Positions 1 through 64,000 of a DNA stretch of 64,000 nucleotides are shown here, in pieces. The position numbers and the translations under genes are program-made. The notes beneath the pieces were generated by a model, which searched no databases, was not told the origin of the DNA, and saw only the letters and a list, made by a program, of their open reading frames with translations. Positions within the stretch are counted from its first letter, which is position 1; every line of letters starts with the position of its first letter. Origin of the DNA: Rhyzopertha dominica (Eukaryota; Arthropoda; Insecta; Coleoptera; Bostrichidae); the NCBI GenBank assembly GCA_025024175.1, contig QCXZ01000003.1:62328023-62392022 (forward strand), written 5' to 3'.

Positions 1-382
1 AACGTAAAAGGTCTATTCTACTGCTAAAGAAAAGTAGACCTTAGATGTAACCCACTCATAAACAATTAATTTTACTGTTAAGATAATATTTTATCGGATA
101 GATCGCTGTCACTTGAAAACTCTGACAAAAAGTTAATAGTCTAACGTTTCGATTACACTGTAATCTTTGTCAAAGACGAAGAACCTCAAAATTTGCCTGA
201 CACAAGTTCAAACAAAATTTTGAAAGTAAATAAACAAATCACCAAGGATGCGAGACGTCATAGAAACAACGTGCCAACCTGATAAATAAGGAACCTAACG
301 ATGAAAAAGGAACTACCTAACTACTAGATATACACGAACTACTTGATAAAAGATAACTACAAAATAGCCTTCCAAATGTCAC

Positions 383-613
383 CTAACTCATAATATTAAA
401 ATTATTAGTATTCCTACAAATTTCTATAGCTTCTTTTATTAGACGTTTGTGATAATATTTTTCTCTGCGTAAAATTTTTGTTTTATCAAAATCAATCAAG
501 TGTTTAGTCAAATATGAGTGTTCAGCTACGGAAGATTTATCTATCTGTTGCAACCTAGTAGCTCGTATGTGTTCTTTCAAACGCGTACCTACTTTTCTTT
601 TAGTTTGACCTAT
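383..613 (-). pseudogene. PLE GIY-YIG endonuclease C-terminus (left arm)
   Basis: Read on the minus strand this begins at the YIG motif (YIGQTKRKVGTRL) and continues through the conserved KSSVAEHSY and EAIEI segments of the PLE endonuclease domain. It ends early because a short deletion near 393 removes the part that reads RDCGNYELG in the right arm. Upstream of YIG the frame runs into the foldback junction, so the GVY half of the active site is absent. It is a fragment of the same protein as at 30923-32140 and cannot make an enzyme. Confidence 0.75.
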
Positions 614-617
614 GTAA

Positions 618-821
618 CAGATAGATAAATCTTCCGTAGCTGAACACTCATATTTGACTAAACACTTGATTGATTTTGATAAAACAAAAATTTTACATAG
701 AGAAAAATATTATCACAAACGTCTAATAAAAGAAGCTATAGAAATTTGTAGGAATACTAATAATTTTAATAGGGATTGTGGAAATTATGAGTTAGGTGAC
801 ATTTGGAAGGCTATTTTGTAG
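618..821 (+). pseudogene. PLE GIY-YIG endonuclease C-terminus (right arm)
   Basis: The plus strand reads from QIDKSSVAEHSY to the natural C-terminus (DIWKAIL then a stop at 819-821). This is the mirror copy of the left arm. It starts abruptly at the foldback junction, so the GIY and YIG motifs are missing on this side. It shows the complete C-terminal end of this PLE family, which the 30.9 kb copy has lost through a roughly 22-bp deletion. Confidence 0.75.
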
Positions 822-1105
822 TTATCTTTTATCAAGTAGTTCGGGTATATCTAGTAGGTAGGTAGTTCCTTTTTCATCGTTAGGTTCCTTTTTTATCAGG
901 TTGGCACGTTGTTCCTATGAGGTCTCGCATCCTTGGTGATTTGTTTATTTACTTTCAAAATTTTGTTTGAACTTGTGTCAGGCAAATTTTGAGGTTCTTC
1001 GTCTTTGACAAAGATTACAGGTGTAATCGAAACGTCAGACTATTAACTTTTTGTCAGTGTTTTCAAGTGACAGCGATCTATCCGATAAAATATTATCTCA
1101 TATTT

Positions 1106-2786
1106 ATGGACGCTGAAAGCATTCACCCTCGTATAATTTTACTGTTGTTTGTGTGGTCACCCTGAATTACCACAATTTGTATTTAAAAGTAAAACAATGC
1201 CTGTTGACTGAAAAAAATTGTTAAATGATATTGCAAGGAGAATGAATGTTCATGGCTTCTTAAATGTGGTGAAAGAAGAGCTGCTAATAAAAAATAGAAG
1301 AAGAAGGTACACAANTCCGTGAATGCATTCCTTCCGTTTCATTTACAAAAGCATGACAACACATTACATTCCCGGGGTTGTCAAAAGTGTACTCACAACA
1401 ATATACATATTTGAAGAAGCCTAAAACTGCATTTCATGTTGATGTATTAATTAGCTGGTAGTAGGAAGTCAGCCCAAAATAACAGATACCCCCTATTCAA
1501 AAGTTTATTTCGCCGATATCAGTACAAAAGCTGCGTAATTTCACAACCCTGCTTATTGCGTAGGTTCGAAAAGTACTACACAATATTATACGGCGTTTAT
1601 TTAAGACGACAAAATATTTGTTCTATTATAAAAGATAATATGAAAAAAGGTGAAATATTTTTCAGATGCACGTGTTCCTTTGGTATTCATAAAACAAATT
1701 CATTTTAATAAATAAATTTTGATCGGGTAACAAGAAATTACGTAGGTATATTTGTCTACTATATTTCGTCGTTCTCAATATTTTCTCCAATTGGGTCTTT
1801 GAAAATGGCACAAAATCTAATCGATCTGTGCAAAAACAAAGAAAATTTGCTAGAGTGTGTTACTTTTTAGCTTGATCGCACTGCGTTTCGCGCTCAAATT
1901 TCCTAGCGTTATTTGATAGCGTCGCTGTAAAATTTTATTTCTTCATATAAGTCTTTGGCGTTAACATTGGGACGGTTTCGCATGCGGAACTCCTAAATTC
2001 TGATATTAACTCGCGAAAACCGTGTGGCGTGAAAAGGAGGAAGAGTAAGAACTCGTAAAAATGTAGGTTTATGTGAACAGTAAAAAAGGTGAGACTTATA
2101 TCACTGTTGCAGTAAAATTTATCGAGGGTTTACTCGCCCGCGCTTATTTCATATCATGACACATCAATAAAAATATTCTATTCTCATACAGATCTTGGAG
2201 TTCCGGGTGAGATCCCACGAAAAGAATAAAAGTGGAGGCGTAAAACTTAAACTGAAAACAAATATATCTGTAGAATAGACGTTACTGGTAAATTACTGGT
2301 ATAAAGAATCTACTTCATGCAGTTAGATAAATTCTGGTCTCAAGCTTTAGATAGAATAATGAGAGTAAAGGTTTCTAATATCATACTGTAAAGAAGTAAA
2401 TAGTATATACAGGGTCCGCCACTTCAAACCCCCAGGCTCGTATATTCATTATTCTTTTAGGTACAACTCTAAGTTATATGTCAAATTGTAGGTCTTTTTA
2501 AACTCTTTAAAAATAGCATAGTGAGTGTCCAAACATTTTTTTGCCGATTATATTTTACAAATAAAATTAATTCTTGCAAATAGTTTTTTATCTTACCCCG
2601 TATAATAAATATTGCTTTTGTCTTCTTNAATTTGTGTCATTACAATGTATACGTAATTTTTACTCCTTCTTAACGAAAAACAAGAAAAACTCATCGTCGC
2701 CATATTCTGTTAATATGGCTTTTCAAAAAAAAAGGTGTTAGTTGAACAGCTTATTACGGTACAAATTATAGCTATATACCCATCCA
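1106..2786. other. AT-rich sequence, no gene seen
   Basis: Stops are frequent in all frames and no protein family motif is visible. A short ACAGGGT string at about 2410 resembles the tip of many small DNA transposons, but no matching partner was found. An N lies at 1315 and another at 2628. Confidence 0.5.
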
Positions 2787-2890
2787 GTGCTACCAGGTCT
2801 AGGGATTTTTCNCGAATCTAGGGANTTTTGCTATGTGNGAGGGGAAAAGGGATTTTTGTCCTAAATTGTCTTAAATCTAGGGATTTTTTT
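2787..2890. repeat. Repeated TCTAGGGATTTT segment, possible hAT tip
   Basis: The string CAGTGCTACCAGGTCTAGGG begins a stretch in which TCTAGGGATTTT or close variants recur about three times. A CAGTG start followed by short subterminal repeats is typical of hAT-type ends, but no opposite end or target duplication was found. Several Ns fall here. Confidence 0.3.
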
Positions 2891-2916
2891 CAACATTTCA
2901 AAAATACATTTATTAT

Positions 2917-3259
2917 TAAGAATTTAGGATGGCAATGCCATCTGTCAGTATTACACTGACATGATGGCAAAGACACCTAGCTGCCTTAACGGGAACTACT
3001 TCCTAAAGGAAGTGACCTGTAGCCTGACAAATTGGCATGCAACTGCATACTTCAATTTGACAGCAGGCCCCTACGGCACTTTTTGCTGACGGGCAAGAAC
3101 CAACATACATTAAAATGCATGTCTATGCTGTGCTGTCTACACCTCAACCAACTGTAGATAGTACTATTTCGCTGTCATTACAGCTCATCAGTGCAGTTTA
3201 GGTCTAGTGTAGACAACACGGCATAGAACTGGTTTTGCTTATATACCAAAGCAATGGTA
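2917..3259 (-). repeat. Hammerhead-bearing 351-bp unit, copy 1 (retrozyme-like)
   Basis: This is one near-complete monomer (343 of about 351 bp) of the repeat that also occurs at 34289-34654. The two copies share nearly all bases but start at different points. Here the segment beginning aagaatttagg comes first and the ribozyme half second; in the 34 kb copy the order is reversed. Such circular permutation implies a tandem or circular parent. The ribozyme is on the minus strand at 3150-3198 and is flanked by a longer inverted repeat, GTCTACAC and GTGTAGAC. There is no protein-coding capacity. The right edge abuts a truncated hAT copy. No target duplication is visible. Confidence 0.8.
3150..3198 (-). 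ncRNA. Type I hammerhead ribozyme, copy 1
   Basis: Minus strand, 5' to 3': stem I strand AACTGCA, conserved core CTGATGA, stem II GCTGT closed by loop AATG and ACAGC (five perfect pairs), conserved GAA, stem III ATAG-TA-CTAT, then the cleavage-site C and the returning stem I strand TACAGTT. Stem I pairs at six of seven positions with one C-A mismatch. Every residue usually needed in the core (CUGAUGA, GAAA and the UH cleavage dinucleotide) is present. An outer helix GTCTACAC/GTGTAGAC extends stem I beyond an internal loop. Self-cleavage is inferred from the fold, not shown. Confidence 0.85.
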
Positions 3260-3494
3260 CTCATCAGTGTACATAGAAAACATATAAATAATTTGGATCT
3301 TTATTTCCCAGAAGATGTTTTAAGTCGCCTTGAAGAAAATCCACGAAGATTATTCATAGAATAAATACTTTATTAATTACTTAGGTACCTATATCTTATA
3401 AACATTTATTATTTATTTTTATGTTGAATTGTACTCTACAGGACGTTCCTGCTTTGCCCCCCCCCCCCCAGACCAAAACCTGGGTCCGCCCATG
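3260..3494. mobile_element. hAT-type element, one-ended fragment
   Basis: This is the terminal part of the repeat family seen complete at 22049-24189 and 42882-44694. It ends in a C-rich run, then a variant of GACCAAAAGCTGGG and the tip GTCCGCCCATG at about 3484-3494. It is truncated on the left, where it meets the hammerhead repeat. The sequence is closest to the 55141-56438 and 62395-63833 copies. No coding sequence. Confidence 0.7.
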
Positions 3495-3563
3495 CCCATC
3501 GCTGCACATAAAACCCCAAAATTTAGAGTAAGTTTTAAATAAACCAAGTACAAAGGAGTCCAG

Positions 3564-3636
3564 AAAACGATACCCTGCGATGAGGCTGGTTTGATTGTCT
3601 GCACCACGCACTAGCCTTATCGCAGGATATCGTTTT
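3564..3636. repeat. Perfect-looking hairpin, 27-bp arms
   Basis: The left arm at 3564-3590 (AAAACGATACCCTGCGATGA...) pairs with the right arm at 3610-3636 (...TTATCGCAGGATATCGTTTT) with only a few mismatches and a loop of about 19 bases. The size resembles a microRNA precursor or a tiny foldback element. Nothing else supports either reading. Confidence 0.5.
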
Positions 3637-3639
3637 TAG

Positions 3640-5239
3640 TCTCTCTTTAGAACGAACTGTCTTTCTAAAACCACAAAAGTACTGTAATAATTACCCTCAG
3701 CCATTTAATGTATCGCGTGACCGCTGTAAGGTTAAACGACTGAGGGACAGCCTCTTTCCAGTTCCCTGTTCTACAAGGACGGTATTGCATGTATTATCCC
3801 TTTAATTGATTTACAGTTAATGACAGAGGAGATCAGCAACTGCGGTAACCAATAGTAAACATAGGATGGCGGGCCCTGAGACGACACCCTGCATAAACTG
3901 TTCGCCGCTGGCCAGTTAGGGTGGTAAATTCTGACAATGATAAAGCTTTCGTCTAGTGATAATACCTGTCAGATTAATTCAAAACACACGCTAACAGTAG
4001 ATGCTTGAAATGCAAAGGGTCTGAACTGCTTACTACGCCCTGGCATCTGTTTTCGTTGTACAACTATCTGCATTTCAAATTAAGCACGATTAGTTCAGTT
4101 AAGTGGGTTTGAAGGTAGTGTATTTTTGTTGTATTGTGAGCAAGGGAATAGTATAAATTTATATTTTCATCAGAAGAGTTAAAGAGTTAAATACCTTCCA
4201 TAAAAAAGTGTATTTTTTATGTAGGTGTTAATATACTAACAACATCGATGAGCACGATAGTACTGAAGGTTGCAGATCAAGTTACAGTCACCAATTTGAT
4301 AGCTTTTACAAAGATTTTCCAACAATTTACCGTTCTATTTTTCTTTAAAATGTAAGAAATAACAATAATTATTGGTATAGTAGGCTTGTGGTAAACTCTA
4401 CATCCTACACCCTTGCACTGTGGAAGCTTTGTATGGTGCAGCTAACGTTACTACCATTTAGTTTGTGAATTTTACCATTGTTGCAGGCTAATACATCTTT
4501 CAGTCAATCTAGGTACAATTATTTAACCGGCTTACTGTAGCTACAACCTCACAAATACCATACTTAACGTAAAAGTTGTACCAAACTGCGTCACCCCACA
4601 GCTCCACAACGTTAATTTCTGAATTCTTTGTACCGCCTTTTTGAAACTGCTGCCAAGCTACAAATTGCACGGCGATAGTAGCTGAAGGTCAGATCAATGT
4701 CACTCCACAGCTCCGAAATGTGAGCTTTCTGCAACCTTAAAGTTAATTATCCCACAAAACACTAAAGAATATGTTGAAAATACAAAATCCCACGCATTTT
4801 CTCATGCTAAAGTATATCAAATAATTGAACAGACGATAGATGACAAGTATACGTCAAAGCAATTGTTGTGTTCACTTTCCTGAGAGACGGCAAACTGATT
4901 TAATCGATAATTTCCGTAAGCGCCCTGGATACATGAATTATTTATAGAAACCCTGTATATACAGGGTGACTTTTTTCGATGACCAGTAAGGGCGAGAAAA
5001 CGAATTACTACAAAAGGTGTTCAAACAATTCTTCATTATTTTGTACGCATAAATTGCATCGTTTTAAAATGGAGTAAGTTGCGTTCCTAATGAACATATT
5101 TGTAGCAAAAGCCTGTAAAATGGCAGCTTTTTAAGTCATCAACTGTTTCATAGTTAAACGTTGAAAACTGATCCATTGTTCTCTACGTGGATTGAATCTT
5201 GAATTAATTCTTGTAAAATAACTTCACCAAGTTAAAGCC
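3640..5239. other. No gene seen
   Basis: No protein motif is visible in any frame. The string CCCTGTATATACAGGGTG at about 4951-4968 is a short palindrome made of two ACAGGG tips, perhaps an abutting pair of small transposon ends. Otherwise unremarkable. Confidence 0.45.
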
Positions 5240-6290
5240 ACAATAAATATATTCAGGTAAAGCGCTTTCAGCTAATATACCATCGTCACTACCATATAAT
5301 AAATTATCGGAAAAAATTATGACATTGTCAAAATTAAAAATCTAAACAAGCAATCTTGACTAAAAATGGAAAAACTACATCCAAACCAGCAACGTAAAAA
5401 TTAACGTTCGAATAAAAAATTTACAATGGGACAGCTGAAATTGCAAAAATCAGTTAATATTGTCCAATTTTGGTCATTTAAAATTTTGTATATCTCTAAT
5501 ATTTCTAAATAGTTTAATTTTGATGATTTATTACAAAAATGTAAACTTTTTAAATTGTCCAAAGTAGAAGTATGTTTATATGATAATAAATGATTCGCGA
5601 ACGAAGAATTTGTAGTTACAATGTCTGTATTTTTGTACTTATTAAATTGTTTAAGATGCTCATTTCCCCTAATAAGAAAAGATCTTCCCGTTTGTCCAAT
5701 ATAAACGGAGTTACAGTCGTTACATGAAAAGCTATATACGCCTGATTTAAGACTGAAATTTTATCTTTATTATGGTCGAAACGGGAACAGACACTGCCGA
5801 CAGTAGAAAAGGCAATATTTATGTCATTAGTTGCAAATAATTTAGAAAGGGAAATCGAGACTTGACCAATAAACCTAAGAAGGAACCAAATTTTTCACAT
5901 ATGATGGGGTTAAAGGAAAACTTAAATTTTGTCAGGTATTTAAAGTACAATTGTTCTATTAAGTAATTTGGAAAACCGTTATTATAAGCAATTAGAAGAA
6001 TCACACCAAGTTCTTTCTCGAAAGCATTTAAAGAAGGGGGAATTTTAAAAATCTATGAAAAAGGGAAAGAAAATCTGCTATTTTATGGGTATGAGGGTGC
6101 ACAAAAGAATAGGGGATAATGTTGTCTGTACAAGTAGGTTTTCTAAAAATTTCAAAAGAAATATAAGAAGAGGATTGGTTGCGCAAAATTACTAAATCTA
6201 AAAAGGAAACTTTATTATCAACTGTTTCATAACTAAAATATCTAGAATTATGTAATGAGTTTATAAATGTAAAAAAACTATTTAGAATTT
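5240..6290 (-). mobile_element. Penelope-like element family 4, 3' part
   Basis: The minus strand carries the end of the reverse transcriptase, the connector and the GIY-YIG domain of a PLE distinct from the other three families here. It is 5'-truncated at about 6290. Beyond the coding end (5255-5290, minus strand) is a stretch with TGACGATGG, a short stem and CTGAAAGCGCTTT. This resembles the hammerhead-derived signature at PLE ends but is degenerate. Confidence 0.65.
5300..6285 (-). pseudogene. PLE family 4 RT C-terminus, connector and GIY-YIG domain
   Basis: In order on the minus strand: an RT C-terminal segment with the SFLDL motif (about 6200); a frame-broken connector including NNGFPNYLIEQLYFKYL (about 5970); then an intact-looking GIY-YIG core around 5740-5670. 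The latter reads GVYSFSCNDCNSVYIGQTGR, keeping the GVY and YIG motifs and the cysteine pair common in PLE endonucleases. In PLEs this nuclease nicks target DNA for integration. Frame changes between blocks and the lost 5' end mean no working protein. Confidence 0.65.
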
Positions 6291-7463
6291 GTTTCGAAAG
6301 TTAATACTCTTCTAGTTATTTGGAAAAAAACAGACTTTAAAAATTTATGTATTTTTGCTAATATCACGAGAACCGTTTGTCTTAGAAAAAATGTGTAGAA
6401 ACAAAAAATGCTCAAAACCTGATCGTAATCATTTGGATGTGGAAGTATTGATTCAATTTGCAGCGGTTTTTTAATACAAAGTGCTGCTTTCAAAAATCAT
6501 CCTGTATAAAATTATCTGAGTAACGTATTCATTTCATTCACCCTTGATGTCTGTTGGTTTTGAAAGGAACGTATAAAGTTTTCGCCGAAAATAAATAACT
6601 GTATGTTCTTATTTCATTTAGAGGGGAAGAATGTTCAGCAATCTTTCTCATTTCAAGAGTTTTTTATTTTCCCCTTTCTAGTTCGGTGGCAGTTAAACGC
6701 GATTGACAGCCCGGCAGCTGAACCTCCCTCTGTAGGGCAATGAGACAGAAGACATCGGACGGAACAGCAAATCAGACGCACACGTGTTGGGCGTACGAAA
6801 GAAAGAAAGGAGCCCGCGTAGTAATAAAATCAAATGCCCCGGGAGCACTCGAATATCTCTTGACATAAGGACATTTGCGTTGCCTCTGTTTACAAACAAA
6901 TGGTCCAGGACTCCACGATGACAGCGGCGTTGCCGATCAACGACTTTTCCATTCACAAAGTCAGAAATCTAAGCAAAAAATTTCAAGCGATGGAAGTAAT
7001 TCCTTTAAAGGTTACCTAAACAAAATCGTCACTCATCGTGACATATAAAGTTTAGATTTTTGGGAACTGATGTCAGATTAGCAGGAGGCCTTTCATGACA
7101 ACATCGCTCCACAATCGCCTGGCCGGAAAACCTCCGAATTCCCAGCGCGCAGCCTCTGCCTTTTCACCCTCCCGAGCGAGATCAAGATCTTCCTGGCCAT
7201 TTCATTTTTCAAGTGACTTGCACTATCGCGACTTTTTGCTTCTTCCAACGCCGGGAAACTGATTAGATGGATTGGATGGCGGATGGCATGTCACCCGTTT
7301 GGTTAAACACAAATATTCGATTTTACATAGATTTGAAATGCGTGGATCATAACTGAACACCCTTACCTAGTTATTGAGGATGATAAGAACGTTACTCAAA
7401 GTATATTATAATATGAAAGATAATGATTGCCTGAATTCGTTTATAAATGAGCATACGTAATGT
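6291..7463. other. No gene seen; GC-richer block at about 6660-7330
   Basis: Composition rises in GC from about 6660 to 7330, but the open frames there are short and show no family motif. This may be unique non-coding sequence. Confidence 0.4.
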
Positions 7464-7838
7464 TTTATTGGGTTTGCAGGCATAAGACGAAATGAAAAAG
7501 TATTGGTCTTGACCGAGATTTGAACTCGGGACCTTTTGAACACCAGTCAAACGCTCTACCACTGACCTATCAGGGCCCTATTCAGAATCAAGGTCAAGGC
7601 AGCATATATACATCAAAGTTAACATGTAATACTGCTGAACGCCATCCGACGCATTTGCAGCTGATTTGCTCGTCGCTCAGTATTTTTGAGCTTCAGAGCA
7701 ATTCAGCTGCAAATGCGTCGGATGGCGTTCATGTTAACTTTGATATATATATTTGACTGGTTCAAAAGGTCCCGAGTTCAAATCTCAGTCAAGGCCAATA
7801 CTTTTTCATTTCATCTTATGCCTGCAAACCCAATTAAA
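7464..7838. repeat. 375-bp palindromic (foldback) element with tRNA-like arm
   Basis: The outer arms 7464-7546 and 7758-7838 are near-perfect inverted copies. The inner arms about 7610-7663 and 7703-7749 also pair (GCCATCCGACGCATTTGCAG and its complement), and a small terminal stem closes the centre. The left arm has about 70 extra bases that complete a tRNA-like sequence; the right arm keeps only its 3' half. The whole could fold into one long hairpin. It looks like two inverted tRNA-headed short elements or a foldback transposon that captured a tRNA-like head. Confidence 0.75.
7505..7578 (-). tRNA. tRNA-like pseudogene (Thr-GGT-like anticodon)
   Basis: The minus strand shows an A-box region (GGTCAGTGGTAGAG), an anticodon arm TTTGA-CTGGTGT-TCAAA whose central bases would be GGT, and a perfect T arm CCGAG-TTCAAAT-CTCGG. 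A run of five Ts follows about five bases after the 3' end, as at a polymerase III terminator. The acceptor stem pairs at only about three of seven positions, so a working tRNA is unlikely. Overall similarity is closest to Cys-type tRNA bodies. Best read as the head of a tRNA-derived element. Confidence 0.55.
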
Positions 7839-10224
7839 GTGTTACTCAATGTTCTTGTTTACAGGTACCGCTTTTGGTTAGCCTATAGGTATCATCAGTC
7901 TGTTTCTACAATTTTATTTATTACATTAATTTGTTAACATTTTACCCTTTTACTTACGTCTGCTTAATTGGCCTAACATGTAAAACACACAAATAAACTT
8001 TCGAATGACCACTCCCATCCGATGCTTTAGTCTCATTTTCTTGGTTGTCTAATTATTGTTCAAATGTTGGTTTAAAACCCAAGCCTTTCTTTTCATTTAG
8101 GCTCTTCCCTTCCTCCCTATTTGTCAAAATCTCCATTGCTTTGTGCATTGTTAGTTTATATCCTGTTTTACACTGATGTAGTCATCTGTCTTTTCTTCTC
8201 TGTCGAGTGTGATTGTTTTCTTCTAGGTGTTCACTCTTTGCAGAGTACTTATTTTTATTCTGGAGTTATTTTATTCTTTCTTCCAATTTCCGTCCTGTTT
8301 CTCTCTTACAGTACGTCCTTTGCAAAATATTTTGTACACTCCTGAGATTTTCCTCCTATTTTCTGTTTAATCGTATTGATTGCTTTTAGACTGATTTTAA
8401 AATGTGTTTTTTCTGTATTATTGGTCTTATTTTCTCTGATATTCGGCATTAGTATCTTATTGTTTTACACTACTGGCCTTACTTATAAGTCAGAGTTTTG
8501 CGAAAATTATATCCTGCTATGTCGCAAGAGACTTAATTCTAAGATGACAATAGGTCCAGATGGCAAACCTGCGTTTTTTTTATGATTGTGCACCTACTCT
8601 AGCATATCCTTTAACAGTACTTTTTTAATTCGTCGTTAGGGACAGCATTGTTTGCTGATTTATGGAAACCGTTTATACTGTTGCTATTTTACAGTTTTTA
8701 GACAACTATATCTAACCTGAAAAATAATTCTCCACTCCTCAAGCCAGCGATTTTATTGTTTTAAAAACAAAATTTTGAGTTAGTAAACAGGAAAACACAA
8801 AGTATAGGTTATGTTCGTCAAAGTAACAATAGTCAGCAACAATCAACCTTACCAGGAGAATACATACAACCAATTCATTCTGCCTGCATGAGCAGAACTT
8901 GGATCACAAAAAGAAATAGAACTTGACAGTTCCATCTACAGTTCACAAGTCAAAAAAATAATATGAAATAACAAACAAGTAGGTAACTATACCAAACATT
9001 TACCATAAATTGTGTTTTTTGCTCAACTCTTCGTAGTTCAATTTGGATAAGTTTTTCTATTCGCAAATTTCCGTAACCAATAAGCAAATAAAAGACATTA
9101 TCGAACACTACTTAATGTAATATAAAACAACAAACACAATATTCTTTATGGAAGAAATAGTTTTAAAATTTGGATAACCAAAGGATCAAATGGAAGGTTT
9201 GAATCTCTGGGTTTAATCATTTTTCACTCACTAAAGGAAATACATTTGTAATTTTAAATCACACGTTATTAAATAATTTATTAAGAACGCATTTTTATAA
9301 CCTTATTTTTTGTATGCCCACCTTGAATAAAAGATATACAAACGTTTCGAAAATGAAACAAAGACATCATTATTTCAGGTATTGACCTTATCAATACCAA
9401 TTATAGTTCTTTTAAAATAAGAGAACGTTTAAGTTTTTCTGACCATTTCGGAAAGTGAGACCGAGACACATTTCTATTTTAACTCTATAGTGAACGCATT
9501 CTTAATTCTTTACGTATTTACAACATTAAATTATGTTCTTCATTTGCCAACCTTCTGAACAATCCATTTTTCACGCGTTATTAGCATTCCACACATAATG
9601 TAACGCGTACCTACATACTTTCCTGTCATTGCCACAATGCCCACTAATAAAACTGTTGTTTCACACGCAGTAACGGCGGCATTTTTTGTGGACAGTGCGT
9701 GTTGTACAAGAAATCAGCTTTACGTCCTTGTAACGAATGATTTGATAATTTATAAATGCAGAACTTGAAATGTAGGACAATGCTAGCAAAAAACGCTCAC
9801 AGGTGTGTATTTATGACAGGTGGATTTTTAACCTGTCAGGGGCTTATCTCCGTTGCCTAATAGCGGATGACGTCAATGGTTCGACGTGTTATATCGAATA
9901 TGATTGTTTGAAGCTGAGTTGTGTGACATAATATCCTCATTTCATTTGTGTATACTACATAGAAGTAAACAATATTAAGAATCAAAGGAATCTCAAAAGT
10001 TTAAAGTATAAGGGAACTGTCAAAACAATTGCATTTAGCTAGAGCAATACCCAGTGTTTGTTTAATTATAACAATAACTCTGAAAGTATACGGCGACTTA
10101 GACTACTGCTAACAAAACATCCAGAATCGATTTGAAGCACACAATCAAAAGAGTTGCTCCTTACATGCCAGTATTATCCTAACTCTATACCCTTTTTAAA
10201 TCGCGTCAAGGTGATTTTTTTATT
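7839..10224. other. No gene seen
   Basis: T-rich then A-rich sequence. Short frames at 8121-8585 encode only hydrophobic low-complexity peptides expected from T-rich DNA. No repeat family from elsewhere in the window was recognised. Confidence 0.45.
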
Positions 10225-10345
10225 TACCTACTTTAAAAACTTGTTTAAACTGTATGTTTCAAAAAATTTTTGCTTCTTTGACAAATATTGCTGAAGTGAT
10301 CGAAACGTCAGAATAGGCATTTTTGTCATTTTTTAAATCAGTAAC
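10225..10345 (+). repeat. Decayed PLE 3' end, family-1-like
   Basis: The plus strand aligns loosely to the tail of PLE family 1. It includes TCTTTGACAAATATTG and, after a short interval, GATCGAAACGTCAG, in the same order and spacing as at 1000-1045. GAAACGTC is the 3' half of a hammerhead-type core found at PLE ends. No coding part is attached. Confidence 0.45.
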
Positions 10346-13301
10346 AGGGTTTCTCCGAATATATACCTTCTGTATTCTTCTACACTATTATACTTCTCAA
10401 ATTCTTCTAAGGTTATATTGCCGCAGTGAACTATTTTAACTGTAATAATGGAGTCTTACTTTCCACTTTCCCTTTAGAAAATACCGACAAATAAGTCATA
10501 AATTAGTCGCAGGTACCCCGGGGAGGCATTGCTTCAGGACCGGATTCAGCCCTCTTAAATAGGGGTTAAGCACTTTATTACCAATTCTGCTTAAACCCTA
10601 ATAAACAAGTACTACTTATCAATAATGCAGTAAACTCATTGTGATAGCGATTGTTTCCTGTACAAATTTACGATTGATTTCTACACAACGGAAAAACTAT
10701 ACTTGTGAATACTAGATTAGAACTACAAACTGCAGTTCTGGAAGCAGAGAAAACTTAATCTCTTGTATATACCAATTTACCAATCAAGTGACATTTAATG
10801 TTTAATGTTAACTATGGTCTAAAATTGCCTTTGAAAAAACGAGTCATCTCTGTATATCTGTAAGTACAAGTAATTATACGCTATGGGTGACCATTATTGA
10901 CCGATTTCGATGAGTTTTAATCGTTTCGTAACTATCAGAATAGAACCTTGTTAATTTTCACAATGATTGATCTAATAATTTCATTTTTATACACAGTTCT
11001 TTGAACAAACGTCCTTTCAGCTGTTTTCTTTGCTTTAATTTTTTGCATATTGAATACTGCACACGATGGCATTTAAAGTCGGTGAGTTTTAAAGCTTATA
11101 GGAGATAAGAAATAGTCTAATAGTTCACATTATTTGGGCGGCTGTACTGTTTTCGGAAGCCGGGCTCTTTCTCTGGTGGAATATTATAGAATGAAATGTA
11201 ATCATTTAATTGATTATATATAATTCTTTCGAAAATTTTAGATAGTGTTGACAATATGCTTATTGGACGCAAAATCTTTTAGATCAGTTGGATTTGACAC
11301 TTTTGGCCTGTGGCAACCAGTACTCTTTTCAAGCCTTTGGAAACGTCTTTTCCAAAATAGACGAATTTATTATATTGGTTACAAAGGGAATTAAGTATTT
11401 TACCAGAGATGAATTTATACCATCAGTGCCAACTGCATCGATTTTTATGCTTATTATTATGTTAGACACCCGTTCAGGAGTCAGAAATTTAAATCTTAAT
11501 TTTGTATTACATTTTCTAAGGTATTATTTTTGTAAAAGTCTACTAGCTCAGCTCCCGCACTATATGCTCAAGAAATAGAAATGTAGAAATGCAGTATGCA
11601 GAAATATGTCGGAAGTAACTTTTGCCACACAAGTAAAATTTCGAAAGTTTTTGTAGGAATGTCAATCTGTATTTAACCGCGATTTTTTATACTTTTCTTT
11701 AGCCTTATTTCGCAGTTTTAGTAACATTATCTGGTGTCGCATGTGCTCTTGGTCTGCCTACAAGTATTTTTTTTATTGGTGTTTCGTTTATGCTGCAGAA
11801 TACGAGGCCATGGCCGGATAAAGTAAATTCATTTGTGAGATTGTTACAAACAAGGAAGTGAGAATTACACAATTTTAGTTTCTCCCATTTCGGCTGATAC
11901 AGCTTTTAAGCTATTGCTTTGGTGTATTTTCTAATCTATCCATGCAAGTTGTTGACTTATATGTTATGCAGAAATATACCAATTTCTGGTGTAAGTAATT
12001 TGAGAAAATGTCCTGTGATGTAACCAGTACTTGATTTTGTTGTTCAACCTAGCTTAATATGCTGCTTTGGTTGCGAAAGTAACTCTAGTTTCGTATCTTA
12101 AGGGTAAAGTTAAATTTTTATAAGTCATTTACATGTTTCAAAAGTATTTTAAATTGATCTGTCTACATTCTTTTCTCTTACAAATCCGTGATATTGTGCC
12201 TTTCTGGTTATTTATGTACTTATACTAAATGCGTTAGAGTAACAATTTATGACTTTTCTCTACGTTCGTTTGCTTGCAATCTTACTCGCATAACATAAAA
12301 TTTTACATTTTCAGTATCTGCCTTTCCAGGATTAAGGCGCGTAGCTACTTGTCTTAGTTATGGTGTTATCCATAAAAAGTAATGCAGTTGTACCTCAGAA
12401 AGCAATAAATAATAAGTGTGCAAGACATTAGAAAGGGGGTTATGTAGTGACACTCGCGGTCTGTGTCAACAGAAAAAGACAATTATGTGGCATAACCCTT
12501 ATCTTGCATATCCATGTATATTTAAATATGCTGTTGTAAACAAATAAATATATACTAATAAATAATAATAAATATAAGACACAGACACGTGGATTTGGAT
12601 TTAATTCATCTTACCCCACCGAAAAAACAACGATCTGCAGCTCTCTCTTAATATTCATAAATTTGATTAAAAAGTTTTTTTTTTATTTCAGGGTGTTCCA
12701 TTTCCTGTAAAAACTGTGTTTTTTTATTGTTAAAATCTGTATACTATTTCATAAAAATTGAGACAATCTGCGTTACTTACTCTGATCTGAGCTACCTCAG
12801 CCTACTTTTCCATCATTTTTTATTCATTTCACGAACAAATTATTTAATTCCGAGGCCCAAGTATAGACCGCTGCCGAGGGTCCACCAAACTCGCGAGCAG
12901 GGCATAAAGCCCCGCCATCACCCTATGCAAATTCGTCTCGGCCAACAAAGGGGCAAACACGAATAAAAATATGGCTGTAGATCAAGTAAAGTGTATAATA
13001 ATTTTGGGAAGGTATCTGCAGCGACCCGGCGTGCTGTTCTAGCGCTGTTCTGTTTGTTCCCTGGAAATTGTCAAGAAGTCTCCGGAAAGCCCCGGAACAG
13101 ATTTATTGCCGTGGAGGGAGCTTCGACCGTGTTTTGTCACCGGCAAAACTCTATCGCCCGCGCATCAAACTAAACGAGTCTCTGCCACTGTTGAGGAGAC
13201 GCAGCCTGAGTAATACGGCCCTAACAACTGACGGGGATGAATTCATTTAATCTGTTTCGGAAAATGTTTATAATACTTTTCCACAAGGTTTTGTTACAGT
13301 A
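10346..13301. other. No gene seen; GC-richer block at 12840-13230
   Basis: Mostly AT-rich with no family motif. At 12840-13230 the sequence becomes GC-rich and contains an ATGCAAAT octamer at about 12923. Frames there are short and overlapping without recognisable motifs. It could be a non-coding regulatory block, but this is a guess. Confidence 0.4.
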
Positions 13302-14395
13302 CAGGGTAATCTATAAGCTCTATGACAAACTTAAACATATGAATAATGATGATATTCTAAGTAAAAAATGTTATATGAACATATGTCCTTTTTCTTTTAG
13401 TTTAGAAGTTATGAGCATTTTAATTATTTACATTTATTTAATTGGCCTAAAACATTTTTAGTAAAAATCTAAATATAAATTATAAAAACTGCTCAAAATA
13501 ACCACCTTCCGCTATAATACAAGCTTCACATCTTCGAACTAAAGACAGTGTTATGCGCTGTACAGAATTTGGATCGTTTCTTATTACACGGCTTGCATTT
13601 ATTATTCTTTGTTTTAATTGCTCGCGACTGGTAATCTCCACCTGATGAACCAGCTGTTTCATATGACCCCACAGTGATTTGAAAAATTATTATTTAACCA
13701 GGTAGTTACTTCTCTGTCTCAATGTGGTGGTGCGCCGTCATGTTGGTACCACATATTAGCGATCACATTAAGTGGTACTTCATCTATTAGATCATAAAGA
13801 GTATGCTCTAAAAAATGTCTGTACAACTCTCCATTTAAGCGATCATTTATGATCTGTGTAGGCAGCAAGGTATTATTGAAAATGCCACCCCAAACATTTA
13901 CACTAAAACGTCGCTGACATCGCCTGGGGCCTAATGGCATGGCGATTTTGCAAAGACCATACATGTTCATTTTGGAAGTTTGTTATGCCATCCCTAGTAA
14001 AGCTTGATTTTGCTGAAGAATCCATTGGCAAAGTTCTAATCGCTGCTGGTTATCTTCAGGATGTAGTACTTGTATACTTTGACGATGATATGGATATAAT
14101 ATCTCTTTATTTAAAGTTCGCCACACAAAATTTTGTGACAACTGTAACTAAGTAAAGGATTCTCCAAAATAGCTAATTCAGAAAAACCTTTGTGATTTTG
14201 ACAAATAAATATGGGTTTGACAATTAAGTAATCGTTCAAAGCCAACTTAGGTAAATTCCCAAATAATGATTCAAAGGTAACTGGGGAATTTCCAATTGCA
14301 TAAAATTTTTAACATAAAAAAGCACATATGTTCATATAACTTTTTTTACTTAGAATATCATCATTATTCATCTGTTCAAGTTTGTGTTTGCAGAA
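13302..14395 (-). mobile_element. Decayed DD41D-type Tc1/mariner element
   Basis: The left tip follows a TA and reads CAGGGTAATCTATAAGC. About 60 bp further in, GAATAATGATGATATTCTAA and the following ATATGAACATATG recur inverted at about 14330-14372, so long inverted repeats are present. The right outer tip has diverged. Between them lies a broken transposase on the minus strand. It belongs to the same broad group as the better preserved element at 28327-29911, but to a different subfamily. Confidence 0.65.
13480..13970 (-). pseudogene. DD41D transposase remnant
   Basis: Two frame-broken pieces remain on the minus strand. The first (13719-13970) has RRFSVNVWGGI and MWYQHDGAPPH, the second catalytic aspartate segment. 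The second piece (13480-13662) has the C-terminal CEACIIAEGGYFEQFL block that matches CILAAGGHFEHVL in the 28.5 kb copy. About 50 bp between them, which should hold the third catalytic residue, are rearranged. The N-terminal DNA-binding part is not recognisable. Dead. Confidence 0.7.
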
Positions 14396-17274
14396 CTTAA
14401 GTTTTTAACTTTAACCGCTTACTATCAAATTAAGAGGGGGTAACCACTTATTGTAATCCTGGGAGAACTGCGATGTAATCTTATAAAATCCATAATGAAA
14501 CCAGTATGTAAAACGTTATGTAATCTTGTGATATAACGATATAAAAATGTCTTTAACCATCGTTGCGTCGAAATTTGTCTTATCCCATTTGATATTTTGA
14601 CACAATCTCATAGTCACATTATATAAAGGTGTTCTAAGAAACCCTGCGCTCACTCAAAGAAACATTTTTTTTGTTTTAGTGAGATGCAGTTTCAATATAA
14701 TTTCACATGCACTACTCACAAAACAATATATGTACAATTACATTTGACTATAAGTTAAAATACAAATAAATTACTTGTCTCTCAACGGATACATTTTTCT
14801 TCGTGATCAACAACTGTTTTTTTTTTCAAAAGTTAATCCNATGTCGTTTATTAATGACAGAGTCATTGCACCTACAAGTTATCACTCCAGGGGGGGGGGC
14901 GTGTGTAGACTGTTTCGTTTTCCCAACAAATACAATTATCATTACTGTTTGAAAGCCCGCTTTTGTTTTTCACTACTTCCCTTGATTCGTCACGCATTTA
15001 AATTCTGTCTAAAAGCACCTGTTTATACATTCTGTGGATTTCAACTTGAACGGTAGTTGGGTTTTGATAGCATTACTCTGGCCGGCTTTTCTGTTAAAGC
15101 GCTTTTGAATTCTGCATTCAATGGATTTTTGTTTAAAGCCTCTGCATATCGCTCAAGTGTGCACGTCATGCCACGAATCGTTTTGACACAAATCCGTTTC
15201 ATTTTGCCCGATACATGTGAATATATGCGCCGCATGCGGAATATCGCGGGATCAGAGAATATTTGAAACGATATGAAAGCGTGTTATCTCAACAGTTTTA
15301 TAGTTTTGCTGAAGTATTTCAGTTTTTCTGATCCGAAGGAACCGTTCTATTCGAAGACTCCATAATGCGGCCATCGTTTAAAAAAATAATAGTCCGTTCA
15401 CAACACTACTTCCAAAGTGCTCAGCATCTCTCAATTATCGCTACCAATTTCGGAAGGTCGCCGACTTTGAGTTTACGATAAATTAAAATGTTCGTGTTTT
15501 ACAAGTTTTACTATAAATAATAACAAAGCTGTAGAATGTCGAACAATTTTAGGTCAAAAAGTAATAACCACTAAAACTGCATGTCTATGCTATGCTTACG
15601 TTCTAAAATAATTTTTATTATCGTACATATTATACTTATTTGTAGATAGGCACTACCTGTGTGATTCTCAATAATAATTATTAACAGTTAGCTGTTCATG
15701 TAACTGAAAATTAAATCAAAGTTCCATATCATAATTTATTATGGCCTAAGCTTTATATGCGATTTTGTTAAATTTCGTTCAAATAAGTTTGAAACGGAAA
15801 GTCCATATTGCAGTATATTAAGGTAGTGCAAGAGAGTCTGTACACGCAATAGACGATGGCGACAAAGATGCGAAGAGTCGCTAGCATACGTCATTTCTTG
15901 CGTCCTTCTCCACTTTTACCGCGCCCATAAATCGACTGATTAATGCAACCTTTAGAATACAGTATACCTTGCTCCCATACCAACAAAGGCCTCCTCGAGA
16001 TAAGTAGTCAGAGCCGAATGCTGGAGTCTTTACAGGAAACTAGCTCTTTAAGCGAAGAATGAAAGTCATACAGCGTCTTGCTTCATGTTATCATTTTTCT
16101 TCCTGTTTCACCTAAATTAAAATCTGGATTAATAAGAAGGATAAACATTTTACCAATGAAATAAAGGGTAGCCATTCCCTTCACGACATCACGAAACAGC
16201 TTCTGCTCAGTGCCATTGTGGCGAATTGTGTTTTCACGTGTCTCCGCAGATCCGATTCTGAAAGAAACCGGGGAAAGACCGAGCCACCGTAACAACAAGA
16301 TATAAACTAAGAATTATGGTGGTCTATTGAGCGCAGCTGTATTTTATACGCCCTCGTGTTTCGTGGTCACACGATCTGCGCGTTTCTTCACCCCCAGGGA
16401 ATGCGGAGGGACTCCTTCCTTAGAGCGCGAAGTTTATCAGTATTTATTTCAAAACGGACCGGCGGCATTCGAAATTCTGTTTGCTTACGTTTTGATTAAT
16501 TTCCATGCTACCGTTAGATAGCGAGCGCTGATTCCTGACTCGCCCGGCCTACTGTGATCAGAATGATCTATGCGCTCGGCGATACCCTTAGCGGACCCAA
16601 AGAAAATGGATACTATAAACAAGCCATAAATTGGGATCTAATTTGACGTTTTGCCGGTGTCTAATACGCAAAGCGACATGATCTGAAATCGCAAACAAAG
16701 CATTCCTACGCAAGAGAAAGTTTGGCGTGATAATACTTGACTGCATTATGTAGTTGTACGATTTTGAGAAGTTTTGACTCAATTTCTAGCATGTCATCCA
16801 AGGTCATCCCAGCAAATAATTAAATCATATCATTTGCTAAATTTACGGAGAGCGCAGTTAGCTAAAAGCCTCACCAGTAGTCAAGCAACTGATTCATCAG
16901 ATTAAAACCGTTAATTGAAGCTATAATTCTTTTTATGTTGAATCATCTGGTTAAGAAAGTAGGATTGGTATAGTAGCTGAAACGTATGATTTGTTTAAAT
17001 CACATTGGATGACCTCATATACCATTGTATGGTCAACCATGCAACATCGTCAGTAATAAAATGAAAAGTTACAATGAAAAATGCCACCTTTTAGAACTAG
17101 ATTTCTGGCGAGAGTACAAAAACTTCGTATTGTCTGCAGAGAGATCCCAAACATGGTTCTCTTCCACAAGTGATGGAATACCTTGATGAGGAACTGTCGT
17201 CAACTGATAGCATTGTGCATGGCATTTGCTGAATATTTTAGTTCGATATACATCAACTTGTACCAGCAAGCTTA
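14396..17274. other. No gene seen; GC-richer blocks at 15040-15300 and 15840-16800
   Basis: No protein family motif in any frame. A 26-bp echo of the hammerhead repeat (GCATGTCTATGCTATGCT) lies at about 15579. The GC-richer blocks have only short frames. An N is at 14840 and a G run at about 14890. Confidence 0.4.
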
Positions 17275-17520
17275 TGCAGGATGTCTATAATTTTTTACTG
17301 GCGTTTTCTAGATGTTTTTGTACGTTACGTACGTATCTAGGATCACTCCAAGGTATTTTGGCGAGAAGTTGTGTTTGAGAATTATGTTATTTGACATAAT
17401 TTGAAGTTGTTTTGTCTTTTGATGATTGTTGAGATGAAAGCATTACTTCTGTCTTCAATGGATTAGGGCACAAACGCCAGGCTTTGAAATAGCAATGTGT
17501 AATCTCTATGTCTCTTGAAA
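17275..17520 (-). pseudogene. Non-LTR retrotransposon RT fragment
   Basis: The minus strand reads WRLCPNPLKTEVM and, after a frame change, PKYLGVILDTYVTYK. These match the thumb-side motifs of LINE reverse transcriptases (NxxKTxxM, then KYLGVxLD). About 80 residues remain; the catalytic YADD region is absent. A short relic. Confidence 0.6.
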
Positions 17521-20500
17521 TTTTTTGGGACCAGCATACTACAATCTTACTTCAACAAATATAGTCTATTTACAACAGTATAGTTTGTGTTACAACATTA
17601 TTTAGCAACATTAACATTTAACAAAATTCTTTTTTTTATGAAATATGAAGTATGAGCCCACAAATATTGTTATTCTAACCTCATGCGTTATGTTCATACT
17701 AACAGTATGTTGTTTAATGCCCAAAGGGGTTTTGTTATTATAACTATATACAGTGCCAGTATAACTAGCAAAATAACTTTATGGTTAATTTAAATGTATC
17801 TATTCAGTTAGGTAGGTATTATATGACAAATAATAATAAAATGTGACCCCCTGATTTATTGATGAAAATAACAATTATCTCTTGGCACACTGGTATTAAC
17901 AACAAAAACAGTACCTAATTATTCTACCTGTTTCATATTCGACAGATATGTATCAAGCTTAGAAGATAGAAGTAACTACATAAATTTTAACTACTTTCGT
18001 CAAAGCGTTTGCGGAAATTGGACATTTCATGTTTTTTTAATATCACCTTAATTAAGGTTAGCATGCTGGATATCAATTTTTGATCATCATCACTTAATAA
18101 CAGTTTTGTATTTTTCTTACTTGTTGATTCCAAATAAATATATAATTTATTCTTCGTAGTTATATACGAAAGGAGTCTAATCCGAAAACCCGAACAGTTC
18201 ACTGTTGTTTTTTTTTTCGAAATTAATGAAATAACGAGTCTAGATAGTAGTATCACAATACATCTAGTAACAAGGGGTGTGCTCTGAGTGAATGCTTGTT
18301 AGACTTAAAACGTGGTGGTTAGAAGCGGAACTAGTATAAATAATGATTTTGTTTGCAATTTGTACAGGTTACCATACACGTACTATTGCTTACTGCAGAT
18401 ATTAATTATCTTTAATATTGCCTTGATTACACCTAATCGCTGTAATACATTGCATAACTTGTAAATACCAAACCACAGTTGTCCATAAAATTTCTGCGCA
18501 AGGTTATTTGTCGTTATTGATTTGAAAAAAGTGTTTTCCAATGTTCACATTCTTTGGTATTTATGTTGCGCAAAGGAGTATGAAATGTTTTAAACGGATC
18601 ATAGTATATCTGTCCATGCAAGTGCAACTTTATCACTTTATCTCCATTTAAAAAGAACCAAGCAGGGAGAGAAGTTTTGATAATTTCATGAACGATTGGA
18701 GTTGCAGATGAACATGTACTATTAGTTTTTTATTGATTGTTTATTATTTGGTACGGAACATCATAGCAGGAGTTGCATTTTGTTAGCAATGAAACCATAA
18801 TTACTAAATGAAAACGATTTTTTGAAAACTGGTAAATCGAGTGAGTGATACTGGAGGAATAAATCAACGCCCCATTCACAAATTCTAGTACAAATGCTTG
18901 TTTACTAAACAATTTTTTTCGAGTTTTCGCAGATCTGCTCCTTAAACTTAAAATTTGAAAGGTTTAACAAATCACAAAACCATACCTTTTTTACTATGTC
19001 CATCGGACATTTATTAGTTTATTTATTAACTACAGTACAATAAAAATTAACACAAACGTTTGAATTAACCTACATCTAAATTTTTCTTCATTGGCTCAAT
19101 AACAGAAATTCATTTGTTATTTTTAACAGAAGACGCCGGTGATCCAAATCTTTACAAATATCAACTTCAGGACAACGCTGGATCACATACGTGTAGGCTG
19201 AAGAGGAGAAAGCTTCTACAATTACATTCGCTTTATAGGAACTTCACCTTGTCCTCCCTGCTCGTTGTCCATAACAACATTACAGTGACAAATTAAAAAT
19301 ATAAATGGACGGTTAGCAGTCTAAAACACATAAATGTTTCTATACATTTTTGTGTTCTAGAAATATAATAATTATAGCCTATAAAATATAAAACGAAGCA
19401 GTAGGTACTAATCTACCCAACGACCTATTTAATTTGTTTAAGAGATTATCCAAGGACCACTGCAATATTTTGCTTTACCTTTAAAAACATAACAAAATTC
19501 ACGGGAACGACAGCTATTAGCTTTAAATTATTATTAAATTATTGAATTAATGAATAACCAGTGATATCAAAAAATAAAGATTGCAAAGTGCACACAAACC
19601 AACATACGAAACCTATAAGATTGACAGAAGGACAAATAATTTTAATGTGTTGGCTCTCAATGGGCGTGAATCCTCATCTTGATATCTCCATCGGTTAGCC
19701 TTGTAGAGCCACCCCTGTCACAACAGAGTGCGGATATCGTGCCTTTGGTAGACAGTGCTATTGATACACCAAAGCGCCAATGAGAGCCCATCGCGACAAA
19801 GGGACTTGCAAGTTTTTATTAATTAAGTAATGAGTTATACGATCAAAGAAAGGAGGGCAACAGATTCTAAAGCGGAGCAGTAAAATTCCCTAGCCGAACT
19901 GGCTGCAGATTCCAAACCATCCCCTGATTACGACCGGCGGGGAAATATGGGAAACGGGATATCCCAACAATCATGCCACTGCAGCTAACAAAGCACCCGC
20001 AATATGCAATTGCGCCAGGTCAACGTGGTCACGATCTGTAGATATCCCGGTTTAACTGGGAAAGGATGGGTCTATTCGTTAACTTCAGGAATGATCGAAC
20101 CTCACGGATCCTTCTCGAGAATCGTACTGCTCAGGACACGAACTGATTTTGTACACCTCTTGTTTGCGTTCCATGAATACTGAATGTAATGTTGGAATGG
20201 TCTATCAGAAACAATATCTGACTTGATTTAATCTATACTGATCTTCATTGGTTAATGGAAATGGTTGCCTGGACCATGGATGTCCGAGTTTGATTGAATT
20301 CAGTTGAACTAAGTTTAAATAAGAAATTATGGAATAATAGATTAGAATAGACTAGCAAAACAGACTTCAAGGTGGTTCGGGTGTTGAATAACTATGCATT
20401 ATATCAATGCTGGGGTCAATAAACACTTATGTAACAACAAAGAGCGGCGCGCTTGACAAATAGATTTATTTTTTATTTTTGTCGATGCATGTATTTCTTT

Positions 20501-22040
20501 TACAAGGTGTGTTGAAAAAATGTACAGGGCCATTAGGGGTCACAATACTTCAATCTAATTACTATATTGTTGGGCTGATATGAAAATAATTAAATGTCAG
20601 TTGGATTTAGAGGCAAGACTGCATATTCGATAATTCTAAAGTCAAGTAACAAAGAAGCATTGTTTGCAAAAAGTTAAGAGTAAATAAAATTTTTCAGAAT
20701 GGTGCATTAGTGGTTAAACAACATTTTGAGGAATAACTGGAGAAAATATTTCTGCTATGTTTCTGGTAGTGTAAATAATTGGGGAGCATTTTACGATCAA
20801 TTTGAGCATTGTAAAAATGATATAAAGGTGTTAAAGAATAGATTTTGAACAAGTAAATACAGGTAATAATCAGAAGTTTTGTCAAGGAATCAAAAATATG
20901 CTGGTGGTACGCAAAGATTACTATTTGATCCCGGATCTAAACTAAATGTAATTTCGGTTTGCAATAATTGTGAAGAAAGACGAAGGAGTGTAAGCTATGT
21001 ACACACTAACCTCGTTTTCTTTTGATCTATGACTTTGACGTAGCGCAGAAAAATGGCCGGCACCTACGTCAGTACTAATATAGCGTATTCAAACGATGAT
21101 CTTTAAATAAGTAAAATGAGATCATAAAGTAAAGGATAGTTCGGTTTTTAACGTTGTTTAAATTATTCAAGTAAATCATTGGAAAGCTTTTTTAAAACGA
21201 ACGTAAAATATAAGATTTTTTTGCAACAGTCGAAATAAAATTCGTTAATTCCTTAATGTTTTGTGCGTTCACGACATGCTGGAACACAAGCATAATAAGA
21301 TTACTCCAACAGATAGCAACCGTTGCACCCACATCAATAATTTATTATAATCGAACCGCCCCACACGGTCTGACTGCAGATTTTATTATTTGACAAACAT
21401 CACAATTTATCCCCGGCCCTGGGTAACTTACGGCCCTCTATCTTTTTTTATTGGACGTTCGTATAATTTAGGATAGCGGCTGATGCAGGAACGTCCGCGA
21501 AATATTTAATCAATAGGGAGAACCCACAGATGGTCGGATCCTGTCTAGCATGGACAATGCTGCTCCCAGTTTGTTGTGAAAACTATATAATGCTGAAATT
21601 ATATTCGAGCCCAACTGTTGAATACATTTCCAGCGCGCTCTCTGCAAAAGTTGTGTGTTTGAATAATTAAATCGCTCAGCGTTTGAACTGAAACTTTTCG
21701 ACCACGGTCCGGAATCAAAGGATCAAGCGAACGAGCGCAAACACTACTTAGAGCAAATCGGTTTTGGCACGCGATAGCATACGTTGATTTACACTAATTA
21801 GTTTGACGGGTGCTATTAGTTTGCTCTACGGCTGTTTGGAAAGCAAAACAAAGATTGTAGGGACTTTAATGCCTCGATTAACCGGAACAGCCAATAGAAA
21901 TCCCATATGACGTAAAAAAGAACGACATCGGTGTTGGAATAATTGGAAACAGCGCACGTTGTGATTTACCAATAATTATTTTGTGATTGCTTAGGTACAG
22001 AGAAACTAAAAGTTGATCAAACCGTGGTTATTTTACTAGT
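17521..22040. other. No gene seen; GC-richer blocks at 19620-20160 and 21000-21960
   Basis: AT-rich for most of its length with no recognisable protein motif. At 19650-19800 GGCTCTCAATGGGCG recurs inverted as CGCCAATGAGAGCCC about 140 bp later, a weak foldback. The 21270-21960 block is GC-richer and includes several TTTATT/ATTTAT strings of the kind bound by homeodomain proteins. No function can be assigned. Confidence 0.4.
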
Positions 22041-22048
22041 ATTGAATT

Positions 22049-24189
22049 ATGGGCGTACCGAAAGGGGGCAAGGGGGGGCAGCCCCCCCCCTCTGGTTCTG
22101 GACTGCCAACTCTGGGCCTTTCCTACCTTCCATACATTAATTAAGCATGTATTTACGAAATTGTTAATGAAGTAAAATTTATAGACAAACGTATTTCACA
22201 ATTTTCATCTAGAACTCATATTTGACCTATGCAAATGACATTCAATAAGTCGGTGTCAAACGGTTTCCAAGCTTATTTTGGTCAGGAGTCATAATACGAT
22301 TTCTACTTTGTTCAGCTCTTCTAATATGTTTTCTTATAGGGATTGTTCAACTATGCATGATTCTGTTATGTGGAATACACAGATTTGTATTTCTATTTGG
22401 CGGCATATCCAATCTTCTTAGTTCCAAATTTCAAAATTAATACAGAGAAACAAAAACTTCCAAAATATCAGTTATTTCGAGCAAAAATCCATCCGAACTA
22501 AGAGTTATGAAAGTTATTTAACGTAAGTTTTAGGAATTCAGTAGTATTATAAGCACGAATTAAAACCCGGTGTGCTGTTAAAATGCCAGTATACAAAATA
22601 TTATTTAAATGAGGCTTAATTTGGTTAAAATATTGTCATATATTGAATTTATTCTAAATTCATTTAATCAAATCGTTACACATTCTAGAACAAAACGTTT
22701 ACTAATTATGTCAGCATATTTGTGTCATTGCACTTCCCGCTAGCACCGAGTATAATGCTAGCGCAGCATTATGACGTATTAGCGAGTTGAGTATAAATAC
22801 TCGGATAAATCAATCGTGAATAACTAGGAACCGGGAAATAACTTAGAGTACTGCACAATGTAAAACGTTGTTCTTCTGGCAGGAGCTAGCCCTCCTAGCA
22901 CAATGTAAGTAACCAGGTAAATTATTCAGTAGTCGTTCTAATATATTTCTGTGTTACAATTATTATTATTAATGTTATTTTTTGTTACTTGTTTTACAGA
23001 TCTCTTTGTTAATAAATAGTTGTATAGAACCTAAGTCGTATTTCCTGCCTTCGCCCCTAGTTCTTTGTTTCAGGTAATCACTAGCACAACGGCGCACAAC
23101 CCAAGACCGAGGGTTGTGACAATATTAAGTGCTGGGTTAATTTTTAGAAGCAGTGCACTGACGGACTACGGAGGTTGGCTAATTAAAAAAAAATAATAGC
23201 TAAATGAAAAATGTGATAATCAAATAAACCCAAAGGCTCAGTCTAAATAAAACATGGCATATTCTGTACTGTGTTCGTAACAAAGCATGTCATGCATAAT
23301 TTTATGTAACTATCTAATTCTGATTTTGCACAGTACCTACTCATAATGTGCACAAAATTGTCGTCGAACATTGAAATGTAATATGCTATCATTTTACTCA
23401 TGTGTTGCGGTCTCTGGTTATTATCTAGCATTTATATAATCAACTCAAAAGTGCTGGTCATTATTTTAGCAAAAAAAAGTACTCAAAGATCTATTTAAAA
23501 TATCAGATCAATGCGATCACGGTTTTTAATCCAAAATTTGCTAATGTCCAAGTTAGTGGAGTATCATCGATGTGCTCATATTCAGTTTCAGATGACAATA
23601 TTAGGCGCTTTAAACGCACATAAACTATGCATAGATGATTAAAGTTAAAAACATAAATTAATTTTATGTCACATAAAAATTGCCGCAGAAGTAACAATCG
23701 AAGTATAACTTACATTGACATAATAAAATTAATTGATTTAATTGCTAATATCTGTAGATTTCAGTATAGTCAAGTAAATTCCGTAAAAAACATACGTTTT
23801 TTGCGATATTTAGCCCTATTTTGCAAATCAATGATAGAGCCAGCGAGATTAATATAATACATGAAAGGATTTTTGTAGCTTGAGAACAATAACAAATTGT
23901 GGTTTTAAAATTATGCAGAAATTAGAGTAAAATTAGATGTATGACTAAAAATTGTTAGATAAAACGACCATCAACATAAAAAACTTGGGTCTTCACAGAA
24001 GATTTTTTTTAAGTCACCTTGCAGAAAATCAACGAAGATTGTTCATGAAATAAATACTTCGTTAATTACTTAGATACTAGATACATAATCCGATAAAGGC
24101 GCATTTTTATTTATGTTGAATTATTCAGTAAGGGAAACTCCTGCTTTGCCTCCCCTCCCCCCTTGGACCACAAGCTGGGTACGCCCATG
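22049..24189. mobile_element. Non-autonomous hAT-type element with target duplication
   Basis: The element starts ATGGGCGTACCGAAAGGGGG and ends AGCTGGGTACGCCCATG, so the tips are inverted copies of roughly CATGGGCGTACC. It is flanked by perfect 8-bp direct repeats ATTGAATT (22041-22048 and 24190-24197), the target duplication length of the hAT superfamily. The interior shows no transposase. It is about 2.14 kb long, of which about 490 bp is a later LTR insertion at 22634-23121. The interior is closely similar, in reverse orientation, to 42882-44694. Confidence 0.85.
22634..23121 (+). mobile_element. Solo LTR inserted in the hAT copy
   Basis: A 488-bp insert starts TGTCATATATTG and ends GGGTTGTGACA, with TG...CA ends and inverted TGTCA/TGACA tips. 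It is flanked by ATAT on both sides (22630-22633 and 23122-23125). The three related hAT copies (about 44.16, 55.80 and 63.12 kb) read straight through this point as GGTTAAAATATTAAG, which is the empty site. Inside are a TATA box (GTATAAATAC, 22791) and an AATAAA signal (23011), as in LTR promoters and polyadenylation sites. A 4-bp duplication fits Gypsy-type elements, but the family is not identified. Confidence 0.8.
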
Positions 24190-24197
24190 ATTGAATT

Positions 24198-24599
24198 AAA
24201 ACTACTTTCACACTTCTTCAATCTATACATTAATTGCTTCATTCATCAATGTCATATTCTGTTGTTGCTAGTATATTCAATACATAACCACGCTACATCT
24301 CCATCTTAAAAGCAAAGAACAAACTGTAGGTATACTCCGAAACCGATTCAAATGCCCAAAGGTAAATCCGTAAGTCTGAAACTACCTGAATCTACACTAA
24401 AAGAGGTTGGATCAAGCGATGAAAAAACCGCTTTGCTCTGTCTAATGGATCTAGTATGTTATGAGTTAACATTAAAAATCTGTACGGAGGTGATGCACAA
24501 GATAAAGACTAACATTCAATCCTAAAAAACATCAATAAAGAAGCAAGCAAGAAGAAGCCCGCAACAGCTGAAGGGCTTCAAACTCTAAGCCACTGAAAA
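24198..24599. other. No gene seen
   Basis: About 400 bp between the hAT copy and the LTR retrotransposon relic without recognisable motifs. Confidence 0.4.
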
Positions 24600-25330
24600 A
24601 TGATGTAAAATACCACGAACTCTCGCGCTTTGCTTGCTTCCTCCTTATCAAGATGTCTCAAATCGAAGTGAAGCTGGCCCGGTGCTCCTGACGTCTTGTG
24701 GCTTTACATGTGTTTATCTTCATTACAGGAGAGCACGACGCAAAGATATCTCCTTTCCTTACCGTTATTCCCACAGGAACAATATTCCCTACTCTCATTG
24801 TTTTCTTGTAACCAACATGTGTTTATTGGGGTCTCCAGCCGGTTCGATCAATCCAACGCAGCTCCAAAGTCCAAAGGTCGTTCTCCATGGTGGCGTTCAC
24901 TAGTTCTTGCTTCCTTAAATCCTGAGATGGTTTTACGAGCAAATAGTCTTACGTGACCTGCCACGTCTCCTGGAGTTAATAACATGAAGCTTGCATTGCC
25001 CAATTTCAGGATCCGCTGTACTAGTTCGTATGCAAGTCCGTACTTGTCTATGAGATCCATCCCCATAACAAAGTGGTCGTCGATATCAACTAACCAACGC
25101 TTTATGACGTATCCGAAGCTGTCCCAGCTTCACTTCCACTTTACCTTCACCAAGTGCTGCAGAAATTTCTCCTGTCACAGTTCGTAGAAGGACCTTCCGT
25201 TGATGTGCGCTTTCACGGTGAGACTGTCGACGTTGTTACGCCGGACGAGGTTCACGAAGATAATCTTGGGGACTTTGTCTAATTCTGCAGTCGGTTCAAG
25301 TTGCTGAAAACGTAACGCGAACCTAGACAA
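24600..25330 (-). pseudogene. LTR retrotransposon pol fragment (protease region)
   Basis: The minus strand carries the end of a retropepsin-like domain: DIDDHFVMGMDLIDKYGLA, followed by RILKLGN. The GMDLI segment is characteristic of the C-terminal half of LTR retrotransposon proteases. Downstream, after frame breaks, LDKEEASKAREF resembles the linker ahead of reverse transcriptase in Gypsy-type pol. The protease active-site D(T/S)G is not seen and the frame contains stops. It is a truncated, inactive relic; the Gypsy assignment is an inference. Confidence 0.55.
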
Positions 25331-25419
25331 AAAATAGTCACGGATACTATATAATGTGATCTAAGTAAAGCACATTACATGCTAAAATGGAATATTATGG
25401 CATTAAGGAATTCCACTAA

Positions 25420-25667
25420 GTTTGCTGCATTTTTATCTCGGCAATAGAAAACGGCGCGTAGTCTATAATGGTCAACGGTGTACCTGGAAGCCAGTTGACG
25501 TAGAGGTTCCACAAGGGTCAATTCTTGGCCTGCTGCCATATATGCTGGTATATGTGAATGACTTAGCAGTGATCATTAAAGCAGATGATCTGTGTCTGTT
25601 TGCGGATGATACCCCCATCTTTAAAATCATATCAGCTGTAGATTTGCTGGCCTGTAAAGGAAGATAA
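25420..25667 (+). pseudogene. LINE reverse transcriptase fragment
   Basis: About 80 residues on the plus strand contain VEVPQGSILG, then YVNDLAVII and CLFADDTPIFK. These are RT blocks with PQGSxLG and the catalytic ADD. The block order and spacing fit non-LTR retrotransposons of the Jockey/R1 type. Both ends are lost. The FADD catalytic aspartates are intact, but the fragment is far too short to be active. Confidence 0.75.
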
Positions 25668-25984
25668 TATTCAGTGTGCAAAAGAGCAGTTTGAGGCTAA
25701 TAAATTAATTTTAAGCAATAAAAACACACAAAGAAACTTGCAGACCAGAACCCAATTAAATACTATTATATGAAATAATCATTTGGGATATGCATCCACA
25801 TCTTCACGAACTATTTATAAAACAAGAGAGAGTAATTAGAATTTTAAACAACGTAAGACATAAATACAATTGTAAAAGTTTATTTGCAAAATAAAAGGAA
25901 AATACTAACCAATATATGCAGGATTATTGTGCATGGCTACTTGGCAGAATGCAGGTCAAGTCAGGCCACTTCATTTAGGAAGTA

Positions 25985-27315
25985 CGAGACATGTTTTTTA
26001 AGTAAGTACCGTTTTGGAATTAAAAAAAGACGTGTAAAGATATTGCAATAATTTTATCTTACATGAAAGCCTGTACCTTAATCTACTTTTCTACATAATT
26101 TCCGTGAATATTGAGGCACTTGTCATAACGTGGCACCAGTTTTTGAATACCCTCCTCATAAAATTCTGCCGCCTGACTTGTTAACCACTGTATCACAAAT
26201 GTTTTGACTTCGTTATCGTCTTGAAGACGCTGACCACCCAGGTGTTTCTTCAAGTGCAGGAACAAATGGTAGTCGCTGGGCGCTGGATCAGGGCTGTATG
26301 GAGGATGATCTAGAGTTTCCCATTTAAAAGATTTGATGTGATCTTTGGTCCGATTAGCCACATGTGGACGGGCATTGTCATGCAGCAAAACGATACCCTT
26401 ACTCAACTTGCCACGTCTTTTGTTCTGGATTGCACGACGCAGATTGTTCAATGTCTTACAATAAGGCGCTGCATTGATTGTCTCATTACGAGGCAGAAAC
26501 TCCACTAGCAATACTCCTTTTCTGTCCCAAAAAATTGTGCACATGATTTTCCGGGCAGAAATTGTTTGCTTAAACTTCACTTTTTTGGATGATGATGAAT
26601 GTCGCCATTCCATGGATTGTTGTTTCGATTCTGGTGTGACGTAGGCCACCCATGTTTCGTCACCAGTAACAATTTGGTCTAAAAAATCTTCACCTTCATT
26701 GTGGTACCGCTCAAGGAAAGTCAATGCACTGCCTAAACGTTGGATTTTGTGCAAATCTGTCAACATTTTCGGAACCCAACGTGAACACAATTTCCGGGAA
26801 TTCAAGTTCTCGGTCACAATGCGATACAAAACACTACGAGAATATTGAGGAAAGCAGTCGCACAATGATGAAATTGTAAAGCGTCTGTTTTCTCTCACCT
26901 TTTCGTTCACTTTCTGCACCAAATCTTCATTAACGACCGAAGGACGCCCACTCCGTTCTTCATCATGCACATTTGTGCGGCCATCTTTAAATGCTCTCAC
27001 CCATTTCCTTACCATTCCATCACTCATAATGTTTTGTCCGTAAACTTCACAGATCTCACGATGAATATCGATCGGTTTTACGCCTTTAGCACTAAGAAAT
27101 CGTATAACAGCCCGTACTTCACAATCGGCGGGACTCACGATTGTCGGAGGCATCTTAAACACTCAGTAAACAACGTATACAATGAAGAATCAAACTGTAA
27201 TGGCGTCAGTGCGTAGACAAGAGATGTAGGTAACCAGCGCTCATGCGAGGAACGCCGACCGTAGCGCTGCGGCGGCGGAATCGCAAAACGGTACTTACTT
27301 AAAAAACATGCCTCG
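25985..27315 (-). mobile_element. Intact mariner element
   Basis: It is 1331 bp with 31-bp terminal inverted repeats: 25985-26015 begins CGAGACATGTTTTTTAAGTA, and 27285-27315 is its complement with one mismatch. TA dinucleotides on both sides (25983-25984, 27316-27317) are the expected mariner target duplication. A single 359-codon transposase frame fills most of the element. It is inserted in the hammerhead repeat, whose halves match on either side. Good TIRs, TSD and frame suggest recent arrival. Confidence 0.95.
26083..27162 (-). CDS. mariner transposase (DD34D), full length
   Basis: A DDE transposase that cuts and pastes the mariner element into TA sites. The 359-residue frame is close to the family's usual 340-350. 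The N-terminal half (about 10-130) is helix-turn-helix DNA-binding sequence, with GRPSVVNED near 72-80 in the linker. WVPKML (129-134) matches the WVPHxL linker motif. The catalytic triad is visible: D168 in TGDETWV, D262 in LLHDNARPH and D297 in YSPDPAPSD, with 34 residues between the last two. No stop or frameshift is present. A second ATG lies at codon 4 (27153) and fits the family's usual MPPTIVSP start, so initiation may be there. Its own TIRs flank it closely. Confidence 0.95.
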   Translation of the reverse strand: MFKMPPTIVSPADCEVRAVIRFLSAKGVKPIDIHREICEVYGQNIMSDGMVRKWVRAFKDGRTNVHDEERSGRPSVVNEDLVQKVNEKVRENRRFTISSLCDCFPQYSRSVLYRIVTENLNSRKLCSRWVPKMLTDLHKIQRLGSALTFLERYHNEGEDFLDQIVTGDETWVAYVTPESKQQSMEWRHSSSSKKVKFKQTISARKIMCTIFWDRKGVLLVEFLPRNETINAAPYCKTLNNLRRAIQNKRRGKLSKGIVLLHDNARPHVANRTKDHIKSFKWETLDHPPYSPDPAPSDYHLFLHLKKHLGGQRLQDDNEVKTFVIQWLTSQAAEFYEEGIQKLVPRYDKCLNIHGNYVEK

Positions 27316-27461
27316 TATTAAGGCAGCTAGGTGGCTTTGTCATTATGTCAGTAAAATGCCGACAGATTGGCATTGTCATCTAATTTTCTACTAACATCGT
27401 ACCAAACCTTTGGCATGTAGGCAAAAACAGTTCTAATCCATGCTGTATGCACTTAAACCTA

Positions 27462-27500
27462 AACTACACGAGCTGTAACAACAGCGAAACAGATGTAGTT
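27462..27500 (+). ncRNA. Degenerate hammerhead ribozyme, copy 3
   Basis: Stem I strands AACTACA and TGTAGTT are fully complementary. Compared with AACTGCA/TGCAGTT in copy 2, one pair changed from G-C to A-T on both strands, a compensatory change. Stem II (GCTGT...ACAGC) and GAAA remain. The core CTGATGA is reduced to CGA and stem III is damaged, so this copy should be inactive. Confidence 0.6.
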
Positions 27501-27640
27501 GGTTGCGGTGCAGACAGCATAGCATAGACATGCATTTTAATGTATGTCGGTTCTTGATCGCGTGCATGCCAACTTGGCAGAATACGGGTCACTTCTTTTT
27601 AGGTGGCTTTGTCATCATGTCAGTGTTGCAATATAGCATC

Positions 27641-28326
27641 CATTTTGATTCCAATTAGCGGTGGAAAGTTCGAGAACTAATTCAGTACGAAGTATTCACC
27701 AAAATAAACGAGAACGCCCATCTCTAATTCCAACCAAGGCGCCAAATTTTGGAATTTTGTTAAATATTAATATAGACTGAAAGCACTGAATGCATTGTAG
27801 CATTGTAGATTGAATAACTATGTCTCATACATACGAGAACGTTATTGTTTCATCAAATCTAGTAATTAAAAATTACCGGTAACATCCAACACGAAAATGA
27901 CTGGTGAAAATATTTTTGACTAAAAATGTAGACGATACAATTTGTAATGATTTATTCAGTTACAATAAAAGTTTAACTTAATAAATTATTTGTATTTGGT
28001 GGTTTTGGTTTCTTTAAATGATAATATCAAGTACGTTTCGGGCGGTTTAGAAAATATTTTCTGAATACGCATTTTTACATTTTGTATATATTATAAATGA
28101 CATTTAGAAACATGACTTTTATGATGGTTGAGAGCATCAATTAAGATATGAAACACATCATTTGCTGTTTCTGGTTCAGAACCAATTACAGCCACAGGTA
28201 ATCCAAAGGCAATCTTTTGCAGTTGTGGGTATCCCAAATGTAGAAGCTTTTTGATGTCCTCAATTACAACTAAGACTTCTTCAGTGTCGAATTACAGTTG
28301 TACATAACGGACCCATTTTACATATA
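27641..28326. other. No gene seen
   Basis: AT-rich. At 27650 CCATTTTGATTCCA recurs from about 30449, where it also lies near a fragment of the hammerhead repeat. No coding motif. Confidence 0.4.
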
Positions 28327-29911
28327 CAGGGTGTTTCCTAAGTAATCTAAAATATTATTTGGGGCGCTTCGTCACCCAATTTTAAGACGAAAAGTTCATA
28401 TATACATGTGTGGTAAGTCTTGTCGTTAATGAGATACAGGGTGTTTTATTATTTTATTAGAAGCAACAACATGTGTTAAACATAAAGAAAAAATAGTACA
28501 TTTCAGAGCACATGTTCAAAATGTCCACCTGCAGCTAAAATGCAAGCATCTGCTCGATGTCTAATTGATTGCCGAATACGTTCGAAGATACCAGGATTGT
28601 TACGAATAACATTACAGCCTTGTATGATACGATTTTGAAGATCTTGTACGTTTAATATCGGGGTTGTGTAAATGAGCGATTTCAAATATCGCCACACACA
28701 AAAATCCAGAGGATTGTGTCTCGGTGATCTAGGGGGCCACGGGTGTGGAGATCCTCGTCCGATCCAATGGTCTGGAAAAACGTTATTTAAAAACTCGCGT
28801 ACAATCACTGAAAAATGTGGAGGAGCTCCGTCATGCATGAACCACATGCGCCTTCTAATAATAAGAGGTACATCTTCCATAAGAACTGGAAGTTCATTTT
28901 CTAGAAAATTAAGGTATGTCTCACCGTTCAACCGTGCAGGAAGGAAAATGGTCCTAGTAAATAATCATCGATGACGCCAAGCCAAACATTGACCGGAAAT
29001 GTTTGTTGAAATCGTTTTACACTTATGGCATGTGGATTTACATCTGCCCATATGTGGTTATTATGAAAATTCATAATGCCATGTCTTGAAAAGTTGGCTT
29101 CATCCGTATACAGAATATTGGCAGCAAAATTGGGATTGTTTGCGATTTTATTTAAAATCCATTGGCAATACTGTATGCGAAGCGGATAGTCAGTAGGTAG
29201 CAAATGTTGTACACGTTGAACGTGATATGGATACAATAAGTTATCTTTTAAAATATTCCAAACAGTTCTGTTACCATCAACATTTAGTTCAACAGCAATT
29301 TTTCTGGTACTCGTTTCTGGATGTTGATCAATCACTTGAAGAATCTGGTTTTCCAATTGTGGAGTTCTCACACTTCTGGGTCGTTCAATAATATTCTTTG
29401 ATTTGGCAAAAGTTCCAGTTTCTTGTAAACGAATATGTAGCTTAGTAAACGTATCTGAACATGGTAAACGATTATTTGGATAACGCTGGGCATACATACG
29501 TCTAGCCTCTAAGGCATTACCATTCGCTAATCCATACAAAAAGTGCATATTAGCCATTTCAGCATTAGTAAACACAGGCATCGTTGTTAACTTAACACAA
29601 AAAGGTCGTATTTATAAAAATATCTTGTTCGTTTTTTGCGTTGGTTTTTAGGTTTGACACAGTATTTGTCAACGTTACTCCAAAGGCCACTTAGAATAAA
29701 CATGTTTTTTCGTATAACTTTTAAAAACCAGTAGCGTCACCAGGAAAAATTAATTTCAAATACACTCAGACCTGATTTATTACAAACAATTCAACACCCT
29801 GTACCTCATTAACGACAAGACTTATCACACATGTTTATATGAACTTTTCGTCTTAAAATTGAGTGACAAAGCGCCCCATATAATATTTTAGATTACTTAG
29901 GAAACACCCTG
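28327..29911 (-). mobile_element. DD41D Tc1/mariner-superfamily element, near-complete
   Basis: 1585 bp with long terminal inverted repeats of about 119 bp (28327-28445 and 29793-29911) that differ at only a few positions. Tips read CAGGGTGTTTCCTAAGTAAT, and the same CAGGGTGTT recurs at the inner edge of each repeat. TA on both sides is the target duplication. The transposase is interrupted by one frameshift. Structure and low TIR divergence suggest a fairly young copy. Confidence 0.9.
28503..29581 (-). pseudogene. DD41D transposase with one frameshift
   Basis: Two overlapping frames make one transposase of about 355 residues. The N-terminal piece (28928-29581) has the helix-turn-helix region MANMHFLYGLANGNALEARR and later ILYTDEANF, the first catalytic aspartate. 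The C-terminal piece (28503-28931) has MHDGAPPHF and NPLDF, the second and third aspartates. The 41 residues between them define DD41D spacing, compared with 34 in mariner. The break lies near 28950 in a run of four Ts (minus strand), where one more T would restore the frame. This is either a real inactivating deletion or a homopolymer sequencing error. Confidence 0.85.
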
Positions 29912-30499
29912 TATATTTGCAGTACACCAGTTCACCTCATTGGGCGGTTATTTAACAGAATTTAATCCACCCTTGCATTTTTCTGAAAATACATTTACTC
30001 CAATTGGGACTATGAGAAATTTTAATCCACTACTTATGGAGCCATAGAAGAATTCAACCCATTCACAGTTTTGATAGAATTTATTTAATCCACCCTATTG
30101 CAGTTGAATTTAACCCACGCTCCGTAAAATCATTTAAGGAAATCACTTTTTTTAAATCGATATTTTCATTTCAGCTAAACGTACTGTTTGAAAATTTTCC
30201 TCTTCACGAATTGTGGTTACCCAAAATTATTTGAAAATAGAATAATACACTTTAGTAAGGTACTTATGTTCTCTCCAAAATTCCAACCTCCTTTACTATC
30301 CTGGGCTTTCACCGCCACTGATATAAGTCTCCACGTTTGACGATAAAATTAAAAACGCAATTATCAAAAAGATGCAAAGTTGCAAAGAATGCAATGTTAT
30401 AAATACAGTATCTTGTCACGCGATCATGACGTAAGCGGCAGCCATTTTGATTCCAAAACATATCCCTCACTGTACAAGTGGATTGCGGTATATGTAGTT
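29912..30499. other. No gene seen
   Basis: The phrase 'aatccac' and the related 'aacccac' recur several times between 29960 and 30120, always near AATTTAA. This weak short-period repetition has no obvious meaning. No coding motif. Confidence 0.4.
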
Positions 30500-30560
30500 G
30501 CTTTAGTCAATGTAATGCTGAGAGATGGCATTACCATCCAATTTTCTACTATAATACTAA
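30500..30560 (+). repeat. Hammerhead repeat fragment, copy 5
   Basis: GTAATGCTGAGAGATGGCAT and the following ACCATCCAATTTTCTACTA match the A-half of the 351-bp repeat (27345-27395 in copy 3). The ribozyme half is not present. Confidence 0.5.
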
Positions 30561-30647
30561 CTGTATATCACATTGTATACTTGCCTGCTTGCTGTATGCC
30601 AATGAACCTATTATATGAAAATCATGATAATAATAATAATAAGTTGT

Positions 30648-32140
30648 AAGATAATATTTTGTCGGATAGATCGCTGTCTGTTGAAAACACTGACAAAAAA
30701 TTAATAATAGTCTGACGTTTCGATTACACCTGTAATCTTTGTGAAAGACGAAAAACCTCAAAATTTGCCTGACACAAGTTCAAACAAAATTTTGAAAGTA
30801 AATAAACAAATCACCTAGGATGCGAGACGTCATAGAAACAACGTGCCAACCTGATAAAAGAAACTAACGATGAAAAACAAGCTACCTACCTACTAGATAT
30901 ACACGAACTACTTAATAAAAGATCAGTATAAAATAGCCTTCCAAATGTCACCTAACTCATAATTTCCACAATGCCTATTAAAATTATTAGTATTCCTACA
31001 AATTTCTATAGCTTCTTTTATTAGACGTTTGTGATAATATTTTTCTCTATGTAAAATTTATGTTTTAGGCAAATATGAGTGTTCAGCTACGGAAGATTTA
31101 TCTATCTGTTGCAACCTAGTAGCACGTATGTGTTGTTTCAAACGCGTACCTACTTTTCTTTTAGTTTGACCTATGTAACACTTGCCGCAAGAACAAGTAA
31201 ATTTGTAAACACCTTCACTCTCTAAATGTACTTTATCTTTAGTAGAACTTAAAATTTTATTTAAATTATTATATGTACTATCAACAACTAAAATATCGTG
31301 TTTTCTAAGCATCCTTTTAATTTTTCCGAAAGGCCTTGTACATAAGGCAAACTCAACTTCAATTTACTTTGTCCTGGCTGAGAATTTACTTGATTTGGAT
31401 GAGCACTTTTATTAAAAACTGACCAAATATTCTTACTGCTATAACCATTTCTCACTAGCGCTGATTTAAGATGATATATTTCTTTTTGTACAGAACTTTT
31501 GTCTGATATCCTTTGTGGTCTAACAAATAACGTCCTTATAAGACTATTCTTTTGAGAAGGAGGGTGGTGAGATGTGGCATGTAAATATCTGTCTGTGTGT
31601 GTTGGTTTTCTGTAAACCTTGTGTCCTAACTGTCCAGTGTTTGCTCTGTAAATTTTTACATCCAAGAAATGTAAACTACCATTGCTTTCTAATTCCATAG
31701 TAAATTTTATGTCGGGATTTTGAAGAAAGAAACCTACCCAACTCTTCTATACCCTGGGGCCAAATAACAAAAGTGTCATCTACGTACCTATACCAACATT
31801 TTGGTTTAAACTGAAAATTGTTTATCGCTACATGTTCAAAATTTTCCATAAACAAATTAGCTACTACAGGACTTAGAGGTGAACCCATTGCACAACCTGA
31901 TTTTTGTTCATAAAAATTATCATTCCATAAGAAATAAGTAGATTTTAAACAATGTTCGGATAATCTGGCTATCGTGTCACCTAGGGGATCGCTATTAAGC
32001 TTGGATTTGATGATATCTATCGTTTCAGGAATGGGTACTTTCGTAAATAAAGAAACCACGTCAAAACTAATCAAAATATCACTTTCTGAAATACTTAACC
32101 CTCGTATAATAATAAGTTGTCTCCATTCGTAGTCTACCAA
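30648..32140 (-). mobile_element. Penelope-like element family 1, 5'-truncated
   Basis: The 3' tip at 30648 (AAGATAATATTTTGTCGG) matches the tips of the foldback at 79-1105. The 3' UTR contains, on the minus strand, a hairpin GATTAC-AGGT-GTAATC followed by GAAACGTC. This is the shape of hammerhead stem II, the GAAA and the cleavage triplet, although the 5' core (CTGATGA expected) has decayed. The element is truncated near 32110-32140 within the reverse transcriptase. Confidence 0.85.
30923..32140 (-). pseudogene. PLE reverse transcriptase and GIY-YIG endonuclease, broken
   Basis: Minus strand, in order: RT with SFDVVSLFTKVPI (about 32070), GCAMGSPLSPVVANLFME (about 31870) and the catalytic WYRYVDDTFVIW (about 31775); then, in another frame, the SLHFLDVKIYR connector start and KPTHTDRYLH; then GIY-YIG with GVYKFTCSCGKCYIGQTKR (about 31180). 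The catalytic YVDD and the GVY/YIG motifs are intact. At least two frame changes (about 31690 and 31300) and a roughly 22-bp deletion near 31070 break the protein. The start is missing. PLE RTs are related to telomerase and prime on nicked DNA. Confidence 0.9.
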
Positions 32141-32501
32141 TATATCAGAAAGACAAAAAATGAAAAGGAAACAAATTTGTTATCTTACACTAACGAAATG
32201 GCGGAGTTCAGTCGCCGCCCAAAGAAGGGCAGCACCTGCTCTTCCACTCAACCAAATTATGAACTGATAAAAGAGAACTAAAGATACCAATGAAACGAAC
32301 TGAAAATGAAAAATGTAAGTGTATATGTTTATGTATATAAAGTAATTTAATGGAAAAAGTACAGATTACACATGTTGGACAGATAATAATAATTTTTTGT
32401 AAACAAATTTGAAATTACTCGATGCCTTAGACTTTAGCTGTAATGGGACTGAGTTATACGAATTGCANATGTAAGAAAAGGAACGTTTAGAGAAACTACG
32501 T
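32141..32501. other. No gene seen
   Basis: About 360 bp between the PLE truncation and a LINE tail. No motif. An N is at 32467. Confidence 0.4.
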
Positions 32502-33056
32502 TTATGTNCCGAAATCGAAAGTAGGTACATCTTCACGCCTAATGTCCGACATGCTCAGCCACNGAATCATAATGCGTTTGTGAGTGACATGATCTCCCCT
32601 ACCACTCCCGTATATCAAGCGAACACAAGTATTTTGTACCATCTGTATTCTCCTGGAACACTCAAAATTTAAACACCGACCAAAAACAGAGTCAGCAAAA
32701 TTAAACACAGACAAAACCATGATCTCGCAAAGATATATTTTTTGTTTTAAATTTAAAAAGTGCCGTATGTTGTAGATTGCTTTCAGGTTGCAGAAAGATC
32801 TACCAATAAGTGAGCGGATATGTGAAACAAAGCGTAATTTATTATCCAGCAACAATCCCAAATTTTTAACGCAACTTACTGTTTCCAGGGTATTATTTTC
32901 AATTTGTATGGCGAGATGCTCGATTATATTATTATATGCTGAAGATTTGGAGCACCAAAGAAGGATCATCTTGGATTTTGAAGGATTAATGCAAAGAGAA
33001 TGTTCTTCCGAGGCTTTAGATAGTTGATTCAAATCACTATTTATATTTTCTTTCAT
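32502..33056 (-). pseudogene. LINE RT thumb and C-terminal region
   Basis: 184 residues on the minus strand read like the part downstream of the RT active site. They include HSLCINPSKSKMILL, VKNLGLLLDNKLRFVSHI (matching VKNLGVxxDxxLxFxxHI) and RRIQMVQNTCVRLIYG, followed by DHVTHKR. The same arrangement appears at 57871-58179 (RRIQVVQNSCLRLIFG), so both belong to one LINE clade. The catalytic YADD region upstream is lost. Two Ns interrupt the end. Confidence 0.75.
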
Positions 33057-34175
33057 TGCGGGAAGATTTTCTTTATTGAAAAAACGCTTATGTCAATACG
33101 CTCAGTAAGTTAAAAACTCAGATACTTCACGTTCACATAACAATTAAAAGAAATTTCTTTGTAAACGTACCATCTATGTGATGTACACTAACACAGCGGC
33201 AAATGTTCAAAAAAAGTGCTGAAAAAAAGCTCACCTTCCCCTACACGCGGTCAAACACGGTATAATCAGCGAACCAGAATGTAGTACACGGAAAAATTAA
33301 TTCGTTTTCATCAACAGCCGCCGCTTTTACCGGAGCATAAATCCTCTTAGCTTTCGGGGCGTTGCCACACCATCACGTTGATTTCCTACATATGATGTAG
33401 TGATGATAAATGCGCACTTTTAATTGGCCTCGTCCAGTTCCCTTTGAAGCCGGCGTAAACACATTTCCCGAATGCCATTCTCAGATACACGGAATGAGTA
33501 GAAAGAATGGAATCCTCGGGATTGGTTTTCCGTGCTTGGCGCACTTGTAATTCGTTGTTATGATTTAATTTATACGTATTACAAACACACATTCGAGGCG
33601 ACCTCGCCGGTGGCTGGCGTGCTTCAGATGTTTTATCTATCGTGTCGATTTCCTTCGGAGAGATTATCCGCTCCGGATCTAGCGCGAGTATCGATATTCA
33701 CCATATGTCTTCCAGTAACCATAACCAAGATATTTTTTCAGGCTACTTTCACATTTCTACTGCGGTTATAGATATCTATTCAATTAAAAGGGTTTAGCGG
33801 ATAAGTATGGAAAATATATGCCCCAACAGCGACTTGAATCTAATACAATGCAATGTCAGTAGCCCTACTTCATAAATGGTGGCAGTTCTGATCTTCTACA
33901 CCCCCTCTAAAAGAAGATATAGAGTTGATAACTCTAAGTTATTACATTTATTAAATTATGTGTGCACAATACATCACGCAAGCAGGTATTGGAGGTTTGA
34001 TCTATAATGTCATCTCCAAACAAAAGCACGTTCTCGCAATTTAACAACAATTGAAGACTCGCCGTTATTAGGGGCTCTATAAACTGTTACCACTTCAAAT
34101 CTAAATTAATTTAATCGCATCTCCGATTATATCAATTCAGTTCCTTCCGATTTGGTTGCACCACATAACATAACT
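33057..34175. other. No gene seen; GC-richer block at 33290-33720
   Basis: The block at 33290-33720 is GC-richer than its surroundings, with overlapping short frames on both strands and no family motif. Possibly unique non-coding DNA. Confidence 0.4.
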
Positions 34176-34240
34176 TTAATAATAATAATAAAACACTTGT
34201 TTTTATCCTACTTCAAATTTTTGGCAAAACTAAATGCCAG

Positions 34241-34271
34241 CATTTCAACCGCCAAGCGGCCTTCTTCGGTG
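34241..34271 (-). ncRNA. HHR-like core at PLE family 2 left arm
   Basis: Mirror copy of the motif at 36792-36830: on the minus strand CCGAAGA, a CCGC/GCGG stem, then GAAATG. Stem I is not evident. Probably a decayed hammerhead core. Confidence 0.4.
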
Positions 34272-34288
34272 GCTTAACAAGTATAACT

Positions 34289-34654
34289 AAAATGCATGTC
34301 TATGCTGTGCTGTCTACACCTCAACCAACTGCAGATAGTACTATTTCGCTATCATTACAGCTCATCAGTGCAGTTTAGGTCTAGTGTAGACAACATGGCA
34401 TAGAACTGGTTTTTATTATATACCAAAGCAATGGTATGATGAAAGTAAGAATTTAGGATGGCAATGCCATCTGTCAGCATTACACTGACATATTGACAAA
34501 GCCACCTAGCTGCCATAACAGGTACTACTTCCTAAAGGAAGTGACCTGTAGCCTGACAAATTGGCATGCAACTGCATACTTCAATTTGACAGCAGGCCCC
34601 CACGGCACTTTTTGCTGACGGCAAGAACCAACATACATTAAAATGCATGTCTAT
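34289..34654 (-). repeat. Hammerhead-bearing 351-bp unit, copy 2 (best copy)
   Basis: Starts and ends with the same 15 bp, AAAATGCATGTCTAT (34289 and 34640), so the insert is exactly one 351-bp monomer plus a redundant end. The internal order is ribozyme half then A-half, the reverse of copy 1. At the internal junction TGATGAAAGTAAG joins the end of one half to the start of the other. The unit interrupts the left inverted arm of a PLE; the right arm shows the uninterrupted version, about 12 bp of which are absent here. No coding capacity. Confidence 0.85.
34327..34375 (-). ncRNA. Type I hammerhead ribozyme, copy 2 (best copy)
   Basis: Minus strand: AACTGCA, CTGATGA, stem II GCTGT-AATG-ATAGC (one G-U wobble), GAA, stem III ATAG-TA-CTAT, C, TGCAGTT. 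Stem I is fully complementary over seven pairs. Conserved core residues are all present and the cleavage site would follow the C opposite 34334. An outer helix GTCTACAC/GTGTAGAC (34312-34319 with 34385-34392) extends stem I past an internal loop, where the loop contacts of active natural hammerheads usually lie. Activity is inferred from sequence and pairing. Confidence 0.9.
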
Positions 34655-34879
34655 AAGACATTTCGACATATGGTAAACATTGATACACAGTTGCGTGGTG
34701 TGGGAAAACAATTTGTTTAAATCACATTTCTGACTTTACTATTGCTACAAGTGGATTATTTAAGGGTTGTGAGATCCATATTTAACAGATGGCTAGAACT
34801 GCGTTTCATGTAAATGGCCTCTAAGGGGTTCAAGTTGGCGCGTGTTGACGTTTTCATGTTCTTTACGTTGGCTATATTA

Positions 34880-36690
34880 AATTTGTGACCTGACCTGACC
34901 TGATATTATGTAGTGCTAGTGCAGATTTTTCTCCAATTCTACTTTTTACGTGGTACGTATCTTCTTTGAATCTAATATTTGGATTACGTTTTGTTTGGCC
35001 AATGTGCTTTTTTGGGCTGTTACAGCATTTAATTTCATAAATTCCGGATTTGTTTAACGGATCTTCTTTATCAAGGGTGTTGCCTAATAAGTTTCTTAAT
35101 GTGTAGCTGTGTCCAAAAGCAAGAAAATTAATTTTGAAATTTATGTTCTATTGAAGGATGGTATGTAAATTTTCTATGGAACATGGTTTCTTTTTCAGGA
35201 CTAAGGTGCGTGTGAGATTGCAAATTTAATTTATATTTGTGTTTGTTTAGTAACTTAATGATCATTTCTTTTTTGTATCCGTTTGAGTTGGCTAAATTAT
35301 AAAAATATGATAGTTCATTTTTGTAATTTTCTGTAGATAATGGAACATTTAGTAATCTGTGTATTAAGGTATTAAAGACGGACATTTTGTACTTGAATGG
35401 CGAACAAGAATTGTTTTTAACGTAATTATCTGTATGTGTCAGTTTTTGTAAATATTAAACGTGATTCTCTCATTCTTTCTTGACATTTTTAAATCTAGAA
35501 ATAGCAATTGGGAATCCTTTTCTAGTTCAAAAGTGAAATTTATTGATTGATATAATGAATTTAATTTCTGTGTAAAATTATCAATATTAAAGTTATTGTC
35601 TATTATGGCAAAAATATCGTCTACATATCTCTACCATAATGTAGGAAATTCATGTGTACTTTTGAGATTATTTTCAAGGTAGTTTAAGAAAAGGTTAGCT
35701 AAGAAAGTTGAAAGAAGGTTTCCCATTGCCAATCCAAATCTTTGTGTATAAAATTTTTGTTTGTTGTTTGCGTTTTGTTCGATGCACAGTTTTGTTAGCT
35801 TCAAGTATTCGTCAATGACCGCTCTATCGAATTTATTTTGATAAAAAAGATATTAGTCTGTGATTAGGTTTAATATCAAAATCTTTTAATCTATTTACTA
35901 AATCTAGGGAATTTTTGATGGAACAGTCATTATTTAGCGTTAATTTACTGAATTCATTAACCAACCACTTTTCTAATTAGTAATTTGAGCGTTTACGTTT
36001 GAGACTATGAGGCGATTCTTATACCTGGCTTATGAATTTTTGGTAGAGCATAGCTTTTTGACATCAACGGATTTTTTATTTTTACCTTGTATTTAAGATT
36101 ACTATTTACTAATAAACTGCAACTGTCCAAAGTATCATTAACCTCGTTTATAAATTTTTTTAGTGGATTTTTGCTTATTACATCGTACAGACCGGTTTCT
36201 AACATAGAAGTAACATCATTGAAATAATCATCTTTTTTTATAATAACTATGCAATTTCCCTTATCAGCTTTTACATAAAAACAACTCTTACCTTTTTTTT
36301 GCTTTTTCCTCTCACTTCTGATTTATTTTCTTCACTGAAATTTACAATCAGGTTTTCAATATCACTAATTATGTCTTCTAAAGGAAATACTTTTGGTTTT
36401 ACTGCATATTTTAAGCCGTGTTTTAACAAATCAAGAAAATGAAATATTACTTTTATTATGTACTGTTATTGTGGTGTCCAGTTTGTGTGCATTATGTGCA
36501 ACTTGGTGTGATGACGAAGGAGTGTCCATTGTATTCTCATTCTGCGTAACTTGGTGTGATGACGATGAACTTTGTAGCACTTTCAACTTTAATTTTAATT
36601 TCCGATACTTCTTTTCCACTAATTACTGTATGCACTTTTCTTCGAAAAAATCCCATTCAATAGGAGAATAAAACGCTGCCAATTTTAGAT
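34880..36690 (-). pseudogene. PLE family 2 protein (RT, connector, GIY-YIG), broken
   Basis: Minus strand: an N-terminal part with two SSSHQV-containing repeats (about 36590-36500); the RT entry motif ALPKIHKPGIRIAS (about 36020); the catalytic RYVDDIFAIID (about 35620), where the residue expected before it in WYRYVDD is a stop (W*RYVDD); the connector NVPLSTENYKNEL and LANSNGYKKEM (about 35300); then GIY-YIG reading SGIYEIKCC and KKHIGQTKR (about 35000). The YIG tyrosine is thus histidine. Further frame breaks occur. Not functional, but nearly all domains are traceable in order. Confidence 0.8.
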
Positions 36691-36791
36691 GCCTTGAACA
36701 AATTCTTTTCCCACACCGTGCAACTGTGTATCAATGTTTACCATATGTCAAAATGTCTTTTAGTGTTTTAATTTAGTTAACTTGTTAAACC

Positions 36792-36830
36792 ACCGAAGAA
36801 GGCCGCTTGGCGGTTGAAATGTTAGCATTT
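36792..36830 (+). ncRNA. HHR-like core at PLE family 2 right arm
   Basis: The plus strand reads CCGAAGA, then AGGCCGC-TTG-GCGGTT (a four-pair GC stem plus two G-U pairs), then GAA and ATG-TTAG-CAT. The layout is that of a hammerhead (core, stem II, GAA, stem III), but the core has C for the second base of CTGAAGA and no convincing stem I was found. The same block is present inverted at 34241-34271. Confidence 0.45.
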
Positions 36831-37002
36831 CATGTGTCAAAAATAAAAATTGGAAGTAGGATAAAAACAAGTGTTTTATTATTATTATTATTTAATAACT
36901 TCCAAAAAACTCTACTATTCATTGTAACTTTACTAGAAAAAATTTATTTAAAGTAAATATCTACTCCCCCATTACGGCGATCATGAGAAAGAAGTGCACC
37001 TG

Positions 37003-37215
37003 TTAACCACGTCTCTGACATACAAACACTAAACCAAAGGAATTTTCAAAATCCACGTCAACACAGTAAGTACTCGTGTACTCGAAACTAGCAAGCAGTA
37101 ATATGTTATTAACATAAATTAATATTTTATTTCGGCGATAAGGTATTATGGAACCTAGGATTAAGCCTTGGGACACCCCATGAGGCGACACTGCATGTTC
37201 CTGACAATTTTCCAT
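37003..37215 (-). pseudogene. LINE RT scrap
   Basis: The minus strand contains HGVSQGLILGSIIP and IYVNNILL, which resemble the GVPQGSxLGPLLF and YINDL blocks of non-LTR RTs. About 70 residues; no catalytic aspartates. Confidence 0.5.
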
Positions 37216-37378
37216 TAATAACTACTTACTTTAAAACAAGGATGCGTGCTAAGTCTATTATTGTTCTCAGTAGTGTTGGATGAAGCAATAAAAAGTAAAA
37301 GTAAAATAAAAGCGACAAACATGCGCATAGGAAACTGTAGAATGAAAGCAGTGCTCCTGCAAGAATTACTTTTTGCAA

Positions 37379-37380
<2 letters not shown>

Positions 37381-37411
<31 letters not shown>
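37381..37411. repeat. (TAA)n tail of the nested LINE
   Basis: About ten TAA units mark the 3' end of the minus-strand LINE at the insertion point. Such tails are usual in several non-LTR clades. Confidence 0.8.
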
Positions 37412-37413
<2 letters not shown>

Positions 37414-38689
37414 ATTTATTGAGCAATGTACAAGGTATACATAGTTCAAAAGCCCTCTAAATCGGCAGAGCCGTTTTACATTAGGGGCAGTTCCATATAA
37501 AATTAGCAGATTAATTTAATCCAAAAAACCAACAGTTGAGTATAAAGCAAACATAGATAGATACACGAAAGATACAAATATCCCTACCTCTCATATAATT
37601 CTAGCAGTTTACAAGATATTTTATTCTTAAACGTTATAAGACTACATTTTTCAGAGAATATGTCAATGTAGTGATTATGCAATATGGCAGCAGTATATTC
37701 AAAACTACCTTTGAATTTCTGAGTTTTATGTCTAGGAATTGAAAGACTATGTACAAAGCGCAAGTCTACATCATGAATATCGGATCTCCGAGTCAGACGT
37801 TCGCAAAGATATGTTGGCAACCCACTAGAAATAATCCTCCGCAAAAACACACAAAACGACAGTATATATCTCTCATTAAGTTTTAGTATTTTAAACTGTC
37901 TGTAATATGGGATGACATGGTCCCTGTAACCTATTAAAAATGAGAACCGTAGACATGCACTTTGCAATAATTGAAGTTTGTCCCTCACTGAATTACTCAG
38001 AAATTTGTAGTACACTGTGTTACAATAATCTATGTGACAGAGTACCAGTACATTGGCAAGTTTCCATTTTATTTCCGGTGATAATGTGTTCTTGTACTTC
38101 CACAGACATTTCAATTTCCACCACCCTATTGATGACTTCCGCACAGCATGTTGCTCAAAGGACAGATGAGGGTCTATTACTACACCCAGGTTTTTCACTT
38201 CCTTGGAGAGAGGAATCAGTTCAGAGTTCAGTAGTATCGCACTAACACACTGTGGCATTTTCCGAATGCAATTTACAGAGCCGATACACATCACCTGAGT
38301 TTTCCTCGCATTCAGTTGAAGACCATTAATGACCGACCAGTCAACGATCGATTGAAGAGTCTCGTTAATTACACCTATAATCTGATTGGCTTCCTCCGGA
38401 AAGCACGACACGTAACATTGAATGTCGTCCGCATAGCAATGTACTCCCCAGTTCTCAGGCATCATTCGAGGAAAGTCGGCAATATATACGCTATAAGCTA
38501 AGGGGCCTAGCACACTACCCTGAGGCATCCCATATGCTGTCGTAATCCAGTCTGATGTCACGCCATCGATTCTAACCGCCTGTACTCGATCGGACAGAAA
38601 GCTGGTAAACCAATTGAACGCAGTACCCTCTATGCCATAGTATTGAAGCTTAGATAGAAGTAGCACACGATGACGTTTTGATTTTGATT
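37381..38689 (-). mobile_element. 5'-truncated LINE nested in the plus-strand LINE
   Basis: Runs from a (TAA)n tail at 37381 to a 5' truncation near 38689 inside its RT. The host LINE is interrupted at TTTTTGCAAG on the left and TTTTGATTGCAG on the right, so a short TTGCA-type target duplication is likely. The tail orientation, 5' truncation and host split are the marks of target-primed integration. Confidence 0.8.
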
Positions 38690-38699
38690 GCAGACTCAA
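37584..38699 (-). pseudogene. LINE reverse transcriptase, open but 5'-truncated
   Basis: 371 codons without a stop. The first few residues come from the host LINE; the RT proper starts near HRVLLLSKLQYYGI. Visible blocks: YGMPQGSVLGPLAYSVYIAD (56-75), catalytic HCYADDIQCY (YADD at 89-92), LNARKTQVMCIG, and KNLGVVIDPHLSFEQH. A C-terminal region with LQLLQSACLRFSF and DHVIPYYRQ follows. RT motifs A (AFD) and earlier, and the endonuclease, are missing. The long open frame implies this copy is not very old. Jockey/CR1-like by motif order. Confidence 0.85.
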
Positions 38700-39616
38700 A
38701 AGCTACAAAGAGATTTGCAAATATACAAAGAAGAACTAAAGAAGATAAATATGGTAATAAATGTGCAGAAAACAAAAACTATGGTAATAGCAAACAGTAA
38801 GACGCACCATGTAATAAAGGTAGACGAAACTACACTGGAACAGGTAGAAAATTACAATTATTTAAGAATACAATCATCGAAGAAAGTGGGGAAAATTGAT
38901 AGGGAAATAGACGAGAAATTAGGCAAAACAGGGAAAATATATAATATGCTGAGAAATACATTTCTAGAAAAAAGACATACTCGGGGAAATAAAAACAGAA
39001 GTGTATAAAAAGGTGGTGAGGCATGGACACTGACAGATAAAAACAAAAGCAGAGTTATAGCCCGGAGATGAGATTTTTAAGAAAAATAGAGGGAATGACA
39101 AGAAGAGACAAAATTGCGAATGAAACAGTGAGAGAAAAGTTAAATGTAAAACCCGTAATGGAGATATTGGAGGAAAGACAACTGGGATGGCTAGGTCACC
39201 TACACAGAATGGGAGAGGAAAGAAGATGAGGACAAATAAACGACGCTAGAGTCGAGAGCAAAAACAAAGTAGGAAGACCTAGAAAAAGATGAGAAGAGAA
39301 GTACGGCACGCAGCCGAGAAGAGGCAGATACCGTGGAATTAGATACATAGGACGGCACAGGACAGACAAACATGGGAGAAGAAAGTAAAGCAAAATAAAG
39401 TTAAAATGTTAAATAGTCTAATGTAGATACAAACAATCCTACACCTAAAAGGCAGAAGGATGTAAAGATTAAATAAAAATAAAACTAATTTCTGCACCCG
39501 ATCTATCAGTAATCTGTTTGCAGAACAGAAAGTAAGAAAATAATAGACGCGCATACAAAGACATTATCAACACAATTCGAACAACGCATCATGTATGCAA
39601 TGCGACATATACAAGT

Positions 39617-42600
39617 TTAAGTTTTAAACTGCAAGTGCTCACAAATAGCTATAGCACATTTTTTAATAAATAACTTGACATTACCAACATATCGGAAAAT
39701 ATCAACCAAAGAGGAAATGGAGTTGTATGTTCGGATTTCACTGTTTAAAGCTGAATTATAGAAATGAGTAGTTCTAGCATACTTAGTACTAAAAGTGATT
39801 GAGTTCCTGGAGTTTAGGCGTGGAACATGAAAGACTGGACGCGATTTGACCATGAACAAGTTTAAAAAAAATGCTAAAGAAGCCAAGGTTCTTCGGCTAT
39901 TCAAAGTTTCTATATTGTATTCCAACAGTAATTGTTCTGAAGGAAATTTTTTTTCTGGATACTGTCGGTATCTTATGTAATAAGCATATCTATAAACTCT
40001 ACGCTGAATACACTCGATCATTAGAATATGACAGTCATAGAACGGATTGCACGCTGCAGAACAACACTCTAGCTTTGAACTTACTAAAGAAACATACAGA
40101 GCCAAATGGCATCCGTGTTGTTAAATTCTCTGGTATTTCTGAAAATACAACCCAGCATTTTGGCGGAGTGCGTATACATGTACTGGTAATGCTGCCTGAA
40201 TGTAAGCTAACTTTGCCGACCACTGTCCCTTTTATATAATAATTATGTTCAATCCTATTCATCTTCCTACTGAAGGTGATGGAATTACATTTATCAATAT
40301 TAATTTTCAGTTTGTTTTTAACACACCAACACCAAAACTTATCTAAATCTTGCCGCAGTGCGTAACAATCGCCGATAGAAGTAATGCGTTTGGCAATCTT
40401 CAGTTCGTCAGCATATACATACGTCGAGCAATAACACAAAGACAGAGCATCATTCAAATAAATTAAGAAAAGTATAGGCCCTAGATTAGAGGCTTGAGTT
40501 ACACCACTACAAGCCGCATTCGTATTAGAACCATAACCTCGGTATTCAACATATTGTGCCCTATTTTCCAACATCGACGAAAATAAATTTGCCAGATTAT
40601 CACAAAGACCCACGGCGCGCAGTTTGTGCAAAGTGTGCGGTGGTTTACTGTAGAGATGTGTCAGTCCGTTCGGACCCGTTCGGCGGATGCGGATCCGAAG
40701 GTACATTGATTGGATCCGGATCCACTTCTCGAATCGGTCCGGCTCCGGATCCAGTTTTGTTCGTGGAAGCCACTGTCACTCACGGATACAAACGGAAACG
40801 GAGCTGTTTGCCTGCTGGTCCTGACCGTCAATAGTGGAGCCACACGTTCAGTCGTGAACCGTGTCCGCGATATCGGGATATGTTTCGTAATGGAACAACT
40901 GACTGAAACTTGAGATTCAGTTGCATGATTTATTGTATTTCCATATCTTTTTGCTTTTAAATACTATTCAAAATGCGATATTTATTAGTTTTTGACTAGT
41001 ATAAACTTATATTTTTCGAAGTGTTTAATTTTTAAATAAAAATGTAAACCTTGCGGTAACAAGATGGTTGCTATCTAAATTATATAAAACAATTTACCTG
41101 AAAAGCTAATTTTTCAATCCCACCTGCAGGCAATAAACCAATTTAAAAAATACAATAAATTGATGATTTCTTGATATATATCTACTTAGATAAAACATTA
41201 TGTACCTAATGGATACTGTCAAGATGTTTTCGGCCAATGATGTCTGAATAGTGACGTTTTTTTAAATATTTGTATATAATTGATTATAAAAAAATATAAA
41301 GTTATTTTGAATTTTAATAAATTTCTGAGTTGAGTAAACTGTCAATAAAGAAAATTGAGCATAATAAAGATATTAAAATACACAATACAAATAAGTAAAT
41401 CATGAATCGGGATGCTTTAAAGTTGGGAAAAAAAAGTCTAGGCCGATATTGAGCGCAGGACTATTTATTGAAGGTTGAACATTTAGTGGATCTTGATAAA
41501 AATTAGTGAAAATTAAATACCGGATTTAGTCGTAAACACTGTATATCTTTGGGTAAACTTTACCTATAAAGTAGTGGCTGCTTTTGACGTGATCACAATT
41601 GATACGGAATTCCCAAGTTTTGGTGTATTTACAAATAATACATTTTGTTTCGAAGTCAGTAAACTGTGAATGAATGATGAACTGCACAAAATCGTTTATT
41701 TCATTTTTATAGCTTGTACTGATATAATCATTGTTTGTAAGTCGTTACTTTTTTTGTACAGGGATGGATACATTTACTTACCTAATTACTATAGATATCA
41801 TTTTTTGATAGTCTAATAGTGCAAAACCAAACAATATGCAAAGAAATCTCGTTTGAAGCTGCTTTATTAAGATACAAATTTTCGTAAGATCTAATTAAAA
41901 ATATTTTAAATAACATTTATAACAATAAAGTTAAAACATTTTATTAATGACTCATTTTTATAGTAGGTAAGAAATAGAGACGAAATGTGATTATCAATAT
42001 AATGCTGAATACTGAAGCCCAGCTAGATTTAGCCATTCGGTTCCACTGCACTGGTTCCGTTAGAGATTATCGCCGACCGTACATTACTAGTCCATTATTA
42101 TAGTCGCCGCACATCGTTTCTGAATTATTTCGTTTCGGGTCCGTTGGAACGGGTACGTCGGACCGGGTCCGCAAGTTGTTTGGCTCCGTTGGATGCGGGT
42201 CCACCTGCGGATCCGGACCGCCCAACTCTAATTTACTGTGTCAAATGCCTTAGATAGATCAGTGTAAACGTCAACTTGGCTATTAAGATCAAGAGCTTCG
42301 GAAACGTAATGTACAAATTCGCACAGATTAGTACTAGTGGATCTACCGGGCACAAAGCCATGCTGGCTGTTATCAATGATACTTGACACGTGATTCTACA
42401 GATGCATAGCCATTATTGATTCGAATAATTTTGAAAAATTGGGTATATTAGCAAGCGGCCTGTAGTTTTCTACACAATTCTTTTCACCAGATTTAAATAC
42501 CGGTATGACTTTAGAGAGTTTCCTATATTAGGAAAGCTCTCCTGCAAGCTTGATGATCGAGTTAAATATATGTCGTAAAGGACGACATAAGCACGATATA

Positions 42601-42720
42601 CAGTCTCTAACAAGGAATATTGATGGGATATTGTCGGGACCCAAATTGTGCAAGATATTACACATGCCATACGCAGTCTTGTAGGGATCATTCGCATGTT
42701 CAAGTGAACGAATTAAACAA
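39617..42720 (-). pseudogene. LINE RT split by a hAT insertion
   Basis: Minus strand. Upstream part (42231-42720): ENYRPLANIPNFSKLFESI, then QHGFVPGRSTSTNLCEF and VDVYTDLSKAFDTVN (RT motif A). Then a 1580-bp hAT insertion. Downstream part (40035-40640): LRAVGLCDNLANLFSSML, GVTQASNLGPILFLIYLND and TYVYADELKIA, where the catalytic YADD has become YADE. The C-terminal part 39617-40105 (VSSKLECCSAACNPFY, TLNSRRTLASLAFF) is in another frame. The third catalytic aspartate is thus lost and the protein is broken. Confidence 0.85.
40651..42230. mobile_element. Non-autonomous hAT-type element inside the LINE RT
   Basis: 1580 bp with tips TAGAGATGTGTCAGTCCG and, inverted at the right end, TAGAGTTGGGCGGTCCG. 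Flanks are GTTTACTG (40643-40650) and ATTTACTG (42231-42238), an 8-bp target duplication with one mismatch. The subterminal 100-130 bp at both ends are GC-rich with repeated GGATCCG/CGGATCC strings; the middle is AT-rich. No transposase. Removing it restores the LINE frame through DTVN. The tip sequence and duplication length fit hAT. Confidence 0.85.
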
Positions 42721-42777
42721 ATGGTTTAGAAGCTTTATGATGTAAATACTGTTGCAATCCAAAATCCCATGCTACAA

Positions 42778-42881
42778 TGCTCTTGTACAAAAACTCTTAT
42801 CAACATCACACGAATCTTGGACCTTAGTGGTCAGAGGTCAGAAATTGGTGTGATGTTGATAAGAATTTTTGTACAACAGCA
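42778..42881. repeat. Inverted repeat (38-bp arms)
   Basis: Arms 42778-42815 and 42844-42881 pair with about three mismatches (CTTATCAACATCACAC and its complement). The left arm and the 35 bp before it also occur as a direct repeat at 45256-45332. This is a small foldback unit next to the following hAT element, whose target duplication CAACAGCA overlaps the right arm. Confidence 0.65.
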
Positions 42882-44694
42882 CATGGGCGTACCCAGCTTT
42901 TGGTCTAGGGGGGGAAAGCAGGAATTTCCCTTACTGAATAATTCAACATAAATAAAAATGTGCCTTTATCGGACTATGTACCTAAGTGATTAAAGAAGTA
43001 TTTATTCTATGAATAATCTTCGTTAATTTTCTGCAAGGTGACTTGAGATAATTTCTGTGAAGGCCCAAGCTTTTTATGTTTTTTATATATACTGATCTTC
43101 AAAAGCTTGTTTATTCCTAATTCAATTATTGATGATCTCACTTAGACGATATCTACCGCATTCAGTTGCATGTCTATCGCGTTTAACAAAAGCTGAGTAG
43201 ATACATTTTATTTGGAAGAATAAAAATCCGTGAACCACGTTTTATGATTTGGAATTCGCACTTATCAAATATTAATTAAATTAACCGATGCCCACTTTAG
43301 TTTCAACTTTTTGCATTAGAAGCTTTAGAAATTTAAGTTAGAAGTGAATAGGTAGCTAGTATAGATAAAAATTTATCAAAATACTGTAATGATTTGAGCT
43401 GCAGGTTTAGCTAATTTATTTGAACTTAAAAATACAAGTTATAAGCCCCAGCATTATGCGTCAGCTGTCCAAACTCCACCAATCAGCATTAAATTGATGG
43501 TCGTTTTATCTCTAATTTTTACTCATACATATAATTTTACTCAAATTTCTGCATAATTTGAAAACCACCATTTGTTATTGTTCTCAAGCTGCAAAGATCC
43601 TTTCATGTACTATATTCATCTTGCTGGCTGTCATTGATTTGTAAAATATTTAAAATATATCGTGATATGAAACTGAATATGAGCACATCGATAATACTCC
43701 ATTAAACTTGGATATTAGCAAATTTTGGATTAAAAACCGTGATCGCACTGATCTGATGTTTTAAATAGATCAAATTTGAGTACTTCTTTGTGCTCTTTGG
43801 CTAAAATAATGACCAGGGCATACCTCGAGAATAGTGCTTTTGAGTCGATTATATAAATGCTAGATAATAACCAGACGCCGCAACACATCACTAAAATGAT
43901 AGCATATTACATTTCAATGTTCGACGACGATTTTGTACACATTATGAGTAGGTACTGAGTAAAATCAGAATTAGATAGTTGCAAAAAATTATGCAAGACA
44001 TGCTTTGTTATGAACATAGTACAGTATATACCATCTTTTATTTAGACGAGCCTTTGGGTTTATTTGATTATCACATTTTTCATTTATATATTATTTTATT
44101 AAGTTTAGCCAACCTCCGTAGTCCGCCAGTGCACTGCTTCCAAAAATTAACCCAGCGCTTAATATTTTAACCAAATTAAGCTTCATTTAGATAAACTGAA
44201 ATACGTGCTTATAATACTACTGGATTCCTAAAATTTACGTTAAATAGACTTTAATAACTCTTAGTTCGGATGGATTTTTGCTGGAAATAACTGATATTTT
44301 TTAATTTTTTTTGTTTATCTGTATTAATTTTGAAATTTAGAACTAAGAACGATTGGAGTTACCGCCAAATACTAATATGTGACCGATTCTGTGTATTCCA
44401 CATAAGAGAATCATGCATAGTTGAACAATCCTTATAAGAAAACATATTAGAAGAGCTAAGCAAAGTAGAAATCGTATTATGACTCCTGGCCAAAATAACC
44501 TTGGAAACCGTTTGCCAACGACTTATGAATGTCATTTGCATAGGTCAAATATGAGTTCTGGATGAAATACAATTTCGTAAATACATACTTAATTAATCAG
44601 CTAAATGTATGGAAGGTGGAAGGGCCTAGAGTTGGCAGTCCAGGTCCAGGAAGGCAGCTGCCCTCCTTGCCTCCCCCCCTTCGGTAAGCCCATG
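42882..44694. mobile_element. Non-autonomous hAT-type element, perfect 8-bp TSD
   Basis: Tips CATGGGCGTACCCAGCTTTT at the left and TTCGGTAAGCCCATG at the right, flanked by perfect CAACAGCA on both sides (42874-42881 and 44695-44702). 1813 bp. The interior has no transposase and is closely similar, in reverse orientation, to 22049-24189 without its solo LTR. The 8-bp duplication and CA..GGGCGTA-type tips place it in hAT. It must rely on a transposase encoded elsewhere. Confidence 0.9.
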
Positions 44695-44702
44695 CAACAG
44701 CA

Positions 44703-46020
44703 TTGTGCATTTAATTGTAACATTACCTACAGAATTTCTGTAAATTGACTATACAACTACTTGCATGTAGGAGAACATCAAGAGACACGGTAATAACGAA
44801 GATGACAACCTCGAACATAGGTGTGCACTTTAAGGACGAAACGCCTTGATACATTATGCCCTGTTGCATCAACCTCGTAGCGCCACCAGCACTTAATTAT
44901 CCTTAACCCGAGATTAGCGCGTGTGTGCCATAATTTCCAGGTAAGCAGCCTCTTCACCTTTACGACATAACTGCGGCCTGCAACTATTCTGAACTTGGGG
45001 CCTAAACGAATTCTGCCGCTGCGGAATTTCGCAGGAATTTAAGGCATTGTTCAAACGCAAAGTTGTTTATGCGCCCGATCCTTTGATTCGAGGAAAATGC
45101 GGCATTACCGGCAGGCGACCCAAGGGCGGCGCTAGCTTATTTTGGAGCAAATGCGAATAATCTCCCACAAACAAAATAATAAAGAGAATAATAGAAAACG
45201 ACAATGGAAAAGAAATGTAAAGTATCTATTCTAAATTAAGGTACGTACAACGTACATACTGTTACAATCCAAAATCCAATGCTACAATGCTCTTGTATAA
45301 AAACTCTTATCAGCATCATACGAATTCCATCCTTTGTGGATAGTACCATTTCCTGATTGAGAGCTCGGACGTAAATAGTGACTCTGTTGAGAAAGTTATT
45401 AGCTCCGACACGGCATTGCCGGATAAATAACCGTTTACAATCATTTCAAGCAATATCGCTTTGCTTAAGGCTGTTTATACGTACTACTCTATTTGGTTTA
45501 TGCAGGATAAAATCCGTATTTTTCATCATATCGATTTGAGATCTTTTATCTGAGCGCTTAAATTATTTCTCTCGGGAGTTGTCATCCTACTTTTTCGAAA
45601 TTCACACTGACTTTTGCAGAAAAAAAATAAAAAGTTGCAAGAAAAAAAATTAAGATTAAAACAAACAAAAAATAAGACGAGAGCACCAAATATTTAATTT
45701 TGATACGCAAAACATTTGTTCTTTTTTTTATCGCAGCAAAAGTAATGAGTTTTTGTTGTATCAAATTTGAACAATTTTAGCACCGTAAGTACCATAGTAA
45801 ACTATGCAGATTTACCCCTAGTTGCAATCCTTTCATAATTTGCAGATGGATCATTGTGGTCGTATATTATCTGTATTTATTGTCTCTTCTTAAAACTGTC
45901 ACCACTTTTGTTTTTATCACTAGGGAAATCTTAGATGCTACTAAAACGTTTTAGTTTTGAATACACACGCGGAAAGAGTACTTTTGGTGATTAAAACAGG
46001 AAAATTGCTATACATAGGTG
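44703..46020. other. No gene seen; direct-repeat copy at 45256-45332
   Basis: GC-richer from about 44750 to 45240 without coding motifs. Positions 45256-45332 repeat 42744-42822 in direct orientation (AATCCAAAATCC...ACAATGCTCTTGTA). A-rich from 45600. Confidence 0.45.
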
Positions 46021-46059
46021 TGTGAAATAAATTGTGCAAAAGCAGAGAACAATCCCAAA

Positions 46060-46991
46060 GAGCACAGATGCACAAAAAATTGGAAAGGAATATCTACTTG
46101 AATGGAATCCGATATAATTGCTGAAAGTTTCAAAGTATTGATACGCACGGACTGAAGTATGTAAAACTGGTAGGTGACAGCGACAGACTTCTGACCGCAA
46201 AACCTTACGGACCACAACTAGTTCGCCAAATGCACAAACCATCTGCTGAGAAACTGTCTCAGAATTGCATCAAATGGCAAAAAGTCGTTTAAGTTCGACA
46301 GGACATAAGGTTTACCTGTGAAGCTGCGGAATAGTTTGAAATCTAACATAGAGCGAATGAGAGGAGTAATAAAGAAAGCCGTAAATTTCAGGAAAACAAA
46401 GATGTTTCGTTTGATGAACAATTGGCAGGATTATCTAGAGACATTAAAAATTGTCCAAGGCATGTATTTGGTGATCATAAAAATTGTGAGAATTACTTTT
46501 GCACAGAACCAAAACCAAACGAAGAGAACTTCATTTCTGAGATGGACGAATGTTGTTTCCTTGGCGATTAACTGACATGCTCTAAAAGATTAGTGCAAAA
46601 TGTTCATAACCTTTTATTAAACATGACTAGCAACGCAACAGGGACAAATAATTCATCGAGAAATTGCCAAAGGAACCCCCGGAAAATTTACAAAATAAAA
46701 GATATGAGCCGTATTCCTAAGCGGGAACGAGATAAAGCTTGTAGAAGACTTTTCGCAGATGGTCAACCACAAAAAAAGAAAATCAAGTCTGTTGGTCCCG
46801 ATTCAGATCATGGCCAAGTCAACAGTGAATCTGAAGAAGAAGATGTTATCGATGATGGCTATAAAGAGCAGCAAATGGGAGGACTGCTTCCAAAAACTTC
46901 AACAGGACTTGATGAAATAGAAAAAGATAGCATAGGTCGGAATCCCAATACCTATAACATTCTTGCTAAACGTTTTTTCATTCTCCCTTGA
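46060..46991 (+). pseudogene. Mutator-like transposase relic
   Basis: Several plus-strand frames together give a recognisable order: HRCTKNWKGIST then a stop and MESDIIAESFK; in another frame GLKYVKLVGDSD; later NCPRHVFGDHKNCENYFC; then HNLLLNMTSNAT. The final open stretch (46593-46991) ends with basic and acidic segments (KRERDKACRRLF, SESEEED). The NW.GxSxxME.DII...F, GLKY...GD(G)DS and DHxxCxxYFC blocks match my recollection of Mutator-like transposase-domain proteins widespread in insects. Multiple stops and frameshifts. The family call is from memory of motifs and should be tested by search. Confidence 0.5.
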
Positions 46992-47410
46992 AAGGCAATA
47001 AATATATCCGTTGAGGCAGTGATAATGAAGATTTGGCAAAAAATTGAAACTTTAGCTGGATTTAAAATTAAAATCTCTGGTTTATTTGTACACTGCAATC
47101 ACTAATCTCTTGCTGCCAGTCCAATCAATGACACTGCCATTATAGAAATTAAATATTCTAGCTCCATGATCGTTATCAAACATTACTGTATAAATATATT
47201 AACGGTAATTGTCATTTATATACATTACTTTACAGAAACAAAAATATTTTTTTTATGATTTTGTGTTTACACCGGCTTCTCTCTTTATGTACATAAAAAT
47301 AAGCGATTAGTATTATTAATAGTAAAAATTCACGTTTCTGAGTTTTATATATATATTCACAAACAAAATCTATCTTGATTGTATTTTATAATAAAACATA
47401 CCATTACTTG
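46992..47410. other. No gene seen
   Basis: AT-rich, about 420 bp, no motif. Confidence 0.45.
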
Positions 47411-47448
47411 ACATGTTGTTTCCCGGGCTGGTTCCAACGTTGGTTATT

Positions 47449-47482
47449 GACGTTTCGCCACTCATGTCGGTGTCATCCTCAG
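47449..47482 (-). ncRNA. HHR-like core, PLE family 3 left arm
   Basis: Minus strand: CTGAGGA, TGACAC...GTGGC stem with one mismatch, GAAACGTC. Mirror of 48452-48485. Confidence 0.5.
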
Positions 47483-47689
47483 AAGTAGCTCTGAAACTGA
47501 AGTGTCCTAGTCCGCTCGGGCATTTATACTCGTCCGGGTCACTGACGCGTGGGCGTTGTTACGCATGACCGGTTTCCAGATTCCAGGTAGTTCAATGCCC
47601 CGGTCTCGGTTGTAATTGTGCGGGTTCTTCTGGATTTCGCTGGCTTCCTTGTACAGTCTCGGCCAGAATCTCGCTGGGCCATCTAAATA

Positions 47690-48356
47690 GTATCCATAGC
47701 GGCATACNGTTCACGATGGAGATGGAGACCAATGGCGCCCTACCCTTCCTGGATGTGATGGTGACAAGGAAACAAGANGGCACGCTAGGACATCGTGTCT
47801 ATAGGAAGCCAACCCACACGGATCGCNACCTGCATGCAGATTCANACCACCACCCCGCCCAAAAACAAGGAGTCATCAACACGCTGATACAGCGGGCGAA
47901 GCTAGTCAGCGAACCAGACCACCTAGAAGAGGAATTAGAACGTCTACGCAGAGCACTACAGAAGAACGGATATCCTAAGGCACAGATTGAGAAGGCTATC
48001 AACAAGCAACCACGGAGGAAGGAACCAGAGGAGAACATCGCTGCAGCATACCTGCCCTACGCAATGGATGTACAAATAAGATCGGACGGATGCTGAGAAG
48101 ACATCATATAAACACCATCTTCACCGCCCCGAGAAAGATAGCGAACGCCTTTATCGAAATACCAGAGACCGGCAAGGTGATAGGTCGGCTGTAGCAGAAC
48201 ATCGAATGGAGACTGGCCACATCATCAAATTCGAGGAAGCACAAATGTTGTCGAGGGAAGCGAGATTCTGGCCTAGACTGTACAAGGAAGCCATCGAAAT
48301 CCAGAAGAACCCGCACAATTACAACCGAGACCGGGGCATTGAACTACCTGGAATCT
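47690..48356 (+). pseudogene. PLE family 3 RT end and GIY-YIG remnant with core deletion
   Basis: Plus strand: METNGALPFLDVMVTRK, then LGHRVYRKPTHTDR and a charged connector ending in IAAAYLPYA (47716-48070). Next come KIGRMLRRHHINTIFTAPRK and KIANAFIEIPETGK, which in intact PLE proteins lead into GVY...YIG. Here the frame jumps directly to SAVAEHRMETGH (about 48185) and ends with EAIEIQKNPHNYN. The whole GVY-YIG catalytic segment is missing, implying a deletion of roughly 100 bp or more. A C-terminal stop follows LPGI near 48356. Confidence 0.75.
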
Positions 48357-48451
48357 AGAAACCGGTCATGCGTAACAACGCCCACGCGTCAGTGACCCGG
48401 GCGAGTATAAATGCCCGAGCGGACTAGGACACTTCAGTTTCAGAGCTACTT

Positions 48452-48485
48452 CTGAGGAAGACACCGACATGAGTGTCGAAACGTC
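48452..48485 (+). ncRNA. HHR-like core, PLE family 3 right arm
   Basis: Plus strand: CTGAGGA (a valid CUGANGA core), then a stem GACAC with loop CGACATGA and GTGTC (five perfect pairs), then GAAAC and GTC. The stem III region is the shortest possible (AC directly followed by GU), as in minimal hammerheads of PLEs that may work as dimers. Stem I is only about two pairs by eye. The best preserved of the PLE cores here. Confidence 0.6.
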
Positions 48486-48530
48486 AACGTCTAATAACCA
48501 ACGTGGGAACCAGCCCGGAAAACAACATGT

Positions 48531-48899
48531 CATCGACAACAACCACGGAAGCCTTCAAACCAAAATACCATTACTTGGTTTAGTCTTTTAAATTTTGTTA
48601 AAAGTATTTATTCGTCAAAAAAGTTTCACTTGGGGGTAAAGGGTACAAGTCAGAGTTGTAAGAATGTAATAAATTTACTTGGTGTAAAATTAATTACACG
48701 TAATTCAGTTAAATTAAAAAAAGAGTTTCACCGGAAAAGGTAACTTTTGCCCAACTGACAAATTACCGTGCTCATAAACGGTTGGTCTGTGTGCAATATG
48801 CTGTCAATACTAGAGCGACAGGTTAGGGGTCATAACTTACCTTGCAGACCAGTAGTGCAGCTGCAATATAGTGGCAGGCTTTGTCACGTCCACGTGGAC
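48531..48899. other. No gene seen
   Basis: About 370 bp, AT-rich, no motif. Confidence 0.4.
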
Positions 48900-49760
48900 T
48901 AATTATGTTACCGCCCTAAAAATTTTACTTGGCCCAAAACGTATGAACAGCCTTAAATAAGATGCTATCCATGCCTGAGGTACTCTTCTAAGACCAATAG
49001 CCTCTAGTTTCTCTATGAGAAGCTCATGATTCACCAAGTCAAAAGCGCTACTAAAATCAAAACATATGGTGGCTACATTAGATTTGTTTTCTAGATGTTT
49101 CATCATAAACTCTAATAGATCATGAATTGCGGTAGAAGTTGATTTATTTTTACGAAAACCATGTTGAGCTGTATTAATTAACTTATTTTTTTCTACATTG
49201 CATAGTCGGCTAGCAAAAGCAAGCTCTAAAATTTTAGCAATTTGACAATGGGGACAAATAGACCTATAAGATGATAAATTCTCACGTGGACCTTTATTTT
49301 TGTTAACGGGTATTGATTTAGACAGTTTTAATGAACTTGGAAAAATTCCATTTTTAAACGATTCATTAATTAGATGCGGAAGAGGATGTGAGATATATTC
49401 TCTGATATTTTTTAATGTATTACCAGGAATTTCATCAATACATGCAGCTGACTTGGAACATACTTTATTTATTGTCTTCGACTTCGTAACATGTTGTTGG
49501 TGTTAGGAAAAAATTTTGATTGCTACTTACCATTTTATATGTACTGTTATTATAGTTTGGTAGCGTTTGCTGGTTTAGAGTAGTAAAATGAACATTAAAG
49601 CTACTCAAATTTGCGTTCATTTTCAATGAGAGTACCATCTTTTGTAATTATCTTTTTTGGGTAACATTTTTTGGATGAAGGTCTATTTTCGTTTACAATT
49701 TTCAAACACTCTCTATTTCATTTACTAGAATTTATAATGCGCTTATTATGAAAAGTCTTT
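48900..49760 (-). pseudogene. LINE RT N-terminal fragment
   Basis: Minus strand in order: KCYPKKIITKDGTLI and EN linker pieces (about 49670-49610); SSYRSICPHCQIAKILE (about 49260), then NTAQHGFRKNKSTSTAI (about 49160) and ICFDFSSAFDLVNHELLIEKLEAIGL (RT motif A, about 49060-48990). The frame changes and ends near 48903, before the catalytic YADD. A 5' and middle fragment of a Jockey/CR1-like LINE, inactive. Confidence 0.75.
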
Positions 49761-50525
49761 TCTGCTAAATTAACTTTCTGTGTATACCTACATTTTATTC
49801 AATTGTACATATTGATATTATAATAGAAAACAACACTGTTAAGAAGTAAACATAGACTAAGTTTAAGTAACATGTTTTTTTCATATTTTTGTCAGAGGAG
49901 CTATGTTACTTGCACCGTATGCACTTGCCTGTCGCCGCCCCTGATGTCAGCCGCTCTTCCTCCGGAGTATTTTCAGATTGCGCGATCCCTAGATGCCTAG
50001 TTAATGCAACAGTGACTTCTGTTATCAAGTAAACAAACATCCTGAGGGAAATTTCAACCGGGCAGACGGATCGATGAGCAGAGTTGCCGGAAGGTGGATA
50101 ATACATTGTAATATCGTTTCACTCGATGAATTCCTCTATATATCGCCGGCGAAGGAGTCGTTAGCGGTCTGCAGGATGGCCGGTCCGGCGCACGAATTTA
50201 TCGTATTGGCTGAATCATTGTAATTGCATTTGCTTCGGTCTGTATTGGATCCGAACGGCCGAGAACGTTTATCCTGGATTTATCCCGTTTTAATTATCAT
50301 TAAATGTATAATCAGATCTTGATGGTATCGATTCAACGGTTGAGCCATCTAATCCTTATACGAGGGTCATGTTCATAATTGGGTACTTGCCATGTATTTA
50401 TATTTTATTAAATTGCATATTAATTGGTAGCATCTAATCCACAAAACGGTTGTGACAGCTTATAAATTCGAAAAAATGGATCGTAAGGTGTATTTTTAAT
50501 ATTAAAAATGTGAATATTTAAAGGG
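49761..50525. other. No gene seen; GC-richer block at 49890-50340
   Basis: No coding motif. Around 50296 the string TTTTAATTATCATTAAATG holds paired ATTA-type sites. Possibly non-coding regulatory DNA; low confidence. Confidence 0.35.
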
Positions 50526-51494
50526 ACCGCCAAAACGCGAACATATTGGTCGTGACGTCAGGTGTCTTGTAAATGGCCGCTTGTTTACATCTGGGGTCAG
50601 CGCGTCACGCGTCAGCCTCAGCCCGTCAATTTATCAGTTTGTTGTTTGCGTTCATTTTGTGACAAGCGAATTAAAATACGCAAGAAAAAGTGAAATACTT
50701 ATGAATTATGACTTCTGAAGGCATGTTCATTGTTATGGAATTTGTTTACAGCGACGAGCGGTTCAACGTGGCGGAGATTAGGAACGTAAAAGCAAGAAAG
50801 CAACAACAGAAGTGAACTTTTTACCAAATTAACGTAGTATTGATAATTTGATCACAGTGGGTTGTTGGAAACATGCTATTTGTAAACATAAAACTGTAAG
50901 GATCAAAAATGTACCCCAAACTTGACATTTATTATAGACCTCAGAATAAATATAAATTGCCATTTATTTTCGGGGCTCTTGCGGCTCGTTTCCTGTCTGG
51001 CTAACAGTCGAATACATGGGGAACAACGTCGTTCTTTATTATAACATTTCCCTCTATTAACTTAAAACGCATATAATTTTTCATATCCTATTCAAGCTAT
51101 AACAAAACAGTAAGAATTAAAGTGATCTTCACAACAGAAAAACAAACTTTGCGATTTCGGCATATCACGTCTAGGGGCCTTAAACAATTTTTTCATACGT
51201 TGATAATCTCGAGGAACGGTTACAAAAATTTTGTTAGCTGTACCGACTGAAGTGCTTTTATAACCATGTACAAAACAACACTTGTTTTGTTTTCCATACA
51301 TAATAGATGCCTGTAATACAACATAAATCACTTTTTGGTGCTACCTCTTACACCGTCCTTTCAATAAACACCATACAAAAGCTTTTCCAATACAAGAGTG
51401 ATACTACACCATTAAACAGCACGCTCCTCGGTAATGTTTACATGACACTTGACGTCACGAGTTGAATAACCTTGGATAGAATCGTTTTGGCGGT
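50526..51494. mobile_element. THAP-domain DNA transposon remnant
   Basis: Tips ACCGCCAAAACG (50526-50537) and its exact complement (51483-51494). About 25 bp further in, CGTGACGTCAGGTGTC and its near-complement GACACTTGACGTCACG match, so the inverted repeats extend to roughly 50 bp with an internal mismatch region. A THAP zinc-finger fragment lies inside on the minus strand. THAP domains are the DNA-binding part of P-element-type and some other transposases. No clear target duplication. No catalytic domain seen. Confidence 0.65.
51092..51331 (-). pseudogene. THAP zinc-finger fragment
   Basis: The 79-residue frame has KCCFVHGYKST near residues 17-27, then FVTVPRDYQRMKKLFKAPRRD and FFCCEDHF. 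This matches the THAP pattern of C-x-G-C at the start, a basic middle with a tryptophan or leucine, and CxxHF at the end. The second zinc cysteine appears replaced by tyrosine (GYKS where GCKS is usual). Its position inside inverted repeats suggests a transposase N-terminus. Truncated. Confidence 0.6.
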
Positions 51495-54400
51495 GATTCC
51501 TAAGATTCGAATTTCAGACCTGAAATTCTCTACCTACAAATATTTTTTTTTTGTTTTTTAACATGGGGTAAGATATATATGCACTTCAATTCATTTTACG
51601 TAATTTTCAAAAAAAAAGTGATAATACCCAATTCCTGCACTTATCAAGCGGGCGCTGAACTGGCGATGGTGAAACACTTGGCTATATATTAAGCTCTATG
51701 ATGAATCCTTTGGGAAGTAGCGGTCGTTATTTGTGAAACTAGTAACTACCTTGGAGTAGAAATTATTACACTCTTTATTTCTATTGCCAAGCTTTCATAT
51801 CATTTTAATACATCGTCAGGGCTTACTACAACAACAAGGTACAGCTTAAATTAATTTCTTATTAAAACATTCTTATATTACTTACAGAAATTTGAGATTA
51901 TATTCTTAAACAGCNAAAAATGTCAGTTTTTATGATGTCAGATNTACCAGNCCGTACTAGATTTAAAATCCTATTTTTAGTCACACAACAAAACAACCTA
52001 TTAATTATTAGAGCCATGCTGTACTTCCTGTCATGGTAAATACTTGTATATGTTACTTAAATTTTGGGTGTCTGTTTTTTTATTGATTACATTGTTAATT
52101 TTTTGTATATGATACATTTCTAATATTAATCTTTTGTTAGTATTTCTTTCCATATCTAGAATTTATTTGATGTGAATTATTTAATAATAGAAGGTGCAAA
52201 GCTAATGCACATCTATCTTTTTTTGTTGCTATATCGCTCTTGTGTAAACTAATTCTATTTTGAATCCATTGTTTTATTACGTAACGATTTTATTATATTA
52301 TTCGTGAGCCCAGTCATGTTTAGGAAAGATCCATACATTTTAGTTCATGGTTTATAGGTAAGTTTTGCTCTGTTGTTTGCTCTCCTAACTAACATTACTT
52401 TCAGATGTCATGCTTCGAGGCTCAATCACTGTAGGGACTGACTCAACCGTGGAGTACAATATTTTATTAAATAAACTTTTTGGATAAAAATTTTGTACAA
52501 GTAAATTTTTTTAAATTTTTATTGTGCACTGGTCCTAATACAAAGCCTGAATCGTCTAAAAGAATTCCGGGGAACGTGGAGGCCATAATATTAGTCCAAT
52601 CCTTCAAAAAATTGAAGAAAGCACTTTACCGTTTTATAGAATTATTATCAATTGAATGAAAACCAGTACTGACATCTGCGGCACCAGCTTGATAACGTCT
52701 TTTGTGGCTTGTTTGAAACATGATTTATCACAAAAATCAAATCATACAAAATAAACACCATAAAAACCTACGCTGCTATGAAAATAATAAATGAAAAATA
52801 ATTTACATCAATAAACTCACAATTACACCTTTGACTAACTCTATATACAAATAACTACATCTTTTAATAGAAAAGACAAACACGTAATGATAAACAAACA
52901 AGATTCAAAATGCAATCTAACAGTATGCTACATTGACTACAAAAAAGACATAACCTATACGATATTCAGTATTCAGAAATCATTTTATAAAACGTCGAAG
53001 TAAGTTCTAAAGCTAAGACAAAGGTAAAGATTTTAGAATAAATACAGACATGCTTATGTAAGAAGAAGACAGTAAAATTAATATATTATTCCAGCTTTCT
53101 AGTAAGGACCAGAAATAGGTATTGGTTTTCTAAATCTAAACCAATAACGTTTGAACTTCTTCTGTTAAGTAAATTCTGTCATACCATTTTCAATAAACAA
53201 AAATTTCTTTGTCCAATAACAGATATTAATAACGAACCAAAATTCTATTTTTTATAAATACGCTTCCTTCTCGACATTGTTTTTAAAAATTCACCATATT
53301 ATTACAATTACCTTCAGCTTTTGTCACCAACTAGACAACTAGACATCAATATTCCATCACGTGAAATTTGAATCTGTAATATTTTGTCATAATGTTTCCT
53401 CATGCCAACATCGTGTGGTGATGTACCACCAACAGTATTCGCCTTCTAAATATACTCCTAAACATAAAGCACTTAATTTCGATCGATNTCAGAACTGATG
53501 TTGACACCCTCCCTCCCNAAATAAAATTAAGCCGAATGAATATAAGCTATCATTCTACTTANCATACTGATTGCACTGCTCTAATCGAATTGNGACTAAC
53601 GCATTTCCGGCTGTCGGAACCTCTATTACAGACTATTATTTATTTTAACCCCTCCGCTGTGAACTGGTACAGGGTAAAGCTAACGCTTAATGTATTCTTG
53701 TTACTTTAAAGGGTGATTAGTAGAATTATCTAGTTATCTTACACGCATGTCTTAATAATAAATATTAGATAAATATAATAGACACTCGATGAATGTAACG
53801 AATGTGCAGTAACAAATTCAAATGTTTCCTGAATTATTAAAAGTATTCGTTAAATTAATAATAGATGTTCGATTAATTTAAGGAATGCTCAGTACCAGAT
53901 TCGCATGCTTCCTCAATTAGTAATTTTTTGGTAAAATTTAATAAATGCTCGGTAAATGTTAAATGGAAAATTGATGGTGAAACAATAGGAGGTACTTGCC
54001 TTCAATAAAAATGGCCTCTCCATCAACTTTTAAGCAGTAGCTGCACAGCAACATATTTTCATTGATAATGATAGAAAGTGAAAGAAAATAAATATTTAAT
54101 TAACTAAACAAACTCATTTTTTGGTAACTGTTTACATAATTGGAAAACAAAATGCACTCGCTGCAAAGAACTTAAAATATTGTTTGATAGGTAAACTAAC
54201 AAAACTTCAATCTGAAGTAAAAATGACATATGTCATATGTAACCCATACATTAGAGAAATATTAACCTGTCACTTAACCTATTTAACTAAAAAGCTCTTT
54301 TAGATTTGGCTGGTCGCCTATGCGATCTCTTTCTTCTAATTGGAATTGCTTTTGCTTTTTGCCCCGAACAAAATAAGGATTAGCGTTGGGAGGTAGATTT

Positions 54401-55140
54401 GTGATGCGATATAAGGCATTTCAAATTATTATAATAAGCAAATTTGATTGAACAGTGCACATGACTTACCGAGCATTTATATTTTTTTCTAATGTATTGC
54501 TGGTAAAATGCTAAACTTAATTCAATCGTGAACGTAGTGCACATTTCAGTACAATACCGACCAGAACTTAGCGTACAAATAGGATATTTTATATTGCGGT
54601 TTTATAAAAAATAAAGGCGCTTTCTATTATTTTATCCTGCATTTTTTTATATCGAGCATTTAGTATTTTTTTAATCTGCAAACTGCATTAAGTTACCGGG
54701 CGTTAATTACAACCCTATTCATTACAACATAAAGGCAACATATACAATAAGAACTAACCACAATGTTTAGAAAGCCTAAATAGGTATTTCGGCGACTTCA
54801 GTCAAAAAGTCCATAACTCTACTGAATCTACAGGCCGAAATACGCATTTAGGTTTTCATTGTAGATAGGGTTTTTCATTATAGCTGAAATAAAAGTTGTC
54901 GTAAAACACTACCACTGATGTGTTTCATACATAATGTAAAGACTCAAGATTTCTCCTAACATTTTGGAATCAATGGAACGCGATCAGACCACATACCAAT
55001 AAATGGAAAGCGCAATGAGTGTTCAAATTTTTTACAGTGACATGAAAGAATTATTAATTATTTGGCTTTTTCCTAAAGTTAGAAAGCATATTAAAATAGC
55101 ACTGAGAAACTTTAAAGTTTAAAATAATACTGCACAATGC
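51495..55140. other. No gene seen, long AT-rich stretch
   Basis: About 3.6 kb of AT-rich DNA with several Ns (51915-51951, 53488-53593). No protein family motif, no repeat matching others in the window, no long frame. Confidence 0.45.
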
Positions 55141-56438
55141 AGCTCCCCCCCTGGGCCTCGGTTGCCAACTCTGGGCCCTTCCAATTTCCCATACATTTAG
55201 CTGGTTAATTATGTGTGTACACCTAAAAATTGTCTTATTTACAAAATTTTAAATACAGTAAAATTTATAGGCAACTGTATTTCACAATTTTCATTCAGAA
55301 CTCATACTTGACCCTTGCAAATGACCTTCTGTAATAAGTCGTTGTCAAATGGTTTCCAAGCTTAATCGATGCCATGTGCGTTTTGAAGCTGTAACTGCAA
55401 CATTATTGTTGTTACGAATCGTTGTTTTAGGGCAGATATAACTTTTAAAGACTATCTTGGTCAGGATGAGTCATAACACGATTTCAGCTTAGTTCTCTTC
55501 TACATTTTCCTATAAAGCTTATTCAACTAACTACTGTTATATGGAATCACATCAGAATCTGTCATATATTCGGTGATAACTCTAACCTTTGTACCAAATT
55601 TCTGAATTCACATTACATTTTAACAATTAATACAAAAAAAAACTAATAATCCATCCTAACTCACGTTTATGAAAGTCAGTTTATTTCATATAAGTTTTAG
55701 GAATCTAGTAAAGGTATTATCAGCATGAATTAAAACCCGGTGTGTTGTTAAAAATGTAATTAAATATATTTCAGTTTATTTGAATGAAGCTTAATTTGGT
55801 TAAAATATTAAGTGGTCGGTTAATTTTTGAGAGCAATGCACTGGCGATCTAAGAAGGTTGGCTTGACGTATGATGCTGAGGCATTTGTCATTCCAAATTT
55901 TAATAATGTTAGTTATCCATCGAGTCTCTTTCCCTGGGGAGTAAAAATTACTACAATTGTATCTTTAACACCTATACATATAAACTCGTAGTTTAAATTT
56001 CTAAAGCTTCTGGTGTGGGAAGTCGAAACTGTACTAAAAGCGCATCGATTAATGCATTAGTCTTTGATATGTGTTAATTCTGAATCTTTATTCTCCCAAA
56101 TAAAATGTATCAACAACTTTTTTGTGAAATGCGGGTGCGATGCAACTGAATGCGCCTCACCTAACTGAGCTTATCAATAACTGAATTAGTAATAAAGGGG
56201 TTTTGTATGATCAGTGTACATAGAAAACATATAAATAATTTGGGTCTTTATTTCACAGAAGATGTTTTTATTCGCCTTGCAGAAAATCCATGAAGATTAT
56301 TCATGGAATAAATACTTCATTAATTACTTAAGTACCTATATCTTACAAACATTTATTATTTCTATTTATGTTGAATTATACTCTACAGGACGTTCCTGCT
56401 TTACCCCCCTCTAGACCAAAAGCTGGGTTCGCCCGTGC
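55141..56438. mobile_element. hAT-type element copy, subfamily 2, one degenerate end
   Basis: The right end has the C run, CTAGACCAAAAGCTGGGTTCG and CCCGTG, the familiar tip with changes. The left end starts at CAGCTCCCCCCCTGGG without the outer tip. The interior is nearly identical, inverted, to 62395-63833 (for example CTGTAACTGCAACATT and GGTTAAAATATTAAGTGGTC). It serves as an empty-site reference for the solo LTR of the 22 kb copy. No coding sequence. Confidence 0.75.
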
Positions 56439-57166
56439 TTGTAGCTATAGTTATTGTTGGAGGATATTTGGTGTAAAGTTGGCGAGTGATCCTGCGTTTA
56501 ATGCTGGTATTATGATTATGCAGTAATAAATTTAATAATATTTAATACATTAAATATACTAAATTAATATAAAAACTATACACAACATAAATCTTAGTTT
56601 GCCTATCCATTTTCACTTTTCCTCTTTTGTCTGATTTCCAATAGGGGGCAGCTGCCCTTCTCTGCCCCAAGATGAGTTATCAGGATAGCAGGTCCTTACT
56701 TATGCGAATCGCCCTGCATACAAAACTGAGGTACACAACATGATCTATAAGCTTCTGGCGTTGGTTTTTTTCCTCTGTGAGTTATGCCGTAATTGCGCAT
56801 CCCAAGAAAGTTCCACAAGAATGGAACACGAAACAGTGAAAAATGCCTGCCCTATTACCGCTAGAGTTTTCATTATTTTCGCCCTGGGAATATGCGCTGT
56901 TCCTAATAGAATTTTGATTACCGGATTTCGAAGCTTTTGTATGAATGAATCCTCCGGGTCGGATTCATCTCCGATCAGCACGAGATTACCGCACTTTTCA
57001 CTTTGGGGCCAATATGATATATTATTTCCAATAAAGCCCTTCCACGCGCAATCTTTTTACGTTCTATACAGCATCTCGTGAATTCACCTCTGTAATTGGC
57101 TCTGCAGACGCCGTGGTTATATATGAAGTTACTGCGAAAATGTGGATTTAATTTAGCCTTATTGTT
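56439..57166. other. No gene seen
   Basis: A hAT-like scrap GGGGGCAGCTGCCCTTCTCTGC lies at about 56645. A GC-richer stretch 56740-57080 has overlapping frames on both strands (113 and 78 codons) without recognisable motifs; neither looks like a known protein. Confidence 0.4.
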
Positions 57167-57583
57167 TTAATTTGCAGCAAGTAAACATTTCGCGAAGAAG
57201 AAAACTAAAACTGTACGGTTTTTCGTTCCATCATCTTTTTGCCACCTCTTTTTGAAATCTTTAAACAAAAGAATGATACTACTAAAGGTCCTCCTTGCTT
57301 TTAGCGTTGTTAAGCCAAATTCAGATAGTAGAGAATCAAGAATCATTAAGATAAGATCTAGTTGGGAACGAGCCGTGTTTGATATAATGGAGACGCTTAC
57401 AAAACTTGCGCTGTGAGTGCTCAATGACATCAACATGAACCGTATAAAATGGATCCCAAATTACGCAGCAATATTCCAGCTTTGATCTTACATAAGCATA
57501 ATATAAAGATAATAAAGTGTCCATATTAATAAAGCTGCTAGTATTCCGGTAGCACGTTCACAAACATATTGTATAATATGGTG

Positions 57584-59279
57584 TAATAATAATAATAATA
57601 AAAAGGGAAAAACAAGATAGAAGGGCAATAACCAAATTGGAGAAGAAAGCACATAAATTTGAAGTAACGAAAAGAAAGGATGTATTACTGTGCGTGATCA
57701 GGGAATGGCAAGTAAAGACTTTTTGTAGGCAACTTTAAAGTTACTAATTGTTTTAGATTTTAGATTATAAGGAACGGAGTTATATAAAATAGTGATAATA
57801 TAAGAGAAAGACCTTTTGAAGAAACTGTGTCTGTGTAAAGGAATCGATAATATATCCTTTCGACGAACATTCACATTAAGTACATCCGTTCTGAATTCGA
57901 TGTTTGGTAAAGGTATGGCGGTGTTTTGTACAGAATAATCTTATGATACAAGCAAACATAGTGAAATACCCGTCCTGTCGCCATATTCAACCATGGTATT
58001 ACTTTAAGCTTGTGGGTAATATGTTGTCTTTTTCTAATACCGAAAATTAGGCGTAAGCAAGAATTTTGTACAACCTGTATTCTTCTACGGTCGAAGCATG
58101 GACCATAAACAGAATCAGCGTAATTATTTGGTGATAAAGCTAACGCATCACACAGATACATTTTTTGATTTGTATGCATTCATTTTGCATTTTTATGTTT
58201 AAACTAGCTGCTATATTGTTATACTCTTCGGAATCATTTTAGACTTAATAGGATTTATGGTCAACCAGTGCGCAGCGAAAGCCAGAGTACAGTTTATTTA
58301 AATCTGATAATAGCTCCTTCTTGAGATCGGTAACATTATCTTTAATAAAAGAGTACAGAATTTGCATATAAGTGAAATTCACCAAATTTTACAGCAGGAA
58401 CGATAACAGATGCATACAGGGTAAATAGTAGCGGTCCTAAGAATGACCCTTGGGGGATTCCACAGTGTACAATAGATGACTTTGAAAAGGTGTTTCCAAT
58501 TTTAACAATTTGGATCCTATTGGAGAAATAACTCTGAAATAGCCGCAATGCGTCTGGCCCCAAACCCAAGTGATGCAGAATAGCTAAAAGTAGTTCATGA
58601 CTAAGAGTATCAAACGCACTGGAAAAATCGAGGAGGACCAGCAGACACACCTGACCAGAATTCGTAGCTGTCATAATATTATCAGTAACATTAAGCAGTG
58701 CAGTTTCACAGCTATAACCTTTGCGAAAACCAGACTGTGTGGTAGATATAATTTTATAAGTTGTAAAAACAAATTCAAAGTTTGAGTTCGCTAATTTGGT
58801 ATTTAAGTATTGTTTAAACAAGGCAGGATCAGAAATGAAGTTTTTTGGAAGGATATTGATTATAACCATTAGGTGAAGTTAAATTATTTGATAAACTACG
58901 TGAATGATACTGGATACTGGTACCTAACAATTTGAGTTCAGCAAACAATTTAGATCTATTGGTAATCATACGAAACTAAGCTCTCTTTTCTAGTTTTATA
59001 GATTTGTTTACCAGATTTCTTAGTGACTGATAATAATTCCAATGTACCTGAGCCTTGGTTTTTTTTGAAGCGGATGAGGGCTTTATCACGTAGAGAAATC
59101 ATAAATTTTAGGTTGCTTGATAACCATGGAGAATTTACGTCTAACAATAGGAGCGTGAATATCGAGTATACGTAGTAATATCTCATTTAATAGGAGTATT
59201 TTGTTGTTAGCATTAGGAATATCATAAATTACAGCAAGATTAGTGTTGAAGTCTTGAAGGAAATTGTCTTGGTTGAAGC
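57584..59279 (-). mobile_element. 5'-truncated LINE nested in another LINE
   Basis: Its 3' tail is a (TAA)n run at 57584-57600 (plus-strand reading) and its 5' end is at about 59279, inside the endonuclease-RT linker. Tail orientation and truncation fit target-primed integration. The host LINE continues on both sides. Confidence 0.7.
57871..59279 (-). pseudogene. LINE RT of the nested element, broken
   Basis: Minus strand: linker VNSPWLSSNLKFMISLRDKA and SGKQIYKTRKES (59186-58956); RT with STTQSGFRKGYSCETALL, LLVLLDFSSAFDTLSHELLL (motif A) and HCGIPQGSFLGPLLFTLYAS (58800-58450); then FHLYANSVLFY, where the catalytic YADD has become YANS, so both aspartates are lost. The C-terminal piece (57871-58179) has MYLCDALALSPNNYADSVYG and RRIQVVQNSCLRLIFG. 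Frame breaks separate the pieces. The C-terminus matches the LINE at 32502-33056. Confidence 0.8.
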
Positions 59280-59420
59280 TTTCAAAACTGCGATACCACA
59301 CCCAGATCTTTCATCTGATGCACCCTGCCCATAACATTACCATCAAGTGTATAGTCATAAGTAATGTCCAAATCAATTCTAGAGAATGTCATGAACATCA
59401 ACTTGTCGTTTGCTTTCCAT

Positions 59421-60579
59421 CAGTGGCGGCTGGTGACAAATTCTATTGGGTCGGCAGTAAAAACTTTGGTCCACTCTAGTTAGTCAATATTATTTATTTA
59501 TAAATTAGTAAATAATTATGTATATACTCGTAGTTGTTGTTGTTTATTACTTGCTACTTCTGTAAATTTTCATATCGCCGCAAGTTAAAACGATAGTTCA
59601 TTTGGTAACAAATAGCCTAATCTGGTAACTAGCTTCATAATTTCAACGTTAAGCGTGCACCTGTACTGCACCGGAGAAGCCGATATATGTCGAGCCCAAT
59701 CCGAAGATGTATTTGGAAGTTCGGCAGACAGCATTAAGCGATTATATGGGTATTGGCGCTTACTTATTTTGTTATTTTCGTTTTGTTTGAAATTCTTCAA
59801 TGATTTCAGATTGACTAAATTTATAACATGTATTTAATTAATTCTGTTAAATGTTTGAAGGTATCTGCTTAAAATTGTTTATTTAAAAGGGTAGCTCTTA
59901 CAATAATCTTGGGAAAATGAAGAATTTCTTAGAACATTCGGGTAGTTTTTCGTGATTTCAGTATTGAACTATATATATAATTGTTGTTCAATGTACATGT
60001 CAAAATTAATTTTCGGAATCCGACGATTATGAATGCCGGGCCTCCTTTATTAACTTCAATAAAAACATATATATGTAAAATTAAATTATGATTATAAAAA
60101 AACTGTAAGCATGTAAAGGGTGTTAATCAGATAATTTGTAATACTCAGTAGAAAACAGAACTATAATTGGTTGATTAAAAAAAAACTTGAAATAATTGAA
60201 ATAAATGATGAAGTCCGTTTTAACGTTTTATGCTGTCTGCCGGCCCCAGGCATTGCAGAATCTCGATTTTCGCCTCAGGATTCAATATGCGCGCAGGGTT
60301 GCGTCTTTGTTCAGCTCATAGGAAAACGATGCTATTGCTTCCTTATACGATGCGGTCTGCCGACCCAGTGCTTGGATCACGGGCTTGGATGACAAACACA
60401 TACACGGCCCAGGCACGGTTGCCGAGTAGCGTAAATTTTTCGGGATAACCCGTAAAAATGTGATTTTGGCTAATTAATAATTTGATGGTAATGTAAACAA
60501 ATACGCACCAACTGTTTCAAGATATCTGAACATAATAAAACAAAATGTACATAAAAATACGAAAAGAAAATAATTTCTT
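59421..60579. other. No gene seen
   Basis: CAGTGGCGGCTGGTGACAAA at about 59423 looks like a hAT tip, but no partner was found. A GC-richer patch 60230-60460 has two short overlapping frames without motifs. Confidence 0.4.
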
Positions 60580-61130
60580 CGATCAAAATTCTGCTTTCCA
60601 TAGCATTCGATGCAGGCTGTATAAATGAGCATAGATTCGTAGCAGTTGACCTGCCTTGCACAAAACATTGCCGACTATCACTAATTATACTTCATGCATG
60701 AGAGTATGACTTAAAAGCTAGAATAGAATCTAAATTTTTTGTGAAATTACAAATAAGCGCGACATAACTACGACAACTATTCTTAAATACTGGTGTTACA
60801 TGGGCAACTTTCCAACATTATAAACATGACAAAGAGGTTGGCACAAACAGGATAAACAATCTTTTATAGGAAATGCTGGAAAACGATCGGGTCCAGCAGT
60901 GAAATTGGTTTTCAGTTTTTTTCACAGATGCATAAATATCACTTTCACTTATCACAAAATTGTGCAAGATCACTGGTGTATCATAAATGTCTTTACAGTA
61001 AGTTGTAGCATTATCAGAAACAATTACAAAAACAGAACCAAAATCTCCACGAATCCATTCACAATAGATTGCGTTTCTGGTAATTTCTGCTCTCGAAAAA
61101 ACATATTTCCGGGAATGTTTGTGTTGTTTC
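60580..61130 (-). pseudogene. LINE RT N-terminal fragment
   Basis: The minus strand at about 60660 reads RQVN/QGRSTATNLCSFI, matching the QHGFxxGRSTxTNL block ahead of RT motif A (compare QHGFVPGRSTSTNLCEF at 42.3 kb). Upstream, RC of 60770-60900 gives fragments such as CHVYNVGKLPM that fit the preceding linker. Frames are broken and the catalytic region is absent. Confidence 0.55.
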
Positions 61131-61184
61131 TTCTCATAATTCCACAGATTTTTGGGTTCACTACGGGTATTTTACATCTCGCTG

Positions 61185-61305
61185 TGGTACTGAGGAATAT
61201 TAACCAATTCTATGCCATGCTGTCTGCATTAGACCTAAACTACACTCATGAACTGTAATGACAGCTAGTTGGTGCAGACAGCAGAGCATAGACGTGCATT
61301 TTTAA
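61185..61305 (+). repeat. Hammerhead repeat fragment, copy 4
   Basis: Matches only the ribozyme half of the 351-bp unit, in the orientation of copy 3, from TTCTATGCCATGCTGTCTGC to CATAGACGTGCATTTTTA. The outer inverted repeat is still visible. Confidence 0.7.
61238..61270 (+). ncRNA. Degenerate hammerhead ribozyme, copy 4
   Basis: AACTACA, then CTCATGA (core G changed to C), stem II CTGT-AATG-ACAG, then the GAAA and stem III are deleted before AGTTGG. Inactive relic. Confidence 0.6.
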
Positions 61306-62394
61306 TTTACTGTATACCCCAAAATTGAGCGCTTTTTCAGAACAGAAGGCCTATTTTTGTTTAGCTAATAAAAAGCACATTTTAAAATGTAACGAGCAAT
61401 TGTAAATCGTAGCTGGTTTGCGGAATGATCGAAGCTGCTGAAAGCGACTGCAAACATACACAATACGCATTATACTGCCATGTTATTGCCATTGGCTTTC
61501 ATCCAAATAAATAAAAGGCTTATACAGCAGAAACAGAAAATAAAGGCAACATACGATTACCATTGCACATAACATTACCGACTATGTTGTTTCCTTTTTA
61601 GAGTCGGCATGGCGTTCATACACCGTTTCGGGCCGTTACACCGCTTTTCAAACTTATTGGATATTTAGCTCAAACGACCCATTAAATTTCTTCAAATAAG
61701 CTTCGAACGCAGGATCGCAACGAGAACTAACCGCTAAAGAACTGATCCTGAATTATGGGCGCGATTAGAAGATTAATTTATGCCCATTACGGTTTATGGC
61801 CCTGCATAATTGAGCTCTCTGCTTCCTCCATTATGCGCTATACGTCGCTGGGTAGACCGCTGAAAGATTTAGACGTAAGACAACATGGTCCTTAATGCTT
61901 AAATCTAGACATTGAAAAGCTCGTAACGCTACAAGAGGTTTTCGTCTTGACATTAAGCCTCTTGGTTCTGGTGCGGAAAATATAGCAAAAAATAACGTGA
62001 TTTTCAGGTTTGCCTCTGAACGGATGAGCGATACGTCAAAGTATCTCAGAATTCCTTCAAGGAGATTTGTGTTGGTCGCTGATGGGTAATGTGCTTGTTG
62101 CAGAGAAAAATTTGTCAGCTTTAAAAATTTTAAATGTACACAGCGAACGGTTGTTTTTCATCTTAAAATTAAAACTAAATACTAGAGTATTGCATTAGTT
62201 ACGTGGTTACGGCATTATAATGACACAGGTAAACTTTAGTTTTATTACCTTGTGAAACCTGTATTTTATTCTTCTACTTTATTATCATAATTAGGTCTCT
62301 GGGAGAAACACTGTTCAACTATATAAAATGTTTTACTTGCAAAGAAAAGCAGTTGATAATTATAAATACTGTTCGGTTTTGGTACCACAAGGAT
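61306..62394. other. No gene seen; GC-richer block at 61580-62080
   Basis: No coding motif. Between 61740 and 61830 the strings GATTAGAAGATTAATTTATG, CCATTACGG and TTTATGGCC resemble homeodomain binding sites in a cluster. A regulatory role is conjecture. Confidence 0.35.
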
Positions 62395-63833
62395 CATGGG
62401 CGTACCCAGCTTTTGGTCTAGGGGGGAGGTGGCAAAGCAGGAACGTCCTGTAGAGTATAATTCAACATAAATAGAAATAATAAATGTTTATACGATATAG
62501 GTACTTGAGTAATTAATGAAGTATTTATTCCATGAATAATCTTCGTGGATTTTCTGCAAGGCGATTTAAAACATCTTCTGTGAAATAAAGACCCAAATTA
62601 TTTATATGTTTTGTATGTACACTGATCATACAAAGCCCCTTTATTACTAATTCAGTTATTGATAAGCTCAGTTAGGTGAGGCGCATTCAGTTGCATCGCT
62701 GTCGCGTTTAACAAAAAATGAGTTGATACATTTTATTTGTGAGAATAAAGATCCGTGATCCACATAATGTATAATGATATCATACGAAGTACCAAAGGAA
62801 CATACATTTCACCTTAAAAGTTCTACTAATAGGAGCACGATTTCTGATTCACAATTAACACATATCAAAGACTAATGCATTAACCGATGCGCTTTTAGTA
62901 CAGTTTCAACTTCCCACACCAGAAGCTTTAGAAATTTAAGCTAGGAGTTCATATGTATAGGTGTTAAAGATACAATTGTAGTAATTTTTACTCCCCAGGG
63001 AAAGAGACTCGATGGATAACTAACATTATTAAAACTTGGAATGACAAATGCCTCAGCATCATGCGTCAAGCAAACCTTCTTAGATCGCCAGTGCATTGCT
63101 CTCAAAAATTAACCGACTACTTAATATTTTAACCAAATTCGGCTTCATTTAAATAAACTGAAATATATTTAATTGCATTTTTAACAACACCGGGTTTTAA
63201 TTCGTGCTGATAATACTTTTACTGGATTCCTAAAACTTATATTAAATAAACTGACTTTCATAAACGTGAATTTGGAAGGATTTTTAGTTTTTTTTGTTTT
63301 TTTTGTATTAATTGTTAAAATGTAATGTGAATTTAGAAATTTGGTACAAAAGTTAGAGTTATCATCGAATATATGACAAATTCTGATGTGATTCCATATA
63401 ACAGTAGTTAGTTGAACAATCTTTATAGGAAAAGGTAGAAGAGCTGAACTAAACAGAAATAGTGTTATGACTCATCCTGATTAAAATAGTCTTTTAAAGC
63501 TATATCCGCCCTAAGACCACGATCCGTTACAACAAGAATGTTGCAATTACAGCTTCAAAACGCAAATGGCACTGATTAAGCTTGGAAACCATTTGTAAAC
63601 GACTTATTAGAGAAGGTCATTTGCAAGGGTCAAATATGACGTCTGGATGAAAATTGTGAAATACACTTGCCTATAAATTTTACTGTATTTGCAATTTTGT
63701 AAATAAGACAATTTTTTGGTGTACACACATAATTAACCAGCTAAATGTATGGGAAATTGGAAGGGCCCAGAGTTGGCAACCCAAGTCCAGGGGGGGCAGC
63801 TGCCCTCCCTTGTCCCCCTTCGGTACGTCCTTG
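62395..63833. mobile_element. hAT-type element copy, subfamily 2
   Basis: The left tip CATGGGCGTACCCAGCTTTT and the right tip TTCGGTACGTCCTTG (degenerate) bracket 1439 bp. The interior is the inverted near-copy of 55141-56438. Flanking 8-mers (ACAAGGAT, GCTACAGG) do not match, so the target duplication has decayed or the right end is rearranged. No transposase. Confidence 0.75.
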
Positions 63834-64000
63834 GCTACAGGTTCATAACGGTTACTCTTCAATTTTGAATTACATTCTTATTCAGAGATACAAGTAAGCA
63901 GAAAATATATCGATATATCTTTGTTTTAGCTACTTAAAATTTTAAATACATAAAATGCGGCTAATCTACCTACAAACGAAACTCTTCCATNCATTAAAAT

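Follow-up and report, generated by a model that had tools for sequence, protein, structure and literature searches.

The window analysed here, the whole stretch of 64,000 nucleotides of Rhyzopertha dominica DNA, contains several copies of a repeat with a unit of 351 nt. Copy 1 (34288–34654, minus strand) is a one-armed insertion of 367 nt (1.05 units), consisting of one complete unit and 16 nt of the next, with its cDNA start at position 34288, at the sequence termed site B below. The sequence-only reading that led to this study had placed a 351-bp non-coding repeat at 34289–34654; its unit length is retained, but the limits are now 34288–34654, with the 16 nt extra. Copy 2 (2917–3259, minus strand) comprises about one lap, starts at site A and has an intact core with a single stem I mismatch (C·A). 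Copy 3, on the plus strand, is divided into a left part (25929–25982; limits set by eye) and a diverged right part with a deleted core (27318–27643). The mariner element that sets off the left part (25983–27317) is inserted at a TA within copy 3 and has a stop-free frame of 359 codons. Copy 4 (61196–61313, plus strand) is partial with a broken core, and copy 5 (30506–30557, plus strand) is a 51-nt fragment. A single 351-nt sequence underlies copies 1, 2 and 3, which differ by circular permutation; it has a GC content of 42–44% and a longest stop-free stretch of 58 codons.

Copy 1 lies within a dispersed repeat, of which a paralogous copy lacking the insertion is found at 36694–36890 (minus strand). 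The 16-mer present at both ends of copy 1 lies in the interior of both copy 2 and copy 3 and is missing from this empty site; the end repeats are thus an overlap of the unit and were rejected as a target duplication. Copy 1 is a single arm from site B without duplication, and about 8–12 target bases are missing compared to the paralog. A dispersed repeat also starts at the right border of copy 2 (3263–3494), with other copies at 62395–62626, 56210–56438 and 42882–43096. As these other copies run on leftwards, copy 2 apparently took the place of the missing part or displaced it. Elsewhere in the window, positions 475–690 match MIR859 with 63 bits, under the gathering score of 130, and may represent a fold-back element and not a microRNA; a tRNA-like sequence at 7505–7576 (minus strand, 51.4 bits) could be a tRNA gene or the head of a SINE.

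The unit carries a type I hammerhead ribozyme, which in copy 1 extends from stem I to stem I over 34327–34375 of the minus strand, with cleavage predicted between 34334 (C17) and 34333. Read along the minus strand, the core CTGATGA (34368–34362) is followed by stem II (GCTGT-AATG-ATAGC, 34361–34348), GAA (34347–34345), stem III (34344–34335) and C17 (34334), and stem I is formed by seven base pairs between 34375–34369 and 34333–34327 (AACUGCA/UGCAGUU). The sequence-only reading had listed these parts in this order, and the descriptor analysis bears it out. A descriptor of the whole motif, run on both strands, has one match in the window; among 600 dinucleotide-shuffled windows there was no match with at least five pairs in stem I and one with four. 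The outer helix proposed beyond an internal loop is also present, so that the ribozyme together with its outer helices forms a rod reaching from about 34299 to about 34404 (minus strand). Stem III, drawn earlier as four pairs with a 2-nt loop, is better described as three pairs closed by a palindromic tetraloop (GUAC in copy 1, GAUC in most aligned relatives), an arrangement that makes action as a dimer possible. A palindromic stem III loop is also reported for the axolotl hammerhead in the available text of PMC7229834. With the core CUGANGA, the GAA, the A15.1–U16.1 pair, a cleavable H17 and the type I topology all present, the motif is confirmed, at the level of sequence, as a genuine type I hammerhead, and self-cleavage is predicted.

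The Rfam models had been named earlier as a check. The best match at the window ribozyme was Hammerhead_HH9, with an E-value of 3.3e-4 when 601 nt are searched and of 0.035 over the whole window, but its 26.0 bits lie below the gathering score of 52 and no Rfam family reached gathering at this position; this score is a criterion of the library and not a biological one. The same model scored 22 for copy 2 and 16.1 for copy 3. Lack of conservation of the core relative to its flanks had been named as one refuting outcome, and here the core varies less than the remainder of the unit: the consensus letter stands at each of the 13 scored core positions in 91 of the 93 units that cover the rod (37 loci, young copies picked by similarity to the window copy). 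Non-consensus letters make up 0.37% of the core, compared to 1.41% of the whole unit, a value as low being reached by 0.4% of random position sets.

Covariation was assessed in an alignment of 17 rods, consisting of copies 1–3 of the window and 14 rods from seven diverged loci; one locus in which the core region is deleted (L082) and copy 4 of the window were left out. In this alignment 94.8% of cells are paired, and two-sided changes are observed in five pairs across all four helices (19 cells, compared to 0–3 cells in slid control structures). Three of five covariation measures lie above all of 500 shuffles; the two that do not are the number of such pairs, which was reached by 59 of the 500, and the pair types, reached by all 500. 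The four window copies taken alone give weak covariation support, and it is among the 17 rods that the helices are backed by compensatory change.

A search pattern that leaves the seven core letters free and fixes 23 neighbouring letters matched 2,423 places in the 479-Mb assembly (138 contigs), compared to none for the reversed pattern. Because of the 23 fixed letters, this is a sample of young copies; CTGATGA was read by eye in 89 of the first 100 of the 2,423 matches. Head-to-tail multimers reach about five units, with a longest single arm of 1,743 nt, and many copies are shorter than a dimer. A scan of viral contigs gave no matches. The type I hammerhead, the 351-bp non-coding unit, the multimers and the abundance in the genome support the assignment of the repeat to the metazoan non-LTR retrozymes; the sequence-only reading had already suggested a retrozyme family. 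The added label “arthropod” is likely to be right, since most named relatives of the transposon proteins in the window are from insects and arachnids, but some are from fish, a lizard and sea urchins, and transposons cross species, which weakens this line of proof.

Hammerheads in short tandem repeats are known from satellites of newts, schistosomes and cave crickets. The likeness to these satellites is one of description only, and the copies fetched in this analysis are short insertions scattered through the genome and do not form long arrays. The closest parallels are the metazoan non-LTR retrozymes (Cervera and de la Pena 2020, PMC7229834), which, in the part of that account available to us, share a type I hammerhead, a non-coding unit of 170–400 nt, a GC content below 45%, head-to-tail copies and coexistence with Penelope-like elements; their sequences are described there as species-specific. 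The LTR retrozymes of plants also produce a small hammerhead-processed RNA and are non-autonomous, but, in the accessible text of PMC7761336, they have a type III hammerhead, LTRs, a PBS and PPT and 4-bp duplications, and Gypsy machinery is presumed. The element described here adds a new member to this established class, and its genomic copies would derive from a multimeric or circular RNA.

The anatomy of the insertions was read from copies outside the window. In a first genome search, the best 40 of 2,790 first-look candidates were scored, giving 139 matches in 38 places including the window, and the other 37 loci were fetched. They comprise 28 two-armed arrays, eight one-armed copies (seven starting at B and one at A) and one locus of three blocks (L029); L012, whose A arm is short and whose duplication measures 12 bp, is counted as two-armed. 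All 28 two-armed loci have an antisense arm on the left and a sense arm on the right. The diverged copy 3 served as query for a second search (best 40 of 3,006 candidates), which gave the same polarity by coordinates in 15 of 15 loci containing both orientations, and in eight of eight of these that were fetched. Among the first 100 of the 2,423 pattern matches, seven new opposite pairs within 0.35 kb also agreed, again by coordinates. Altogether, 50 of 51 loci over the three samples are antisense-left/sense-right, the exception being L029 with one reverse junction; the first two samples are best-scoring copies rather than random ones, and seven loci of the second and all of the third were read by coordinates only. 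Three wider pairs of the third set at 1.2–2.6 kb, which agree, and old fragments in reverse order 1.3 and 0.8 kb from the L014 and L026 arrays were left out of this count.

The outer ends of the arrays fall at two places in the unit. In copy 1, site A is at 34439–34446 (ATGAAAG|TAAGAATTTAGG, plus-strand reading), where it is not an end, and an internal instance of site B is at 34633–34640 (ACAT|TAAAATGCATG, plus-strand reading); arms at other loci start at both. Among the typed ends, 28 are at A (unit positions 339–353, with the numbering continued beyond 351) and 35 are at B, including 32 within unit positions 187–193. One A end is combined with one B end in 26 of the 28 two-armed loci, the left end being A in 11 and B in 15. 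The two exceptions, L021 with two A ends and L033 with one untyped end, are both without duplication. Site A is loose, extending over about 15 nt. The predicted fold of the circle leaves it mostly unpaired (rank 8 among 351 windows ordered from the least paired) and places B in a hairpin loop (rank 27). Round the circle, the distances between the two sites are about 155 and 195 nt, and the ribozyme rod lies to one side. By eye, arm starts are independent of homology with the primer end.

Duplications of at least 10 bp surround the arrays in 24 of the 28 two-armed loci, with a mode of 13. Their lengths in 23 loci are 13 bp (11 loci), 14 bp (five), 10 bp (three), 12 bp (two), 11 bp (one) and 15 bp (one), to which the 12 bp of L012 are added; as the matching rule allows a short extension into the array, individual lengths may be wrong by 1–2 bp. 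L021 and L033 have none, and L037 and L040 only 7 bp. When flanks were paired across loci under the same rule, matches of at least 9 bp occurred in 4 of 1,082 comparisons. The target, AAN[13]NTT, is two-fold symmetric: A is found at −3 and −2 in 17 and 16 of 23 loci, and T at +2 and +3 in 19 and 17 of 23, and the duplicated stretch is 80% AT compared to 65% in the distal flank. Traces of this anatomy are retained in the eight diverged loci: each has a single B end, four have a clear A end, and two keep exact duplications, of 13 and 12 bp. We regard it as most improbable that the repeat is a satellite that arose by unequal crossing-over or reinsertion of DNA circles, the inversions then being rearrangements or misassemblies. 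This reading accounts for the head-to-tail arrays, but it was rejected on the target duplications, the fixed ends, the one-way polarity and the paralogous site that lacks copy 1.

The unit positions at which the two arms join are unrelated, the offsets of the 27 inner junctions fitting a uniform spread (KS p 0.57), and at 14 of the 27 the alignments of the arms overlap by 2–3 nt. This distribution bears on self-priming, in which the first cDNA snaps back on itself or on an antisense template and thereby makes the inverted arm. Such a process is favoured for head-to-head Penelope inserts of bdelloids in the available part of PMC3846280, and one junction here, in L012 (1589–2190), where the short arm overlaps the long arm in a nearly symmetric hairpin, is a candidate for it. 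Self-priming, however, predicts arms that meet at about the same unit position, and it leaves a fixed and different start at the far end unexplained; we consider it very unlikely, and on the uniform offsets it was rejected as the general cause.

Twin priming by a LINE has to be weighed as well. It yields inverted inserts of antisense-left/sense-right polarity with short microhomology at the inner joint. An APE-type reverse transcriptase would then have copied tandem or circular retrozyme RNA, the break in the second strand priming the inverted arm, and both the polarity of the arrays and the overlap at their inner joints are as twin priming gives; LINE-like reverse transcriptase fragments are also present in the window. 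Against it stand the narrow duplication length with its mode of 13, the symmetric two-sided target and the combination of one A with one B start in 26 of 28 arrays. Nor did the scored loci of one LINE family, read through 221 recurring nt of the query, show an opposite-strand neighbour (0 of 40), a control of strand arrangement only. We judge a LINE origin unlikely. In this LINE family (window positions 37380–37600), the repeated part stops near 37380, where there is a run of TAA microsatellite.

Sequence variants connect the two arms of an array to a single template. Non-consensus letters are shared within the same arm in 272 of 559 cases (49%) and with the opposite arm in 212 of 443 (48%), compared to 2,370 of 43,171 (5.5%) with other loci; for letters confined to one locus, the values are 72 of 277 in the same arm and 44 of 219 in the opposite arm. 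Sharing with the opposite arm is about as frequent as sharing within an arm; the simplest interpretation is that one RNA sequence was the source of both arms, which would suit either a single circle or a homogeneous multimer. Gene conversion after insertion could also have made the arms alike, and a linear tandem transcript could be the source of the same arrays.

A fragment from a candidate enzyme family lies about 2.1 kb from copy 1. The region 31058–32179 (minus strand) is a fragment of a Penelope-like element with a broken frame, which contains a reverse transcriptase and, by eye, a C-terminal GVY...YIG-like motif; a second, diverged fragment at 47569–48194 (plus strand) also reads by eye like a Penelope-like element and has no Pfam match. 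The family of the reverse transcriptase fragment at 31676–32179 gave 6,807 first-look candidates, of which the best 150 were scored, with open frames of up to 814 codons. The family protein matches RVT_1 (E 5.9e-11), and a search of solved structures returned one weak reverse transcriptase match. On motifs read by eye, we provisionally place the family in the Penelope clade, whose reverse transcriptases are telomerase-like. An endonuclease motif resembling GIY-YIG, GVYKITCSCGKCYIGQT, was likewise read by eye, while no Pfam profile match for a GIY-YIG domain was obtained in the Penelope-like proteins and their single-sequence predicted fold was too poor to show one.

Insertions of this family resemble those of the retrozyme. 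Opposite pairs within 4 kb are antisense-left/sense-right in eight of eight cases (by eye). In a sample of 30 loci of about 3.4 kb, both ends are visible in 13 copies; automatic typing assigned one end with a tail and one without in 10 of these and two no-tail ends in three (L049, L059 and L067, the last cut by the end of the locus), whereas by eye L059 is mixed and L064 has two tails. Duplications of 12–17 bp are found in eight of the 13, all with mixed ends (13 bp in three, 12 bp in two, 14 bp in two and 17 bp in one), and five are without. In these eight, T occupies +2 in seven and +3 in eight, and A occupies −3 in six and −2 in three, so that the left AA is weak. The end anatomy matches the description of Penelope elements in the accessible text of PMC3846280. 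On genomic sequence, the two families share a duplication mode of 13, NTT on the right, paired starts and one polarity, the Penelope-like side of this comparison consisting of eight of 13 copies with a weak left AA. The recurrence of these insertion traits in the Penelope-like family argues further against LINE twin priming.

The proximity of copy 1 to the fragment at 31058–32179 might suggest that the repeat is merely the pseudo-LTR of this element: both are on the same strand, and Penelope-like elements are carriers of hammerheads. We find this hardly credible, and it was discarded, as copy 1 is inserted in a dispersed repeat with an empty paralog, the ends and the hammerhead-like motif of the Penelope-like family differ in sequence from the retrozyme, and the arrays at 37 loci are made of retrozyme units. 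The hammerhead-like motif of the family (L046–L075) lies upstream of the no-tail end, at a distance of about 65 nt (for example near 2905–2955 of L062). It consists of UUGACAA, a hairpin GAUUAC-AGGU-GUAAUC, GAAACGUC and AGAC, and may be a putative ribozyme; if so aligned, C3 is replaced by U and G8 by A, a paired swap of the C3–G8 contact. There is also a loose likeness, over very few letters, of site A to the no-tail start (TAAGA) and of site B to the tail start (AATGC downstream).

Penelope-like elements are a strong candidate for the mobilisation of retrozymes in the available text of PMC7229834, and that account and a 2024 review (PMC11722881), as far as their text is accessible, name LINEs or Penelope-like elements as candidates. 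Recombinant Poseidon protein is reported to cut and extend both strands, with internal starts at two sites and a preference for ATT; in vitro, the ribozyme is dispensable and the start sites are alike on both strands (PMC11167929, available part), two observations that weigh against the mechanism proposed below. In the portions of PMC11167929 and PMC3846280 available to us, Penelope/Poseidon resemble the retrozyme, as it is read here, in the cutting and extension of both strands, two internal RNA start sites, AT-rich ATT targets, an inverted arm with one tailed end and duplications of 8–10 bp. They differ in encoding a reverse transcriptase and an endonuclease, whereas the retrozyme is non-coding, and in a tail of 30–40 nt between the starts, compared here to distances of about 155 and 195 nt between the starts round the circle and arms of up to several laps. 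For other metazoan retrozymes, the text of PMC7229834 at hand describes tandem copies, with duplications of more than 4 bp “when present”; two-armed arrays, the two fixed start sites, the 13-bp rule and the symmetric target are features of the present family that this text does not contain. Two-armed retrozyme arrays were not found in the literature searched, mostly abstracts and with few subscription papers covered (PMC7229834, PMC11167929, PMC3846280, PMC7761336, PMC8490949, PMC11722881), and within that literature the insertion anatomy and the Penelope-like assignment look new for retrozymes.

We consider it probable that a staggered break supplies two primers, its two 3′ ends, and that a Penelope-like reverse transcriptase extends both of them on a single retrozyme RNA, circular or multimeric. 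Multimeric transcripts would cut themselves into 351-nt monomers, which would probably be ligated to circles. Acting as a pair, a Penelope-like protein of this genome would cut each target strand immediately 5′ of NTT; the two cuts would lie about 13 bp from each other and leave 3′ overhangs. Each 3′ end would then prime reverse transcription at its own weakly paired stretch of the retrozyme RNA, A for one end and B for the other. The two antisense cDNAs would run for up to about five laps and be joined at arbitrary unit positions, often with 2–3 nt in common, giving an antisense left arm, a sense right arm and a duplication of about 13 bp outside; priming from a single end would produce one-armed copies such as copy 1. 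On a stricter version we are evenly balanced: one circular RNA may be held at two loops by a dimeric Penelope-like protein, with the two 3′ ends of a 13-nt stagger priming on this one circle and the two cDNAs chasing each other round the ring until they are joined as a palindromic array.

The many copies of this family in one large-scaffold assembly provide a mechanistically readable insertion signature, which matches that of a Penelope-like family of the same genome. The question of the enzyme that mobilises animal retrozymes can thereby be tested with one protein and one 351-nt RNA. If the stricter version with a single circle is true, the circle would be the transposition intermediate and two-ended priming would be the normal mode of Penelope-type insertion. 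The inverted pseudo-LTRs with a tail at one end, an old puzzle, would then have the same cause, and two-ended priming would offer a common account of the insertion anatomy of Penelope elements.
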